Assembly: GCF_016495865.1 (NCBI RefSeq)
Contig: NZ_CP054706.1
Location: forward strand, 1,984,001 to 2,048,000
From: Salicibibacter cibi
GTDB lineage: Bacteria > Bacillota > Bacilli > Bacillales > Marinococcaceae
Length of the DNA stretch: 64,000 bases
Direction: 5' to 3'
In this document: piece by piece, positions 1-64,000 of the stretch
How the letters are laid out: each line of letters starts with the position of its first letter
Numbering within the stretch: the first letter of the stretch is position 1
Made by a program: the position numbers and the translations under genes
The notes under the pieces: generated by a model
Database searches by the model: none
Seen by the model: the letters and a program-made list of their open reading frames with translations, nothing else
Told to the model about the DNA's origin: nothing

Positions 1-1
1 T

Positions 2-1138
2 GGTGCAAATTGGTATTTAATGGAGCAGACAAATTCTATTACAGCAGTTGGTGTTATGCTAGCATTAAATGTCATTGCGGGATTTCTCACTTCTCCAATC
101 ATTGGAATTCTAACAGATAAATTTAAACGGAAACAAATTATCCTATTCACATATTTCACTCAGTCTGTATTAATCTTTGTCATCGCTTTATTACTTTTTA
201 CAAGGGGATTCCATATAGAATTATTGTATCTCTTTTCTATTGTAAATGGTATAGGGTGGACAACTTATATGTCTACATCCAGAAGCTTGTTACAGGAACT
301 TCTATCGAGTGACGATCTAATCGACGGAAACTCTTTAATCGAAATATGTTTGCAGGTGGGGATGTTTACAGCTGGCGGGATATCAGGTGTCTTTTATCAA
401 TACCTCGGTTTTGAAAACATGCTTATTTTTAACGCATTCATCTTCCTGTTAAGCAGTATTTTTATTTCCCGAGTAAAATACAATTCTATAATCAAAAGCA
501 CTGAAGAGTCGTTCTATTCAAGTTTTAAAAGTGGAATAACATATCTTATGAATAAACCCAAAATCTTCTTCTTTGGTGTAGCTGCGATCATTCCACTGGT
601 AGCAACAATGATGTATAATGTCGTCCTACCTGGTTATGTAAACGATACGTTGCAAGGTAGCTCCATTGCATTTGGTTTATCAGATATGTTTTATGGTGTA
701 GGCGGGTTTTTGTCCGGTTTTATAGCTGGGTCTTTGGCAAAAAAGATAACAAAAAACGTTGCTATCACACTGCTTTTCTTAGTATCCATTTGTATACTGA
801 TCGGGTTTTCAATTAATAACTACGTCATGCTTTTATTCTTAGGGAGCTTAGTATTCGGATTATGTAATTCATCATTAAGAATCGTAATGAATACGGTGCT
901 CATGGAAACTGTACCAAAAGCATTTATGGGAAGAGCTATGTCCATATGGATGTCTATATCACTGTTGTTACAAGCTATTGCCTCACCATCATTGGGGCTA
1001 CTCATAGATAGCTATTCTCCGAGGATAGGATTTATAAGTTTAGGACTGTTGATGATCATTGGTGTTGTTATACATCAAATCTTGGTTATTTTAAGTCCGT
1101 CTGTGAAGCCAATTGAAAGCAAAGAAGTAGGTATGTAA
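2..1138 (+). CDS. MFS transporter, 5' end outside the window
   Basis: A Major Facilitator Superfamily permease of the multidrug/macrolide-efflux type, acting in the cytoplasmic membrane. The open frame runs from the first bases of the window (residues G-A-N-W-Y-L precede the first Met at base 20), so the start and probably the first transmembrane helix lie upstream. About ten further hydrophobic helices are visible. The loop GILTDKFKRKQ after the second helix matches the MFS motif A region (GxLaDrxGrkx). The C-terminus ends normally after the last helix. It is the only convincing plus-strand gene here and is visibly AT-richer than the core to its right, which suggests acquired or poorly conserved DNA. 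The substrate cannot be told. Confidence 0.85.
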   Translation, partial: GANWYLMEQTNSITAVGVMLALNVIAGFLTSPIIGILTDKFKRKQIILFTYFTQSVLIFVIALLLFTRGFHIELLYLFSIVNGIGWTTYMSTSRSLLQELLSSDDLIDGNSLIEICLQVGMFTAGGISGVFYQYLGFENMLIFNAFIFLLSSIFISRVKYNSIIKSTEESFYSSFKSGITYLMNKPKIFFFGVAAIIPLVATMMYNVVLPGYVNDTLQGSSIAFGLSDMFYGVGGFLSGFIAGSLAKKITKNVAITLLFLVSICILIGFSINNYVMLLFLGSLVFGLCNSSLRIVMNTVLMETVPKAFMGRAMSIWMSISLLLQAIASPSLGLLIDSYSPRIGFISLGLLMIIGVVIHQILVILSPSVKPIESKEVGM

Positions 1139-1161
1139 ACATAACTCGACATTCTCCTTGA

Positions 1162-1235
1162 AAACGTGTTGCTGAACACGTTTAAATGGCCAAATTCCCT
1201 TTAATTTATCGAAGGGAATTTGGCTTTAGTTATTT
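1162..1235 (+). terminator. double hairpin terminator after the MFS gene
   Basis: Two perfect hairpins follow the transporter stop. The first has arms AAACGTGTT and AACACGTTT with a 4-base loop (1162-1183). The second has 13-bp arms GCCAAATTCCCTT and AAGGGAATTTGGC (1189-1224) and is followed by a T-rich stretch. The second is a good rho-independent terminator. Confidence 0.75.
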
Positions 1236-1341
1236 AGCAACATCGGTCTAATCATTTTCTGGTACAACTTTCATTCCATTAAGGCGCTTCTAAAGCGCTC
1301 CGTTAATTACACAACCTCTCTTTTTTTATAAATAGAAAACG

Positions 1342-1560
1342 TCATCGGTATTCCCTACGTTTGATTATCCTGATGATAACACCGATGATAAGAATAAGTA
1401 TCCCACCTATTCCGAAAATAGCAGCTACAGTTAAACCACCCATCCCATATCCCCAATCACTCTCATTACCAGTTGGGAGGAAAAAGGCAACTGCCAGTTA
1501 GAAAACTAAGCCAATAAATGCAGATATAATTCCAGCAACCATAGTTTTGTTTACGCACAA
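1342..1560 (-). pseudogene. small two-helix membrane protein with internal stop
   Basis: An AAAGGAGATGAT ribosome site precedes a TTG codon at 1560. The frame opens with MCVNKTMVAG and a hydrophobic helix (IISAFIGLVF), then meets a TAA at 1498-1500. The same frame continues with a second helix (AVAFFLP), a polar turn, a third hydrophobic stretch rich in Gly and Ile, and a basic tail ending at a TGA at 1342. Total length without the stop would be about 72 residues. The frame, ribosome site and membrane pattern argue for a recently inactivated small membrane protein. A sequencing error or a shorter coding use cannot be excluded. Family not recognised. Confidence 0.5.
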
Positions 1561-1696
1561 GATATCATCTCCTTTTTGAACATAAAGCTTTCGTTATTCC
1601 ACATAATGGCTTGATTCCCCCATGTGTTTTATCTTTAAACTATCACGATGTTGAACAATTAAAAGTGACTATCCTATTTTAATTGGGAGTCATCCA

Positions 1697-1726
1697 ATAA
1701 AAAAAGAGCCACATAAAATGTGACTC
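1697..1726 (-). terminator. terminator of the ggt remnant
   Basis: Read on the minus strand, GAGTCACAT and ATGTGGCTC pair around a TTT loop and are followed by seven T residues. The stem overlaps the TGA stop of the gamma-glutamyltransferase remnant, a compact arrangement typical of Bacillaceae. Confidence 0.75.
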
Positions 1727-2807
1727 AATCACGTCTGGGATCTTCGGTGCGTGATACATCACCGTTTTCGAGATCCACCATCAATTGCCCGACGTCTCCA
1801 AAAAATATATTTGTATAGTAATCGCTATCTACGTCATAATCCAGTTGTTCAATATCACTTATCGAATGCTTTGGCCATCCATATTCCAAACGAATTTCTT
1901 CTTCATCATCATCCATATGCAGAGCAAAACGTGAGCGATCAAACGATTCTCCAATATCTTCCCCATCACGATCTGAATTGATAATCACCTGACCCAACAC
2001 TTGCGGGATGCGGGCGCCCCCGGGACTTCCTACTAATAACCCTTCATGATCGTTAACAAGAATCGTTGGTGCAATGTAGCTTCTCGCGCGCTTCCCTTCT
2101 TCATAATAGTTCGGGTTATTTTCTGCTTCGAATGCAAAATTGCTCATTTGATTATTAATCAAAAATCCTTCGTCATTCTGAATGCCTGCGCCGAAAAAGT
2201 TGCTCAATGAATTGGTTGCAGAAACCATCATTCCATCTTCGTCCACAACATTAATATGTGTTGTGCTCGATTTTTCATCATGAGCAAGTGATTGATCCTC
2301 ATTAAATGCAAGCGAATCTTGATTTATATCTTCCGCTAATTCATCGGTATATGTTCTATTTGTCAATTCATTCGTTTCGATATCATTATAAACAGGATCT
2401 CCTATGTTCAGGTATCGATCTGAACGTGCCTGTTCCCATATTTGCGTATAAGTGTCTACGAATTCTGCTGAATCAGGTTCATACTGTGTTATATCTAATT
2501 GATCGGACATCTGTAAAATTTGGATGAGTGTGGTTCCAGAGAGTGGTGGAGGTGCTGAATACACTTCGTAGTCGCTAAATTCACCTTTTGCTGGCTCCGT
2601 CCGCAAAACCTCATACCCTTCTAAATCTTCGGCTGTCCAACTAACATGATCATCCGTGATTCTGGAAACTAATTCTCCTGAATAAAAATCTTCAATTCCT
2701 TCTTCCTGCAAATGCCTTAACGTATCTGCTAATTCAGGTTGAGTTAGGGTGTCTCCTTCTTGGATCGCTTCAGAGATAGGGACATTATCATACCTCCCCG
2801 AGACAAA
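1725..2807 (-). pseudogene. ggt: gamma-glutamyltransferase, 5'-truncated
   Basis: The C-terminal part of a gamma-glutamyltransferase (family T3), which removes or transfers the glutamyl group of glutathione or poly-glutamate outside the cell. The frame is open from about 2807 but has no start codon before an in-frame TAG at 2808-2810; the first usable start is a weak TTG at 2711. Only about 360 of the usual 550-590 residues remain. Kept are the GDTLTQPELADTL segment, the nucleophilic Thr in STTHINVVDEDG and the SPGGARIP loop of the small subunit. The N-terminal half of the large subunit and the secretion signal are gone, so a working enzyme is unlikely. The protein is very acidic (DRDGEDIGES, DDDEEEIRLE), as in halophiles. 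Upstream DNA (2811-2940) shows no missing N-terminus, so this is a deletion and not one frameshift. Confidence 0.8.
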
Positions 2808-2943
2808 CTAACCACTCCTTACTGTATAAATTAATCATTTTTAACCCCTTTCTGGATAATTCTGTGCAATCGTAACAATGTATAACGATAAAGTAAACTA
2901 TTATAACGAAACTTTTGCCCTATGTATAAGGTCAAAGGGATTA

Positions 2944-2983
2944 ACTGAGTAGGTGTAGTCATTGCTGACTACACCTACTCAGT
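2944..2983. terminator. perfect 17-bp inverted repeat
   Basis: ACTGAGTAGGTGTAGTC and its exact complement are separated by 6 bases. It lies 90 bases downstream of dpaB and 130 bases upstream of the truncated ggt. There is only a short T run, so it may be a bidirectional terminator, but the perfect GC-balanced stem could also be a mobile-element end. Confidence 0.5.
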
Positions 2984-3072
2984 ATTTTGGCGAACTTATA
3001 TTCAGAAAATATTTTCTTGTTAAAATTATCCCCCCCAATTCCGGGGTCTCTGTTCCTGCAAATGCTGGCATA

Positions 3073-3666
3073 TCAGTCGTTAAACTTTTCGATAATCAGC
3101 GGTTGATATTGCTCACCACGTATCGCTGCTTCAATGGTTTGCGGTATATCTTCCATTCTCGCCACGAGGGAGGTCGGTTTTTTATAAGGGTTATCCTGGC
3201 CGAGCGGAACAAAGTACACATGATGCATTTGCAACAATTTTGCCAAATTGGTGGCATTTAACCCAAGCGCATCGTTTGTGGAAATAGCCAATACGACCGG
3301 GGAGCTGTTTCTCAATGTTGCTTTCGCAGCCATTAATACCGGGGAGTCGGTTTGCGCGTTGGCAAACTTGCTCATGGAACTCCCGGTCATGGGCGCGATT
3401 AACATGGCATCAAGCGGCGTCTTCGGGCCGTAGGGTTCTGCTTTCGGAATGGAATTCACCACTTCACGGCCGGCCGTCTTTTCGATCGAGTCCAGCCACT
3501 GATTCGGCGTGCCGAATTTTGTCTCTGTCGTCTGTACCGTGAAGCTCACGAATGGGATCACTTCCGCCCCTTCGTCTTTAAGGCCATTAATCATCGGGAT
3601 CACTTCTTCCAACGTGCAATGGGATCCTGTCAAACCAAAGCCGATCCGTTTACCGTCGAGCATCAT
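3073..3666 (-). CDS. dpaB: dipicolinate synthase subunit B
   Basis: The flavoprotein-like subunit (SpoVFB) of dipicolinate synthase, which makes dipicolinic acid from 4-hydroxy-tetrahydrodipicolinate in the mother cell during sporulation. The product goes to the spore core as a calcium chelate. The flavoprotein fold is seen in GKRIGFGLTGSHCTLEEV near the N-terminus and in LIAPMTGSSMSKFANAQTDSPVLMAAKATLRN. The length of about 197 residues is normal for the family. I place the start at the ATG at 3666, eight bases after AAGGA; an ATG at 3675 overlaps the dpaA stop and has no spacing to a ribosome site. It is translated straight after dpaA. Unlike in B. subtilis, no asd-dapG-dapA follows. Confidence 0.93.
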   Translation of the reverse strand: MMLDGKRIGFGLTGSHCTLEEVIPMINGLKDEGAEVIPFVSFTVQTTETKFGTPNQWLDSIEKTAGREVVNSIPKAEPYGPKTPLDAMLIAPMTGSSMSKFANAQTDSPVLMAAKATLRNSSPVVLAISTNDALGLNATNLAKLLQMHHVYFVPLGQDNPYKKPTSLVARMEDIPQTIEAAIRGEQYQPLIIEKFND

Positions 3667-3668
3667 TT

Positions 3669-4550
3669 TTACCATCCTTTCTTATTACTTTCCGTTTTCA
3701 ATATTGCCAACGTCACGAGGGCGAGAATCTCCCCGGCGGTTTCAGGAGCTACTTTTCCCGGTAAACCCGGCGCTTCTTGTGCTTGTAATCCGAGTTGACC
3801 GGCAGCTTCCATGTCTACACCTCCGGGACGACTTGCGATGTCCAGGATGTAGCAACTTTCCTTCACATAAGCCAATGTATTTTTTGTAAGCACGGACGCG
3901 GGAATAGTATTGATGCAAATATCGGCGCAAGCAAGTTCCGCTTCCATCATCTGTAGGCTTTTTGCACGATGGGCTGCCTGGTAGGCTCTTGCCTTTTCTG
4001 TATCATCATCCGTCACGACGGTTACCTTTGCGCCGACGGATTGAAAAAGATCGGCAATCGTCACGCCGCAACGGCCAAAACCAAGGATGACGACAGAAGC
4101 ATTGTGAATGGTGGTCGATGTGTACTCCATCGCCAGCATCAATGCCCCTTCCGCTGTCGGAACGGAATTGTAGACAGCGACATCGTCCCTTTCCATCCAA
4201 CAGACGAGGTTTTCACCCATATTTTTTAAGAATTCCGTCCTGATGCCGGTGAAAATAATGCAGTTTTTTGGTTTTTTTGCAAGCATGCTACGTGTAACGA
4301 TAAGCGGTTCCGGTGCATATTGCGCTTCTACCTTTCCGTCCGTGTTCACACCACTGACCGGGAAGAGGATCGCGCTCAATTGCTCCCAAGGCATTTCCGA
4401 TAATGGATGGGCGGTAATGTTGGCATCCGGGAAGGTAAGATGGTCGAACCCGACCACCGAAATATGGTCAACGCTATTTTTCAATTGATGCACGAGTTCA
4501 ACTTGGCGACGATCTCCTCCGATAACTGCAACATGTTCGATGATCTCCAC
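3669..4550 (-). CDS. dpaA: dipicolinate synthase subunit A
   Basis: The dehydrogenase-like subunit (SpoVFA) of dipicolinate synthase. An N-terminal SpoVFA domain begins HVAVIGGDRRQVELVHQL. A Rossmann NAD(P) loop follows near residue 150 (VVILGFGRCGVTIADLF), with conserved CINTIPASVL and DIASRPGGVD segments and an APGLPGKVAPETAGEIL tail. At 293 residues it matches the usual ~297. The start is uncertain: GTG at 4550 directly abuts AAAGGAG, and no better in-frame start exists, since the nearby ATG at 4534 is out of frame. A sigma-K-like promoter lies upstream, fitting late mother-cell expression. It forms a two-gene operon with dpaB. Confidence 0.93.
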   Translation of the reverse strand: MEIIEHVAVIGGDRRQVELVHQLKNSVDHISVVGFDHLTFPDANITAHPLSEMPWEQLSAILFPVSGVNTDGKVEAQYAPEPLIVTRSMLAKKPKNCIIFTGIRTEFLKNMGENLVCWMERDDVAVYNSVPTAEGALMLAMEYTSTTIHNASVVILGFGRCGVTIADLFQSVGAKVTVVTDDDTEKARAYQAAHRAKSLQMMEAELACADICINTIPASVLTKNTLAYVKESCYILDIASRPGGVDMEAAGQLGLQAQEAPGLPGKVAPETAGEILALVTLAILKTESNKKGW

Positions 4551-4571
4551 CTCCTTTTGACCATTGCCCTA

Positions 4572-4599
4572 TAGATTATGAGCAGATGCACACTTCCGT
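4572..4599 (-). promoter_or_regulatory. sigma-K-type promoter of dpaAB
   Basis: On the minus strand CATAATCTA (4580-4572) matches the sigma-K -10 pattern CATANNNTA exactly, and an AC dinucleotide sits 17 bases upstream (4599-4598) as in the -35 region. The position is 22-50 bases upstream of dpaA. In B. subtilis this operon is sigma-K dependent. The match is by eye. Confidence 0.55.
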
Positions 4600-4950
4600 G
4601 AGGTTTTTCACCTTTCAACAATGGAAGGCTTTTAAACTGTGGAGAAATCTAGATAAGCAAGGCGGAAATAAGCGATCGCATTTTGAAATGACATGGTTCA
4701 CCGCTGACTATTAGAAAAATTTACCAACAACCACAGGGGGCGAGCTCCAAAATGTCCGCAATAGGTATTCATATGGATAAATGTAGAAAGGGGAGCAGCA
4801 AACAAGTTTTTGTGTATGTATGGAAGACTCACTCGGGCAAAGTCAATGTTGAATCAACGGAAAGCACCCATGGTGTTTTGCATGAAAGATACTTTTTCTA
4901 TCTAAATGGGGGTCCGCCTCCTCTGAGCCGATCATCGGTTTAGTATAATG
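4600..4950. other. intergenic, no gene seen
   Basis: Between the dpaA promoter and the 52-bp array I see no convincing gene. A 63-codon plus-strand frame at 4752-4943 has a poor ribosome site and no recognisable features. Confidence 0.5.
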
Positions 4951-4952
4951 TT

Positions 4953-5375
4953 CTCAGAATCGAGGGCTGCGGACTCATAGAGCCGCTTTGGTACCTGATG
5001 AGTCCTCAGAATCGGGGGCTGCGGACTCATAGAGCTGCTTTGGTGCCTGATGAGTCCTCAGAATCGGGGGCTGCGGACTCATAGAGCTGCTTTGGTGCTT
5101 GATGAGTCCGCAGAATCGAGGGCTGCGGACTCATAGAGCCGCTTTGGTGCTTGATGAGTCCTCAGAATCGGGGGCTGCGGACTCATAGAGCCGCTTTGGT
5201 ACCTGATGAGTCCTCAGAATCGGGGGCTGCGGACTCATAGAGCTGCTTTGGTGCCTGATGAGTCCTCAGAATCGGGGGCTGCGGACTCATAGAGCTGCTT
5301 TGGTGCTTGATGAGTCCTCAGAATCGAGGGCTGCGGACTCATAGAGCCGCTTTGGTGCTTGATGAGTCCTCGGAG
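4953..5375. repeat. tandem array, eight 52-bp units with 4-unit superstructure
   Basis: Eight near-identical 52-bp units start at 4955, 5007, 5059, 5111, 5163, 5215, 5267 and 5319, followed by a decayed ninth that fades after about 5400. Each unit carries GGACTCAT and, 19 bases on, its complement ATGAGTCC, so every unit can form a hairpin. Variable positions (GAG/GGG, GCCG/GCTG, GTACC/GTGCC/GTGCTT) show that units 2 and 6 are identical, 4 and 8 are identical, and 1/5 and 3/7 differ by one base, so a 208-bp block of four units was duplicated. 52 is not a multiple of three, so the array is not a coding repeat. It lies between dpaA and ymxH, which are adjacent in B. subtilis. Confidence 0.95.
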
Positions 5376-5399
5376 TCGAGGTCGTGTCGCGGAGCCGTC

Positions 5400-5785
5400 A
5401 TGTTTGTTTTGAGGCATCTTGAGGCTGCGTGACTGTGACTACACATTCTGCATTTTGCTGCCCGTACCCGTCCGTCAAAGCGCTTTTCGATTCCATTTTA
5501 ACCAAGCTAAAATTAAACATTATCATGTGATCGAACTGTTTGCCGGGAAAACCCTTCCGAAACAGACCACTCGTGCATATTGTTTGTACGTCTCGTTCAC
5601 ACCTTGGCTCAACCCAGAAAAGGTAGACGCTGATGAAAAATGATAAGTCATTCTAATGTTAGATGAATTCTCAATATGGGCGTCACATGAACGGCGTTCA
5701 CGTATTCCCCCATTTGCACAAGTGCCCGCTTATATCGACCATGTGGCGTCGCAGAATCATCCGACCTCCTGCGCCACCTTTTGAA
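5400..5785. other. intergenic, no gene seen
   Basis: From the end of the repeat array to the ymxH terminator there is no frame with a good start and recognisable protein. A 74-codon plus-strand frame at 5419-5643 looks like chance. Confidence 0.5.
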
Positions 5786-5789
5786 AATA

Positions 5790-5812
5790 AAAAAAGACCC
5801 CGCCACGGGGCC
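5790..5812 (-). terminator. terminator after ymxH
   Basis: On the minus strand GGCCCCG, loop TGG, CGGGGTC, then TTTTTTTATT. A strong rho-independent terminator three bases after the ymxH stop. Confidence 0.85.
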
Positions 5813-5814
5813 TC

Positions 5815-6051
5815 TCAAACGGAGCGATTGACGATAATCATATCTTCACCAATCGTATGAATATGGTGCCAGCGAATCTCGAGCGTTTCTTCATTTTTTC
5901 GGAAAGGACTCCATCTCGTTGTCGGAAACAAGAAAGCTTCAATTTCACCGGTCGAAGCATTGACACGGGCATCTAAGCGCCCGGGAACACCGAGACGCTC
6001 GCCTTGTTCAAAGTCAACAATTTCTTTTGCGCTCATTTCGCTTAATCGCAT
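5815..6051 (-). CDS. ymxH: YlmC/YmxH family PRC-barrel protein
   Basis: A 78-residue PRC-barrel protein of the YlmC/YmxH sporulation-associated family. It begins MRLSEMSAKEIVDFEQGERL and has the typical arrangement of an N-terminal ExVDxxxGxrLG segment, a central ARVNASTGEIEAFLFP strand pair and a C-terminal IGEDMIIVN strand. The length is normal. The molecular function of the family is not established. It is the last gene of the ylxY-mlpA-ymxH run and has its own terminator. A 71-base gap separates it from mlpA. Confidence 0.9.
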   Translation of the reverse strand: MRLSEMSAKEIVDFEQGERLGVPGRLDARVNASTGEIEAFLFPTTRWSPFRKNEETLEIRWHHIHTIGEDMIIVNRSV

Positions 6052-6122
6052 ACGATCCCCCTTGTTAGGTGTTTGTGAGAACCGATCGCCGACAGCCGCA
6101 CAAACCGCGTACTTTACAAAAT

Positions 6123-7370
6123 CTATGCCAATGGCGACAATTTAGAACGACCTTTTGGTAATTTCCCATCCGGGCTTATGATCGAGAGGGCATAATCGTT
6201 CTCATAAAGTTTTTGGGCAACATTTTGGATTTCACCGCTTGTCACGGCAGCTATTCGTTCCGTTACCGTATCAAGGGAAGAGTGAGTTTCAAGGCTCAAC
6301 TCGTTTTTTCCATTTCGGCTCATACGGCTGCTCGTGCTTTCCAATCCCAGAACCATGCTACCTTGAACTTGAGATTTTACATCCTTCAAATCTTTGCCAT
6401 CAACTTCTTCGCTTGCAAAGCGCTCAACCATTGCCAAAATCGCCTCTAAAACTTCATCTACATGCGTGGGAGCAGTTCCCGCGTAAACCGTCAACATCCC
6501 TCCGTCACGATACGCCACATGATCGGAGAACACCGCGTACGCAAGCCCTCGTTGTTCTCGGATTTCCTGGAACAAACGGCTGCTCATGCTGCCTCCCAAT
6601 AATTGATTGAATAAGACCATCGCATAAAGCTCATCATCACGGACCGGGACCCCGCTAAAACCAAGACACAGATGGGCTTGCTCAATCCTTTTTGCCCGCG
6701 CTCCTTTATTGTTAAGCAAAATAGGCGGTGTTTCGGAAATCGAGGGGGCCTTTCTTGCCGAGAACCCGGAAAATTGAGATTCTGCAAAGGATAACAATCC
6801 ATCATCTATTTTTCCCGCCATTGATAGAACGACGTTATCAGGCCGGTAATGGGTATGGATAAAATTATATAATTGTTCACGGCTAAACGTGGGAACTGTT
6901 TTCTCCGTACCGAGAATCGGTCGCCCCAATGAATGGTCTCCGTAAGCGACGGCATCGAGGTCGTCATGCACGACATCATCAGCTGTATCCTCAACCATGC
7001 GGATTTCTTCAAGAACGACATTCCGTTCTTTTGCCAGTTCCTCTTCATCAAAAATAGAGTTAAAAAACATATCACTTAAAATATCGACGGCTTCTTTCCC
7101 GTGTTTATCCATGACTTTCGCGTAAAAACATGTATATTCTTTCGCCGTAAAAGCATTGACATACCCGCCAATGCGGTCGAAGCTTTCTGCAATCTCGGTT
7201 GCCGATCGTTTTTTTGTTCCCTTAAACAGCATATGTTCGAGAAAATGAGTTATGCCGTTTTCTTCTTCCTTTTCATCCCGCGATCCTGTGTAAATCCAAA
7301 TGCCGATGGAAAGCGAGCGCACATGTTCCATCGGTTCATAAACGAGGCGCAGCCCGTTTGGTAAATTCAT
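6123..7370 (-). CDS. mlpA: M16 family zinc peptidase MlpA/YmxG
   Basis: A processing-peptidase-like zinc protease of family M16, 415 residues, as in B. subtilis MlpA (about 409). The inverted zinc motif HFLEH (HxxEH) lies about 43 residues in, within ENGITHFLEHMLFKGTKKRS, and the downstream glutamate ligand is in VLEEIRMVED. The second, inactive M16 domain follows with the SRLFQEIREQRGLAYAVFS signature. The start ATG at 7370 overlaps the ylxY stop as ATGA, indicating translational coupling. No signal peptide is seen, so it is probably cytoplasmic. The physiological substrate is not known from sequence. Confidence 0.93.
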   Translation of the reverse strand: MNLPNGLRLVYEPMEHVRSLSIGIWIYTGSRDEKEEENGITHFLEHMLFKGTKKRSATEIAESFDRIGGYVNAFTAKEYTCFYAKVMDKHGKEAVDILSDMFFNSIFDEEELAKERNVVLEEIRMVEDTADDVVHDDLDAVAYGDHSLGRPILGTEKTVPTFSREQLYNFIHTHYRPDNVVLSMAGKIDDGLLSFAESQFSGFSARKAPSISETPPILLNNKGARAKRIEQAHLCLGFSGVPVRDDELYAMVLFNQLLGGSMSSRLFQEIREQRGLAYAVFSDHVAYRDGGMLTVYAGTAPTHVDEVLEAILAMVERFASEEVDGKDLKDVKSQVQGSMVLGLESTSSRMSRNGKNELSLETHSSLDTVTERIAAVTSGEIQNVAQKLYENDYALSIISPDGKLPKGRSKLSPLA

Positions 7371-8392
7371 TCGTTGAACAATAGCTCATCGTCCTCCTCT
7401 TCCTCTGATGATCTTTGTGGTCCGCTCATCCGATTTTCACTCATGACTGAAGAGATCGTGCCTATCTCCAAATCCTGATCCCGAATCTGCTCAATCATCG
7501 CGCCGATGCTTTCAGCTGTCGGCTCTGTAGGGTGCATCAGGACGGTCGCGCCCGGATGTATTTGATTCGTTACTCGTTCCACCATAGCATCCGGATCGGG
7601 ATTTTGCCAATCAATCGTATCGACGGTCCACAGCACGGTATACATGCCCAGTTCGTGGGCTATTTCCACGACTTCATTCCTGAAACTTCCCGATGGTGGC
7701 GTAAACCATTGCGGATCTTCATTTAATGTTGCTTCAATTACTTCATTCGTTTCTTCCAATTCGCTTCTTATTTCTTCAGTCGATAAAGAAGCCATATCAG
7801 AATGGGAATATGCATGGTTGCCTATTTCATGGCCTTCTTCCTTAATCATGCGGGCGATCCGGGGATAGTCGCGTACCCAAGACCCATCCAGAAAAAACGT
7901 TGCCTGTACATCCTGTTCATTTAACTCATTCAAAATGGTTGGAAGATGCTCGTTCCCCCAGGCAACATTTATGACAAAGCCGACCATCGGCTTGTTTGGA
8001 TTTGCTTTATAAAAAGGCGTTGGTGGCAAATCTTCATAGGACACTTCAGGGACCGTATCACGGAAAACAAGGAGTTCTTCGGCGTAACGGTCATGTTCTT
8101 TCATGTTTTCATATGATTCCGAAACATCAATCACACGACCATTATAACCGGGAATTCCTTTCCAAACGTCATCAATGAAAGCGTCAATGGGGGGTTCATT
8201 GAACTCCTCTTGTGCTTCTTGAATCTGCTGGCGGATATCTTCCCCGCTTTCTTCGGTTTGCAATTCTTCTGCTTCTTCCGTCCATGTATCAACGGTATCC
8301 TCCGATGTATGGGGAAGTTGCCAAGCGGTAAAGCCTACAATGACAACGAGAAGACCTATGAACAATTGTAAAAACCTCGTTTTAAACATCAT
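7367..8392 (-). CDS. ylxY: YlxY-type polysaccharide deacetylase-like protein
   Basis: A membrane-anchored NodB-fold protein. A single N-terminal helix (FLQLFIGLLVVIVGFTAW) is followed by an acidic linker and a NodB domain from about residue 125. The metal-site motif HxxxH is present as NHAYSHSD, and the TPPSGSF motif follows. The usual first motif TFDDG, which carries the catalytic Asp, reads INVAWGNE here, so a normal deacetylase reaction is doubtful. I place the start at the ATG at 8392, after GAGGGGTGAGC; the ATG at 8413 lacks a ribosome site. It lies between pnp and mlpA as in B. subtilis. Confidence 0.88.
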   Translation of the reverse strand: MMFKTRFLQLFIGLLVVIVGFTAWQLPHTSEDTVDTWTEEAEELQTEESGEDIRQQIQEAQEEFNEPPIDAFIDDVWKGIPGYNGRVIDVSESYENMKEHDRYAEELLVFRDTVPEVSYEDLPPTPFYKANPNKPMVGFVINVAWGNEHLPTILNELNEQDVQATFFLDGSWVRDYPRIARMIKEEGHEIGNHAYSHSDMASLSTEEIRSELEETNEVIEATLNEDPQWFTPPSGSFRNEVVEIAHELGMYTVLWTVDTIDWQNPDPDAMVERVTNQIHPGATVLMHPTEPTAESIGAMIEQIRDQDLEIGTISSVMSENRMSGPQRSSEEEEDDELLFNE

Positions 8393-8481
8393 TTTGCTCA
8401 CCCCTCGTCCCATTTTATGCGAGAGTTAAAGCGTTATGTTATGTGTATGAGGTTATGTGGTGCCAAAAAAAGCAGTAAAAA

Positions 8482-8502
8482 AACTTGGTGTTCGACCAAG
8501 TT
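8482..8502 (-). terminator. terminator after pnp
   Basis: On the minus strand AACTTGGT, loop CGAAC, ACCAAGTT and a run of T. It lies 20 bases past the pnp stop. Confidence 0.85.
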
Positions 8503-8521
8503 TCTCTTCAGTAATGATCAA

Positions 8522-10600
8522 TTATTCTTCGTTTAACAACACTTTTCGGGATAGATTTACGCGACCTTGCTGATCGATTTCCGTTACTTTCACGTTAATC
8601 TTGTCCCCGATTTTTACAACATCTTCTACTTTGTTCACACGCTCTTTCGCTAGTTGGGAAATGTGGACGAGTCCATCCCTTCCTTTGAATAATTCCACAA
8701 ATGCCCCGAATTTCTCAATTCGTTTCACTTTGCCTTCGTAGGTTTGCCCGACTTCAACCTCGCGGACAATATCTTCGATCGTCTTTTTTGCTTTTTCGTT
8801 CGCGCCTGCATCCGTTGAAGAAATGTAGACGGTTCCGTCTTGTTCAATATCAATTTTTACGCCTGTATCTTCGATAATCTGGTTAATCATTTTCCCGCTC
8901 GGTCCAATAACATCGCGAATTTTGTCCGGTTTAATATGCATCGTAAGAATTTTCGGTGCGTAAGCGGACAATTCCGGCCGGGATGTGCTGATAACATCGA
9001 GCATGCTTTTTAACACTTGCATACGGGCATTACGGGCTTGATCCAAAGCTTCTTTCAACACTTCACGGGTGATGCCTTCGATCTTAATGTCCATTTGCAA
9101 GGCGGTTACCCCTTCGGAGGTTCCGGCCACTTTAAAGTCCATGTCCCCAAGGGCGTCTTCCATTCCTTGAATATCGGTTAACACGGTTACGTCCTCTTCT
9201 TCTTTTACAAGCCCCATGGCAATTCCGGCAACCGGTGATTTGATTGGAACGCCGGCATCCATCATCGCGAGTGTACTCGCGCAAATGCTGGCCTGTGATG
9301 AGGAACCGTTGGATTCCAAAACTTCGGAAACGAGTCGGATCGTATACGGAAACGCATCCTCATCGGGGATCACTCTTTCCAATGCCCGCTCGCCAAGTGC
9401 TCCGTGTCCGATTTCCCGACGTCCGGGTGCACGCATCGGGCCTGTCTCCCCAACGCTAAAAGGCGGAAAATTGTAATGGTGCATAAACCGTTTCGATTCT
9501 TCCTCACCGAGACCATCGATGATTTGTACGTCTCCGAGGGCGCCCAACGTACAAACGCTGAGGGCTTGTGTTTGCCCGCGCGTGAATAATCCCGATCCGT
9601 GGGTACGCGGCAAAAGCTGAACTTCAGAAGAAAGATCCCGAATGTCTTCCCGACCGCGTCCATCGGGGCGAATATTTTCTTTCGTAATCAAACGGCGAAA
9701 TTCTTTTTTGAGAAGGCTTTGCAGAATTTCCTTTACATCTTCATGATGTTCTTCGTCAAAGTTGGCAAGGATGGATGCTTCCACTTCTTTAATGGCCACA
9801 TCACGGGCATGTTTTTCTTTGACGAGCACTGCTTCTTTCAATTGCCCCTCGGCTTGATGGCGGACGTCCGTTTCCAAATCAACATCCGGCTTTTTCAACG
9901 TCACTTCCATTTTCTCATTTCCTATTTCAGCGACGATTTCTTCTTGAAAAGCGACAATTCTTTTAATTTCCTCGTGGGCAAACAGAATGGCTTCCAACAT
10001 CTTTTCTTCGGATACTTCGTTTGCTCCTGCTTCTACCATGTTGATGGCTTCTTTCGTTCCCGCTACCGTTAATGCCATTTCGCTCGATTCCGTTTGCGCG
10101 CTTGTCGGATTAACGACGAATTCCCCATCCACAAGGCCAATATCCACGCCGGCGATAGGGCCTGCAAACGGAAGATCCGATATCGAAAGCGCCAAGGAAG
10201 ACCCAACCATTGCCGCCATTTCCGGTGATGCGTCCTGATCCACGCTCATCACTGTACTGATCACTTGGACATCGTTTCGGAAACCATCGGGGAACAAGGG
10301 ACGAATCGGCCGGTCAATAAGTCTGCTCGTTAATGTAGCCGCTTCCGATGGCCGTCCTTCCCGCTTAATAAATCCGCCGGGAATTTTTCCGGCTGCATAC
10401 AAACGCTCTTCGTAATTCACCGTTAAAGGAAAGAATGGCAAGTCTTTTGGTTCTTTTGAGCCGGTCGCAGTGGTGAGCACAACGCTGTCGCCGTACTTTA
10501 CAAGTACTGCGCCATTCGCCTGTTTGGCAAGTTTGCCAATTTCAAAGGACATCGTGCGGCCGCCGACATCGAGGGAAAATATTCGTTGTTCTTCTTCCAT
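8522..10600 (-). CDS. pnp: polyribonucleotide nucleotidyltransferase
   Basis: PNPase, the trimeric phosphorolytic 3'-5' exoribonuclease of mRNA decay. Two RNase PH domains are seen (first from residue 1, with [20 protein letters not shown]; second from about 310 with [14 protein letters not shown]), followed by a KH domain ([20 protein letters not shown], about 555-610) and an S1 domain ([19 protein letters not shown]). The 692 residues are close to the usual ~705. The start ATG follows AAAAAGGAGGTATATAC. The gene lies downstream of rpsO, separated by a terminator-like hairpin. A TATAAT at about 10670-10675 may give it its own promoter, although I see no good -35. Confidence 0.98.
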
Positions 10601-10691
10601 GTATATACCTCCTTTTTTGTCTTTTCGCCCTAAGTAGGCGAATACGTTTTCTTATTCTATCATCCATAAATTATACTTTCTGATAGTGGAA

Positions 10692-10717
10692 AAAAGCGGG
10701 ATCAACACCCCGCTTTT
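10692..10717 (-). terminator. terminator/attenuator between rpsO and pnp
   Basis: AAAGCGGGG and CCCGCTTTTTT pair around a 7-8 base loop on the minus strand. It ends the rpsO message or limits read-through into pnp. A second stem (GGGGGAGA/TCTCTCCCC) lies directly after rpsO at about 10768-10795. Confidence 0.8.
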
Positions 10718-10799
10718 TGTTTTATCCCATCGTAGCAAGCGGCGGGGACTGCTGATAGCATCGAGTACCGCCGGGGAGAGAATAATCTCCCCCGACAGC

Positions 10800-11069
10800 C
10801 TATCGACGTAATCCCAGCTTGCGGATAATATCCCGATACCTTGTAATTTCTTTGTTTCGCAAATACGTGAGCAAGTTTCGGCGCTTCCCGACCATCTGGA
10901 GCAAACCGCGACGCGAATGATGATCTTTGTTATGGGTGCGCAAATGCTCGTTCAATTCGACAATTTGTTCCGTAAGGATAGCAATTTGAACTTCCGGAGA
11001 TCCAGTGTCCGAATCGTGCACTTTATACGTATCGACAATCTCCTGTTTACGTGCTTGACTAATAGCCAT
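10800..11069 (-). CDS. rpsO: 30S ribosomal protein S15
   Basis: S15, 89 residues, binds 16S rRNA helices 20-22 and the bridge to 23S rRNA. The sequence begins [20 protein letters not shown] and ends [10 protein letters not shown], the standard protein end to end, including [19 protein letters not shown]. The start at 11069 has a strong AAGGAGGTGG site; the frame stays open upstream but that region is the leader. Promoter and a structured leader are described separately. Confidence 0.98.
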
Positions 11070-11079
11070 CCTTTCCACC

Positions 11080-11174
11080 TCCTTTTTATTTCTCCACTTC
11101 CCTCGCTTACCGCCGGTGGCGCGCGTAAGCCAAGCAAATGGCAGTAATGGCCTTGGAAACAGACCACATCGAGT
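11080..11174 (-). promoter_or_regulatory. structured rpsO leader, possible S15 control element
   Basis: The ~100-base untranslated leader of rpsO contains a strong GC-rich hairpin (GCTTAC...GTAAGC with CGCC/GGCG inside, about 11106-11132) and an upstream arm with AAGGCC and GGC pieces. Several Bacillaceae rpsO leaders bind S15 for autoregulation. Whether this leader forms that three-way junction needs a covariance search. Confidence 0.4.
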
Positions 11175-11203
11175 AGAATACATTTTTTTTTGCGAGAATG
11201 CAA
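11175..11203 (-). promoter_or_regulatory. sigma-A promoter of rpsO
   Basis: On the minus strand TTGCAT (11203-11198), a 17-base A-rich spacer and TATTCT (11180-11175). Good sigma-A match about 105 bases before the rpsO start. Confidence 0.65.
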
Positions 11204-11245
11204 GTGTTCGTTCGATTTTTCTTTTCATTGACCGGAGATTAATGT

Positions 11246-11315
11246 TGGAAAAACTTTACTTATCGCCAAGGATGGCGAAAGTCTTCGTTGCACTTTATAC
11301 TTTCTCACTCGCCAA
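11246..11315. repeat. two-hairpin repeat, copy A
   Basis: A degenerate copy of the dispersed element: AAAACTTTACTTATCGCCAAG, ATGGCGAAAGTCTTCG, then CACTTTATACTTTCT and CGCCAA. It lies between rpsO and ribF, and its end overlaps the ribF stop. See the copy at 18533 for a full-length unit. Confidence 0.65.
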
Positions 11316-12252
11316 AATAACGATAGGCCTCGCGCTTGTCAGCCTCCATTTGCGTAACCAGTGCATCTGCGGTATTGAATGTTATCTCAGGGCGAAGCAT
11401 TGTCAACCATTTCATCTCTACGCGTTTCCCGTAAATCGTTTCATGAAAGGAGAGAAGATGAGCTTCAATCAATGGCTCCGGTTGCTGCTCATGAAAAGTC
11501 GGACGATACCCGAAACTGCAAACAGCCGGATAATCCGTTCCATCAATTTGCACATACGCGCAGAACACTCCAATTGGCGGCAATACGTAAGGAGCATCAA
11601 GCTCGATGTTCGCGGTCGGGAACCCTATCTCTCGTCCGCGCATATCCCCTTTCACGACTTTCCCATACACCGTATGGGGGCGTTTCAGCAAATAGCTCGC
11701 TTGTTCCAATTCTCCGGATTCAATGTGTTGGCGAATACGGGTGGAGCTTACTTTTTCTCCTTCTCTTTCCCATTTTGTAACAGCGGTCGTCGCAAATTTT
11801 CCACGGGCATGGGAAGGCAATGTTTCCATGTTTCCTTTCCCGTATTGGCCGTAAGAAAAGTCAAAACCGGCAACGGCATGAACGACATGAAGCGGAAGGA
11901 TATAACCATCAACAAATTGTTGTGGCGAAAGCGAAGAAAGTGTGTTGTCGAAAGTGACGACAAAAAGCCGGTCCACTCCCAATTCCTTTATGTGGGTTTC
12001 TTTTACCGGCAAAGGGGTTAATTCGGGATAATCAGTCTCTTCATAATCCTTGGTCAGAACCGTGCGCGGGTGGGGATGAAACGTTAAAACAGCGGCCTCG
12101 GCACTTCTTTTTTCTGCTTCTGCAATCGCAGTCCGAATCACTTTTTGATGCCCTTCGTGCACCCCATCGAAATATCCAAGCGCCAGCACGATGGGAGGGC
12201 GTGATTCGCGCTCAGCAGCTGTTAATTCCGCTTGTAAATATTCCACTTCCAT
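11305..12252 (-). CDS. ribF: bifunctional riboflavin kinase/FAD synthetase
   Basis: Makes FMN from riboflavin and FAD from FMN with ATP. The N-terminal FAD synthetase domain has the nucleotidyl-transferase motif ALGYFDGVHEGHQKVI at about residue 22 and FHPHPRTVL, then SSTRIRQHI. The C-terminal riboflavin kinase domain begins about residue 185 (GREIGFPTANIEL) and contains IEAHLLSFHETIYGKRVEM. About 315 residues is normal. The start at 12252 has AGGAGGAGG eight bases upstream; an upstream in-frame ATG at 12300 lies inside the truB end and lacks a site. Position between truB and rpsO is as in B. subtilis. Confidence 0.96.
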   Translation of the reverse strand: MEVEYLQAELTAAERESRPPIVLALGYFDGVHEGHQKVIRTAIAEAEKRSAEAAVLTFHPHPRTVLTKDYEETDYPELTPLPVKETHIKELGVDRLFVVTFDNTLSSLSPQQFVDGYILPLHVVHAVAGFDFSYGQYGKGNMETLPSHARGKFATTAVTKWEREGEKVSSTRIRQHIESGELEQASYLLKRPHTVYGKVVKGDMRGREIGFPTANIELDAPYVLPPIGVFCAYVQIDGTDYPAVCSFGYRPTFHEQQPEPLIEAHLLSFHETIYGKRVEMKWLTMLRPEITFNTADALVTQMEADKREAYRYFGE

Positions 12253-12267
12253 ATCTTCGGCCTCCTC

Positions 12268-12306
12268 CTGCCAGAGGTGAGAAGTGGGAGAGCCTCTCAC
12301 TTCTCA
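12268..12306. repeat. heptamer-repeat tract with inverted copy
   Basis: GAGGTGA GAAGTGG GAGAG on the plus strand is followed by its near-complement CTCTCACTTCTC, so the tract can form a stem. It bridges the truB stop and the ribF ribosome site. A member of the degenerate heptamer family. Confidence 0.6.
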
Positions 12307-13226
12307 TGTCCCGCATCCACCCTGAGCATTACATCCGGTTTGATCATGCCCTGTTTGCGAGGATGCGGTGTGTAAATCGCAAGGGCTTGGCGTTCTTTTG
12401 TAAAGACAATCCGCTTCGATTGCGGATAATCTTTTGCCGGCAGAACAGCGCCGTTTTTGATTTTTTGTGTTTCCCAGTCGCTGACTTCGTAGTGAGGGTA
12501 CTCCCGGAGCACAGATTCTACGGGCAACAGGGCCCTCTCGACATGCCCATTTTCCGAGCGCTCTTCCATTTCCGGAATGCTCACGCACTCGTTTTGCCCA
12601 ATGCCTGCACTCATCGTTCTTGTTAGCATCGATAAATGACCGGGATATCCCAGGCGCCTGCCAACTTCTACCGCGAGCGTTCGGACGTAGGTCCCTTTGG
12701 AACAAATAACTGAAAAAGGGATCAAAAGATGATCCCGATCCGGTGACCACATTGTATGCCCGGTGCGATTAAATGCATAAACCGTAACCGATCGGATCGG
12801 ACGTTCAACAGCTTCTCCCGCGCGAGCATATTCGTACAGTCGTTTGCCATTAACCTTTACCGCCGAATACATCGGTGGGACTTGTCGTATCTCCCCAACG
12901 AATGACGCGAATCCCTGTTCCAATTCTTCATCCGGAATCGGGGTACGCACTGTTTTGCGGTCGATCACCTCTCCCGTCGCATCTTCCGTCGTTGTCGCGC
13001 TTCCCAATGCAATCTTGCCTTCATACGCCTTTGTGCCTTCCATTAAAATGGGGACAAGTTTCGTAGCCCGTCCGACACAAAGGGGGAGAACGCCCGTGAC
13101 ATCCGGGTCGAGCGTTCCCGTATGTCCGACTTCACGCGTTTTGAACCAACGCCGGGCCCGCAGCACACAATCGTGTGAAGTCATCCCTGCCGGTTTTTCC
13201 AACGGCAAAATGCCACTAACGTTCAT
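12297..13226 (-). CDS. truB: tRNA pseudouridine(55) synthase TruB
   Basis: Converts U55 to pseudouridine in the T-loop of tRNA. The catalytic Asp is in GHTGTLDPDVTGVLPLCVGRA, about 40 residues in, and the N-terminal KPAGMTSHDCV motif is present. The C-terminal PUA-like part follows YVRTLAVEVG. About 309 residues. I choose the ATG at 13226, six bases after GGAGGAG, since the ATG at 13241 is itself part of the ribosome-site region. The TGA stop lies within the heptamer-repeat tract. Confidence 0.96.
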   Translation of the reverse strand: MNVSGILPLEKPAGMTSHDCVLRARRWFKTREVGHTGTLDPDVTGVLPLCVGRATKLVPILMEGTKAYEGKIALGSATTTEDATGEVIDRKTVRTPIPDEELEQGFASFVGEIRQVPPMYSAVKVNGKRLYEYARAGEAVERPIRSVTVYAFNRTGHTMWSPDRDHLLIPFSVICSKGTYVRTLAVEVGRRLGYPGHLSMLTRTMSAGIGQNECVSIPEMEERSENGHVERALLPVESVLREYPHYEVSDWETQKIKNGAVLPAKDYPQSKRIVFTKERQALAIYTPHPRKQGMIKPDVMLRVDAGHEK

Positions 13227-13258
13227 TGTCTTCTCCTCCATCGGAGGGAGGCGCCCCT

Positions 13259-13606
13259 CTACTCTTCCTTTTTCAAATCATTGATTAGTTTTTCAATCCG
13301 ATTGCCATAAGCAATTGATTCATCAAAATCAAACTCAATATCCGGGGTTTTGCGAAGGTTAATGCGCTTGCCGATTTCTGAGCGAATGAATCCTTTCGCT
13401 TGACGGAGCGCCTTCAATGTTTCTTCTTTTTCTTCGGATTCCCCCAGGACGGTAACATACACCGTGGCGTGTTGGAGATCCCCGGTTACGTCAACCCCTG
13501 TGACGGTGACAAATTCCACTCGAGGGTCTTTCACTTCCCGCATGAGTATATCGCTCAGTTCTTTCTTCATTTGTTCACCGACTCGTTGGGCACGCATTTG
13601 ACTCAT
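13259..13606 (-). CDS. rbfA: ribosome-binding factor A
   Basis: RbfA, a small KH-type factor that binds the 30S subunit during 16S rRNA 5'-end maturation and cold adaptation. Typical features are the N-terminal [17 protein letters not shown] helix, [20 protein letters not shown], and the C-terminal [20 protein letters not shown]. About 115 residues, normal. The start is taken at the ATG at 13606, nine bases after GAGGAG; a GTG at 13615 is too close to the site. It lies between ylxP and truB. Confidence 0.96.
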
Positions 13607-13628
13607 CGTAAACACTCCTCACTACTTA

Positions 13629-13904
13629 CTACAGCCACTCATATTGAACCGAATGGCATTCCAATCCTGCGCTGCCGTCAATCATCTTAAGCACATGTTC
13701 GAGCTCTTTCTCAATCACCTTGCGGGTCTTATTAATGCATGCAATGGAAAAGGATGTACGTTGCCATGCATCTTGATGGTCCATCTCCGAAATGGAGACA
13801 TTCAAACGGCGCGCCCGGGTAATAAGACTCTGCAAGATGGAGCGTTTTTCCTTTAAGGAACCGCAATCCGGCAAAAAACATTCACAATGAATGACACCGA
13901 TCAT
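13629..13904 (-). CDS. ylxP: DUF503 family protein YlxP
   Basis: A 91-residue DUF503 protein, which is small and ferredoxin-like. Visible family signatures are [19 protein letters not shown] and the central [16 protein letters not shown], in the usual position. Its ATG overlaps the infB stop, so the two are translationally coupled. The function of the family is not firmly known; linkage to infB and rbfA suggests a ribosome role. Confidence 0.92.
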
Positions 13905-16054
13905 GTGCGCGGAACTTCTTCCATGACGTAAGCTTCTATCGTGTCGCCTTCTTTCACATCATTAAAATTCTCCAGCGTAATGCCGCATTCATAATTATTG
14001 CTGACTTCCCGGACATCATCCTTAAACCGCTTGAGCGCCGAAATTTTTCCGTCAAAAATAACGACACCGTCCCGAAGTACACGCACGTTGGAATCCCTGG
14101 TAATCTTACCGTCGGTTACATAACTTCCGGCAATTGTTCCGATTCGCGACACTTTAAACAGTTGGCGAACCTCTACGTGGCCAATTACTTTTTCTTCATA
14201 TTCCGGATCGAGAAGCCCTTTCATCGCAGCTTCAATTTCCTCGATTGCGTCGTAAATGACACGGTACAGACGTACGTCAACGTTCTCTACTTCCGCTGTC
14301 CGTTTTGCGTTCGTACCGGGGCGGACATTGAAACCGATAATAACCGCGTTGGATGCGGAAGCAAGAATGACATCCGATTCTGTTACCGCTCCGACACCCG
14401 TATGAATAATATTTACCTTGGCGCCGGCAACATCAATTTTCTCGAGGGATCCGCGCACGGCTTCTACGGAACCTTGCACATCCGCTTTAACGATGATGTT
14501 GATTTCCTTAATTTCACCTTCTTTAATTTGGTTATACAAGTCATCAAGGCTAACACGAGACGTTTGGCGCCTCCTTGCTTCCTTCGCCCGGACGGCACGT
14601 CCTTCGCCGATTTGTTTCGCCTTTTTCTCATCGGCAAACACGAGAAATTGATCGCCGGCTTCTGGTACGTCATTCAAACCGGTAATCTCCACCGGTGTCG
14701 ACGGTCCTGCAGTTTTCACACGCCGGCCGACATCATTCATCATCGCCCGAATACGACCGTACGTATACCCGACAACAATAGGGTCACCGACGTTCATCAC
14801 TCCCCCTTGCACGAGCAATGTTGCAACCGGTCCCCGTCCTTTATCAAGCTCCGCTTCAATGACCGTTCCTTGCGCTCGTTTCGATGGATTGGCTTTTAAC
14901 TCTTCCACTTCCGCGACGAGCAAGATCATTTCGAGGAGCTCATCGATGCCTTCGCCTTTCATGGCCGAAACGTTAACGAAGATAGTCTCACCGCCCCATG
15001 CTTCGGGGACTAGCTCATATTCCGTTAATTCTTGCATGACGCGATCGGGATTCGCGTTTTCTTTATCCGTTTTGTTTACGGCAACGATAATGGGGACTTC
15101 CGCTGCTTTCGCATGATTCAATGCTTCCACCGTTTGCGGCATGACCCCGTCATCGGCAGCGACAACGAGAATGGTGATGTCGGTAGCCTGCGCGCCGCGG
15201 GCACGCATCGTCGTGAACGCCGCGTGGCCGGGAGTATCAAGAAAGGTGACCCTTTTTCCTCCTTCTTCCACTTGATAAGCACCGATGTGTTGGGTAATGC
15301 CACCGGCTTCCGTATCGGTGACCTTCGTCTTGCGAATACCGTCAAGCAAGGTGGTTTTCCCGTGGTCCACGTGTCCCATGATCGTAACGACGGGAGCCCT
15401 TTCTTCAAGGTTCGCGGGGTCGTCTTCTTCCTCATAACGTTCAATATCCAACGGATCGACGACTTCTTCTTCTTCTACTTCCACGCCAAAATCATCGGCT
15501 ATCAACTCGATGGAAGTTTTGTCAAGGGCTTCGTTTTTCGTTGCCATAACGCCTAAGCCCATGAGCTTTTTGATGAGTTCGGACGTTTCTTTGTTTAATT
15601 TCTGCGCCAATTCCGCAACGGTTAAGCTCCCGGAAAACGTAATTTTTTCAGGGATTTTCGGTGCTTCTTTTGCACGCCGTTTTTGATTTTTATTGCCTTT
15701 GCCTCTTCTGCCGGGACCTTGGTTTCCTCCTCGCTGCCCGCCGGGACGTTGGCGATTTTGCCCGTTGTTCCTTTTATCTTGTTTATTGTGTTGCTGGGTT
15801 TTTTTACGGTTATTTTGATTTTGGGATTGTGTTGAAGCATTCGTTTGTTTTTCTTTTGTTTGATTTTCGTTTCTCCCCATACTCCCATCCTTTTTCTCTG
15901 TTGTTTGATTTTGCTCTAGCTGTTTGATTTGTTCGTCATTAATTACAGACATATGGTTGCTCACGTTTATATTTTTCGCCTTTAAATCCGCAACGACTTC
16001 TTTGCTTGATTTATTAATGGACTTGGCGTATTCATATACTCGCATTTTCGCCAT
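13901..16054 (-). CDS. infB: translation initiation factor IF-2
   Basis: GTPase that brings initiator tRNA to the ribosome. An N-terminal IF2_N domain ([20 protein letters not shown]) is followed by a low-complexity linker rich in Asn, Gln, Lys and Arg and a second IF2_N domain (about residue 145). The G domain follows, with G1 [13 protein letters not shown]3 DTPGHAAF and G4 [10 protein letters not shown], then domains II-IV. About 717 residues. The start at 16054 has GGAGG eight bases upstream; the ATG at 16069 is before that site. It overlaps ylxP at its 3' end. Confidence 0.98.
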
Positions 16055-16072
16055 AAAAACAACCTCCAACTT

Positions 16073-16375
16073 CTATTGGTCTAGCATCCGGATCATTTTT
16101 TTGGAGAATCCTTTATCCGTAATGCCGATGACAACACGTTCGCGTTTTCCGATCGCTTCCCCTAACGCTTGCCGTGTTCCCGCTTGCCTTATTGGAATAT
16201 GATAATGTCGGCATTTATCATCAAACCGTTTGTTTGTGTTTGTTGATGCATCATCGGAAATAAGAACAAGATGAAACCGTTCCGTTTTAATGCCTCGCAT
16301 AACGGTGTCTTCGCCGCTGACAACCTTGTTGGCTCGTGTAGCAAGCCCGAGAAATCGGTGAAAATCTTGTTTCAT
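16073..16375 (-). CDS. ylxQ: L7Ae-family RNA-binding protein YlxQ
   Basis: A 100-residue L7Ae/L30e-fold protein (YlxQ). It shows the FLGLATRANKVVSGEDTVMRGI opening and a LVLISDDAS strand like L7Ae K-turn binders, with IGITDKGFSKKM at the end. The start ATG overlaps the ylxR stop (ATGA-type), consistent with the nusA-ylxR-ylxQ-infB operon. K-turn binding is known for relatives; nothing more specific can be read from the sequence. Confidence 0.93.
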   Translation of the reverse strand: MKQDFHRFLGLATRANKVVSGEDTVMRGIKTERFHLVLISDDASTNTNKRFDDKCRHYHIPIRQAGTRQALGEAIGKRERVVIGITDKGFSKKMIRMLDQ

Positions 16376-16644
16376 TTGTTTGCTTGAAGACGTTGTGTCT
16401 CCAGCCTTTCATAGGTTTCTTCATCGATGTTTACTTTTAAATGCCGTGATAAAAGGTCTTTCTTTTTGGCCAGTGCGAAACATTCCTCTGTGTTTGTAAT
16501 GTACGATCCGCGCCCGTTTTTCTTTCCGGTCGGATCAACGGATACATGGCCTTCCGGGTCCCGGACGATTCGCACGAGCTCTTTCTTGGCTTTCATTTCA
16601 CCGGTAACGATACACTTTCGCAAAGGGGTTTTACGCTTTTTCAT
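16372..16644 (-). CDS. ylxR: YlxR family RNA-binding protein
   Basis: The 90-residue YlxR (DUF448) protein. It has the family motif RKCIVTGEMKAKKELVRIVR followed by GRGSYITNTEECFALAKKK. In relatives it is a nucleoid- or RNA-associated regulator; RnpM is a proposed RNase P modulator in B. subtilis. The ATG overlaps the nusA stop (ATGA). It is basic, unlike most proteins in the window. Confidence 0.94.
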   Translation of the reverse strand: MKKRKTPLRKCIVTGEMKAKKELVRIVRDPEGHVSVDPTGKKNGRGSYITNTEECFALAKKKDLLSRHLKVNIDEETYERLETQRLQANK

Positions 16645-17861
16645 TCGTCTTTCTCCTCTACGGCGTCGGTTTCCGGAAACTTTTCATCAAGATCGTCATC
16701 CAAAACAGCTTCTATATCTTCCTCTCCATACACCTCTTCTTCTTCGATCTCATCTTCTTGAATGTTATGCTCTTCCCCTTCATCTTCGCCGGGGACTCGA
16801 GCGGTTGCCGGATCGTATACCCCTTTCTCTTCTGCTTCCGAGAGGCTTTTGATATCAACTTTCCAGCCCGTCAGCTTCGCTGCCAAGCGTGCGTTTTGCC
16901 CGCGCTTCCCAATGGCAAGCGACAATTGGTAATCCGGGACGATCACGAGGGTGCTTTTCGATTCCTCGTCGACTTGAACATCGAGCACATTCGAAGGGCT
17001 CAAGGCATTTCCGATGTAGTTGACAGGGTTATTGGAAAAATGAACGATATCGATTTTTTCGCCCTTCAATTCATTAACAATTGCTTGAACGCGTTGTCCG
17101 CGCTGCCCGACACAAGAACCAACCGGATCAACGTCAGGATCTTCAGCGTAAACGGAAATTTTTGACCGGTCCCCTGCTTCTCGTGACACGGATCGAATCT
17201 CAACAGTTCCATCATATATTTCCGGAACTTCAAGTTCAAATAATCGCTTTAAAAGACCCGGATGGGTACGTGAAATCATAATTTGCGGACCCTTTGTCGT
17301 TTTTTCCACTTTTGTAATATAAGACTTGATCCGGTCGTTATGCGCGTAAGTTTCATTCGGCATCTGTTCGCTTTGTGGAAGGATAGCTTCCACTTTTCCT
17401 AAATCAACATAGATAAAGCGATGATCCTGGCGTTGGACGATCCCCGTCATAATGTCTTCTTCGCGATCGATAAACTCTGAGTAAATGATGCCTCGCTCCG
17501 CTTCGCGCACGCGCTGGGTAACGACTTGTTTTGCGGTCTGCGCCGCAATTCTCCCAAAGTCTTTCGGTGTTACTTCAATTTCGACAACATCATCAAGCTC
17601 ATAATGCATGCTTATTTCTCTCGCGGCTTCGACGGTAATCTCCAGCCTGGGATCGAAGACTTCTTCAACCACTTGTTTGCGTGCATACACTTTAATTTCA
17701 CCATTGTCACGGTTGATATCGACGCGGACGTTCGGCGCTTGGCTGAAATTTCGCTTGTAAGCCGATATCAACGCGGATTCAATTGCTTCGAGCACGATTT
17801 CCTTTTCGATGCCTTTATCCTCCTCCAATGTCGCCAAAGCATCTAAAAAGTCGCTGTTCAT
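16641..17861 (-). CDS. nusA: transcription termination/antitermination factor NusA
   Basis: NusA binds RNA polymerase and modulates pausing and termination. The N-terminal domain (FLDALATLEEDKGIEKEIV) is followed by S1 (GIVQRQDHRFIYVDLGKVEA) and two KH domains with DPVGSCVGQRGQRVQAIVNE and SLAIGKRGQNARLAAKLTGW. A long acidic C-terminal tail (EDEGEEHNIQEDEIEEEEV) makes it about 406 residues, longer than the 371 of B. subtilis. The start at 17861 follows AAAGGGGA by ten bases and aligns with known NusA; an upstream in-frame ATG would add 14 unrelated residues. Confidence 0.97.
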   Translation of the reverse strand: MNSDFLDALATLEEDKGIEKEIVLEAIESALISAYKRNFSQAPNVRVDINRDNGEIKVYARKQVVEEVFDPRLEITVEAAREISMHYELDDVVEIEVTPKDFGRIAAQTAKQVVTQRVREAERGIIYSEFIDREEDIMTGIVQRQDHRFIYVDLGKVEAILPQSEQMPNETYAHNDRIKSYITKVEKTTKGPQIMISRTHPGLLKRLFELEVPEIYDGTVEIRSVSREAGDRSKISVYAEDPDVDPVGSCVGQRGQRVQAIVNELKGEKIDIVHFSNNPVNYIGNALSPSNVLDVQVDEESKSTLVIVPDYQLSLAIGKRGQNARLAAKLTGWKVDIKSLSEAEEKGVYDPATARVPGEDEGEEHNIQEDEIEEEEVYGEEDIEAVLDDDLDEKFPETDAVEEKDE

Positions 17862-17905
17862 AACTACGCGGTCCCCTTTCGGTGAATACAGTGAAACTTC
17901 CATTA

Positions 17906-17998
17906 ACAGAGGTCAGATTTCAGAGGCCAGAGGTCGGAAATGGTCTTTTTTTCGGGATCTTCCGATTTCCAGCTTCCAATGTCTGACTTCCGGAAAAG
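17906..17998. repeat. heptamer-repeat tract
   Basis: GAGGTCA GATTTCA GAGGCCA GAGGTCG GAAATGG on the plus strand, then an inverted set (GAAGTCA GACATTG GAAGCTG GAAATCG on the minus strand) about 30 bases on. The tract fills most of the nusA-rimP gap. Confidence 0.65.
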
Positions 17999-18007
17999 CC
18001 GATTGCT

Positions 18008-18475
18008 CTATAATACGGACAATCGTGCATTTGCAATCAGGCGCTCCGGCACCTGAAAAGCAATGGTCCGTGCCTTTTCACGAATGTTGATCGTTATTTC
18101 GCCATCTTCATAAGCAGTAAGCTCTCCCGTAAACGTTTTTCTGCCATCAACATGTTCATACGTCTTGATATAGACGTTCTTCCCGATAGCTCCCTGGAAA
18201 TCCTTTGCGTTTTTTAGCGGGCGTTCCGCCCCCGGAGAACTTACTTCCAAATAATAAAATCCCTCGATTGGGTCTTCTTCGTCTAATTTTTGACTCATCT
18301 GTTCGCTGACGAGGCTGCATTCCTCAAGTCCCACACCATCCGGATGGTCAATAAACATACGTAACACCCAATTTTTTCCTTCTTTCTTATATTCCACATC
18401 CACAAGTTCCATGTTGAGATCAGCAAGAACGGGTTTCGCGATCGTTGCCACGTTTGCCTTCACATTTTTTGACAT
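18008..18475 (-). CDS. rimP: ribosome maturation factor RimP
   Basis: RimP assists 30S subunit assembly. Domain 1 spans about residues 8-85, with ELVDVEYKKEGKNWVLRMFI and LEECSLVSEQMSQKLDEEDP, and ends in the family YYLEVSSPGAERPL motif. The SH3-like second domain follows. About 155 residues, as expected. The start at 18475 is preceded by AAAGGAGGGAGC; an ATG at 18493 has no site. First gene of the nusA-infB cluster. Confidence 0.96.
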   Translation of the reverse strand: MSKNVKANVATIAKPVLADLNMELVDVEYKKEGKNWVLRMFIDHPDGVGLEECSLVSEQMSQKLDEEDPIEGFYYLEVSSPGAERPLKNAKDFQGAIGKNVYIKTYEHVDGRKTFTGELTAYEDGEITINIREKARTIAFQVPERLIANARLSVL

Positions 18476-18532
18476 GTGCTCCCTCCTTTGCAAAAGCCGT
18501 CCAGTATGATGAGAAAAACTTTGGCTTAGCTT

Positions 18533-18634
18533 AGAAAACTTGGCTTTTCGCCAAGCTTTTATGGTGAAAGCCTTCGTTGCACTTATGTAGGTAAGAAAGT
18601 TGCTTTATACTTTCTTACCTACCAAGTTCCGGTA
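18533..18634. repeat. two-hairpin repeat, copy B (full length)
   Basis: A full-length unit. AAAACTTGGCTTTTCGCCAAGC can fold on itself, or its GGCTTTTCGCC can pair with the following GGTGAAAGCC. Then come TTCGTTGCACTTATG and a second stem GGTAAGAAAGT/ACTTTCTTACC. It lies in the rimP-polC gap. Related copies are at 11246, 49682, 55455, 57044 and 57298, and the second half alone at 47774. Confidence 0.85.
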
Positions 18635-18923
18635 GCGAGCCTTAGGTCTTACGAACATTTTTTCAAAGTGCAAGCAGAAAGAGTGGGAACTAGCCCCACT
18701 CTTTTCTCCGTACGTATCCATCTGTTGCCAACGTTAAAATATCACAATTTCCCAACGATTGCAAGTCACACGCGGACCGAGGAGCGCCCTCTCTGCGTGT
18801 GTGGTGCATGGCATTGTGCTTATCTGCTATTTATTTTGGCCAAATGTGGACAATCGTAAACCTCGGGACATTCATGGGAACCACTCGATTTATCGTTGCG
18901 CAAAACAGCAGTTCACAGACTTC

Positions 18924-19085
18924 GAAAAAAATCGTGAGACGTTCATTCGTTCTATTTTCGCGATGATCGACGAAAACAGATCGTTGGACGCTTTCTTACG
19001 GTCTATTATCACAACGAGCGCTGAAAATAGATCGATGGTCGCCCGCTTACGTTCTAGAATCGCAACGAAGCCCGAAACCAGACCG
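18924..19085. repeat. imperfect tandem repeat, 48-51 bp period
   Basis: Four imperfect units start with GAAAAAAATCGT (18924), GAAAACAGATCG (18972), GAAAATAGATCG (19023) and GAAACCAGACCG (19074). Each is followed by a TTCATTCGTTCTATTTTCGC-like segment. The plus strand keeps a long open frame over the array (18759-19250), but its product has only the repeat, no homologue I recognise and no ribosome site, so I treat it as non-coding. Confidence 0.75.
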
Positions 19086-19089
19086 TTTT

Positions 19090-19394
19090 ATGCTCTAGGT
19101 GGCCTCACCGACCAGATGGAGCCTAGCATTCGCTCATCCCCCGTTTCGAATACAAGTGATCACTCCCGATGGTACTCATACCATTCAGAGGGACGGGGGG
19201 CCGCGTTGTCGTACCCCAAAAGGCAGGCTTCTCTCTTAGAGGGACGGTAATTATATTGCTTCTCTTTCTCTTGCCCCTCCCGGAGCAGCGCTGCTTAAAA
19301 CCCGGGGAATGTGCACTCCGCAGGCATTAATAAGTGAAAATAGAAAGCGAACGATGTAACGTTCTCGCAAAGAAAGAATTTCTGATGCGTTCCT
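19090..19394. other. intergenic, no gene seen
   Basis: The stretch between the 51-bp repeats and the polC stop holds no recognisable gene or RNA. A weak GC stem with GGGGCC and CCCC pieces is not followed by a T run. Confidence 0.45.
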
Positions 19395-22300
19395 CTAGAA
19401 CAACGAAAGCTGGTTCGAATCCGGCAAGCCTTCCAGGCAGTTGCTCGCTTCCAAATTTTGAATCACGTTTTTCGTCGCTTTGCTTCTTTGCTGCAAATCT
19501 TCTTTTGATAAAAACTCACCGTCCGCTCGCGCGTCGACAATATTTTTCGCGGCATTCGCGCCTACGCCTTCCAACGCGCCAAACGGCGGGATCAACGCAT
19601 CTCCATCGACGATAAACGTATCTGCCTCCGAACGGTAGAGATCAATCTGCCCGAAAGAAAATCCGCGCTCCGTCATCTCTAGCGCCAGTTCCAATACCGT
19701 AACCAGACTTTTTTCTTTCGGCGCCGCGTCAAATCCTTTTGCTTGAATGTCCTCGATGCGCGCCCGGATAGCAGCGCTCCCTTTTTGCATCGTTTCAAGC
19801 TCGAAGTCACTGGCCCGCACACTGAAATAAGTGGCGTAGAAAAGAATCGGATAGTGAACTTTGAAGTATGCGATTCTCACCGCCATCAGAACATACGCTG
19901 CTGCGTGCGCTTTCGGGAACATATACTTGATTTTCAAACAGGATTGAATATACCAATCCGGGACGTCGTGCTTTTTCATTTCGTCAATCCATTCTTGCTC
20001 CAAGCCTCTTCCCTTACGGACGAATTCGGTAATTTTAAAAGCAAGCGATGGTTCCAGACCTTTATAAATTAGGTTAACCATAATGTTATCTCGAAGGCCA
20101 ATCACGTCTTTCAGCTCACAAATTCCATCGCGGATTAATTCATCCGCATTGCCGAGCCACACATCGGCCCCATGGGACAAGCCGGAAATTTGCAGGAGCT
20201 CGGAAAACTTCTGCGGTTTCGTTTCTTCCAACATTTGCCTGACGAATCGGGTGCCGAACTCGGGAATGCCATACGTGCCGGTTTTGCACATAATTTGCTC
20301 CGGCGTGACGCCGAGCACTTCCGGCCCTTCGAATATACGCATAACCTCAGGATCGTCAATAGGAATGTCATTGGGATCAATGCCGCTTAAATCTTGCAAC
20401 ATCCGGATGACCGTCGGATCATCGTGGCCGAGAATATCGAGTTTCAATAAATTGTCATCGATGGAATGAAAATCAAAATGGGTCGTCTTCCAACTCGCGT
20501 TTTTGTCATCGGCCGGATACTGCACCGGGCAAAAATCATGGATATCTTTATCGCCCGGAACAACGATGATGCCGCCCGGATGTTGGCCGGTCGTCCGTTT
20601 CACCCCTGTGCAGCCATGAACGAGCCGATCGATTTCAGCGCCGCGGATATGGTCAATTTGGTTGTCGTTTTGATACCCGCGCACGAACCCGTAAGCCGTT
20701 TTATCCGCAACCGTGCCGATCGTCCCCGCTCGAAAGACTTTGTCATCCCCGAATAATTCACGGGTGTACGCGTGCGCGCGTGCCTGGTATTCCCCGGAGA
20801 AATTCAAGTCAATATCGGGAACTTTATCGCCTTTAAAGCCGAGAAACGTTTCAAAGGGAATATCATGGCCTTCGCGGATATACGTGGACCCACATTGTTC
20901 ACATAATTTGTCCGGCAAGTCATACCCCGAAGCCACCGAGCCGTCATCATAAAAAATAGAGTGTGAGCAGTCCGGGCAAACGTAATGGGGCGGCAACGGA
21001 TTAACCTCGGTAATGTCGGACATCGTTGCCACAAAGGAGGATCCGACAGAACCGCGGGAGCCGACGAGATAGCCATCATCCAGGGAACGTTTGACGAGTT
21101 TATGGGAAATTAAATAAATCACGCCATACCCATGCCCGATAATGCTTTCCAATTCCTTTTCCAAGCGGTCTTCGACAATGGAAGGAAGATCTTCCCCGTA
21201 CATGCGCTTTGCTTTCCCATAGGTGAGCGACCGCATTTCTTCGTCGGCACCCTCGATGTTTGGTGGATACAAGCCGCTCGGAACCGGCGCGATCGCTTCG
21301 ATCTCGTCCACGATCTGTTTTGGGGATGTGACCACAATTTGGCGCGCCTTTTCTTCCCCGAGGAAAGCAAATGCCTCCAACATTTCCGCAGTCGTTCGAA
21401 AGTGCACCTTCGGCATCGTTTGTTTATTTAGCGGATTCGCTCCGCCTTGAGACGCAACAAGGATTTTTCGATAGATATGATCTTCCGGTTCCAAATAATG
21501 GACATTGCCAGTGGCGACGACCGGAGTCGCTAAACGTTCACCAACCTCGTACAATTTTCGCATAATGTCCAAAAGTTGTGCTTCACTTCTTATGATATCT
21601 TTTTCCAATAGATGATTATGGATTTCCGGCGGTTGTATTTCGATAAAATCATAGAAACGGGCAGCTTTCTCCGCTTCTTCCGCGGATTTTTGCATCATTG
21701 TTTCAAAGACTTCCCCTTGCTCACAGCCCGATCCAATCAACAACCCTTCCCGATACCGGACGAGTTTTGACCGCGGGATTCGCGGCGTTCGGTGAAAATA
21801 CGATAAGTGGGATAAGGAAACGAGTTGATACAAATTTTTCAAGCCTTCTTGATTTTGAACGAGAATCGTGCAATGGGAAGGTCTATTTTTATAAAAATCG
21901 CCGCGGCCAATATTTTCATTGAGTTGGCGATGTTGATCAATTCCCTGCTCATTGGCGTCACGAATCATTTTCATAAAAAGATAGGCGGTGGCTTCCGTGT
22001 CATAAATGGCGCGGTGGTGGCTGACGAGTTCAATGTCAAACGCTTTGCATAATGTGTTCAGCCGGTGATTTTTCATATTTGGATATAAAAAGCGGGCTAG
22101 TTCCAACGTATCGACGACCGGCTGTTCTACCTTCGCCCATCCTTCTTTTTTGTAGCCGGCGTTGATAAAACCGATATCAAAACTGGCGTTGTGCGCGACA
22201 AGACCGGCATCTCCCACAAAATCCGCAAACTGTTGCAAGACATCGCCCACCTCAGGGGCATCTGTCAACATTTCATCGGTAATACCGGTAAGCTCCGTAA

Positions 22301-23693
22301 TTTTCGCGGGAAGGGGTACATGCGGTTGTGCAAACGATTCAAACCGGTCCACAATTTCCCCGTTCGTCACTTTTACGGCAGCCAGTTCAATAATCGTATC
22401 ATAAACGGCTGATAGCCCGGTCGTCTCCACATCAAAGACGACAAACGTTGACGCTTTTAGATTCCGTTCGCTCTCATTGTACGCGATCGGCACACCATCA
22501 TCGACGAGATAGGCTTCCATGCCGTAAAGCAGTTTAATGTCATTTTTTTGCGCAGCCGAATAAGCTTCCGGAAAGCCTTGTACGACCCCGTGATCCGTAA
22601 TCGCGATAGCCTCGTGGCCCCATTGTGCCGCCTTTTCCACAATTTCCCTCGGGGAGGCCACACCATCCATCTGGCTCATCGTCGTATGCGCATGCAACTC
22701 GATGCGTTTTTCATTTTCAGGGGCCCCATCCATCCGCTGCGCAATTTGAACTTCCGTGAGGTCATTGGCAATCATGACGAGATCACGAACAAATGTATCG
22801 TCTTGAATACTGCCTCTTGCTTTCAGCCACTTGCCCGCTTTTATTTCATTGAATAGCGGAATATCCTCTTTATCTCTGGAAAACATTTTCACAAGCAAAG
22901 AGTCTGTGTAATCGGTAAGTTTAAATGTTACTAACATACGCCCGCTTCTTAACTCACGCGTTTCCGCTTGAAACACATATCCTTGTATCGTCACCCGACG
23001 TTCTTCATCCTGAATGGAAGCAAGTGGGAGGGGCTCGTCTTTAATCGGATAACCGATGTGCAATTGTTTTTTCGCTTCCGGCGCCGCTTGTTTTTCCTTT
23101 TTTTGCTGTTCCATCATTGCTTCAATGACTTTCGATTGTTCTTCCTCTTTTTTTTGCTCCAAAAAGCGGGTTTCTTCCTCGGTAGCAATTTCGACTTTCG
23201 GAGAAAAGGTAAGCGTTTCAAACCCTAAAGATTGGAGCGCGGCTTCCAAAGCGGGACCTGCTTGTTTGGAAAGGGAATTGGCTTCCGCCTCACTGTGGCA
23301 CGTAAGCATCAAGAAACGTCCGTTCACAGCCGGTTCTGATCGTTCCAGCTTCAGGGCGATATGGTCGGGGAGGGCACTCGCTTTAGCAATGATTGCAGGC
23401 CAGTACGTCGCCACCTGTTCGGAGGGAATGTTTCCTTCATCATAAGCGATGGAAAAATCAATCGTGGCCATTTCCCGGAATCCTGCGTTCAGTTTTTCCT
23501 GCAACAGTTGGATCGCGAACGCATTGACCGGTTTGTCCAGCCTGAACGTAAAATGCCATTTGCGCGTTTCCCGATAAACATCTAATTTCTCGATGCGTCC
23601 GGAACGCAACTCTGATTGGTAAACATCTTCAGGGATTCCAATCTGTTCCAAAAGAAGTTGAAAACGTTCATACCGAACAGCACTGTCATCCAT
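19395..23693 (-). CDS. polC: DNA polymerase III subunit alpha, PolC type
   Basis: The Gram-positive replicative DNA polymerase with built-in proofreading. Domains in order: N-terminal domain and OB fold (about 240-320), PHP domain opening RIELHAHTTMSQMDGVAS (about 335), DEDD exonuclease inserted in PHP (FVVFDVETTGLSAVYD, about 420), zinc site CPDCSHSIFYDDG...CEQCGSTY (about 920-960), and palm with PDIDLNFSGEYQ and GVKRTTGQHPGGI. 1432 residues against about 1437 in B. subtilis. The order proS-polC-rimP is conserved, but here about 900 bases of repeat-bearing DNA separate polC from rimP. Confidence 0.98.
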   Translation of the reverse strand: MDDSAVRYERFQLLLEQIGIPEDVYQSELRSGRIEKLDVYRETRKWHFTFRLDKPVNAFAIQLLQEKLNAGFREMATIDFSIAYDEGNIPSEQVATYWPAIIAKASALPDHIALKLERSEPAVNGRFLMLTCHSEAEANSLSKQAGPALEAALQSLGFETLTFSPKVEIATEEETRFLEQKKEEEQSKVIEAMMEQQKKEKQAAPEAKKQLHIGYPIKDEPLPLASIQDEERRVTIQGYVFQAETRELRSGRMLVTFKLTDYTDSLLVKMFSRDKEDIPLFNEIKAGKWLKARGSIQDDTFVRDLVMIANDLTEVQIAQRMDGAPENEKRIELHAHTTMSQMDGVASPREIVEKAAQWGHEAIAITDHGVVQGFPEAYSAAQKNDIKLLYGMEAYLVDDGVPIAYNESERNLKASTFVVFDVETTGLSAVYDTIIELAAVKVTNGEIVDRFESFAQPHVPLPAKITELTGITDEMLTDAPEVGDVLQQFADFVGDAGLVAHNASFDIGFINAGYKKEGWAKVEQPVVDTLELARFLYPNMKNHRLNTLCKAFDIELVSHHRAIYDTEATAYLFMKMIRDANEQGIDQHRQLNENIGRGDFYKNRPSHCTILVQNQEGLKNLYQLVSLSHLSYFHRTPRIPRSKLVRYREGLLIGSGCEQGEVFETMMQKSAEEAEKAARFYDFIEIQPPEIHNHLLEKDIIRSEAQLLDIMRKLYEVGERLATPVVATGNVHYLEPEDHIYRKILVASQGGANPLNKQTMPKVHFRTTAEMLEAFAFLGEEKARQIVVTSPKQIVDEIEAIAPVPSGLYPPNIEGADEEMRSLTYGKAKRMYGEDLPSIVEDRLEKELESIIGHGYGVIYLISHKLVKRSLDDGYLVGSRGSVGSSFVATMSDITEVNPLPPHYVCPDCSHSIFYDDGSVASGYDLPDKLCEQCGSTYIREGHDIPFETFLGFKGDKVPDIDLNFSGEYQARAHAYTRELFGDDKVFRAGTIGTVADKTAYGFVRGYQNDNQIDHIRGAEIDRLVHGCTGVKRTTGQHPGGIIVVPGDKDIHDFCPVQYPADDKNASWKTTHFDFHSIDDNLLKLDILGHDDPTVIRMLQDLSGIDPNDIPIDDPEVMRIFEGPEVLGVTPEQIMCKTGTYGIPEFGTRFVRQMLEETKPQKFSELLQISGLSHGADVWLGNADELIRDGICELKDVIGLRDNIMVNLIYKGLEPSLAFKITEFVRKGRGLEQEWIDEMKKHDVPDWYIQSCLKIKYMFPKAHAAAYVLMAVRIAYFKVHYPILFYATYFSVRASDFELETMQKGSAAIRARIEDIQAKGFDAAPKEKSLVTVLELALEMTERGFSFGQIDLYRSEADTFIVDGDALIPPFGALEGVGANAAKNIVDARADGEFLSKEDLQQRSKATKNVIQNLEASNCLEGLPDSNQLSLF

Positions 23694-23703
23694 AGAAAAC
23701 CGT

Positions 23704-23750
23704 CCTTTTCTAGAAGTTGGAAGTGAGAGATCGGAGGTGAAAAAACTTCA
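23704..23750. repeat. heptamer-repeat tract
   Basis: GAAGTTG GAAGTGA GAGATCG GAGGTGA on the plus strand between proS and polC. It occupies most of the short gap. Confidence 0.6.
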
Positions 23751-23772
23751 TCCGCCAACCTGCACACTTCCT

Positions 23773-25470
23773 TTACCATCCGATCGTTTTTAAATACGCG
23801 GGTAAGTTTTCTGCTTGTACTTCCGTTACTTCGCCTGTGTTTCGGTCTTTTACTTCGACGATGCCTTCATTCGCTTTTTTGCCTGCTGCGATACGGATGG
23901 GCATGCCGTAAAGATCGGCATCCTTAAACTTCACGCCCGCACGTTCTTTGCGATCGTCATAAAGAACGTCATAGCCTTCCGTTTGAAGTGCCTCGTAAAG
24001 ATTTTCCCCGAGCGTCAGTTGCGCCTCATCTTTCGGATTGATGACGAGCAGATGCAAATCAAACGGCGCAAGTGCTTTTGGCCAAATGATGCCGTCTGCG
24101 TCATGATGTTGTTCCACAACGGCAGCTAGCGTACGGCTAATGCCGATGCCGTAGCAGCCCATTTGCATCGGCACACTTTTGCCATTTTCATCCAGAAACT
24201 GGGCACCGAGGGCCTCTGAATATTTCGTTCCAAGGCTAAACACTTGCCCCACTTCAATGCCTTCGGCAAATTGAATCGTTCCTTCCCCGTCGGGGGACGG
24301 ATCTCCTTCTTGAATCATGCGAAGATCGGCGAAGGCATCGACTTTAAAATCACGGCGATGGTCAACATTGACATAAAAGGCTTCGTCTTGATTGCCGCCA
24401 CAGACGGCATTGACAAGCGGGCGAATCGCTTGATCGGCGACAATTTTCACACTCGACGGCGCCTTCACCGGACCAATGTAAGCAGAAGACGTGCCGAATC
24501 GTTCCTGCACGTGTGCATCCGTTGCAACTTCAACATCCAATGTATCAAAATGGTTTCCAATCTTCACATCGCTGATTTCATGATTCCCTCGCGTAAGAAT
24601 GAGTACGGGGGCTTCGTCAATATAAAAAAGCCGGCCGGTAATCACCGCAGACGTTGGTTGGCCAGCGGCAGTTGCCACGGCTTCTCCGTTTGCAAACCCT
24701 TTTTCTTCGGAAAGGGCTGTAGACGTTCCTTCTTCCGTGTCGTCAGGCGGACGAACAGCCGCGATTTCAATGTTCGCGGCATAACCGGAACGATCGGAAT
24801 ACGCGATCGTGTCCTCGCCAATATCGGCTAGTGCCATAAACTCATGCGTGCCCCCGCTTCCCCCGATGGCACCCGCGTCCGCTTCCACCGCGCGAAAATC
24901 AAGGCCGCATCGACGAAAGATTTTCATGTACGTCTCATACATCACTTCATAGGTCTCGGCGAGCGCTTCTTCCGAGGGTTCAAAAGAATAGGCATCTTTC
25001 ATAATAAATTCCCTGCCGCGTAACAATCCAAAACGAGGACGGCGCTCATCCCGATATTTTGTTTGAATTTGATACACATTGATCGGTAAACGTTTATAAG
25101 AGTGAATGCCATCGCGAACAATTGAGGTGATCACTTCTTCATGGGTGGGGCCGAGTACAAAACGCCGCTCATGACGATCGTTCAGCCTCATTAATTCGGG
25201 GCCGTAATCCTCCAAACGGCCGGATTCTTCCCAAAGTTCGGCCGGTTGAACCGCCGGCATCAATAATTCTTGCGCCCCTGCACGATTCAATTCCTCTCTG
25301 ATGATCGCTTGAATTTTGTGCAGCACCCTTGTTCCAAGTGGTAAATATGTATAAATGCCGGCTGCGGTTTGCCGCATTAAGCCGGCGCGCAACATTAGTT
25401 GGTGGCTAATTGCTTCCGCATCCGCGGGAACATCCCGCATCGTCGGGCTAAAAAACGTTTGTTGTCTCAT
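23773..25470 (-). CDS. proS: proline--tRNA ligase
   Basis: Class II prolyl-tRNA synthetase of the bacterial type with an editing (INS) domain. Motif 1 surrounds GIYTYLPLGTRVLHKIQAII; motif 2 includes QTKYRDERRPRFGLLRGREFIMKDAYSF; the INS domain spans about 225-390; motif 3 is CYGIGISRTLAAVVEQ; and an anticodon-binding domain ends the protein. 565 residues, normal. Start ATG at 25470 after AAAGGAGGG. No T-box-like leader is seen; the gene sits inside the rseP-proS-polC run. Confidence 0.97.
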   Translation of the reverse strand: MRQQTFFSPTMRDVPADAEAISHQLMLRAGLMRQTAAGIYTYLPLGTRVLHKIQAIIREELNRAGAQELLMPAVQPAELWEESGRLEDYGPELMRLNDRHERRFVLGPTHEEVITSIVRDGIHSYKRLPINVYQIQTKYRDERRPRFGLLRGREFIMKDAYSFEPSEEALAETYEVMYETYMKIFRRCGLDFRAVEADAGAIGGSGGTHEFMALADIGEDTIAYSDRSGYAANIEIAAVRPPDDTEEGTSTALSEEKGFANGEAVATAAGQPTSAVITGRLFYIDEAPVLILTRGNHEISDVKIGNHFDTLDVEVATDAHVQERFGTSSAYIGPVKAPSSVKIVADQAIRPLVNAVCGGNQDEAFYVNVDHRRDFKVDAFADLRMIQEGDPSPDGEGTIQFAEGIEVGQVFSLGTKYSEALGAQFLDENGKSVPMQMGCYGIGISRTLAAVVEQHHDADGIIWPKALAPFDLHLLVINPKDEAQLTLGENLYEALQTEGYDVLYDDRKERAGVKFKDADLYGMPIRIAAGKKANEGIVEVKDRNTGEVTEVQAENLPAYLKTIGW

Positions 25471-25489
25471 TCGTTACACCCTCCTTTTT

Positions 25490-25545
25490 CGGAAATCAGA
25501 AGTCAGAGGCTAGAGGCCAGAGATTGGCACTCCCACCTCTCCCAT
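25490..25545. repeat. heptamer-repeat tract
   Basis: GAAATCA GAAGTCA GAGGCTA GAGGCCA GAGATTG on the plus strand, then CCCACCTCTCCCATC, an inverted piece. Lies between rseP and proS. Confidence 0.65.
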
Positions 25546-25552
25546 CTAATAA

Positions 25553-26809
25553 CTACATAAACAACCGGTTTAAGTCATTCCAGGTGACCATGAGCACGAG
25601 CAACATAAGCAGCGCAAAACCGACGAAATGGGCCACACCTTCCTTGTTCGGATCGATCGGTTTTCGGCGAATCGCTTCCAAGACGATAAAGACCAACCGG
25701 CCACCGTCAAGAGCAGGAAGCGGCAACAAGTTGATGAGTCCGATATTGACACTCAACATCGCTGTCCACATGATCAAAATAAGGATCCCCATTTCCATCA
25801 CTTCACCGGTATAATCATAAATCCCCACCGGTCCCGCTAAATAATCCAAGGAAAAATCACCGGTAAAAATGAGCTGAAGAACGTCGAATATTAATACAAC
25901 CACTTCTTGAATTTGCGAGATACTGTATTGAAGCGACTCAAACACAGAATGAGTCCACGTCGGTTCGACACCGATTTGGCCGATCTCTGCATCTACAACA
26001 TCCTCGTAAACGCTATCCACCACCATCGTGAATGATTCAGTCGCGCCATCCCGATCTACCACCATCGTGATTTCTTCATCAGGCTGTTGCTGGATGATTT
26101 CCGTCATATCGGTCCAGCCGTCAATGGATTCACCTTCAATGGAGACAATCTGATCCCCTTCGGCCAATCCTACTTCCTCAGCGACACTATCGTCCATCAC
26201 GTTCGAAACGATCGGTTGAGGAATCCCTTGGATAAGCCCATAGATCACAAACAAAATAAACGCAAGGACGAAATTCATTGCCGGTCCCGCAACAATGGCA
26301 GCTGCCTTTTTCCACGGCTTTTTCGATCCGAATTGCCGGTCCCAAGGGGCAATTTGTTCCCGTTCTTCATCCACAATCATATCCGCTTGGCTGTGGACGT
26401 CGTAACGAACCAATCCTTCTTCATCGTCACTGTAGGCATCTATAAAAAGCTGATGTTCAAGGTCGGCCCGTTCAACCGAAACAATTTTGGCGTCGGCATG
26501 TTTCGCCTTGTTATTCACGATGATTTCTTTTACGGTGTCATCCTCATGAAACGTTAAACCCACTTCATACCCCGGTTTAATTTGCACGATTTCCGGGTCT
26601 TCACCGGCCATGCGAACGAAACCGCCGAGCGGGAGTAACCGAAACGTATAAACCGTCTCGTTCTTTTTCTTGGAAAACAATTTCGGCCCGAAACCGATCG
26701 CGAATTCCCGGCAAAGAATGCCTACTTTTTTTGCTACGTAGAGATGGCCCCACTCGTGAATGGCAATAATAAGCCCGAAAATCACGATGATGGCTATAAG
26801 CGTTTGCAC
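25553..26809 (-). CDS. rseP: RIP zinc metalloprotease RseP/RasP
   Basis: Site-2 membrane protease that cuts anti-sigma factors and remnant signal peptides within the membrane. The zinc motif HEWGH lies in the first helix (residues 18-22, [18 protein letters not shown]). A PDZ domain is in the middle ([27 protein letters not shown]), and the second catalytic signature [13 protein letters not shown] is in a C-terminal helix. 418 residues. Two acidic insertions (for example [14 protein letters not shown]) fit a salt-adapted host. It lies directly downstream of dxr with a 64-base gap holding an inverted repeat. Confidence 0.96.
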
Positions 26810-26840
26810 GTGCTTTTCACCTTCTTTTTGGCTTGCATAT

Positions 26841-26884
26841 CAGAAATGTGAGGGGGAAGGGGAGAGCTTCCTCTCACATTTCTG
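26841..26884. repeat. inverted repeat in the dxr-rseP gap
   Basis: AGAAATGTGAGG and CCTCTCACATTTCT pair nearly perfectly, with an inner GGAAG/CTTCC stem. The outer right arm contains the dxr stop. The arms also follow the heptamer pattern (GAAATGT GAGGGGG AAGGGGA). No T run, so not a standard terminator. Confidence 0.65.
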
Positions 26885-28025
26885 TTCCATTCCTTACCCG
26901 TTCTCGTGTTTCTTCATCAATCTCCAACACTTCTTCGATTGTAGGCTCCGCAATGACGCTATGGGCAGCGAGCGCCTTTTCAATAACGTTCGCGATGCCG
27001 GGGAACGAAAGTTTCCCTTCCAGGAAACGTTGGACGGCACCTTCATTTGCCGCGTTTAAAACCGTCGGTGCCGATCCGCCCGTTTCACCGGCTCGGTAAG
27101 CCATCAATAAACATTGGTGCTTGACCGGATCGATTTTTTCAAAATGTAACGTTCCGACTTCCCATAAGTTTAACCTTTCCGGACCGTCTAATTCAAGCCT
27201 GTCCGGAAAGCTGAGCGCATACTGGATCGGCCCTTTCATATCCGGGGTGCCCATCTGTGCAATCACACTCTTATCTTGATATTCAACGAGGGAGTGAATA
27301 ATGCTTTCCCGATGGATAACGACGTCAATGTTTTCATAAGGCATATCGAACAACCAATGGGCTTCAATGACTTCGAGGCCTTTATTCATCATCGTTGCCG
27401 AATCAATGGTGACTTTCTGTCCCATCGACCAATTCGGGTGATTCAATGCATCTTTCGGTGTGGCGTGCTGGATTTCCTCGGCGCTCCAATCGCGAAAGCT
27501 CCCGCCGGATGCGGTGATGATCAGCCGCTCGACGTCGCTGCGATTGCTGCCTTGCAAGCTTTGCAAAATAGCGGAATGCTCGCTGTCGACGGCAATCAAC
27601 TGTGCGCCGTAACGTTTGCAGGCAGCAGTTACGAAGTGTCCCGCGGTTACGAGGGTCTCCTTATTGGCGATCCCAATCGTTTTTCCTGCTTTGATCGCGG
27701 TCATTGTCGGTTTCAAACCTTGGCTTCCCACCATGGCGTTCATCACGAATGCGGCGTCCGTCTCGCCAAGCGCATCCAACAATGCCGCCTCACCTGCCAT
27801 TGCCCGTGTCTCCGGTGGGAGATGAGCTTTCAATTTTCCAAGATCGCCTTCATTTGCAATGACAACGGTCGCAGGTTGAAACTCGGTGATTTGCTTTTTT
27901 GCAAGCTCAATATTTCGGCCACAGGCGAGCATGCTTACCTGAAATAAATCCGGATGTTGACGGATGACTTCTAGGGTTTGCGTGCCGATTGACCCTGTTG
28001 AACCAAGTACAGCGACTTTTTTCAT
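26874..28025 (-). CDS. dxr: 1-deoxy-D-xylulose-5-phosphate reductoisomerase
   Basis: Second enzyme of the MEP isoprenoid pathway: DXP plus NADPH gives MEP. The N-terminal Rossmann motif is VLGSTGSIGTQTLEVIRQHP. The metal and substrate region has VDSEHSAILQSL, ITASGGSFRDWS and HPNWSMGQKVTIDSATMMNKGLE-type segments. 383 residues, normal. Start ATG at 28025, 36 bases after the cdsA stop. The order cdsA-dxr-rseP-proS is conserved in Bacilli. Confidence 0.97.
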   Translation of the reverse strand: MKKVAVLGSTGSIGTQTLEVIRQHPDLFQVSMLACGRNIELAKKQITEFQPATVVIANEGDLGKLKAHLPPETRAMAGEAALLDALGETDAAFVMNAMVGSQGLKPTMTAIKAGKTIGIANKETLVTAGHFVTAACKRYGAQLIAVDSEHSAILQSLQGSNRSDVERLIITASGGSFRDWSAEEIQHATPKDALNHPNWSMGQKVTIDSATMMNKGLEVIEAHWLFDMPYENIDVVIHRESIIHSLVEYQDKSVIAQMGTPDMKGPIQYALSFPDRLELDGPERLNLWEVGTLHFEKIDPVKHQCLLMAYRAGETGGSAPTVLNAANEGAVQRFLEGKLSFPGIANVIEKALAAHSVIAEPTIEEVLEIDEETRERVRNGTEM

Positions 28026-28061
28026 TCGACTTCACCTTCTTCACACCCGCGAGCGGGCCGA

Positions 28062-28844
28062 TTAAATCATTAGTACATAAAGGGCGGGAAACACGAAAAT
28101 AAGACTATCGAAACGATCAAGAATGCCGCCATGGCCGGGAAGGATTTTGCCGGAATCCTTTACATTATAATAACGTTTAAAGGCAGATTCCACGAGATCC
28201 CCGCATTGGCCGGCAACGGAAATAACGATCACCGCGACGATCGTTAGCCACAGAGACGGAAAAGGAGGCCAAAATGAAGCGAAAATAACACTCGCCACAA
28301 GCGCCAGCGCGAATCCTCCCAACGCGCCTTCGACCGTTTTCTTCGGTGAGATTTTCGGCCAGAGCGGACGCTTTCCGAATTTTCGTCCGAAAAGATAAGC
28401 GCCCGTATCCGTCGCCCAAATAGCGATTAGGACGAAAAGAACAAAGGCAAATCCTTCCTCAAGGCGAGCCGCCAGAAAGAAGTGCAATCCGAATCCAACA
28501 TAAAGGGCGGCAAATGCGACAAACGCAACCTTTTCAAAATTGTACCGGTTGGCCGAAATGACCGTTACGAGCAGCAACAACCAGACAGCAACTATCATGC
28601 TCATCAATAGAGCGTCATTGGGTATGAACGTTGATTGCGGTCCCGCAACCAATAGAAACAGGGAAAGCAACAATCCGATGAAGGCAGGCATGGAAAAGAG
28701 ACTTAATTGGTTCATTCTTAACAATTCCATGAAGCCCACAACTGCCATTGCCGCAACAAGCAGAGCAAAAACGGATCCGCCGATGACGAGCGGGACGAGG
28801 AAAATGACAAGTCCCATCATTGCAGTTACTACTCTTTGCTTCAT
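28062..28844 (-). CDS. cdsA: phosphatidate cytidylyltransferase
   Basis: Makes CDP-diacylglycerol from CTP and phosphatidic acid in the membrane. It is a 260-residue protein with about eight transmembrane helices and carries the CdsA signature near the C-terminus: SAFKRYYNVKDSGKILPG, then HGGILDRFDS. Start ATG at 28844, eleven bases after the uppS stop. Confidence 0.96.
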   Translation of the reverse strand: MKQRVVTAMMGLVIFLVPLVIGGSVFALLVAAMAVVGFMELLRMNQLSLFSMPAFIGLLLSLFLLVAGPQSTFIPNDALLMSMIVAVWLLLLVTVISANRYNFEKVAFVAFAALYVGFGLHFFLAARLEEGFAFVLFVLIAIWATDTGAYLFGRKFGKRPLWPKISPKKTVEGALGGFALALVASVIFASFWPPFPSLWLTIVAVIVISVAGQCGDLVESAFKRYYNVKDSGKILPGHGGILDRFDSLIFVFPALYVLMI

Positions 28845-28855
28845 ACGAACGCTCC

Positions 28856-29608
28856 TTACACCCCGCCATATCGACGCTTACGTTGTTGGAAAACCGAGAT
28901 GGCCTCGGCAAAATCGTCTGCGTTAAAATCCGGCCACAATACATCAGTAAACCAGAATTCGCTATACGCCATTTGCCAAAGCATGAAGTTGCTTAAACGA
29001 ATTTCCCCGCTCGTTCTGATCAATAGATCCGGGTCGGGAAAATCGGATGTATACAGTTTGTCGGAAATCATCTCTTCGGTAATGTCTTCAGCTTGATAAC
29101 GCCCTTGTTCAACTTCGGTGCTAAGACGCTTCACCGCTTGGACGATCTCTGACCTTCCTCCATAATTAAGCGCCAAATTTAAAATAATGCCATCGTTATC
29201 CGCCGTCTCGAGCATTGCCGTTTCAACGGCTTTTTTTGTATGGGAAGGCAAGTCTTCAACAGCACCTATGACACGAACTTGTACATTGTTCGCTTGCAGT
29301 TTTGGTAATTCACTGGATAAAAAACGTTCCGGAAGACGAAGAATAAAGTCGACTTCTGTCTTGGGCCTTAACCAGTTTTCCGACGAAAACGCAAATAATG
29401 TGAGCACTTCAACACCCATATCATTCGCGGTTTCTGCAATGCGGTGGATGGTTTTCATGCCTTCACGGTGACCGATATTTCTCGGCATGCCCCGTTTCAG
29501 CGCCCATCGCCCATTTCCATCCATAATGATGGCCACATGGGGCGGAACTTCCGTTTTCACATCAACGGCTTGTGACTCTTTCTGATGATTAAAAAACCTT
29601 CCCAACAT
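28856..29608 (-). CDS. uppS: isoprenyl transferase (undecaprenyl diphosphate synthase)
   Basis: A cis-prenyltransferase that makes undecaprenyl diphosphate, the carrier lipid for cell wall synthesis. The substrate loop PPHVAIIMDGNGRWALKRG carries the catalytic Asp about 30 residues in. The C-terminal signature LLIRTSGEIRLSNFMLWQ is present. 250 residues, normal. It has its own start with a weak GGGAAGG region; the upstream gap to frr contains a terminator and heptamer repeats. Confidence 0.97.
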   Translation of the reverse strand: MLGRFFNHQKESQAVDVKTEVPPHVAIIMDGNGRWALKRGMPRNIGHREGMKTIHRIAETANDMGVEVLTLFAFSSENWLRPKTEVDFILRLPERFLSSELPKLQANNVQVRVIGAVEDLPSHTKKAVETAMLETADNDGIILNLALNYGGRSEIVQAVKRLSTEVEQGRYQAEDITEEMISDKLYTSDFPDPDLLIRTSGEIRLSNFMLWQMAYSEFWFTDVLWPDFNADDFAEAISVFQQRKRRYGGV

Positions 29609-29629
29609 GGTTTACGCACCAGCCTCTTA

Positions 29630-29668
29630 CTGGATGTGGGATGTGGGAAGTGAGAGGTGGGAAAATGA
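29630..29668. repeat. heptamer-repeat tract
   Basis: GGGATGT GGGAAGT GAGAGGT GGGAAAA on the plus strand in the frr-uppS gap. Confidence 0.6.
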
Positions 29669-29768
29669 TTCCCAGGTCTCCTACGTCAAGTTACTCCACA
29701 TCCTTTGTGATCCGCGTCGGTCTTATCCGTCGACAGATTGGACGTATGAAGTACGGCACTTGAATAGC

Positions 29769-29798
29769 TAAAACCCCCTTGTCGAGCAGAGGGTTTTT
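29769..29798 (-). terminator. terminator after frr
   Basis: On the minus strand AAAACCCTC and GGGGGTTTTAG pair around a short loop, about 20 bases after the frr stop. The T run is short and lies within the stem, so termination may be partial. Confidence 0.6.
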
Positions 29799-29815
29799 GG
29801 GCGCATCGCACCGCT

Positions 29816-30373
29816 TTACACTTCCATAATGTCTTTTTCTTTTTCGTCTGCCGCTTGATCAATTGTTTTTATATGTTCATCTGTGATTTTTTGGATTTCT
29901 TCTTGCGCACGCCGGGATTCATCTTCGGCAATATCTCCGTTTTTTTCCTGTTTTTTCACTTGATCATTAATATCCCGACGAATATTACGGATGGAAACAC
30001 GTGCGTCTTCGGCATATTTTCGCACAAGTTTCCCTAATTCTTTGCGACGTTCTTCCGTGAGCGCCGGAATCGTAATGCGAATCACTTGGCCATCATTATT
30101 GGGAGTGAGGCCGAGATCCGCTTTTTGGATGGCCTTTTCAATATCTGCAATAGCTGATTTGTCAAAAGGAGACACGACGAGCAACCGTCCCTCGGGCACC
30201 GTAATGCCTGCCAGCTGATTGAGCGGTGTTTCCATTCCGTAATAATTGACGGCGACCCTGTCTAGAATCGCCGGATTCGCACGGCCGGCACGCAATGTGG
30301 CAAGTTCACGGTTTAGCGAATCCACTGTCTTTTCCATTCGGTTTTTCATGTCTTTTTTCATCGGGTCATTCAA
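29816..30373 (-). CDS. frr: ribosome recycling factor
   Basis: Frees the 70S ribosome after termination with EF-G. The 185-residue protein has the three-helix/hinge pattern with [21 protein letters not shown] near residue 30, [19 protein letters not shown] in the small domain, and the C-terminal helix [20 protein letters not shown]. Its ATG overlaps the pyrH stop, so translation is coupled. Confidence 0.97.
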
Positions 30374-31092
30374 GATCCGTTCCCCCTTACGACGGTTCCA
30401 ATATCTTCTCCTTGAACCGCCCGTTTGATATTCCCTTCCTTTGAAATAGAAAAAACGATTACCGAGATGTTGTTATCCATGCATAAGGAAGATGCGGTCG
30501 AATCCATCACGCCCAGTCCATCCTTTAAGACGTCAAAGTAGGATAACTCTCGATATTTAACCGCATTTTCATTCTCTGCGGGGTCAGCATCATAAACGCC
30601 ATCTACGTTATTTTTTGCCATTAGGATGACGTCAGCTTCAATTTCCGCTGCCCGCAATGCTGCTGTCGTATCCGTAGTAAAATAAGGATTGCCGGTACCG
30701 GCTGCAAATATGACGACGCGCTTTTTTTCCAAGTGCCGGATTGCTTTGCGTCGTATGTATGGTTCAGCGACTTGGCGCATCTCTATGCTCGTTTGCACCC
30801 TGCTCTCCACTTCAATTTCTTCAAGGCTGTCCTGTAAAGCGAGGGCGTTCATGACTGTTGCAAGCATTCCCATGTAATCAGCGGTGGCGCGATCCATTCC
30901 TTGAGAACTGCCTGCCATTCCCCTCCAAATATTGCCGGCTCCAACAACGATGGCGATTTCTGTACCCAACGCGGCTACGCCTTTTAACTGAGAAGCAATA
31001 GATTGGATGACGTTCGGATCAATGCCATACCCTTGATCTCCGGCAAGTGCCTCCCCGCTTAATTTCAAAACTACACGTTTGTAATTGTGCAT
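30370..31092 (-). CDS. pyrH: UMP kinase
   Basis: Phosphorylates UMP to UDP; the hexameric bacterial type of the amino-acid kinase fold. N-terminal [20 protein letters not shown], then [10 protein letters not shown] and [20 protein letters not shown], and [19 protein letters not shown] carry the ATP and UMP sites. 240 residues. Start ATG at 31092 after GGAGGC. Conserved order tsf-pyrH-frr. Confidence 0.97.
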
Positions 31093-31104
31093 CGTATGCC
31101 TCCA

Positions 31105-31142
31105 TTACTAGAAGTGAGAGGTGAGAGGTGGGAGGTGAGAAA
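31105..31142. repeat. heptamer-repeat tract (clearest copy)
   Basis: Four almost perfect units: GAAGTGA GAGGTGA GAGGTGG GAGGTGA, then GA. The tract sits between tsf and pyrH, just upstream of the pyrH ribosome site on the coding strand. It is the best example of the 7-bp family. Confidence 0.8.
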
Positions 31143-31159
31143 AGCCCCCACCGTTTGCC

Positions 31160-32041
31160 TTACTCTTTCACTTGCGACATGACTTCGTCGGCAAAATTCT
31201 CCTCTTTTTTCTCCATTCCTTCTCCCACTTCATAACGAATAAAGGAGGAAACTGTTGCGTTTTGGCTTTTCATATATTGTTCTACAGTTTGATCGCTGTC
31301 TTTCACAAATTCTTGATCCAAGAGCGTCACTTGTTGGAAAAATTTCTTCAAACGGCCTTCCACCATTTTTTCAACGATCTTTTCCGGTTTTCCTTCATTA
31401 AGCGCTTGCTGTTTAAGAATTTCCCGCTCTTTGTTGACTTCTTCTTCGGGAACTTCATCGCGCGTCACATACGTTGGCTTAATCGCAGCCACATGCATCG
31501 CTATATCCTTTGCAACCGATTCGTCCGTTGTGCCGTCGACCACGGCAAGCACAGCGATGCTTCCTCCCATATGAAGGTAAGCGCCGAATGCTTGCGTTTC
31601 TGTTTTTTCAACGACCGTGAAGCGCCTTAGCGAGATTTTTTCACCGATGGTAGCGATCTGCTCGGTAATATACTGTTCGAGGGTGTCTCCGCCTTCGGTT
31701 TTCTGTGCCAACGCGGTATCGACATCGCTTGGTTGATGGTCAAGCAGGTGCTGGGAAACGGTCGAAACGACCTTTTGAAAGTTTTCGTTTTTCGCGACAA
31801 AATCGGTTTCGGCGTTGATTTCCACAATCACTGCTTTATTGCCGTCAACCTTGACGTTCGCCAATCCTTCTGCCGCAACACGCTCTGCCTTTTTCGCTGC
31901 TTTGGCGATTCCTTTTTCACGCAGAAAAGCAACCGCTTCTTCCATATTTCCATCTGTTTCCGTTAACGCCTTCTTGCAATCCATCATTCCGGCGCCGGTT
32001 TTTTCCCGTAGTTCTTTTACTTTGCTTGCGCTGATGGCCAT
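31160..32041 (-). CDS. tsf: translation elongation factor Ts
   Basis: Exchanges GDP for GTP on EF-Tu. N-terminal UBA-like domain ([19 protein letters not shown]), the core signature [17 protein letters not shown], and the C-terminal [17 protein letters not shown] segment. 293 residues, as in B. subtilis. It lies downstream of rpsB with a terminator-like hairpin between them. Confidence 0.98.
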
Positions 32042-32072
32042 GTAAACTCCTCCTTATTTTTGTTTTTCGTGG

Positions 32073-32105
32073 AAAAAAGGTGACATGGGACTCGCCCTTG
32101 TCACC
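32073..32105 (-). terminator. hairpin between rpsB and tsf
   Basis: On the minus strand GGTGACA and TGTCACC pair around a 13-base loop and are followed by TTTTTT. It probably attenuates transcription from rpsB into tsf. Confidence 0.7.
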
Positions 32106-32124
32106 CCGTTTTTTCTCTTCCTTA

Positions 32125-32886
32125 TTATTCTTCAGCGTTTGTCGTTGCCGGTTCAGGTTCCGGGTCCGATTCTATTTGTTCTTCGTCCGCCACTTTTTCT
32201 TCTTCTCCCTGGCTTGCTTCCACAACAGCATCCGCCATTTTTGATGTAAGCAAACGTACCGCACGAATGGCATCATCGTTACCCGGAATGACGTAGTCCA
32301 CTTCATCCGGATCACAATTAGTATCGACAATGGAGATGATCGGGATGTTAAGTTTACGTGCTTCCGCAACGGCGATCCGTTCTTTGCGAGGGTCGATAAT
32401 GAAAACGGCATCCGGTAGTGTCTTCATGTCTTTGATCCCGCCCAAGAATTTCTCAAGGCGATCCATTTCTTTTTGCAAAACCGTTACTTCTTTTTTCGGA
32501 AGGACGTCAAACGTCCCGTCTTCCTGCATTTTTTCCAAATCTTTAAGGCGCGTGATCCGCTTTCGGATCGTTTGGAAGTTTGTCAATGTACCGCCTAACC
32601 AGCGTTGATTAACAAAGTACATCCCGCAACGGCCAGCCTCTTCCCGGACGGATTCCTGTGCCTGCTTTTTCGTGCCGACAAACAAGATTTTGCCGCCGTC
32701 CGCAGCCAAGTTGCGCACGTATTTGTAGGTTTCATCTACTTTCTTCACCGTTTTTTGCAAATCGATGATGTAGATGCCATTTCGTTCCGTGAAAATATAA
32801 CGGCTCATTTTCGGGTTCCACCGTCTTGTTTGGTGGCCGAAATGCACACCTGCTTCCAGTAACTGTTTCATAGAAATAACAGCCAT
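32125..32886 (-). CDS. rpsB: 30S ribosomal protein S2
   Basis: S2 binds the 30S head-body junction. Begins [20 protein letters not shown] and includes the [20 protein letters not shown] stretch and the S2 signature [17 protein letters not shown]. About 253 residues; the acidic C-terminal tail ([19 protein letters not shown]) is longer than in many relatives. Start at 32886 with GAAGGAGGAAAAAAT. The frame is open further upstream but only across the leader. Confidence 0.98.
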
Positions 32887-33046
32887 ATTTTTTCCTCCTT
32901 CGGTTTTTTTCCTCCGCTTTGCATCATGTTCCTGGAAAAACGGTCGTTTTCCCATTACTATCACTAGATAGTAGAACAAAACCGTGGTCGTTGGACGGCA
33001 CCGTTGTTCGAATCAGCAAGCGTGTGTATTCAATAACACCGCAGTA

Positions 33047-33076
33047 ACTATACCATAAGATGCGGGATCTCGACAA
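33047..33076 (-). promoter_or_regulatory. sigma-A promoter of rpsB
   Basis: On the minus strand TTGTCG (33076-33071), 18-base spacer, TATAGT (33052-33047). It gives a ~160-base leader before rpsB. The region between the swrB-like stop and this promoter (33100-33212) holds no gene. Confidence 0.6.
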
Positions 33077-33212
33077 GCGATATGTTGCGCTTCTATCATT
33101 CGTCACTCCCGTTGGGAATACCTTTCAACAGGATTACCCTAAATTACGGTTGGCAAACGTTTTTCGGGTACCCGGCACCTCTCGTATGGATGGCTACCCA
33201 TACGCTATTCAT

Positions 33213-33629
33213 TTACGTTCGTTCATGTTTTTTTAGCAAAAGTTCAACTTCCCCGTAGCCAAGGGAAAGCGTCTCGGCAATCTCCTGTTTGCTTTTTCCT
33301 GTTTGCGCTAATCTTAACGCTTGTGCAGCAGGTGTTACTTGCGCTTCGTTCTCGCCTGCCGGTTCAGGTGGCTCATACCCTTTTTCCTGCTTTTCAAGTT
33401 TGCCGGTTGCTTGTGCGAGCTCGAATCGAAAGGGGTTTTTTGGCGTATTTGCTTGCTCGGGTCGTAATTGCCGGAGCAACCGCTCGTTGTCTTCCTTCAT
33501 TTCATTTGTGTATCTTTTTAACAATCGTTCAATTTTATCTCCGGGAGCGGCACTTTTCTGAAAAAGATAGACGATGGCGGCAAAGGAGACGGCGTGCAGA
33601 AGTACACTTATGATTACAAAGACGATCAC
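33213..33629 (-). CDS. swrB: SwrB/YlxL-like membrane protein (DUF6115)
   Basis: A 138-residue protein with one N-terminal membrane helix (IVFVIISVLLHAVSFAAIVYL), a cytoplasmic coiled or charged linker and a C-terminal helix-turn-helix-like segment (ALRLAQTGKSKQEIAETLSL) as in SwrB/YlxL. In B. subtilis SwrB promotes flagellar export-gate assembly and sigma-D activity. It is the last gene of the fla/che operon here, directly before rpsB, as in B. subtilis. It is shorter than SwrB (about 167), so the symbol rests on position and C-terminal motif. Confidence 0.75.
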   Translation of the reverse strand: MIVFVIISVLLHAVSFAAIVYLFQKSAAPGDKIERLLKRYTNEMKEDNERLLRQLRPEQANTPKNPFRFELAQATGKLEKQEKGYEPPEPAGENEAQVTPAAQALRLAQTGKSKQEIAETLSLGYGEVELLLKKHERT

Positions 33630-33663
33630 AGTTAGCCTCCTCTTTTTCTCGAATGGCGGTTGT

Positions 33664-35052
33664 TTAGGAATCTTGTTGCTCGATGCGAATCTCGCCTTCG
33701 GACAAAAAAATGTTGACCGCGTTTCTGTTTTTCGTGATTCTGCGTTTATATTTGCCGATGTGCACGTTTGTATTCACGAAAGCCTGATGGGTGATAAAAA
33801 CCCCTCCGTTATCGCGCTCGCCTATTCGATCATTAAAGGCTTGCAAGGTGTCATAAGCTTCTCTCATTCGGTCGTAAAGCTCGCTCAACGACTGGCGAAT
33901 CCGAAGTTTCATTATTCGATCTTTCGTTGACAGAAGAGGATTCTCCCTTTCTTTCTCCGCCATTTTTGTTTGTAACGTTTGCAACTTACCCTTTTCTTCT
34001 TTTCCGTTCAGCAAAACGCTCTCCGCTTCTTTTCGGGCCGTTAACAACTTTTCCTGCACGCCAATGTATAGGGACGTGTGTGTGTTTAATCCATTGCCTG
34101 CTTCTTTTACTTTGATCTTTCGCCCGGCGGAAAGTTGTCCGCCGACAACATTCCCTTTTCCACTCGTGCATATCAATGCATTTCCGGCCTCGCATTGACT
34201 GTGTAAAATATGATTGGAAACATGCATATCGTGACCGGCAAAAACAATCCCTTGATTGATATACCCACTATAAACATCATAACGCGCGTTGATTTCCCCT
34301 TTCCCTTGGCCGGCAATGCCTTGGGAAACAAAGATGGACCCGCCTGCTTCCAAATACGCAGCGTCGACGGACCCTTTTACATGGATATCTCCATCGGCAT
34401 TCACCCGATAACCGGAAGCGATGGAACCATGAATGACAACATTTCCATTAAATGTAATATTTCCCGTTTTCATCGTTAGATCGCCGGGAACTTCATAGAC
34501 GGGATAGACATGCACGGTCCGGCCAGCGATGCTTAATTGGCCGTTCAGAATCGCTTGCAGGCTTTTTCCGTCTTCAGACAAAGCCGTGTTTTTCCCGGCT
34601 CGTAACGTAAAATCTTTCCCTCTTAAACCCGGAATAGGGTTTCCATATACATCCACGCCGGCCTCGCCTGTTGTGGCTTCCACTTTGCGAGCGACGATTT
34701 CATTTTGCGTGGCCATCGGGATCTCCGTTACTTGCCGCAAATCCACAGAACCGAAATCTTCGCTTTCTTCTTGTGATGCATAATTCTTACGTGTCGCTTC
34801 CAAATACGCATCCGTTCCACGAGTCGGTTTTTTTCCTCTGGCCACAATCAATGGGAACGTTACATGGACCAGATCGTTTGCCAATTTTCGGATGCTTTCG
34901 TCGTCAATGCCATAGACAATCCCATTGGCATGCAGGAATTTTAGCACGTCTTCGTCATGATAATCCCTGTCTTCCACCGGTTTATTCGAAAAACAACTGG
35001 CCATCATTGCATCACGTGACACTTTTATTTTAAAGTACTGTGTAAGTTCCAT
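33664..35052 (-). CDS. DUF342 (FapA) family protein
   Basis: A 462-residue DUF342/FapA-type protein. An N-terminal domain with a short KxxxPTRGTDAY segment is followed by a beta-helix-like middle built of repeated strand motifs (GNVVIHGSIASGYRVNADGD, IHVKGSVDAAYLEAGGSIFV), and a C-terminal coiled coil (about 365-430). In other bacteria FapA proteins are tied to cell-surface or polar functions, but the biochemical role is unclear. Start at 35052 after GGAGGGGACGTGC. It sits between sigD and swrB-like, a place where B. subtilis has no such gene, so a link to motility is inferred from context only. Confidence 0.85.
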   Translation of the reverse strand: MELTQYFKIKVSRDAMMASCFSNKPVEDRDYHDEDVLKFLHANGIVYGIDDESIRKLANDLVHVTFPLIVARGKKPTRGTDAYLEATRKNYASQEESEDFGSVDLRQVTEIPMATQNEIVARKVEATTGEAGVDVYGNPIPGLRGKDFTLRAGKNTALSEDGKSLQAILNGQLSIAGRTVHVYPVYEVPGDLTMKTGNITFNGNVVIHGSIASGYRVNADGDIHVKGSVDAAYLEAGGSIFVSQGIAGQGKGEINARYDVYSGYINQGIVFAGHDMHVSNHILHSQCEAGNALICTSGKGNVVGGQLSAGRKIKVKEAGNGLNTHTSLYIGVQEKLLTARKEAESVLLNGKEEKGKLQTLQTKMAEKERENPLLSTKDRIMKLRIRQSLSELYDRMREAYDTLQAFNDRIGERDNGGVFITHQAFVNTNVHIGKYKRRITKNRNAVNIFLSEGEIRIEQQDS

Positions 35053-35091
35053 GCACGTCCCCTCCAAATTAAACTGTGGCCTGGCTGACGG

Positions 35092-35859
35092 TTATATTTT
35101 TGCTTCTTCTTTTTGAAATGCTTGTTTTAAACGAAACAACGCCCTTGCATGAAGTTGGGATATCCTTGAAGTGGACAACCGCAATATATGGCCGATTTCC
35201 GTCAATGTCAGATCTTCGTGATAAAAGAGGGAGAGCACGAGTTTTTCTTTCTCCGGAAGCGTTGATATCAGATGTTGCAACTGTTTTTTTGTCTCATTTT
35301 TTTCTGCCTCTTCATGAGGGGTGGGCGTTTGAGGATCTTGCACCATTAACGGATGGGTATCTTCCCGGTTCTCATCCTCCGGCGCTTGGTCGATCGATAA
35401 GAGCTGTGCCATGTAATTTTCCGCTGTCGTTTTTAAAACGTCCTCGATGGATAGCTGAAGCGTGTCCGCAACTTCGTGTTCCGTGACATACCTTCCTTTT
35501 TGCTGCTCAAGCTTTTCTGTCGTATCCTCAATCATTTTTGCCTTTTCCCGTGAAGAGCGAGGCAGCCAATCTTCTTTCCGCAAACTGTCAATGATGGCCC
35601 CGCGCACCCGAAAAGACGCATATGTATAAAATTTTAAATCTCGGCGATGGTCGAACTTTAACAACGCATCGTATAAGCCAACCAAGCCCTGTGATCGCAA
35701 ATCCTCACGGTCTACATTTGTCGGAAGCGTAGCGCCGATTCGCTGCACATGATAATCGACGAGCGGTGCATGGGCAGTTAGGATTTCTTCGGCTGCCTGT
35801 TCATCTTTTTCATTGATCCATCGTGCCCAATGATCCTCCATTGCAGTTGGTCGTTCCAT
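35092..35859 (-). CDS. sigD: RNA polymerase sigma-28 factor SigD (FliA)
   Basis: The sigma factor for late flagellar, chemotaxis and autolysin genes. Regions seen: sigma2 with DREDLRSQGLVGLYDALLKF and FYTYASFRVRGAIIDSLRKE, sigma3 with RYVTEHEVADTLQLS, and sigma4 with LPEKEKLVLSLFYHEDLTLT and a following HTH that ends STSRISQLHARALFRLK. 255 residues, as in B. subtilis. Start at 35859 with AAAGGAGG; upstream in-frame codons fall in a heptamer-repeat scrap. A ~200-bp repeat separates it from cheD, which is unlike B. subtilis, where the two are close. Confidence 0.96.
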   Translation of the reverse strand: MERPTAMEDHWARWINEKDEQAAEEILTAHAPLVDYHVQRIGATLPTNVDREDLRSQGLVGLYDALLKFDHRRDLKFYTYASFRVRGAIIDSLRKEDWLPRSSREKAKMIEDTTEKLEQQKGRYVTEHEVADTLQLSIEDVLKTTAENYMAQLLSIDQAPEDENREDTHPLMVQDPQTPTPHEEAEKNETKKQLQHLISTLPEKEKLVLSLFYHEDLTLTEIGHILRLSTSRISQLHARALFRLKQAFQKEEAKI

Positions 35860-35974
35860 GGTAGCGCCTCCTTTGCTAGAGGTTAGAGTTGGTAAATAAG
35901 TCAAAAAACCGTTTCCTTCATCTGAACTTCTTTCCCCTGAGTAGTCGTCGCAATTAATTCTCGTTCTTAACTAA

Positions 35975-36190
35975 AAAATACAGTTGGTATCAATGAAAAA
36001 TTATCGTAATAACACTTGCTAGCGGAGGAAAAACACGGAGACTCCTGTGGGAAAGCGCAGCGGGAAGACCCCGCAGAAAAAAGCGAACTTCTAACGAGGA
36101 GGCTGAGCTAAAGGCCCACGGAAAGCGTAGTGTTTTTCCGCAGCGGTTACCATCGTTCATGATTCTATTTTCCAACCATAGATTTTAGTG
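35975..36190. repeat. ~200-bp GC-rich inverted-repeat element, intact copy
   Basis: The core (about 36021-36145) begins GCGGAGGAAAAACAC and ends with the near-complement GTGTTTTTCCGCAGC. Inside it carries TCCTGTGGGA, GACCCCGCAGA and GAGGAGGCTGAG, the pattern of a repeat I recall from many Bacillaceae genomes. The flanks are shared with the copy at 47648 (ATCAATGAA...GTAATAACACT on the left, TCCAACCATAGATT on the right), giving the whole unit about 210 bp. It lies between cheD and sigD within the fla/che operon. No protein is encoded. Confidence 0.8.
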
Positions 36191-36203
36191 TTGACCCACC
36201 TTT

Positions 36204-36707
36204 TCAATAAAGCTTAGTCCCGCCGTGAATCGTTCGTACCGAAAGCGATTGGTCCTTAAGTGAAAATACAACACTTCGTCCTTCGGATCCGCCTGTCACA
36301 TCCGCCGTGATTGGAATATTCGCCTGTTTCAACGCTTCTCTCGCCGCTTCGGCATTTCGCTCGCCAATCTTCATCATCGGATCAACCGTTGATAACCTTT
36401 GAAACATGTTTGCCCCTCCGGCAATTTTCGCGCGTAACGTTGTGTTCCGGAAAGGGCCGAGTCGCTGCATCGTTTCGAGGAGCAACGGCACAGCTGTGTC
36501 CGCATACTTTGCATGGTTAAAATCATCGTTTCTGCGAATCGAAGCGTCCGGCAACATGACATGGGCGAGGGCAGCCGCGGCACCGTTCGCGGGATAAATA
36601 ACGATAGCTACACATGATCCCAATCCGGAACTCCCGATCGAATTCGGCGCCAAACAATGCCCCATATCCGCCATACCGACTTTCACCGTTTTTTGCGTCA
36701 ACGTCAT
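36204..36707 (-). CDS. cheD: chemoreceptor glutamine deamidase CheD
   Basis: Deamidates glutamines on chemoreceptors and, with CheC, tunes adaptation. The catalytic Cys and His are in GLGSCVAIVIYPA and AALAHVMLPDA, and the C-terminal AKIAGGANMFQ and NTTLRA motifs are present. About 167 residues. The start is the ATG at 36707, which overlaps the cheC stop as ATGA and has AAGGGA upstream; a longer frame would run 100 bases into cheC. Confidence 0.94.
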   Translation of the reverse strand: MTLTQKTVKVGMADMGHCLAPNSIGSSGLGSCVAIVIYPANGAAAALAHVMLPDASIRRNDDFNHAKYADTAVPLLLETMQRLGPFRNTTLRAKIAGGANMFQRLSTVDPMMKIGERNAEAAREALKQANIPITADVTGGSEGRSVVFSLKDQSLSVRTIHGGTKLY

Positions 36708-37318
36708 GACGGCATCCCTTCTAAAGCAGTGCGAAGGACATTCATACTTCCCGGTTCGGGGATTAAGTAAAACTGTGCCTGAAGACGTTCCGGGCTTTCT
36801 GCAAACCAATCGTTAAAATACGTTTGAATCAAAATAACGTCATCCCCGTATAACGAAAGAGGCAAAAGACTTGGGGTTATCGCCGCACCTGCCATATCGA
36901 TCACAACATCCGGAATCGATGATCGGACATTCAATTTCGTCACATCGGCAAACGTCGCTACATACGCACCCGTAATGATATTCCCAAATTCATGAAGCGC
37001 TGAATTGCCGATGCCATCCATGATTCCGGTGCTTTCGCCGGTTAATCTCCCGATAATGTTTGAGACATGGGCAGCGGGAAAAATAAACAGCATCGTCGCT
37101 CGAAACGCACCCTTCATTTTGAGGGAAATTGCAGCAACTTCGTTTTCGGGACCGCCCGCCAGTTCGATAATTTCATCAAAGCCGGTGAGAGTGACGGCCG
37201 GGACCGTCATTTTACACGACATATCCAGCAACCGGGAAAGGGAAGTCGCCGCCTGGCCTAACCCGATGTTGCTTATCTCTCGAATTTTATCTAATTCTGC
37301 TTGATGGATGGAAAACAT
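36704..37318 (-). CDS. cheC: CheY-P phosphatase CheC
   Basis: A CheC-type phosphatase of phospho-CheY that also partners CheD. Both active sites with the D/S-x3-E-x2-N pattern are present: LDKIREISNIGLGQAATSLS near residue 10 and GNSALHEFGNIITGAYVATF near 105. 204 residues, normal. It is followed by cheD with ATGA overlap. Directly upstream is flhA, 42 bases away; flhF, flhG, cheB, cheA and cheW, which lie here in B. subtilis, are absent. Confidence 0.95.
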   Translation of the reverse strand: MFSIHQAELDKIREISNIGLGQAATSLSRLLDMSCKMTVPAVTLTGFDEIIELAGGPENEVAAISLKMKGAFRATMLFIFPAAHVSNIIGRLTGESTGIMDGIGNSALHEFGNIITGAYVATFADVTKLNVRSSIPDVVIDMAGAAITPSLLPLSLYGDDVILIQTYFNDWFAESPERLQAQFYLIPEPGSMNVLRTALEGMPS

Positions 37319-37360
37319 CGTTTGCCACTTCCTCGTTCAAATACTTTGGAGCTCCATTCG

Positions 37361-39400
37361 TTATGCGACATTGACTACTCCCACACTTTGAATCTCCACT
37401 TGCGGTTCCAACTCGTTATAGGACAAGACCGGAACGTTCGGGAATTGACGTTCTATCAAGTGGCGCACGTGCATCCGTACTGCAGGGGAACAGAGAATGA
37501 CCGGTGTTTGCCCCAGTTCAGACAGTTTTTCGGCTTCCCGACCGATCATTTCAATCATTTTTCCCGAATCTTCGGGAGGCATGGACAAAAACGTTCCATG
37601 TTCCGTTTGTTGCAGTGCATCTGCAATTTTTTTCTCAGCAGTACCCGCTAACGTGACAACATATAAAGGTCCATTGTTCGGAACGACGGCCTTTGTAATT
37701 TGTCTGGATAGCATTTGCCGCGTGTACTCTGCGATTAACCTCGGATCTTTGACCATTTGCCCATAGTCCGCCAACGCTTCAAAAATTAAAGGCAGATTCC
37801 GGATCGATATTTTTTCCTTCAACAGATTTGCCAGCACTTTTTGAATGTCGCCAAGGGACAGCGGGTTTGGCGTAACCTCTTCCACAAGCGTCGGGTGAGA
37901 CTCCTTCAAATGTTCGACGAGTTGTTTCGTTTCTTCGCGCCCCAATAATTCATGGGCATGGCGTTTAATCGTTTCCGTTAAATGGGTGGATACGACCGAA
38001 GGCGGGTCAACAACGGTAAACCCGGCAATTTCAGCATGATCTTTTTGCTCTTCATCCACCCATAGCGCCGGCAGGCCAAATGCCGGTTCCGCCGTTTCGA
38101 TGCCGGTAACCGTATCATCTTCGACACCGGGGCTCATGGCCATGTAATGATCGAGAAGCAATTCCCCGCGCGTGACTTCATTTCCACGCATTTTAATCAC
38201 ATATTCATTCGGTTGTAGCTGAATGTTATCGCGGATGCGAATGACAGGCACGACAATCCCGTAATCGAGTGCCAATTGGCGCCGGATCATGACGACTCTG
38301 TCAAGCAAGTCCCCTCCTTGGTTTGCATCTGCAATCGGAATGAGCCCGTAGCCAAACTCGAATTCGATCGGATCAATCGTCAAGAGCTCCGTAACCTGTT
38401 CCGGAGAGGTAGTGCTTTGGGGGCGCTCTTCCTCTTCTGCTGCTTTCGGTTCTTTTTCCATGTTGTCGGATTTGCGATGGGACAGCATCCATGCCCCTAC
38501 TCCAAGAAACAAGGCGATCGGCAGGGTAACAATATTGTTAATCGGAGTGAGCAGGCCGAGGAGCAGAATGGCACCCCCTGCGATATAAAGTAATTTTGGA
38601 TAGGCAAGCAACTGCTCGCTGATGTCGTAGCCGAGAGAGCCGTCGGACGCCGCCCGTGTCACGACAATGCCCGTAGCTGTTGCAATCAAAAGGGCCGGAA
38701 TTTGTGTTACGAGCCCATCCCCGACCGTGAGCAATGTATACGTGGCGGCTGCTTCTTGAAAGCTCATTCCATGTTGAAGCATCCCAATGATAAAACCGAA
38801 GATAATATTCACAAGAACGATGACGATGCCGGCGATCGCGTCCCCTTTGACAAATTTGCTTGCGCCGTCCATCGAACCGTAAAAATCCGCTTCCTCTTCT
38901 ATTTTTTCCCGTCTCGCTTTTGCTTGTTGTTCCGTAATTAATCCGGCATTAAGATCCGCATCAATGCTCATTTGTTTCCCGGGCATCGCATCAAGGGTAA
39001 AGCGTGCGCCAACTTCGGAAACACGTTCCGCGCCTTTGACGATGACGATGAACTGGATGACAACAAGAATAAGAAAAATGACAAAACCAACGAGCACGTT
39101 CGAACCGACAACAAATGACCCGAACGTATCAATGACGCTTCCCGCCTCTGCGCGGCTTAAAATCGCACGTGTCGTCGATACACTCAATCCGACGCGAAAC
39201 AACGTCGCCAACAAAAGCACAGTCGGAAAGATGGAAAAGTCCAACGGCTCCCTCATGTTCATAGCGACGAGGATGATGATGAGTGACATCGAGATGTTGA
39301 CGATGATAAGCACATCAATCATCGGAGACGGCAATGGAAAAATAAGCATTGCCACGATTAAAATGACGCCTATTAAAATGACTAAATCACGTGCTCGCAT
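37361..39400 (-). CDS. flhA: flagellar export gate protein FlhA
   Basis: The large export-gate protein of the flagellar type III system. The N-terminal half has about eight membrane helices with the FHIPEP-type segment SKFVKGDAIAGIVIVLVNII and the cytoplasmic loop GARFTLDAMPGKQMSIDADL. The C-terminal cytoplasmic domain, from about residue 330, binds chaperones and ends ILCSPAVRMHVRHLIERQFP. 679 residues against about 677. Start ATG at 39400 after GAAGGAGATGG. Confidence 0.97.
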   Translation of the reverse strand: MRARDLVILIGVILIVAMLIFPLPSPMIDVLIIVNISMSLIIILVAMNMREPLDFSIFPTVLLLATLFRVGLSVSTTRAILSRAEAGSVIDTFGSFVVGSNVLVGFVIFLILVVIQFIVIVKGAERVSEVGARFTLDAMPGKQMSIDADLNAGLITEQQAKARREKIEEEADFYGSMDGASKFVKGDAIAGIVIVLVNIIFGFIIGMLQHGMSFQEAAATYTLLTVGDGLVTQIPALLIATATGIVVTRAASDGSLGYDISEQLLAYPKLLYIAGGAILLLGLLTPINNIVTLPIALFLGVGAWMLSHRKSDNMEKEPKAAEEEERPQSTTSPEQVTELLTIDPIEFEFGYGLIPIADANQGGDLLDRVVMIRRQLALDYGIVVPVIRIRDNIQLQPNEYVIKMRGNEVTRGELLLDHYMAMSPGVEDDTVTGIETAEPAFGLPALWVDEEQKDHAEIAGFTVVDPPSVVSTHLTETIKRHAHELLGREETKQLVEHLKESHPTLVEEVTPNPLSLGDIQKVLANLLKEKISIRNLPLIFEALADYGQMVKDPRLIAEYTRQMLSRQITKAVVPNNGPLYVVTLAGTAEKKIADALQQTEHGTFLSMPPEDSGKMIEMIGREAEKLSELGQTPVILCSPAVRMHVRHLIERQFPNVPVLSYNELEPQVEIQSVGVVNVA

Positions 39401-39574
39401 CGTTCCATCTCCTTCAAAGACCCGGGCGGGCTTCTACGAGGTTGTCTCCGCATGTGTATATATGGCAGGCAGGTTTCTGTTTCAGCCTCAAAAGCCACTT
39501 CATGGCGACCAGTCGCACGGTTCGCTCTCGATTTCGGGCGCTCTGGCAAACGGCGAAAAGATGGGTACAGTACG

Positions 39575-39613
39575 GCACCACGCACCTCTCCCACTTCTCA
39601 CCTCTCACCTCCA
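39575..39613. repeat. heptamer-repeat tract (minus orientation)
   Basis: CCTCTCC CACTTCT CACCTCT CACCTCC on the plus strand, i.e. GGAGGTG AGAGGTG AGAAGTG on the coding strand. It spans the flhB stop and the flhB-flhA gap. It is the only tract of the family with this orientation in the fla/che operon. Confidence 0.65.
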
Positions 39614-40683
39614 ATCCGATACACGTAGGCGAGAATCTCGGCGACCGCACGAAATAAATCTTCCGGCACTTCTTGTCCAATGTCCGTTCCATCATGGAGG
39701 CTACGGGCGAGCGGCTTGTTTTCGACGATCGGAACTTTGTTTAAATCGGCCACTTGCCGCATGCGCAAAGCTGTATAATCCGATCCCTTGGCAATCACTG
39801 TCGGCGCCGCCATCACCTCCCCGTCATATTGAAGGGCAACCGCGTAATGGGTCGGGTTTGTGATGACGACATCGGCTTTCGGAACTTCCTGCATCATGCG
39901 TTGCATAGCCACGTCTTTGGCACGTTGCCGTCGCCTTGCCTTTATTTGCGGATCGCCTTCCATCTTTTTATGTTCATCTTTTACTTCCTGTTTGGCCATA
40001 CGAATCTGTTTTTCATGGTCATAGCGTTGGTAGACATAATCCGGAACAGCTAAAAGGAGCAAGAGCAAGGCGCAAGCAATGCCGATGACTCCCGTCAACC
40101 AAGCCACCAATTGGAATCCTTCAACGACGTCCATGAGTGCCAGTTGCAGAAGCTCGTCCGCATAAATCCATATAATTCCAAAGGAAAGCAAGCCGACAAG
40201 GCAGATTTTCAGAAAAGCTTTCACCAACTCCACGATCGCACGCGCGGAAAAAATTCGTTTGATTCCCTTAAGCGGATTTATTTTCGACAATTTCGGTTTG
40301 ATCGCTTCCGGAGCAAACAACACACCCACTTGCAGCATACTCGCGACTACCCCTGCAAAAAGGGCGGCAACAAATATCGGCAACAAAACAATCGCGACTT
40401 CGAACATCAAATCGAGAAATAGCGCCATTACATTTTCAATGGAAAAAGCCATGCCCGCGTAGTTGATATACATTTTCGTGAATAAATCGTGCAGGAATTG
40501 TCCGGGAACCGCAGCATAAGCAAAAAGGACAATAAAAACGATGAGTAAAATGACGGCAGTATTAACATCGTTACTTTTCGCTACCTGTCCTTTTTTGCGC
40601 GTATCCTCACGCTTTTTCGGCGTCGCTTTTTCCGTTTTCTCCTGTCCGCCTTCTGCTGCAAAATATTGCAGATCCATTTGCAT
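39598..40683 (-). CDS. flhB: flagellar export specificity switch FlhB
   Basis: Export-gate component and substrate-specificity switch. An N-terminal QYFAAEGGQEKTEKATPKKR tail is followed by four membrane helices and a cytoplasmic domain with the autocleavage motif NPTH (VVITNPTHYAVAL) near residue 270. 361 residues. Start ATG at 40683, seven bases into the region after the fliR stop, with GGGGGAG upstream; a second ATG at 40677 is possible. The last codons lie in a heptamer-repeat tract (IGGER). Confidence 0.96.
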   Translation of the reverse strand: MQMDLQYFAAEGGQEKTEKATPKKREDTRKKGQVAKSNDVNTAVILLIVFIVLFAYAAVPGQFLHDLFTKMYINYAGMAFSIENVMALFLDLMFEVAIVLLPIFVAALFAGVVASMLQVGVLFAPEAIKPKLSKINPLKGIKRIFSARAIVELVKAFLKICLVGLLSFGIIWIYADELLQLALMDVVEGFQLVAWLTGVIGIACALLLLLLAVPDYVYQRYDHEKQIRMAKQEVKDEHKKMEGDPQIKARRRQRAKDVAMQRMMQEVPKADVVITNPTHYAVALQYDGEVMAAPTVIAKGSDYTALRMRQVADLNKVPIVENKPLARSLHDGTDIGQEVPEDLFRAVAEILAYVYRIGGER

Positions 40684-40689
40684 GGCTTT

Positions 40690-41463
40690 TCACGCTCCCC
40701 CAAACAACTCTAAAAGCGTCCGCATCGTGATCACCATTTCATCGACAAGATTGGAGACGAGCCAAAAGAACGCCGGCAACATAAACATGATGATCGGCAA
40801 CCCCAGGAAAATTTTCAGCGGCAAGCCGACGACAAACACATTCATCTGCGGCACCGCCCGCGACATCAGCCCAAGCGCCACATCGACGAGGAAAAGCGCC
40901 CCTACAATCGGAAAAGCCATTTGAAAAGCAATGATAAACATCGTTGAAACAGCTCCGACCGCTGTTTCCATCACCGACTCTCCGCCAAAATGAACATTCA
41001 TTTCATCGACGGGCACATATGCATAGCTGTAAAAAATCCCATCCAATAACAAATGATGGCCGTCGGTAACGAGCAGAAAAAGCACGGCAAAGGCATAAAG
41101 GAATCCGCCGGTTAACGGGGTTTGCGCTCCAGTTTGCGGATCCATCACGTTCGCGATAAGAAAACCCATTTTAATATCGATAAAAGCGCCTGCGACCTGA
41201 ATGGCATAAAACAGTATCGAGGCAATCAGCCCGAGTAAAAGACCGATCAAAACTTCCTTCATGATCAACAAAAACAAAGAAGCGTCGATCCCGATCACCG
41301 GAACATCCAGCGTGAAAAAAATGATATAAGCAAAAAAGAGCGCAAAAGCGATTTTAAACATATTCGGCACATTGCGATACGAAAATACCGGCAGTGTCGC
41401 CAAAAAAGCGAGAATGCGCACAAAGATTAAAAGAAAAGCCGGCAGCTGGTTGATCCACTCCAT
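40690..41463 (-). CDS. fliR: flagellar export gate protein FliR
   Basis: A 257-residue export-gate membrane protein with about six helices, forming the helical FliPQR gate. The family segment LGLIASILFYAIQVAGAFID and GFLIANVMDPQTGAQTPLTG are seen. Start ATG at 41463, four bases after the fliQ stop; the fliR stop is followed closely by flhB. Confidence 0.95.
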   Translation of the reverse strand: MEWINQLPAFLLIFVRILAFLATLPVFSYRNVPNMFKIAFALFFAYIIFFTLDVPVIGIDASLFLLIMKEVLIGLLLGLIASILFYAIQVAGAFIDIKMGFLIANVMDPQTGAQTPLTGGFLYAFAVLFLLVTDGHHLLLDGIFYSYAYVPVDEMNVHFGGESVMETAVGAVSTMFIIAFQMAFPIVGALFLVDVALGLMSRAVPQMNVFVVGLPLKIFLGLPIIMFMLPAFFWLVSNLVDEMVITMRTLLELFGGA

Positions 41464-41467
41464 CGCC

Positions 41468-41737
41468 TTATCCTATAAAGTTATGCAAATTTGTATAGAT
41501 TTCCGTTGTAAAACTCACGAGCTGACTGAGCATCCAGGCGCCGAACATCACGACCGAGGCGAGAACGCCGATAATTTTCGGAATGAACGCCAACGTTTGC
41601 TCCTGGATTTGTGTCGTCGCCTGAAAAATAGCGACAGCTAATCCCAAGGCGAGCGCGACAATCAACAATGGCCCCGCAACGAGAAAAACAACCGTTACGC
41701 TTCGCTCCGCCATGCTTATAACCGTCTCTTCATTCAT
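41468..41737 (-). CDS. fliQ: flagellar export gate protein FliQ
   Basis: An 89-residue, two-helix gate protein. MNEETVISMAERSVTVVFLV opens it, followed by ALALGLAVAIFQATTQIQEQ, the conserved FliQ stretch. The start is the ATG at 41737, after AAGGGTGG; an ATG at 41746 has no spacing from that site. Placed between fliP and fliR as usual. Confidence 0.95.
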   Translation of the reverse strand: MNEETVISMAERSVTVVFLVAGPLLIVALALGLAVAIFQATTQIQEQTLAFIPKIIGVLASVVMFGAWMLSQLVSFTTEIYTNLHNFIG

Positions 41738-41752
41738 GCCATCCACCCTTTG

Positions 41753-42439
41753 CTAAAAGCTGATTAAAAGCGATTCAACGACAAGATGCCAACCGTCTAC
41801 CAAAACGAATAACAATACTTTAAAAGGGAGAGAGATCATTACGGGCGGCAACATCATCATCCCCATGGACATTAAAACGCTGGCCACGATCATGTCGATC
41901 ACAAGAAATGGCACGAAGATGAGAAAACCGATTTGAAAAGCCGTTTGCAATTCGCTGATCGCAAAAGCAGGAATCAAAGCAGAAAGCGGGATATCATCAA
42001 TCGTCTCCGGAGCCTCTGCTTCTGCGTAATTCAAAAATAGCGCCAGGTCTCTTTCCCGAGTATGGTCTGCCATAAATTCTCTTAAGGGAGAAGCGGCTGC
42101 TTCAAAAGCTTCTTCTTGATCCATTTCTCCCTCGAGAAATGGCGTCAGCGCCTCTTCATTCATTTCAGATACAACCGGTGACATAATAAAAAAGGTCAGA
42201 AATAATGCCAGGCCGATCAACACCTGATTCGGTGGCATCTGTTGGGTAGCGAGCCCCATCCGCACGAAGGCGAGCACGACGACAATTCTCGTGAAACAAG
42301 TCATCAAAATGAGGATTCCCGGCGCAAGGGAAAGCACGGTAATAAGGACAATCAGGCGCAGTGCCGTAGACACACCCTCTGGATCATCACCAAAAAACTC
42401 ACCGATGGGCACGCCCGGTATGATGGATGATATCATCAT
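41753..42439 (-). CDS. fliP: flagellar export gate protein FliP
   Basis: The five-copy core of the export gate. After a short N-terminus come helices with LVLITVLSLAPGILILMTCF and RIVVVLAFVRMGLATQQMPP, then an acidic periplasmic loop (EGEMDQEEAFEAAASPLREF) and two C-terminal helices with SVLMSMGMMMLPPVMISLPF. 228 residues. The ATG overlaps the fliO stop (ATGA), giving coupled translation. Confidence 0.96.
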   Translation of the reverse strand: MMISSIIPGVPIGEFFGDDPEGVSTALRLIVLITVLSLAPGILILMTCFTRIVVVLAFVRMGLATQQMPPNQVLIGLALFLTFFIMSPVVSEMNEEALTPFLEGEMDQEEAFEAAASPLREFMADHTRERDLALFLNYAEAEAPETIDDIPLSALIPAFAISELQTAFQIGFLIFVPFLVIDMIVASVLMSMGMMMLPPVMISLPFKVLLFVLVDGWHLVVESLLISF

Positions 42440-43044
42440 TTTCTCCCCTCTACCCGGTTCAATCCGCTTTCTTTTTGACGCTTCACATCACGCATGTGCA
42501 CATCCATTTGTGAATAAATGGAATGCTCATCATTCTCCTCCAGCTTATCCCCTTTCAGAAGTGCCCGCCCTTTGCTTGTGAAATCCGTCGTCTGCTGATC
42601 TTCTGCCAAAGCGATCAGCGCTTTTGCTTCCGCTTCATCCTCGATTTCCCGAAGCAATTGAATCGATTGCCCGACACCGACAACAAGGAGCCGATCGCCT
42701 ACGCGAATGAGTTGCACCGATTTTTGTTGCCCAAGGCCGATGCCGCCCAAATTTTGCATCGTGCTCGTCGCTTGAAAGCGATTTGTCCGATTGGCCAACA
42801 ATTTTAATAAAAAAAACATGACGAGAATGACGGCGCCGAGGGCTAACCCGAGTTGAAACAAAACACCCCATAAGCTTTGCTCGCCACTTTCTTCGGCTTC
42901 TTCTCTTTCTTCATTACCCTCGCCCACGCCTTCATTATTTTCCAAGGCATCCCTTACGGAGTTATCCGCAAAAGCCTCTTGGGGAAGACCGAGCGTGAAA
43001 AATGCGAATATGCATATTGCCAACCAGGTTTTTCCTATTTTCAT
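42436..43044 (-). CDS. fliO: flagellar biosynthesis protein FliO/FliZ
   Basis: A 202-residue FliO (B. subtilis FliZ) protein. It has an N-terminal signal-like helix (IGKTWLAICIFAFFTLGLPQ, then EAFA), an acidic extracellular stretch (EGVGEGNEEREEAEESGEQS), one membrane helix (LGLALGAVILVMFFLLKLLA) and a cytoplasmic FliO domain with GGIGLGQQKSVQLIRVGDRL. Precedes fliP, overlapping it by four bases. Confidence 0.92.
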   Translation of the reverse strand: MKIGKTWLAICIFAFFTLGLPQEAFADNSVRDALENNEGVGEGNEEREEAEESGEQSLWGVLFQLGLALGAVILVMFFLLKLLANRTNRFQATSTMQNLGGIGLGQQKSVQLIRVGDRLLVVGVGQSIQLLREIEDEAEAKALIALAEDQQTTDFTSKGRALLKGDKLEENDEHSIYSQMDVHMRDVKRQKESGLNRVEGRK

Positions 43045-43059
43045 TGAAACCTCTCCTGT

Positions 43060-43422
43060 CTAACCGAGGGTTTTCTGAACCGCACCAAGCACCCGGTCAG
43101 CTTGAAAAGGTTTCACAACAAAATCTTTGGCTCCTGCTTGAATCGCATCGATCACCATCGCTTGTTGCCCCATCGCGGAACACATAATGACTTTTGCCTG
43201 TGGATCAAGTGCCAAGATTTCTTTTAACGCCTGGATGCCGTCCATCTCCGGCATGGTAATGTCCATCGTTACAAACGCGGGCTTCAATTCCTTGTATTTT
43301 TCCACTGCTTCTTTTCCATTTTCCGCTTCGCCGCAAATTACGAACTGGTTCTTTTCCAATATGTCCTTAATCATCATCCGCATGAACGAAGCATCATCTA
43401 CGATAAGCACGTTGCTTGCCAT
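43060..43422 (-). CDS. cheY: chemotaxis response regulator CheY
   Basis: A single receiver domain of 120 residues. The acidic pair is in LIVDDASFMR, the phosphorylated Asp in FVTMDITMPEMDGI, the Thr/Ser site in IMCSAMGQQ and the Lys in DFVVKPFQAD. It binds FliM and FliY to set rotation. The start at 43422 follows AAAGGAGAGAAGGACA. In B. subtilis cheY follows fliY directly; here a 560-bp stretch with an IscB-type remnant lies between them. Confidence 0.97.
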   Translation of the reverse strand: MASNVLIVDDASFMRMMIKDILEKNQFVICGEAENGKEAVEKYKELKPAFVTMDITMPEMDGIQALKEILALDPQAKVIMCSAMGQQAMVIDAIQAGAKDFVVKPFQADRVLGAVQKTLG

Positions 43423-43434
43423 TGTCCTTCTCTC

Positions 43435-43557
43435 CTTTAGTCGTTTCTGCGGGCTGCCTCCCGGCTTCAACTGATAGCTGCAAGTTGTTCAGCAATCCCT
43501 AATACTACAGCGAAACTTATAAACATTCTTCCTGAAAAGCCTGCAACATCCCCAATC
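43435..43557. other. probable right flank/end of the IscB-type element
   Basis: Holds the inverted-repeat arm TACTACAGCGAAA (43503-43515), which is the exact complement of TTTCGCTGTAGTA (43612-43624) within the iscB remnant. The exact element end is not visible. Confidence 0.35.
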
Positions 43558-43773
43558 TCATGGCTGTCTTCGGCTATAATAAAGACGTCTAGTGACTTTC
43601 TTTAGCCAATCTTTCGCTGTAGTACTAACTAGCACTTTTATGGACACGGGATCCAATAATCTTAATTCAAAATATCCAGTTGCTCTTCTTCCTTTGTTGA
43701 ACAATTTTCGTGCCTTCTGTGGTCTTGTTGGCATTAAAGGTTCTTCTCTTTGATTAGTGACGTAGACGCTCAA
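43558..43773 (-). pseudogene. iscB: IscB (RRXRR/HNH) gene reduced by internal deletion
   Basis: A 71-residue frame with TTG start at 43773 and a good AAAGGGAGGA site. The N-terminus MSVYVTNQREEPLMPTRPQK carries the PLMP motif of IscB proteins. From residue ~28 the frame switches to the C-terminal IscB pattern: GRRATGYFELRLLDPVSIKV resembles the GRRATGYFDLRLLDGTKIHA type tail, with a basic end (RRLYYSRRQP). The RuvC and HNH nuclease parts, several hundred residues, are gone, but the reading frame is preserved across the join. It is therefore an internal-deletion derivative and cannot cut DNA. The upstream RNA looks complete. Recognition is by memory of family motifs. Confidence 0.75.
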
Positions 43774-43779
43774 AGTTAC

Positions 43780-43989
43780 GTCCTCCCTTTTAGAGTTAGG
43801 TGCTCTTCGCCAATGTTGTAAGTGCTTTTGACATGTGTAACACCGTTCCTACCCATCAGAACTTTTAATCACACACGACAGGGCAAGGAGCTAGAGCAGG
43901 CACTCCGGTCATGACACAAACAACGTAGCCAATGAAGACTTAGGCTAGTCAAATAAGGGCTTTTGCAAGCCCGCAACTTTCGTCGTGGG
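43780..43989 (-). ncRNA. HEARO/omega RNA of the IscB element
   Basis: Directly upstream of the iscB remnant on the minus strand lies a ~200-base structured region in the place of the HEARO (omega) RNA that guides IscB. It opens with CCCACGACGAAAGTTGCGGG (hairpin with GAAA loop, 43989-43970), followed at once by GGGCTTGCAAAAGCCC (a perfect hairpin, 43972-43957). The two share GGG, so alternative pairings or a pseudoknot are possible. Further on come conserved-looking single-stranded and stem pieces (TTTGACTAGCC, GGTAGGAACGGTGTTACACATG in part) up to the iscB ribosome site. The 5' end touches the fliY stop, so the natural guide would be the last codons of fliY. Confidence 0.65.
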
Positions 43990-45186
43990 TTATTGACTTC
44001 TTAAGTGCTGCAATCGTTGTTCACGGCTGGCGATGTCTGTCACACGCACCCCAAAATTTTCATCGATGACAACGACTTCGCCTTTTGCCACCAAACGCTG
44101 ATTGACGAGAATATCTACCGGCTCCCCTGCAAGTTTGTCCAACTCAATGATCGACCCTTGTGTAAATTGAAGAATATCCTTGATCGAACGGCTCGTTCTT
44201 CCCAATTCGACGGTCACATCCAAAGGGATGTCCATTAACAGATTGAGATTTTGAGCTTCGGAGGCCTGTAACCCCACATCATCGAAGTCATGAAAAGCCG
44301 CTGGTTGCACGCTTCTTCTGGACGTTTCGTCATGCACGTTTGATGCTGCCTGCTCCCCTTCTACATTTACGCTTCTTTCACTTGATTTTTCATTTATTGC
44401 GAATGGAGGATTTTCTTCGGTGCTAATTTTCTCTTCTTTTTCTCCATTCTGTGAATGAAGCAATTGGGCAGTCATCTCCTTTGCAAAAGCCACGGTGACT
44501 AACTGCATAATGGAAGAATCGATCATGTCTCCCACTCGTAACCGAAAGGAGATTTTGATCAATGTCGCTTCGTCGGACATTTCCTCTGTACCGGAACCTT
44601 CCATCGTATCAAGCATGTCGATGCTGGGAGGAGAAATGTTCACACGAAGACCAAAGATCGTTGACATCGATGTCGAAGAGCTTCCCATCATTTGATTCAT
44701 TGCTTCCTGAACGGCGCTGATGTGCATGTCGGTAAGCTCAGGTGCCGGGTTTAAACCGTCTCCGCCCAACATTAGATCGGCAATGATTTTTGCATCATCT
44801 TGCTTAATGACGAGAAGATTCGTCCCTCTAAATCCTTGCGTATAGTTGACGTGAACAGCCACATGCGGGACGGGAAACTCTTCATGCAAAAGATCAAATT
44901 CAATCGCCTGTACGATAGGCGTCGTAATCGATACCTTTTGGTTGATCAACTCGGACAACGCGGTAGCAGCACTCCCGAAAGAAATATTTCCGATCTCACC
45001 AAGGGTATCTTGTTCCACATCGGTTAAATAATGATTCGCATCCAAGACTGCTTTCGTTGGAGACGGCGGGTAGCCGTCTGCTTGCAAGTCGTTAATTTTC
45101 GTTTCTTCTGCCCCATCGCCTTCAAAACCTTCGAGCAAACGATTGATTTCCTCTTGGGATAATTTCTCATCTCCATGATCGTTCAT
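43990..45186 (-). CDS. fliY: flagellar switch phosphatase FliY
   Basis: C-ring protein of Gram-positives that joins a CheC-like phosphatase and a FliN domain. N-terminal CheY-P binding motif LSQEEINRLLEGFEG, CheC-like active sites TLGEIGNISFGSAATALSEL and DMHISAVQEAMNQMMG, a long Ser/Glu-rich linker, and a C-terminal SpoA domain (LLMDIPLDVTVELGRTSRSI, then VDILVNQRLVAKGEVVVIDE). 398 residues, slightly longer than B. subtilis (378). Its start overlaps the fliM stop. The stop at 43990-43992 abuts the omega RNA, so the insertion spared the gene. Confidence 0.96.
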   Translation of the reverse strand: MNDHGDEKLSQEEINRLLEGFEGDGAEETKINDLQADGYPPSPTKAVLDANHYLTDVEQDTLGEIGNISFGSAATALSELINQKVSITTPIVQAIEFDLLHEEFPVPHVAVHVNYTQGFRGTNLLVIKQDDAKIIADLMLGGDGLNPAPELTDMHISAVQEAMNQMMGSSSTSMSTIFGLRVNISPPSIDMLDTMEGSGTEEMSDEATLIKISFRLRVGDMIDSSIMQLVTVAFAKEMTAQLLHSQNGEKEEKISTEENPPFAINEKSSERSVNVEGEQAASNVHDETSRRSVQPAAFHDFDDVGLQASEAQNLNLLMDIPLDVTVELGRTSRSIKDILQFTQGSIIELDKLAGEPVDILVNQRLVAKGEVVVIDENFGVRVTDIASREQRLQHLRSQ

Positions 45187-46172
45187 TATTGATCGGCCTC
45201 CTTGAAGTCCTCGGTCACTTGCACGGCAAGCCGTTGGTTCTTTTTCCCTGCCTGCACGTAAAATTTCGGCTCGCTGCCTACATAGGCAATCAGTGCATCA
45301 TTAACGCCTTGATCAAGTTCAATGACATCTCCCTTGCTTAAATAAAGGAGCTCCTCCACACTAATCGTTGAATGGCCAAGCACCGTTTGCAACGGCAATT
45401 GTGCCTGCCGAACCGATGTCTCTATTTTTTCTTCTTCCTGTTCATCCCGCGTTTTTTTCGTCGTTTGCATCCAGTAATGCCCCGACAATTTGGGTAAAAT
45501 TTCTTCAAGTACAACGTAAGGCAAACATACGTTAATCATTCCGGCTGTTTCCCCAACCATTGCCGAAAGGGATACGACAACGACGGTTTCATTCGGCGAA
45601 ACCATTTGCATAAATTGGGGGTTTACTTCCAAATCAACCATCTTCGGTTCAATTTCAACGAGCGATTGCCATGCCTGTTGAAAACTATCCATTAAATAAG
45701 TCGACATTTGCGAAAGAATACGCGTTTCGATTTCAGTCAAATTTTCGATCTTATTATAATCGGCCCCCACTCCTCCTAAAATGCGGTCAAGCATGGCGTA
45801 GCCGATCTGGGGATTCATCTCGATTAACAACCGCCCTTCCAACGGGGGGGCTTCAAAAGCGTGAAGCAAGGTCATTTTCGGAATCGAACTTATGAATTCT
45901 TCATAAGGCAACTGCTCAACGGAGGCGACGGACATTTGCACAAAGGTCCGTAACCTGGAAGACAGGGTTGTCGTAAACAGGCGGGCAAAGTTTTCATGCA
46001 TGCGCGTCAGTGTTCGCATTTGATCTTTTGAAAAACGGAGGGCCCGTTTAAAATCATATGTTGTTATTTTTTTTTCATCGATCTCCTTGCGCAATTCCTC
46101 CGCATCCTTTTCCCCCGTGGACAGCGCTGACAACAAGTCATCGATTTCGCCTTGCGAGAGTACGTCTGCCAT
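45186..46172 (-). CDS. fliM: flagellar motor switch protein FliM
   Basis: C-ring switch protein. The N-terminal CheY-P binding segment VLSQGEIDDLLSALSTG is followed by the middle CheC-like domain with the GGVGADYN loop and a C-terminal SpoA domain (TISVEELLYLSKGDVIELDQ). 328 residues. The start is the ATG at 46172 with GGAG nine bases upstream; an ATG 24 codons earlier lies in the fliL-fliM gap and gives an unrelated basic extension. Confidence 0.96.
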   Translation of the reverse strand: MADVLSQGEIDDLLSALSTGEKDAEELRKEIDEKKITTYDFKRALRFSKDQMRTLTRMHENFARLFTTTLSSRLRTFVQMSVASVEQLPYEEFISSIPKMTLLHAFEAPPLEGRLLIEMNPQIGYAMLDRILGGVGADYNKIENLTEIETRILSQMSTYLMDSFQQAWQSLVEIEPKMVDLEVNPQFMQMVSPNETVVVVSLSAMVGETAGMINVCLPYVVLEEILPKLSGHYWMQTTKKTRDEQEEEKIETSVRQAQLPLQTVLGHSTISVEELLYLSKGDVIELDQGVNDALIAYVGSEPKFYVQAGKKNQRLAVQVTEDFKEADQ

Positions 46173-46253
46173 AACTACCAACTCCGGTTTATCAATGTTT
46201 CTTCTTCGTTCCAATACACTTTTTCGCGCATGCCTGGGAGCCAAGGGCGGCCG

Positions 46254-46682
46254 TTATCGTATGATCCGGCTTGTCGTATACACGTTCTCCACTTCTCCGG
46301 TATCAAGCAAGTCATTAATATCTTCCTGCAATCCGGCTTCCAACGTTTGCAATCCATCCGAACTGCCGAGTTCATCCGCGTCCATCTCCGCCAATCGATA
46401 AATAATCGCATTTTGTATTTGAAAGTCCCGTTTCTCCAGTTCTTCTCTCGTATCGTTGGAATCAGCCTGGATTCGAAAAGAGGCACGTACGTAATGGTCA
46501 CCCGCCAAATTCGTGGTCAATTCTTCTGTGTCCCAAGAACGATCGATGACTTCATCGATCCCGGAGTCTTCATTTTCCGCCGCTGATCCGCTTCCCGTTT
46601 GACCGGCAAGAAAAAACGCCGCCGTTATGCTGACGAGCAATAACCCAATGACAATGCTAAACGTAATGACCAGCTTTTTCAT
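46254..46682 (-). CDS. fliL: flagellar basal body-associated protein FliL
   Basis: A 142-residue single-span protein near the stator. MKKLVITFSIVIGLLLVSIT membrane helix is followed by an acidic linker (GSGSAAENEDSGIDEVI) and a periplasmic-type FliL domain (TEELTTNLAGDHYVRASFRI, ELEKRDFQIQNAIIYRLAEM). Start at 46682 after GAGAGGGGGC. swrD, which precedes fliL in B. subtilis, is not here; an 80-base gap follows before fliM. Confidence 0.93.
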   Translation of the reverse strand: MKKLVITFSIVIGLLLVSITAAFFLAGQTGSGSAAENEDSGIDEVIDRSWDTEELTTNLAGDHYVRASFRIQADSNDTREELEKRDFQIQNAIIYRLAEMDADELGSSDGLQTLEAGLQEDINDLLDTGEVENVYTTSRIIR

Positions 46683-46768
46683 CGAGACGCCCCCTCTCTG
46701 CCTCATGGCCAAAATCTTTTATCGATTCTTTTGCCGAATTACTATGTAGCCGCGGCGAGCTTGCACCT

Positions 46769-46802
46769 TAAAAACCTCAGAGAGGGAGATGAACCCCTCT
46801 GA
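46769..46802 (-). terminator. terminator between flgG and fliL
   Basis: On the minus strand TCAGAGGGG and CCCTCTCTGA pair and are followed by GGTTTTTAA, 10-45 bases past the flgG stop. It probably reduces read-through to fliL and the rest of the operon. Confidence 0.65.
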
Positions 46803-46814
46803 TAGAAAGTTTTC

Positions 46815-47603
46815 TTATTTCATATTCATAATTTCTTGCAAGACTTCATCGGACGTCGTAATAATGCGTGTATTGGCTTGTAAACCACGCTGGCCGGAAA
46901 TCATTTCCACAAACTCTTCGGAAAGGTCAACGTTCGACATTTCCAACATGCCCGCGGCGATATCACCGGCACCACCGGTTCCCGCTTCCAAATTGTTTAC
47001 GTCTCCCGAGTTAGCCGTTTCCCCGTATAAATTGCCGCCCAAGCTTTCCAAGCCTTCCGGATTCGCAAATGTAGCCAGGCCAATCGTCCCCGCATCTTCA
47101 GGTTCCCCGTCAATCACTTGTGTCACCGTACCGTCGCTGCCAATGCTGAAATTGGACGCCTCCTCAGCAATATTAATGGTGCCGCCATCGTCATCTAACA
47201 CATAATATCCATCTGCGGTCACAAGATCCCCATCACTATCACGGGAAAAGTTGCCCACGCGGGTGTAAAATTCTCCGCCATCCGGATTTTGAATGCGAAA
47301 GAAACCGTCTCCTTCAATCGCGAGGTCAAGTTCACGGTTCGTCGGTTGCGTTGGACCCTGGGTATGAAGCGTATCGATAGAGCCGGTCTGCGTGCCTAGC
47401 CCTACTTGTTCCGGATTTGACCCACCTTGGCCAGCGCCGGGGGCGGTTGCTCCTTGCATTTGTTGGCTCATCATGTCTTGAAAAGTAAACCGTCCTTTTT
47501 TAAACCCATGCGTATTCACATTGGCAATATTATCGCCGATCACGTCCAATTTCGTTTGATGGTTTTGCAAACCGGAAATCCCGGAATACATCGATTGCAA
47601 CAT
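46815..47603 (-). CDS. flgG: flagellar hook/rod protein FlgG (FlgE in B. subtilis)
   Basis: A 262-residue axial protein. The N-terminal signature MLQSMYSGISGLQNHQTKLD with IGDNIANVNTHGFKKGRFTF and the C-terminal MSNVDLSEEFVEMISGQRGL with NTRIITTSDEVLQEIMNMK are those of the FlgG/FlgE group. The gene in this operon position is called FlgE (hook) in B. subtilis, so either name may be used. The middle is Asp/Gly-rich (YVLDDDGGTINIA), as in a halophile. Confidence 0.93.
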   Translation of the reverse strand: MLQSMYSGISGLQNHQTKLDVIGDNIANVNTHGFKKGRFTFQDMMSQQMQGATAPGAGQGGSNPEQVGLGTQTGSIDTLHTQGPTQPTNRELDLAIEGDGFFRIQNPDGGEFYTRVGNFSRDSDGDLVTADGYYVLDDDGGTINIAEEASNFSIGSDGTVTQVIDGEPEDAGTIGLATFANPEGLESLGGNLYGETANSGDVNNLEAGTGGAGDIAAGMLEMSNVDLSEEFVEMISGQRGLQANTRIITTSDEVLQEIMNMK

Positions 47604-47645
47604 GGAATAAATCCTCCTGTTTTGTAAGGTAAATGCGACTCTTCA

Positions 47646-47846
47646 TTAAAATCTATCGTTGATATCAGTGAATAATGATGGTAATAACACTAACCAGCGG
47701 AGGAAAAACACGGAAACTCCTGTGGGAAAGCGCAGTGGGAAGACCCCGCAGAAAAAAAGCGAACTTCTTTTTTGCCGGTAAGAAAGTAAAAATCAACTTT
47801 CTTACCGGCATAATACATCTATTTTTCAACCATAGATTGTTGATCA
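47646..47846. repeat. ~200-bp inverted-repeat element, chimeric copy
   Basis: The left part matches the copy at 35975 (GTAATAACACT, then AGCGGAGGAAAAACACGG through GACCCCGCAGAAA). At about 47770 the right arm is replaced by GCCGGTAAGAAAGT...AACTTTCTTACCGGC, the second hairpin of the other repeat family. After it the right flank of the first family returns (TTTTTCAACCATAGATTGTT). The outer ends AATCTAT(C/G)GTTGA are inverted repeats. Located between flgD and flgG. Confidence 0.8.
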
Positions 47847-47854
47847 ATAAATGC

Positions 47855-48328
47855 TTATGTTTCCTCATTTTCGTGCTCCAAACCGATTTGCGCCACTTGC
47901 CTACTGTCAATCCAGCGCCCATCATCGAGAAGCAGCTCGATATCCCCTTGTTCGCTCCTCCGTACGGATTGGACTTCGTTTTCCTTGTACTGGATTTCTC
48001 CGTGATCTTCATCAACGAGGCTGCCCCATTTGACGGTCGTTCCAATCAACTCGCTTTGTTGAACGAGGGCATTGCCCTCTTGCCGATCAACGAAACGTTG
48101 CATCGCCTCGTTCATATTCGTCATTTGTTCCAAAGAGGAAAACTGCGCCATCTGGGCAATAAATTCCCGGTCATCCATCGGATCAAGGGGGTCCTGATTC
48201 TGTAATTGGGCAATTAAAATTTTTAAAAAATCATCCTTGTCGAGCATAGCGTCTTCTTGCTCGGCAACCTGCCCTTCATTCATGTCCCTTTCGCCCGGAG
48301 AAGCCGTGGCTTGCACGTTCATGTTCAT
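47855..48328 (-). CDS. flgD: flagellar hook capping protein FlgD
   Basis: The 157-residue short FlgD that caps the growing hook. The conserved [20 protein letters not shown] and [20 protein letters not shown] stretch is complete, followed by a short C-terminal beta part. Length is like B. subtilis FlgD (about 140). The N-terminal 20 residues are Gln/Glu-rich and the exact start (MNMNVQ at 48328, or a later Met) is open. Confidence 0.93.
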
Positions 48329-48343
48329 CTCATTTTCACCTGC

Positions 48344-49648
48344 CTATATTTCTTGATTTAATGTCGCCTGTAACCATTCTTCAAAGGATGGAAGCTGTTC
48401 ATCGGCCCTTTCTTCATCGTTTTCTTCTTCATAAACGGAAGCGTCTTCATCCGTCGGATGTTTCCCTTCTCTTCGTTCGTCGGCAACTTCGGTGTGTGCT
48501 TCATCAACGACGATTCGTTCCACCGGCAGTTGTTGTTGATGGAATGCATGCCTGAGATTGGGAAGTTGGGATTCTACCAATTCACGGGCCATCGCTGTTG
48601 TTGCAACGAGCCTTGCTTGCAACACGCCGTTATCTCTTGTGATTTGCACGTCTAACCGGCCCAAGCTTTCAGGATGAAGTTTAATCGTCAATTGCTGCCG
48701 GCCTTCTCCATCCGAGCGCAGGTTCCCGTTGCTGAGCGCTTGTTGAAACTGCTTGATAAAAGCCATCACCCGTGCATGTTCGGTTTTTTGACCGCCGATA
48801 TGAATGTTCAACTGTTCCCCTTGATTCAGAGGCTGCATCGTCATCGTTTCATTGAAAACAAATGCAGGAGGAGTCGGGTTCCCGTGATTGAGCTTCGGAA
48901 GGATCGTTTCCACCTTTACAGCCGCATGTGAAGGTTCAAAACGATAAAGGCGGGAGGCCACTTCTGTTGTCTTTTCGGTTTTCTCCGCACGGACGGAAGC
49001 ATCACGATAATTTTGCGATCCAGCCTCCCTTCTCGCCGCCGGATACAATTGTTGGACGTACTGGGCAATTCGTTCACGTATCGGTTTCTCATTTTCATCC
49101 TTTTCAGCGGCAAAAGCGATAAAAGCCATTAAAGGCGGGATGTCTGCCTCCTTCAATTCTTCGGAAAAAGCGAATGCCTCATCGGTTTCGGTGATCCCCT
49201 CTTCGCTGTCGGGGAAGACGGTTTCAAGCATTTCCGCAATGGAAGGTGCGGCCTCCATGATAGATACTGCTAGCTTTTCCAAATCAAAAGAAGGGAGGCC
49301 ATCTTCCTCGTTTTTGTTCAACGCTTCTTCAGCCATCATCATCGCATTTTCCCAATCAATGTCCTCGAAGAAAGATGCTGATTCGGGGAAGGAGTGAGCC
49401 CAGTCTTGAAACACTTCGAGGAGGGCTTCCATATCAGGAAAATCTTTGTTCTTTCCTTCTTCAAACGTATCTCCGCTCTTTTGTGATCCTTCTTCCCACG
49501 AAAATGCCTCGTTCTTTTCTTGAAAATGGGCAAGCCGTTGCGCAAAAGTTCTATCAAGGCTCTCGCCTATTTTTTCTATGGAGGTTGGAACGAACTTGGG
49601 TAACCCTTCATGGAATGGAAATGCCTGCAAGCCCGATGAAATCACCAT
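48344..49648 (-). CDS. fliK: flagellar hook-length control protein FliK
   Basis: A 434-residue ruler protein. The N-terminal two-thirds is long, acidic and poorly conserved (for example VFPDSEEGITETDEAF). The C-terminal domain has the FliK signature LTIKLHPESLGRLDVQITRD with ARLVATTAMARELVESQLPN. It terminates export of hook subunits and switches FlhB specificity. Start ATG at 49648 after AAGGGAGGTGAA. Neighbours: flgD downstream and the MotE-like gene upstream. Confidence 0.92.
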   Translation of the reverse strand: MVISSGLQAFPFHEGLPKFVPTSIEKIGESLDRTFAQRLAHFQEKNEAFSWEEGSQKSGDTFEEGKNKDFPDMEALLEVFQDWAHSFPESASFFEDIDWENAMMMAEEALNKNEEDGLPSFDLEKLAVSIMEAAPSIAEMLETVFPDSEEGITETDEAFAFSEELKEADIPPLMAFIAFAAEKDENEKPIRERIAQYVQQLYPAARREAGSQNYRDASVRAEKTEKTTEVASRLYRFEPSHAAVKVETILPKLNHGNPTPPAFVFNETMTMQPLNQGEQLNIHIGGQKTEHARVMAFIKQFQQALSNGNLRSDGEGRQQLTIKLHPESLGRLDVQITRDNGVLQARLVATTAMARELVESQLPNLRHAFHQQQLPVERIVVDEAHTEVADERREGKHPTDEDASVYEEENDEERADEQLPSFEEWLQATLNQEI

Positions 49649-49681
49649 TTCACCTCCCTTCGCTGCTGATCTTAATCGGTT

Positions 49682-49776
49682 AGAAAACTTGGTTTTTCAC
49701 CAAGCTTTTATGGGGAAAAGCCTTCGCCCAACTTATGCAAGTAAGAAAGTTGATTTATACTTTCTTACCTGCCAAG
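49682..49776. repeat. two-hairpin repeat, copy C
   Basis: AAAACTTGGTTTTTCACCAAGC, TTTTATGGGGAAAAGCC, TTATGCAAGTAAGAAAGTTG and ACTTTCTTACCTGCCAA. Full-length copy between fliK and the MotE-like gene. Its right end supplies the stop and the last codons (GR) of that gene. Confidence 0.85.
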
Positions 49777-50295
49777 CAATGCTGTAATTTCCGCGGCTCG
49801 TTCCGGATCCATATTTTCCAGAATCGTCGAGCGGCTATCATCATTCATCTCCGACATGTGAAGCAAAATCTCATCATTTGTAAGTTCTTCCATAATTTCA
49901 GCGGCCTGCCCCGGTCTCATATTTTCATAGATGCGGGCAATCCTCGTTTCATCTTCCGAAGCGTCATCTTCATCATCCTCGGCACTTTCTTCTGCAAAGG
50001 CTTCATCCTCTTCCATTTGCTCGATCTCTTCTTCCAATTCCTCAATAGTGTCTTCTGCTTCTTGCAGTTGCTGCTCAAGGTTGGCAACCTCTTCATCTTT
50101 ATCGGGAAGGGGCGATTCCTGTTCTTCCCCGTCGTCCTCTTCTTCGCTTATCCAGGTGGATACATGTTCCACCGGGCTCATCCCCAATGCCGATAAGACG
50201 ATTGCCCCAATGATAACGAGCAAGGACCCGGGAATAACGATGAGCAGCACAAAACGTTTGAAGCCGTTTCCCTTTTCTTCTTTTCTTTTGGCCAT
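49765..50295 (-). CDS. YlxF/MotE-like membrane protein
   Basis: A 176-residue protein with one N-terminal helix (FKRFVLLIVIPGSLLVIIGA), a very acidic coiled coil (EQQLQEAEDTIEELEEEIEQ, then SAEDDEDDASEDETR) and a C-terminal MgtE-N-like domain (IYENMRPGQAAEIMEELTND, ENMDPERAAEITALLGR). This is the YlxF/MotE family found between fliJ and fliK, a presumed chaperone or stator-linked factor. Start at 50295 after AGGTGA; the ATG at 50337 overlaps fliJ. The repeat element forms its 3' end. Confidence 0.85.
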   Translation of the reverse strand: MAKRKEEKGNGFKRFVLLIVIPGSLLVIIGAIVLSALGMSPVEHVSTWISEEEDDGEEQESPLPDKDEEVANLEQQLQEAEDTIEELEEEIEQMEEDEAFAEESAEDDEDDASEDETRIARIYENMRPGQAAEIMEELTNDEILLHMSEMNDDSRSTILENMDPERAAEITALLGR

Positions 50296-50299
50296 TGTG

Positions 50300-50743
50300 T
50301 CACCTGCCTTGCAACACTTGTCGGGAAGCAAGTTCATCCATGTGTTTTTGTTCTTGTTTCTTCATTTCCCGGACGTGTTCTTCCCACTTGCGCCCTTTCA
50401 TCTTTTCGTATTTCTTTGCCTCGATCGTTGCCGTTTGCCATTCTTTTTTCCGTTTGACCATCGTTTTGCGGGCCGCGTTTGTTTTTGCTTGGCTCTGTTC
50501 AATGGCGGTTTCAATGTTTGTTCTTGCCAATTGTTTGCTTTGCAAAGCCGCGATCGTCGTGCCTTTTTGGCAATCTTGGGTTTGGCTGTCATCGAGAGAT
50601 TCGCGTGCTTTCAACCATTGATATAGCTCGTAGCCAACGGATTCGAATGTTCCGGCGGCTTCTTCGTACCCTTTTCTGCGTTCGGCAGCTTCTCGTTCTT
50701 TCACTTCCAACACCTTTTCAAGGGTAAACGTAAAAAACATCAC
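50300..50743 (-). CDS. fliJ: flagellar export protein FliJ
   Basis: A 147-residue, all-helical, basic coiled-coil protein, the rotor-like stalk of the FliI ATPase. It starts FTFTLEKVLEVKEREAAERR and has long Lys/Glu/Gln helices (NARKTMVKRKKEWQTATIEA) with no other domain. Its position between fliI and the MotE-like gene is standard. The start overlaps the fliI stop by four bases (ATGA), so the assignment rests mainly on context and pattern. Confidence 0.9.
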   Translation of the reverse strand: MMFFTFTLEKVLEVKEREAAERRKGYEEAAGTFESVGYELYQWLKARESLDDSQTQDCQKGTTIAALQSKQLARTNIETAIEQSQAKTNAARKTMVKRKKEWQTATIEAKKYEKMKGRKWEEHVREMKKQEQKHMDELASRQVLQGR

Positions 50744-52059
50744 ACATCATTCCCTTTCCTTGCCAGCAACTGTAATTGTTCAACCGTATCCGATAAGGGG
50801 TAGATTCGCTCGGTTCCCTGTTGCAAAAATTCCTGGATGTCGGGGTGCACTTGTATGGCGAGGTCCACGTCTTCTGAGGTCCCTTTCTTATAAGCGCCCA
50901 CTTGGATCAAATCCTCGTTGTCTTCATAGGTAGCCAAGTGTTGCCGAATCGTTGTAGCGGCCTCCAAATGTTCCTTTGGAACAATATCTGTCATCAAACG
51001 GCTGATGCTTTTCAAAACGTTTAAAGCCGGATAATGCCCCTTGTTCGCCAATTTCCGATCAAGGATGAAGTGCCCGTCCAAAATCCCCCGCACAGCATCC
51101 GCAATCGGTTCATCCATATCATCACCATCGACAAGCACGGTATAAAAGGCGGTGATCGATCCCCGCTGATTAGCTCCCGATCGTTCCAACAGTTGCGGCA
51201 AAAGGGAAAAGACGGAAGGGGTGTACCCTTTTGTCGTCGGAGGTTCCCCGGTGGCAAGTCCGATTTCGCGTTGTGCCATCGCAAAACGGGTCACCGAATC
51301 CATCATTAAATTAACGGTTTTTCCCCGGTCGCGAAAATATTCCGCGATGGCCGTCGCCGCCATCGCTCCTTTTATGCGAACGAGGGCCGGTTGATCCGAT
51401 GTGGCGACGACAACGATCGTGTTCTTCAATCCTTCATCCCCGAGATCCTTTTCAATAAAATCTTTGACTTCTCGGCCTCGTTCACCGATTAGCGCGATAA
51501 CATTGATATCGGCTTCCGAGAATTTTGCAAGCATTGCCATCAACGTGCTTTTTCCAACCCCACTACCGGCAAAAATCCCTACCCTTTGGCCTTCGCCAAC
51601 CGTTAACATGCCATCAACCGCTCGTACGCCGAGGGAAAGCGGTTCGACAATTCTAGGGCGCGTCAGCGGATTCGGCGCTTCTCTGTTGACTGGGAATTTA
51701 TGTAGACCCTTGGGCAGTTCGCCACCATCAAGCGTCCGCCCCAAACCATCAATAACCTTCCCTATTAATCTTGTTCCCACGCCGATTTCCAAAGGTTTTC
51801 CCGTACTTTTCACCAGAGAACCGGGCTGAATATTTGCGGTTTGCGAATACGGCATCAATAGAATGCGGGCATCTTTAAAGCCAACGACTTCTGCGCGTAT
51901 CGGTTCACGGGTGTTATCTGTGAAAATAAAGCATAAAATCCCTACGGCCGCTTGCGGTCCTTTCGCCTCAATGGTAAGGCCGACCACACGCGTCACTTTT
52001 CCCATCCATTTCAACGTACGAACGTCATCAAGTTGCTCTTGCAAATCTGCGGCTTTCAT
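50740..52059 (-). CDS. fliI: flagellar export ATPase FliI
   Basis: F1-beta-like ATPase that energises flagellar export. Walker A VGIFAGSGVGKSTLMAM near residue 165 and Walker B VNLMMDSVTRFAMAQRE are present, with GLATGEPPTTKGYTPSVFSL. 439 residues, as expected. Its start overlaps the fliH stop by four bases. The fliG-fliH-fliI-fliJ group is tightly packed. Confidence 0.97.
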   Translation of the reverse strand: MKAADLQEQLDDVRTLKWMGKVTRVVGLTIEAKGPQAAVGILCFIFTDNTREPIRAEVVGFKDARILLMPYSQTANIQPGSLVKSTGKPLEIGVGTRLIGKVIDGLGRTLDGGELPKGLHKFPVNREAPNPLTRPRIVEPLSLGVRAVDGMLTVGEGQRVGIFAGSGVGKSTLMAMLAKFSEADINVIALIGERGREVKDFIEKDLGDEGLKNTIVVVATSDQPALVRIKGAMAATAIAEYFRDRGKTVNLMMDSVTRFAMAQREIGLATGEPPTTKGYTPSVFSLLPQLLERSGANQRGSITAFYTVLVDGDDMDEPIADAVRGILDGHFILDRKLANKGHYPALNVLKSISRLMTDIVPKEHLEAATTIRQHLATYEDNEDLIQVGAYKKGTSEDVDLAIQVHPDIQEFLQQGTERIYPLSDTVEQLQLLARKGNDV

Positions 52060-52835
52060 GAGTCCCTCTCCCCGGATAGCAGTTCGTGAAGCTCAGTTTG
52101 TAACACCTCTAACTGATCGTCTAATGAAGCTACCAAACGCCCATATGGTGTTTCAATGAGGCATCCATTTTTATCCAAATCATCATCCGGAAAAAAGCGA
52201 ATGCGTTCTGTGTGGCTAAGAAGGGCTTGCCATTCTTCCCGTTGTTGAACTGTTTTCTTGTAACGATCCGGATGGACGAAAATATCGACCTCGCTTTGAT
52301 CTTTTACTTCCCGGAGGATTTGCCTTACGAATTGGGACCAGTGGTTCTCCGTTTCCAGCTTTTCGCCAAGGACTTTTTCGGCGATTCTCACGCCTAAATC
52401 AAGAATCACAGGCTCGGCACCGTCCATATATTTCCGGTATTCTTCGTGAGCCGCGGTAACAACGTCTTCGGCTTCGGCAATGATGGCTTGATATGTCTCA
52501 TAACCTTTATCTTTTCCTGCTTGAAATCCCTTTTCTTCCCCTTTGCTTTTTGCATCTTTGTATGCTTTTTCAATGGTTTCGTCTAGGGTGGCACGAGCTT
52601 TTTCCATCTCTTTTTCTATGTGTTCCTTTTCCGATTGGGCTTTTTCGATGATGGTTTGTGCTTCTTCATGAGCTTCGGCAAGCATTTGTCCCTTTTTGCC
52701 GCCCCAATGCCCGCCTGGCCCTTCATCCTGGGCGGAGTTTTGCCCGCTGCTATTACGTACCGGCTGTAACAGTACAGCGTGGGGGGCGTTCGCCTTTAGG
52801 TTTGATGTACCTGCTTTGATAATGTTAGACAACAA
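52056..52835 (-). CDS. fliH: flagellar assembly protein FliH
   Basis: A 259-residue peripheral regulator of FliI. A long helical, Glu/Lys-rich middle (LAEAHEEAQTIIEKAQSEKE, RATLDETIEKAYKDAKSKGE) precedes a C-terminal FliH domain (DLGVRIAEKVLGEKLETENH, then LLSGERDS). Preferred start: TTG at 52835, six bases after GGGGGAG, giving LLSNIIKAG, like the SNLIK start in relatives. This overlaps fliG by eleven bases. An ATG at 52859 would add eight residues with no site. Confidence 0.9.
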   Translation of the reverse strand: MLSNIIKAGTSNLKANAPHAVLLQPVRNSSGQNSAQDEGPGGHWGGKKGQMLAEAHEEAQTIIEKAQSEKEHIEKEMEKARATLDETIEKAYKDAKSKGEEKGFQAGKDKGYETYQAIIAEAEDVVTAAHEEYRKYMDGAEPVILDLGVRIAEKVLGEKLETENHWSQFVRQILREVKDQSEVDIFVHPDRYKKTVQQREEWQALLSHTERIRFFPDDDLDKNGCLIETPYGRLVASLDDQLEVLQTELHELLSGERDS

Positions 52836-53838
52836 TATCGTCTCCCCCACCACGGGCAATAACGATTTCGCCCGCTTCTTCCAGCTTCCGTACCGTCCCG
52901 ACGATTCGCATTTGCGCGTCCTCCACGTCTTTTAAGCGAACAGGACCCATGTACTCCAATTCTTCTTGGAACGTCTCGGCCATCCGCGTGGACATGTTGC
53001 TGAAAATGATCGTTTTCACTTCATCACTGACCATTTTTAAGGAAAGCTGTAAATCTTCTTGTCCCGCTTCGCGGATAATGCGTTGGATCGAGCGGTTATC
53101 AAGGGTGACGATATCTTCAAATACGAACATCCGCTTTTTGATCTCATCCGCAAGTTCCGGATCTTGAAATTCCAAAGAATCAATGATCGTGCGCTCCGTT
53201 CCCCGGTCGACGCTATTTAACACATCCACGACCGATTCAATCCCGCCCGCTTCTTTATAGTCTTGAGAAACAGCCGAAGAAAGTTGCCGTTCAAGAATGC
53301 CTTCCACTTCGTTGATAACATCCGGAGAAGTGCTATCCATCAACGCGATTCTTTTCGCAACATCCGCTTGCACCTCGGAAGGCAATGCCGAGAGAATTTG
53401 TCCCGCCTGCTCTGCATCTAGATAAGAAAGGACGAGGGCGATCGTTTGCGGATGTTCATTTTGAATGAAATTCAAAATCTGCATCGGTTCAGCTTTGCGG
53501 GCAAAATGAAATGGGCGGACCTGAAGCGTTGACGTAAGTTTCGTAATAATCGCCATGGCTTCTTCTTCACCGACGGCCTTTTCCAACACGTCCCGCGCAT
53601 AGCCGATGCCTCCTTGCGTCATATAATCTTGGGCAACCGCGAGCTGATGAAATTCACCGATGATTTTATCTTTCGTCTCGCTTTCCACTTTACGAACGTT
53701 GGCGATCTCTAGCGTCAATTGTTCAATTTCTTCCGGCTGCAACTGTTTGTATACGTTAGCCGAGACATCGGGTCCCATGGAGATGAGAAGAATTGCGGCT
53801 TTTTGCTTGCCGGTCATTACATTTTTTCCTCTCGCCAT
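52825..53838 (-). CDS. fliG: flagellar motor switch protein FliG
   Basis: C-ring protein that meets the stator. N-terminal domain (KAAILLISMGPDVSANVYKQ), middle domain with EHPQTIALVLSYLDAEQAGQ (EHPQ motif) and C-terminal domain with charged torque helix region (DLQLSLKMVSDEVKTIIFSN, RMAETFQEELEYMGPVRLKD). 337 residues, normal. Start ATG at 53838 after GGGGGAGC; the 3' end overlaps fliH. Confidence 0.97.
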   Translation of the reverse strand: MARGKNVMTGKQKAAILLISMGPDVSANVYKQLQPEEIEQLTLEIANVRKVESETKDKIIGEFHQLAVAQDYMTQGGIGYARDVLEKAVGEEEAMAIITKLTSTLQVRPFHFARKAEPMQILNFIQNEHPQTIALVLSYLDAEQAGQILSALPSEVQADVAKRIALMDSTSPDVINEVEGILERQLSSAVSQDYKEAGGIESVVDVLNSVDRGTERTIIDSLEFQDPELADEIKKRMFVFEDIVTLDNRSIQRIIREAGQEDLQLSLKMVSDEVKTIIFSNMSTRMAETFQEELEYMGPVRLKDVEDAQMRIVGTVRKLEEAGEIVIARGGGDDIVV

Positions 53839-53850
53839 CGATGCTCCCCC

Positions 53851-55431
53851 CTAATCTTCCGACATCCACGTGCGGAGAAGTTTGGAAAATTCCTCCGGTT
53901 TTTCTCTCGCTAGCCTTTCTAAGCGCTGTCGCTGCTCCCCTTCGATCGAATAATCTTCTTCCGGAATGTCTTCGAGCGCAACATGCGATTCCTGCACTTC
54001 TTCATCCTCGATCACATAACGATTGCGCCTGAAGAAAAAGACAATGGCTACGATCACCGCCAGCATGCCAAGTGCCAAAATGTATACCCATGCCGGTATT
54101 CCCGCGGATTCCGGTTCTTCACCGGTGTCCATATTGCCCATAAACGGCTGGGCGGAAACAAAAATTTTATCCGTGATTTCTCCGTCTTCCATGTCTTCCA
54201 AATAGGTTTCATCGATGCTCGTAGTGACAACCGTTTCCAGAATCTCTTCAATGTTATCGACGGTTTCCGCCGGCAACGACAGCATATCTTCCGGGTCCGG
54301 CGGTTCAACGATAACTTGTATACCCAAATCCCTTAACTTGTAAGGACTCTCCTGGATTTGGCGATGAATGCGATTGACATCGTTATTCACCCTTTCTTCG
54401 ATTCTTTCGTAATCGCCGTCCCCGCCGGCGCCAACACCGGGATAGTTGGCGATGTCATCTTCCCCGGTTCCGGCAACGCCTTCTTCGGGAATTTCTTCTC
54501 CTTCATACGTTTCGATGATTGATTCTGCACTGATCTCAATCCCGTCCATTTGCTCTTCATCGACCGGTTCCACCAGTTCCTCTTCCCTTGTTTCCTGGGT
54601 GAAGTCGATATCCGTTGTTACTGAAACGATCACACTGTTCTGTCCCATCATTGTGCCTAACATCTGTTGAAGGTTTTGTTGCAGGTCACTTTCGACAGTA
54701 CGGCTAATCTCTCGTTGCTGATCATAGGCTTGTTGCGTTCCATCGATGGCCCCTTGATCCTCATAATGATATTGATTCGCCTGCTGATCCGTAATCGTGA
54801 TGTTCTCAACGGGCAATTGGGGAATGCTTTTTGAAGCAAGATGATACAGTGCCTGTACGTTTTCCTGTTCCAACTGATAACCCGCGGCAAGCGTGATAAC
54901 GATGGAAGCGTTGGATTCTTCCGGTTCGTCGCTCACCCATACCGTTTCTTCCGGAAGCGTAACCATAACGTCTGCCTGCGAAACACCATCCATCGACTGC
55001 ATCAAATTTCCGAGTTCCGTTTCCAGTGTCGCTTTTTCCATGACGGAAAACTCATTTTCCGTCATGCCGAACCCTAGTTGATCCTGAAAATCCTCATAGC
55101 CAATAGAACCACTTTCCGGAATCCCTTCCGCGGCCAATTCCACTTTTAGTTGATCTACGCTTTCCCTGGGCACTAAAATAGCTGTGCCATCATCGGTTAC
55201 CTCCGAAGGGACACCCCTGCTGTCGAGCGTTTCTTTTATCTGGCCGGTTTCTTCAACGGGCAAATCATTGTACAACGGGGCATAGTTCGTCCGTGTACTA
55301 AAAAAGATGAGCAGCACGATGAATACGAGGAGTAACAGTGCCCCGCCAATGATAAGCAGTTGCTGGTTTTTCGTTCTTCCTGACCAATACTCCCGGACTT
55401 TATTGCTGTACATATGTATCTTTTCTTTCAT
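53851..55431 (-). CDS. fliF: flagellar MS-ring protein FliF
   Basis: A 526-residue MS-ring protein. Two membrane helices, LLIIGGALLLLVFIVLLIFF near residue 30 and IPAWVYILALGMLAVIVAIV near 440, flank a large extracellular region with ring-building motifs (NYAPLYNDLPVEETGQIKET, SIGYEDFQDQLGFGMTENEF) and an acidic segment (EEQMDGIEISAESIIETYEG). The C-terminal tail binds FliG. The ribosome site of ATG at 55431 is weak; an ATG at M7 (55413) is an alternative. Confidence 0.95.
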   Translation of the reverse strand: MKEKIHMYSNKVREYWSGRTKNQQLLIIGGALLLLVFIVLLIFFSTRTNYAPLYNDLPVEETGQIKETLDSRGVPSEVTDDGTAILVPRESVDQLKVELAAEGIPESGSIGYEDFQDQLGFGMTENEFSVMEKATLETELGNLMQSMDGVSQADVMVTLPEETVWVSDEPEESNASIVITLAAGYQLEQENVQALYHLASKSIPQLPVENITITDQQANQYHYEDQGAIDGTQQAYDQQREISRTVESDLQQNLQQMLGTMMGQNSVIVSVTTDIDFTQETREEELVEPVDEEQMDGIEISAESIIETYEGEEIPEEGVAGTGEDDIANYPGVGAGGDGDYERIEERVNNDVNRIHRQIQESPYKLRDLGIQVIVEPPDPEDMLSLPAETVDNIEEILETVVTTSIDETYLEDMEDGEITDKIFVSAQPFMGNMDTGEEPESAGIPAWVYILALGMLAVIVAIVFFFRRNRYVIEDEEVQESHVALEDIPEEDYSIEGEQRQRLERLAREKPEEFSKLLRTWMSED

Positions 55432-55454
55432 TGATTGCCGCTCACTTTCCCATT

Positions 55455-55542
55455 TGGAAAACTTGGCTTATCGCCAAGCTTAATGGCGAAAGCCTTCGTT
55501 GCACTTATGCAGAAAAAAGTTTTATCCTTTCTTACCTGCCAA
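55455..55542. repeat. two-hairpin repeat, copy D
   Basis: AAAACTTGGCTTATCGCCAAGC, TTAATGGCGAAAGCCTTCG, TTGCACTTATGCAG and a degenerate second stem ending TTTCTTACCTGCCAA. It lies between fliE and fliF. Confidence 0.8.
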
Positions 55543-55552
55543 ATTCAGACGT

Positions 55553-55891
55553 CTATAAAGTCATTCTCATCACGCTGTCATAAGCATCGATGACTTTATC
55601 CCGCACTTCTACCGTTGCCTGCAAAGCCACGCCTGCCTTCTCGGAAGCAATAAAAACATCATGCAGATTCTCCACTTCCCCGGTCAGCAGTTGGCCTGTC
55701 TTTTCCTCGGATGCTTCCTGATGATTTTGTACATTTTGCAACGCTTCATTTAACCTATTTCCAAAGCTATTTTGTGCATCATCTGTACGCACCTGTTCGC
55801 TTCGACCGTCCTCCGTTGGGCTTTGCGCCGCCTGCGGAGACAACGGCGACAAAGGCATCTCCCCGGATGGGTTTCCTTGTATCATTGGCAT
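55553..55891 (-). CDS. fliE: flagellar MS-ring/rod junction protein FliE
   Basis: A 112-residue FliE linking the MS ring and rod. The C-terminal core (NSFGNRLNEALQNVQNHQEA; EVENLHDVFIASEKAGVALQ; VEVRDKVIDAYDSVMRMTL) is complete. The N-terminal 40 residues are low-complexity Pro/Gln/Ser. Start ATG at 55891 after GGAAGGAGG. Gene order flgB-flgC-fliE-fliF is standard. Confidence 0.95.
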   Translation of the reverse strand: MPMIQGNPSGEMPLSPLSPQAAQSPTEDGRSEQVRTDDAQNSFGNRLNEALQNVQNHQEASEEKTGQLLTGEVENLHDVFIASEKAGVALQATVEVRDKVIDAYDSVMRMTL

Positions 55892-55911
55892 TCTCTTTCC
55901 TCCTTCCCCTT

Positions 55912-56364
55912 CTAGCCTCGACCGATTTCCATGGCGTTCATTTTCATGGCTTTATGGGCATCAAACACGGTTACGTTGGCCTCATATGATCGTGTTGCCC
56001 CCATTACATCCACCATCTCTTTCAGGGGATCAACGTTGGGGAGTTGGACATTTCCGTCCTCATCCGCATCCGGGTGCCCCGGTTGATGCATCGTTTGAAA
56101 AGGCGTCTGATCTTCAACGATGCCGGTCACTTGCACACCTTCAGTGTTTTCCCTTTCCGCGTTTTCCAAATGGGAAGCAAACGAGGGCTGGTTTTCCTGA
56201 GGCGCCATCGTAACCATTTTTCGCCGGTAAGGTTCCCACTCCCCATCAACCATGTCTCCTCTCGTCGCCGATGCGTTCGCCATATTTCCCGATGCCGTGT
56301 CCATGCGCAGGCGTTGCGCGGTTAAAGCGGAAGCAGTCGCGTTCATGCCATCAAACAACGCCAT
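55912..56364 (-). CDS. flgC: flagellar basal-body rod protein FlgC
   Basis: A 150-residue rod protein. N-terminal SALTAQRLRMDTASGNMANA and C-terminal VDPLKEMVDVMGATRSYEAN with FDAHKAMKMNAMEIGRG are typical. Middle region acidic and variable. Its start is two bases after the flgB stop. Confidence 0.95.
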   Translation of the reverse strand: MALFDGMNATASALTAQRLRMDTASGNMANASATRGDMVDGEWEPYRRKMVTMAPQENQPSFASHLENAERENTEGVQVTGIVEDQTPFQTMHQPGHPDADEDGNVQLPNVDPLKEMVDVMGATRSYEANVTVFDAHKAMKMNAMEIGRG

Positions 56365-56365
56365 G

Positions 56366-56752
56366 TTACTGACCTCCCAAAGCGGTTTTTAAATTGCCAA
56401 ACTGTCCGTCCATCCGATCAACGAGCGCCGATTGATAGATTTGATTATTGGCCATCTCCGCCATCTCTTTGTCCATATCTACACTGTTGCCGTTATGATT
56501 ATAACTTCGGCTGCGATCAACAGATGTATAGGCCTCACGATCCCCTTCGGAAAAATCGACATGCCTTCCGTCCGTCTTTTGGGCGTCGAACTGTCGCCTA
56601 GCATCATCCAACATATGTTCAAAGTTTGCTTTCTTTGCTTTATAGTTCGGCGTATCTGCATTTGCAATGTTGTTTGCGGTCGTATTTTGTCGAAGTTCGG
56701 CGCCGTCCAAGCCGTTGTGCAATTGGTCAATGGTCGATGAAAACAAAGCCAT
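56366..56752 (-). CDS. flgB: flagellar basal-body rod protein FlgB
   Basis: First gene of the fla/che operon, a 128-residue rod protein. LDGAELRQNTTANNIANADT followed by PNYKAKKANFEHML, and the C-terminal DMDKEMAEMANNQIYQSALV, are typical. Start at 56752 with AAGGAGGTGTGTGTG, while the ATG at 56773 precedes the ribosome site. The upstream gap is 640 bases, with a candidate promoter and repeats. Confidence 0.95.
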   Translation of the reverse strand: MALFSSTIDQLHNGLDGAELRQNTTANNIANADTPNYKAKKANFEHMLDDARRQFDAQKTDGRHVDFSEGDREAYTSVDRSRSYNHNGNSVDMDKEMAEMANNQIYQSALVDRMDGQFGNLKTALGGQ

Positions 56753-56837
56753 CACACACACCTCCTTGTTCAAAAATAAATCAAACGTTAAGCCTATACT
56801 TATGTACTTAATACTTACGTTGGGTTTAATTCGTCCT

Positions 56838-56872
56838 TACCATTGTATAAAAAAGACAAGATAATTGTCTAT
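56838..56872 (-). promoter_or_regulatory. possible promoter/operator upstream of flgB
   Basis: On the minus strand TAGACA, about 16 bases, then TATACA with AT following, roughly 85 bases upstream of flgB. The region includes the inverted repeat AGACAAGATAATTGTCT. Matches are modest, and transcription start is not visible. Confidence 0.35.
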
Positions 56873-56879
56873 TAGAAAC

Positions 56880-57040
56880 GAAAAAAAACGAAAAACAGTA
56901 ACTATTATCTATTAAAAACAAGGGGTTGTTTCTTTTATATAGTTCTTTTTACTCATTATATTTCCGGCGACAGTTGTTTAGGCCTAAAAGCTTAGTAAGC
57001 TTGTTTCGGATGATCTTGAAAACTATTCTGCCTTTTTGCT
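56880..57040. other. AT-rich intergenic, no gene seen
   Basis: The stretch upstream of the flgB promoter contains A-rich tracts (GAAAAAAAACGAAAAAC) and no frame worth calling. It could hold upstream control sites of fla/che. Confidence 0.45.
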
Positions 57041-57043
57041 TTA

Positions 57044-57100
57044 TAAACTTGTCTTTTCGCCAAGCTTTTATGGCGAAAGCCTTCGCCCAAATTATCTACT
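57044..57100. repeat. two-hairpin repeat, copy E (first half)
   Basis: AAACTTGTCTTTTCGCCAAGC, TTTTATGGCGAAAGCCTTCG and CCCAAATTATCTAC. The second stem is missing. With copy F it brackets the stretch 57100-57298. Confidence 0.75.
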
Positions 57101-57105
57101 AAAAA

Positions 57106-57139
57106 AACACCCAATATTGCTTTTGTAATATCGGGTGTT
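57106..57139. terminator. bidirectional-looking terminator
   Basis: AACACCCAATATT and AATATCGGGTGTT pair around an 8-base loop. On the minus strand a run of seven T follows. It would end a message coming from the 57145-57330 stretch, though no gene is recognised there. Confidence 0.65.
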
Positions 57140-57144
57140 TCATC

Positions 57145-57297
57145 CTATTTATTTATCCTTTCGGCCTTCCATGGTGACCAAAATATCTGGCATTGGTTCC
57201 GTCCGTTCGTTCGTCCTAACTCCTTCATGACGACTATTAAAAATCTCGAGCGATCCGTTTCGGTCGCCATACGCCATTTATAGCCATGCACCACGCT
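57145..57297 (-). other. unidentified remnant between two repeat copies
   Basis: A frame of 61 codons (57145-57330, minus) starts inside repeat copy F. It reads on as VVHGYKWRMATETDRSRFL to a stop just before the terminator at 57106. No family is recognised, base composition resembles coding DNA, and a terminator follows, so it may be the tail of a lost gene. Confidence 0.3.
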
Positions 57298-57350
57298 AAA
57301 TTTCGCCATAAAAACTTGATTTTTCTTCAAGTTTTTATGGCGAAAACCTT
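57298..57350. repeat. two-hairpin repeat, copy F, with perfect 18-bp palindrome
   Basis: TTCGCCATAAAAACTTGA (57302-57319) and its exact complement TCAAGTTTTTATGGCGAA (57327-57344) enclose 7 bases. A CTTAG-like tail follows. It is the most symmetric copy. Confidence 0.75.
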
Positions 57351-57365
57351 AGCTCCCAAAAAAAA

Positions 57366-57401
57366 CAGCCCGTCCCCCTCGATGAAAGGGAAGACTGACT
57401 G
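57366..57401 (-). terminator. terminator after codY
   Basis: On the minus strand CAGTCAGTCTTCCC pairs, with GU wobbles, with GGGGGACGGGCTG and is followed by eight T. Sixteen bases past the codY stop. Confidence 0.8.
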
Positions 57402-57416
57402 TCATTACTTTCCGTT

Positions 57417-58196
57417 TTAATCGTCGCGGAGGCGCTCCAATTCGACGAGAAACTTATTGTTAAGCACTTTAATATACGTTCCTTTCATGCCCAACGAGCG
57501 AGATTCAATCACACCCGCGCTTTCCAGTTTGCGGAGGGCATTTACGATAACTGAACGTGTGATGCCGACACGATCGGCAATTTTACTGGCGACGAGCAAT
57601 CCTTCCTTGCCGTCCAACTCTTCAAAAATGTGTTCAACGGCTTCCAATTCACTGTATGAAAGTGAACTGATCGCCATTTGCACAACCGCTTTGCTCCGGG
57701 CTTCATCTTCGATTTCCGAAGCTTTTTCATGAAGAATTTCCATGCCGACAACGGTCGCCCCGTATTCGGCCAATACCAAATCATCGTCGCTAAAACGATC
57801 GTTCAAACGGGCAAGAATCAACGTTCCCAAACGTTGACCGCCACCGATAATCGGAACGATCGTTGTAAGCCCGGTGCGGAAAAGGTCCCGGTTCTCTACC
57901 GGAAAAGCGGTATGCTCACTGTCAATGTCGAGGTTTGGCGAGGTTTCGTTGACATTGAAGATGCCGGCAGTGTATTCCTCCGGAAATTGTCGTTCTTCGA
58001 GGATCCGGTCGATTTTTTCATGGCCAATCTCTTGTTCAATTGAGTAACCGAGCAATTTTCCCCGACGACTTACAACAAAAACGTTGGCAGCAATCACTTC
58101 ACTTAACGTTTCCGCCATGTCTTTAAAATCTACATGCTGGCCCGTCGTCTTTTGTAGCATATCATTGATTTGTCTCGATTTCGTTAGTAGTTCCAT
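57417..58196 (-). CDS. codY: GTP- and BCAA-sensing repressor CodY
   Basis: Global nutrient repressor of stationary-phase, motility and amino acid genes. N-terminal GAF domain ([33 protein letters not shown]) and C-terminal winged helix with [20 protein letters not shown] and [20 protein letters not shown]. 259 residues, identical in length to B. subtilis CodY. It follows hslU by 27 bases and ends with its own terminator. Confidence 0.98.
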
Positions 58197-58223
58197 TGTG
58201 AATCATTTCCTCCTATTGTTAAA

Positions 58224-59636
58224 TTACAAAATAAAGTGGCTCGTGTCTTCGTTTCCGGCAACATCCGCGAGTTTTTCTTCGACATAAGGGGCAGTTATTG
58301 TGATTGTTTCCAGCGTGATGTCGGAAGCTTCGAAGGACAGTTCCTCAAGCAATCGTTCGAGCAGCGTGTGCAATCGCCTGGCCCCGATGTTTTCCGTTTC
58401 GCGATTGACATGTTCGGCTAATTCTGCAATCTTGTCAACAGCTTCGTCAGAAAATTCTACATCTATACCCTCCGTTTTCAAAAGTGCCGCATATTGCTTG
58501 AGGAGGGCATTGTCAGGTTCGCAAAGAATCCTGATAAAATCTTCTTTCGACAAATTCTCCAATTCCACGCGTGTCGGAAAACGGCCTTGAAGTTCGGGGA
58601 TTAAGTCCGAAGGCTTTGACATATGGAACGCACCGGCTGCCGCAAATAAAATATGATTGGTTTGTACCGTCCCATGTTTTGTCGTCACCGATGCTCCTTC
58701 TACGATGGGGAGAATGTCGCGCTGGACACCTTCCCTGGAAACATCGGCGCTGCTTCCTTGTTGTGATCCGGCTACTTTATCGATTTCATCAATAAAAATC
58801 ATCCCGAGTTGTTCCGTCTTTTTGACGGCTTGGTGACTGACTTCGTCCATATCCACGAGTTTTTGTGCTTCATCGTCTGCGAGAACACCTCGTGCTTCTT
58901 TCACGGGCAGTTGCCGTTTTTTCTTTTTGTTCGGCATCATTTTTCCGAACATCTCCTGCATATTCATGCCCGTTTGTTCCATTCCCGTCCCTTGAAACAT
59001 ATCTGAAAAGGATGGGCTTTGCTCTTCTACTTCAACCGTGACGAGGTGATCTTCCAATTCGCCGAGGGCGAGTTGATGGGCGATGCGTTTCCTGCGTTCC
59101 CGATTGTTTTCTTCCTGCTCCGGTTCACTGTCGTTCGCATCTTCCTCCGCGTCTTCAGTGGACGATGCTTGAAACAGCATTTCAAAGGGATTTTTTTGTT
59201 GCTGATTTTTTCGCTTCGTTGGAGCCAAAAGTTTCACTAAGCGTTCATTCGCCTGTTTTTCTGCCTGCGGCCTGACCGTTTCCATTTTTTCAGCTTTTAC
59301 AATACGGACGGCATGATCGACAAGGTCGCGTACCATTGCTTCCACATCGCGGCCAACATAACCTACTTCCGTAAATTTCGTTGCTTCCACTTTGACAAAA
59401 GGAGCACCGACGAGTTTCGCCAAGCGACGGGCGATTTCTGTCTTTCCTACGCCTGTCGGGCCAATCATAAGAATGTTTTTTGGTGTAATCTCCTCGCGAA
59501 TGCCCTCAGGAACTTTACTGCGGCGATAACGATTGCGAAGCGCGATCGCAACCGCACGTTTGGCCTCGTTTTGCCCGACAATGTATTGGTTGAGCTGTTC
59601 AACAATTTGACGCGGGGTATGATTGGCATATTCCAC
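58224..59636 (-). CDS. hslU: ATP-dependent protease ATPase subunit HslU (ClpY)
   Basis: AAA+ unfoldase of the HslUV (ClpYQ, CodWX) protease. Walker [19 protein letters not shown] near residue 60, Walker [17 protein letters not shown], an acidic intermediate domain ([20 protein letters not shown]), the sensor and C-terminal domain ending [19 protein letters not shown], the tail that opens HslV. 470 residues. It follows hslV by 36 bases. Confidence 0.97.
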
Positions 59637-59672
59637 CAGTTATCACCTTTCGTAACCCATTTATACGGGAAG

Positions 59673-60212
59673 TTAAATCTCTTCTATCACGAGTTGATCA
59701 TTGGTGTATACGCAGATTTCACCGGCGGTTCTAAGCGCTTCTTCAGCGATATCCCGGGCTTCGAGTCCGGAATGTCTCGCGAGTGCCCGACCGGCTGCAA
59801 GCGCATAGAAACCACCGGAGCCAATGGCCAATAGACCGTCATCGGGTTCAATGACTTCCCCCGTACCGGCAATCAGCAGCAACTGACGATCATCCATGAC
59901 GATCAGCATTGCTTCCAACTTTCTGAGTACCTTATCGCTGCGCCACTCTTTTGCCAACTCACGGGCCGCCCGCTGCATTTGACCGCCGTATTCTTGCAGT
60001 TTCCCTTCAAATTTCTCGAATAAAGTAAACGCATCGGCGACAGAACCGGCAAATCCCGCAAGCACCTTCCCGTTATAAATTCTACGTATTTTTTTGGCAC
60101 TGTGTTTCATGACCGCGGCCTGCCCCATCGTTACTTGGCCATCCCCGGCCATTGCGCCTTTGCCATTATGGCGAATGGCAAAAATCGTTGTTGCGTGAAA
60201 AGTGGACTCCAT
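59673..60212 (-). CDS. hslV: ATP-dependent protease subunit HslV (ClpQ)
   Basis: Proteasome-like peptidase partner of HslU, 179 residues. The core [22 protein letters not shown] and [20 protein letters not shown] is intact, as is GELICVYTND-type [17 protein letters not shown] at the end. The N-terminus reads [11 protein letters not shown]. In B. subtilis ClpQ it is MSSFHATTIF, where the Ser after Met is the proposed nucleophile; here Glu follows Met. The start ATG at 60212 has GGAG five bases upstream and no alternative start is close. Confidence 0.96.
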
Positions 60213-60223
60213 AATGACTCCTT

Positions 60224-61129
60224 TCAGGCACGCGGGTGCGCCCCATTATAAATCGTGCGTAAACGATCGGTTGTTACATGTGTATAGCGCTGGGTCGTCG
60301 ATAAATGCTCGTGCCCAAGCAATTCTTGAACCGCGCGAAGATCAGCGCCTTCATTTAAAAGATGGGTGGCGAATGTATGGCGCAAACTGTGCGGAGACAT
60401 TTTCATAGAGTGTGACGCTTCTTGTACGCGTTTATTTAACACGTAGCGCAACCCGCGATCCGTTAATGTTCCGCCTTTATAATTCAAAAAAAGAGCGGAA
60501 GGACGATCTCCATCGTGATTGGCTAACGTGTCCCTCCCGTCTTCGCAATACTTCATTAAAGCATCGAGGGCATAAGCTCCAATGGGAATGTAGCGCTCTT
60601 TTCCGCCTTTCCCGGTCACATGGATAGTTTCTGTGCCCAAATCCAAATCATCGAGCACTAAACCGCAACATTCCGATGCACGGATGCCTGTTGCGTAAAG
60701 CAATTCTATGATCGCAAGATCCCGCTGTTTTAGCGGATCTTCCCCTTCGCAGACGCTCAAAAGCGTTTCCAGTTCGTTCCAATAGAGAAAACGGGGCAAA
60801 CGCTTGGTTTGAGTCGGAAACCGAGTGAACGACACAGGGTTGTTCCGTATTAGTGATTCCCTTTTTAAGAAGCGATAAAACGACCGAATGACAGAAAGTT
60901 CACGGGCGATACTCGTTCTTGCCAAGCCTTTGTCATACAGATGAGTTAAATACATGCGAATGTGGCGATAATCAACGGCATATACATCTACTTGCAATTC
61001 CTCATGCGTATAATGTTGCCAAACGCTCAACTGCCGTCTGTAAGCAGCCATCGTATGAGGAGTCACATTTTTTTCAACCTGCAAATATTGAAAAAAAGCT
61101 AAATAAGGATCTTTCGTATCAGAATGCAT
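60224..61129 (-). CDS. xerC: tyrosine recombinase XerC (CodV)
   Basis: Site-specific recombinase that, with XerD, resolves chromosome dimers at dif. N-terminal SAM-like core-binding domain, then catalytic residues: Arg in [15 protein letters not shown], Lys in [12 protein letters not shown], HxxR in [13 protein letters not shown], and Tyr in [13 protein letters not shown]. 301 residues. Start taken at the ATG at 61129, seven bases after GAGGTG; the one at 61135 is too near the site. trmFO, normally between topA and codV, is missing. Confidence 0.96.
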
Positions 61130-61284
61130 CAGCATTCACCTCATAGCTTTCCGCTTTGTTAAGCATTTAAAGCTTAACATATTGCATCGTGTAAAAGCAA
61201 GATTTTATTCATAAAATTCTGATATGGGTTTGCAATACAACGTGCCCTATTAACTGTCACTGGAACACCCATCATCAGCATATG

Positions 61285-61314
61285 GAAAACCCCTGCTGAT
61301 GACAAGGGGTTTTC
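61285..61314 (-). terminator. terminator after topA
   Basis: On the minus strand GAAAACCCC and GGGGTTTTC pair around 12 bases. The stem is symmetric and the T run is short, so it may act in both directions. Confidence 0.65.
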
Positions 61315-61356
61315 CTTTCTATAAAGAGAATTGTCACTAAATCGTACACAATTATC

Positions 61357-63429
61357 CTAATTGGGCTCTTCGCGGTAATCGCAATTCGAACACTGTACCC
61401 GCACTGTTTTTTTGGCTTTTTTCTCGACGAGTAGGCTCTGGCACTTCGGGCACGGCCGCGCAATCGGCTTATCCCAAGACACGAACTCACACGCCGGATA
61501 TCGATCGCATCCGTAAAATGTCCGTTGTTTTTTGCTTTTTCGTTCCACGACGTTCCCTTCTTTACACCGCGGACATTTTACACCGATCGGTTTTAGAATG
61601 GCCTTTGTGTTCCTGCAATCGGGAAAATTGGAGCAAGCCATAAACCTTCCATACCTTCCCATTTTGTAAACCATGGGATGCCCGCATTTTTCGCAATCTT
61701 CCCCTACCGGTTCGTCTTTGATCTCGACTTCTTCCATTTCCCGATCGGCAACTTTTAACCGTTTCTCAAATCCTTGGTAGAAGGTGTCGATGATCTCGAT
61801 CCAGTTTTCTTTTCCTTCCTCAACGTCGTCAAGATCCGATTCCATCTGGGCAGTAAACTTCACGTTTAAGATTTCGGGGAAAAACTCGACGATAAGATCA
61901 AGGACAATCTCTCCAAGCTCCGTCGGTACGAAACGACGGTCCTGCAATGAGACATACCCGCGTCGCTGAATGGTGTCCAGCGTTGGCGCAAACGTGGAAG
62001 GCCGGCCGATTCCCAGTTCTTCCATCGTGCGCACGAGTCGTGCTTCCGTGTATCTGGGCGGCGGTTGCGTAAAATGTTGCGTCGGTTCCAGCGATTCTTT
62101 TTTGGCCGTGTGCCCTTCTTCGAGCGCGGGAAGAAGTTTGCTTTCTTCTTTTTTGCGATCGTCGCTTCCTTCCACATAAACTTTCATGAATCCTTGAAAT
62201 TTTATTTTAGATCCCGTTGCCCGAAAGATCATTCCGCCATTTTCCAAATCTGCCGTCATTGTATCCATGATCGCAGGTGCCATGCGACTCGCTACCATAC
62301 GTTCCCAAATTAGACGATAGAGTCTTAACTGATCCCGACTCAAATAGTCTTTGACTGATTTGGGCTCACGGGAGACAGTCGTTGGACGGATGGCTTCGTG
62401 GGCGTCTTGGGTGTTCTCTCCCTGTTTCTTTGGCTTGCGGTCGCCGCCTACATATTGCTTTCCATATTTATCTTGAACATAGGTCTGCGCTTCTTCTTTT
62501 GCCGTTTCGGAAATTCGTGTGGAATCGGTACGCATATACGTAATTAAACCTACAGTTCCTTCTTTTCCCAGCTCTATTCCTTCGTACAATTGCTGGGCAA
62601 CCATCATCGTCTTTTTTGCACGGAAATTAAGCTTTCGGGCCGCTTCCTGCTGAAGCGAAGAGGTGATGAAAGGCTGTACCGGATTGCGACGCCGTTCTTT
62701 TTTCTGCACGGAAGCAATCGTAAAATCGTTCCCTGTTATTTTTCCAAGGACTTCGTCCACATCTTCTTTTTTCTTCAGAGCCTCTTTTTTGTTTCCTTTT
62801 CCGTAAAATTGGGCTTCAAATGTTTCTTTTCCATACGTAAATGTTCCTTTTATATTCCAGTACTCTTCAGGTTCAAACTGTTGAATTTCTCTCTCCCGAT
62901 CATTGATCATCTTTACGGCGATCGATTGTACACGTCCTGCGCTTAAGCCTTTTTTCACTTTTTTCCAAAGCAACGGACTGATGTTGTAACCAACGAGCCG
63001 ATCTAAAATTCGGCGTGCCTGTTGGGCATCAACGAGATCGGTATTAATGGTGCGTGGGTTTTTGAATGCTTCCTGAATCGCGGGCTTTGTGATTTCATTA
63101 AACACAACCCGGCAAGGCGTATCTTCATCAATCCCCAAGCTGAATGCCAAATGCCAGGCAATCGCTTCCCCTTCACGGTCGGGGTCCGCAGCAAGGTAAA
63201 CTTTTTTTGCTTTTTTCGCTGCTTGTTTCAATTCCTGTAAAACCGGGCCTTTCCCGCGAATCGTAATGTATTTCGGGTTATATTTCTGCTCCACATCCAC
63301 ACCCATTTGTGATTTCGGTAAATCACGCACGTGTCCCATCGATGCTTTCACCGTATATTTTTTCCCTAAATACTTTCCTATCGTTTTTGCTTTAGCGGGA
63401 GATTCAACGATTACAAGGTAATCTGCCAT
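61357..63429 (-). CDS. topA: DNA topoisomerase I
   Basis: Type IA topoisomerase that relaxes negative supercoils. Toprim domain with [18 protein letters not shown] and [17 protein letters not shown], catalytic Tyr in [14 protein letters not shown] near residue 300, then three C-terminal zinc ribbons (CEKC...CSNFPDC, CPRC...CDRYPAC, CPKC...CSNC). 690 residues, close to B. subtilis TopA (691). Start at 63429 with GGAGGAAAC; the Met 12 codons upstream precedes the site. Confidence 0.97.
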
Positions 63430-63586
63430 CTCTAGAGTTTCCTCCCCCCAGATAAGGTTGCTCAAAAGCCTGTGCCGTGTATCACTCTGCCCGCTTCATT
63501 TGTTGTTGCTGTCTGTAGCGAAGGCTTCATGGCTATATTGCAGGGCGTTTTGAACATGTTCGAATTTTAATGTAAAACCTTCCTCA

Positions 63587-63615
63587 TTATTAAACAACAA
63601 TTTCATGTTTGTCAA
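63587..63615 (-). promoter_or_regulatory. sigma-A promoter of topA
   Basis: On the minus strand TTGACA (63615-63610), a 17-base spacer and TAATAA (63592-63587). A near-consensus promoter ending about 155 bases before the topA start. Confidence 0.75.
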
Positions 63616-63663
63616 ACAAAGTTTTTTGGAAAGGGGAAGAATTTTTCGAATTCAGAGGGGGGA

Positions 63664-64000
63664 TTAAAGATCCGAGGAACGCAGGACAATCGCTGCCCCT
63701 TGTTCAATCAAACGGTTAGTGCCTATGGATGTTTTGCTGTAAATCGGTCCGGGAAGCGCACAAACATCGCGCCCTTGCTCCAACGCTTGATCAACGGTAA
63801 TCAGTGTACCTGAGCGTTCGCCGGCTTCCACGACGAATAAGCGGTCACTGAGAGCGCTGATAATGCGATTACGTTCCGGGAAATGCCACTTCTGCGGGCG
63901 ACGGTCCGGGGGATATTCGGAGAGGATTAAATGGTCATTCGCCAATGTTTCTGCAAGCGACTTGTTCTCGCGGGGATAAATGTGAAAAAAGCCTCCGGCA
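63664..64000 (-). CDS. dprA: DNA-processing protein DprA, 5' end outside the window
   Basis: The C-terminal part of DprA (Smf), which loads RecA on incoming single-stranded DNA. The frame stays open to the window edge (GFFHIYPRENKSLAETLAND and onward). Family motifs: SEYPPDRRPQKWHFPERNRI, VVEAGERSGTLITVDQALEQ, GRDVCALPGPIYSKTSIGTN. It ends RLIEQGAAIVLRSSDL without a winged-helix domain. About 111 residues of a ~290-residue protein are visible. Order dprA-topA is as in B. subtilis. Confidence 0.93.
   Translation of the reverse strand, partial: AGGFFHIYPRENKSLAETLANDHLILSEYPPDRRPQKWHFPERNRIISALSDRLFVVEAGERSGTLITVDQALEQGRDVCALPGPIYSKTSIGTNRLIEQGAAIVLRSSDL

Follow-up and report, generated by a model that had tools for sequence, protein, structure and literature searches.

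Between fliY and a cheY-like gene, on the minus strand of the 64 kb window (the whole stretch of DNA that was analysed), lie approximately 550 bp of mobile-element remains that are very probably a dead IscB (ISC/OMEGA) insertion, decayed in place. The interval contains a HEARO (omega) RNA, the two ends of an iscB gene and nested repeats (Table 1), and it sits within a co-directional run of flagellar genes, where Pfam identifies FliM, a CheC/FliN-type protein (FliY), a response-regulator (CheY-like) and FliO as neighbours. The preliminary description had placed a HEARO RNA and the two ends of iscB between fliY and cheY, and the covariance match, the split alignment and the Pfam neighbours all bear this out. 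The span of 43435-43992 given there was nearly right; the element and its nested repeats extend from about 43997 to about 43450.

Table 1. Features of the interval between fliY and the cheY-like gene, in window coordinates and in the order of transcription.
Feature	Position	Strand	Basis
fliY	43990-45186	-	Pfam CheC/FliN-type protein
HEARO / omega RNA (IscB guide-RNA scaffold)	43795..43997	-	RF02033, 120.8 bits, E 2.1e-24
21-nt leader with ribosome-binding site GGGAGG, before TTG start	43774..43794	-	Sequence; similar leader in intact L024
iscB 5' end, codons 1 to ~27 (PLMP region)	43689..43773	-	22/25 residues identical to L024 IscB; DNA alignment
iscB 3' end, from ~codon 368 of L024	43626..43688	-	DNA alignments to L024 and L036
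71-aa TTG ORF, chimeric: start of iscB, in-frame piece of its tail, frameshifted piece, part of the inserted repeat	43558..43773	-	
122-bp inverted-repeat element, ends TACTACAGCGAAA / TTTCGCTGTAGTA, TTAG flanks on both sides	43503..43624	-	DNA alignment; 97% identical copy
Fragment (~50 bp) of high-copy genome repeat, beginning TTAGGGATTGCTGAACAACTTGCAGC	43453..43502	-	Alignments to 4 copies
cheY-like gene	start 43422	-	Pfam response-regulator

The omega RNA is better preserved than the protein, and Rfam gives no other match at its gathering threshold anywhere in the 64 kb. It covers the full length of the RF02033 model (positions 1-211 of 211), its 120.8 bits stand against a gathering score of 83, and it occupies the expected site just 5' of the iscB start, with 21 nt separating the end of the match from the TTG. 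According to PMC9755519, HEARO RNAs (RF02033) occupy the 5' UTR of HEARO/IscB nucleases, with the reprogrammable spacer forming their 5' region. The window copy differs in having no intact iscB downstream and in two small indels. Alignment with five relatives (three complete and two truncated) reveals an extra T (a 1-nt insertion) within the 3' strand of the first helix, while one hairpin region is 4 nt shorter than in the three complete congeneric copies. These complete copies obtain higher covariance scores than the window copy (148.4 bits for L025, 144.7 for L001 and 140.6 for L024). The earlier characterization of the RNA as intact is therefore correct in that the covariance match is genuine and full-length, but not in its details, given the 1-nt insertion and the 4-nt deletion. 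An unusually stable fold was rejected, as the predicted folding energy is unremarkable (z -1.11, with 33 of 200 shuffles as good). HEARO RNAs that lack a neighbouring nuclease gene have been reported before.

IscB is the ancestor of Cas9. Of this gene, which belongs to the IS200/IS605-like ISC elements, the window retains the opening ~27 codons and part of the last ~50. Everything from codon ~28 to codon ~367 is absent by reference to the 418-aa IscB of locus L024 in the congeneric genome G002, which lies intact behind its own HEARO RNA and carries RRXRR and HNH domains by Pfam, with an NF040563 score of 373.7 bits. The RuvC and HNH parts are thus absent, as had been noted from the outset, and the window gene can no longer specify a functional nuclease; the right end of the element is gone as well. 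Residues 3-31 of the 71-aa ORF match Pfam RRXRR (PF14239) at 25.5 bits against a cut-off of 25 (profile positions 1-29 of 174), and the same residues match the NCBIfam IscB model NF040563 (positions 1-29 of 314) at 25 bits against a cut-off of 175. Residues 1-25 align to residues 1-25 of L024 IscB with 22 identities, while residues 21-45 align to residues 361-385 with 14 identities in 25, which is the split alignment to the two ends of IscB that had been anticipated. In a check of the join for microhomology, the junction between start and tail could be placed only near 43688-43690.

The TTG start and the GGGAGG ribosome-binding site are retained, and the start is joined to the tail in frame for ~14 residues, through GRRATGYFELRLLD (residues 28-41). 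Directly after this segment a 4-nt deletion, evident against both L024 and the decayed L036 of the same genome, shifts the frame of the iscB tail. Residues 42-49 are consequently frameshifted iscB, and the last ~21 residues (~51-71), together with the stop codon, are encoded by the 122-bp inverted-repeat element, which is unrelated to iscB. The claim that start, ribosome site and frame all survive thus holds for the first two and for the join itself, but the frame is lost after 14 tail residues. In-frame retention had further been considered more than plain decay would produce. This does not stand: a single deletion keeps the frame one time in three, and the frameshift and the nested repeat rule it out as a sign of selection. 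The 71-aa ORF is judged not to be a functional gene.

The place of the remaining iscB tail and of the right end is occupied by the fragment of a high-copy repeat, which has at least 39 further matches in the same genome (40 of 173 candidates scored). A right-end hairpin of the GGCTGTC...GACAGCC type, sought with a query string taken chiefly from L031, scores 61-92 in L024, L026, L028, L030, L031 and L033. Between window positions 43423 and 43640 it is absent, the best score being 17, a value reached by 34 of 500 shuffles, and the lone GACAGCC of this stretch falls inside the 122-bp repeat. L001 and L025 are likewise without the hairpin (scores of 17 and 22). The window copy therefore does not combine a left end with a right-end hairpin, as a mobilisable element would. 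A second copy of the 122-bp element is found at G000:C1:2821694-2821822 (G000 being the genome of the window), 97% identical over 129 bp, at a site without iscB; its flanks are CCAG and CTAG, and thus form no clean duplication. This copy lies at positions 1501-1629 of L005, and a third place, L077, shows one of the ends and looks somewhat similar by eye. Each of the two full copies borders on the high-copy repeat, as though its edge were favoured for insertion. The high-copy repeat itself (in the window and in L005-L022) begins TTAGGGATTGCTGAACAACTTGCAGCTATCAGCTGAAGCCGGGA and has a GC-rich interior; its far end in L005 reads TTCAGCAGTCCC, which makes it a possible inverted-repeat (MITE-like) element.

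Two congeneric genomes provide the empty site. In G001 and G003 fliY ends in ...HLRND-stop and the cheY ribosome site follows directly, whereas the FliY of the window ends in ...HLRSQ-stop, with the stop codon lying within GTCAATAA, the first 8 nt of the omega RNA. In G002 fliY ends in HLKND-stop and different DNA comes next, the adjacency of fliY and cheY not being visible within the 220 bases read. Among the four genomes compared in the genus, one per species, the insertion is found in that of the window alone, and it is most simply dated after the split from the nearest congener compared; formally, G001 and G003 could instead have lost an element that was not newly gained in the window genome. 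IscB elements of the genus lie repeatedly at or just past the last codons of a gene (L001, L026 and L025), and GTCAATAA provides the stop codon both at fliY and at an aldehyde-dehydrogenase-like gene of G000.

The course of events may be reconstructed as follows. First, an element carrying an omega RNA, iscB and a right end would have landed in the last codons of fliY, where its 5' end gave FliY a new stop codon and would thereby have left the flagellar operon unbroken. The position at the last codons and the in-frame stop would also explain why the insertion was tolerated. Subsequently iscB would have lost codons ~28-367, apparently in one internal deletion that kept the frame by chance, and the 4-nt deletion would then have shifted the frame of the tail. 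The high-copy repeat probably came to replace the remaining tail and the right end, with the 122-bp element inserting at its edge. The omega RNA is in sense orientation to the operon and is presumably read as part of the operon mRNA; a search of 43400-44100 found no sigma-70-like promoter. The element is most likely no longer working, since its nuclease and right end are gone and searches of the genome turned up no partner IscB.

The condition of related loci across the genus agrees with such a history. Nine loci of this IscB element were compared in the four genomes: the window, L001, L031/L036 and L033 in G000; L025, L028 and L030 in G001; L024 in G002; and L026 in G003. L024 is the single intact locus; the other eight, the window among them, are truncated or rearranged, so that seven of the eight loci other than the window are decayed as well. 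These decayed loci belong to the same element family and have mostly suffered internal deletions, but their breakpoints are unlike those of the window, and the right end that the window lacks is present in six of the eight others, L024 included. The junction of the window is seen in no other locus of the nine. That every junction is unique is contradicted by L026 and L030, whose tail-side breakpoint is common within a few bases, both entering the tail at GATTTGAGATTG by eye, although their RNA-side breakpoints differ (also by eye). In L025 (G001:C1:1667550 onwards) an apparent inverted piece of the iscB tail follows iscB codon ~59 (by eye; minus-strand frame KFVKGFRLFDKVQFN), and this locus is thus rearranged rather than simply deleted. 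The omega RNA starts at the last codons of an aldehyde-dehydrogenase-like gene (by eye) in both G000 and G003, and not in G001 or G002. At this site a complete omega RNA (144.7 bits) is all that was seen of the element in G000, iscB being absent, whereas in G003 a damaged omega RNA, a tail piece and the right end survive. Decay in place predicts just such unequal losses at an orthologous insertion.

Searches with an IscB profile and with the L024 protein found no intact IscB in the genome of the window. The profile gave three matches, none over the cut-off, and the L024 protein gave six, all of them fragments. One of the latter (37% identity over residues 48-111) falls within an open frame of 1051 residues that is Cas9-like by eye (L101, G000:C1:590915-591112 and onwards); its start reads IGLDIGVGSVGFGV and an arginine-rich stretch follows. 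L038 (G000:C1:894605-894907) contains an HNH domain and is preceded, by eye, by group II intron-like sequence; it matches the IscB profile at positions 194-290 with 21.5 bits and is probably not IscB but, judged by eye, a different type of HNH gene. Searching the four genomes for HEARO produced ten matches, eight over the cut-off. Three of these, in G003, accompany more distant IscB genes of 40-44% identity (L088, L091 and L095/L098, left out of the count of nine loci); two of these genes have uninterrupted frames (392 and 435 codons) and may be intact. Among the matches listed in a DNA search of 61 genomes, the element occurs only in the four of the genus. A search of contigs with the L024 protein found 20 loci in other taxa, the best at 67% identity in Evansella.

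The main alternative to decay is that the omega RNA has been domesticated, as a cis-acting structured element or a guide in the flagellar/chemotaxis operon. This is very improbable, but several observations are in keeping with it, including the full-length covariance match, the position in a run of co-directional flagellar genes, and the better preservation of the RNA and the ribosome site than of the protein. L001, moreover, has a complete omega RNA without iscB, a state that selection on the RNA would produce just as decay does. In addition, an GGGCTTGCAAAAGCCC hairpin followed by TTATTT is terminator-like by score and could in principle alter downstream expression. However, a single terminator-like site is close to the shuffle mean of 0.9, the folding energy is not unusual, the RNA carries the 4-nt and 1-nt indels, and G001 and G003 lack the insertion. 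As for an orphan guide RNA, which the preliminary description had also proposed, the guide should lie 5' of the RNA, which here would mean fliY itself, and the lack of any intact IscB found in the genome, together with the decay of most other loci in the genus, leaves this idea little support. That the omega RNA, its nuclease lost, is kept as a structured leader-like element between fliY and cheY tuning the chemotaxis genes, or as a trans guide for some other effector, for instance the putative Cas9-like protein of L101, is to be regarded as most improbable. The insertion may, nonetheless, be too young to tell decay from selection on the RNA.

It is extremely unlikely that the relic is a non-autonomous (MITE-like) IscB derivative moved by TnpA in trans, although its left end and omega RNA are present, L028 and L030 each retain the left part and the right end with the middle deleted, and the genome has two Y1_Tnp matches over the Pfam cut-off, both partial (profile positions 39-121 and 46-90 of 121). 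The missing right-end hairpin argues strongly against the movement in trans that had been envisaged, as does the absence of a repeated internal deletion: among the matches listed from the genome of the window (40 of 173 candidates) and from the 61 genomes, the join of iscB start and tail appears at no second site. A functional, repurposed small peptide is scarcely credible despite the surviving TTG, ribosome site and in-frame join, since its C-terminal part is frameshifted iscB followed by ~21 residues from a repeat that also occurs outside iscB, and a search among proteins of 0.55-1.75 times its length sharing 5-residue words, limits that leave out full-length IscB, found no relatives.

Thus, decay in place remains the best explanation, and apart from the two points that follow, the relic looks like ordinary transposon decay. 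It offers a well-bracketed case, with empty sites in two congeners, of an IscB element that decays without harm where a gene of an operon ends. It also serves as a warning that a full-length HEARO match accompanied by a short in-frame iscB ORF need not imply function.
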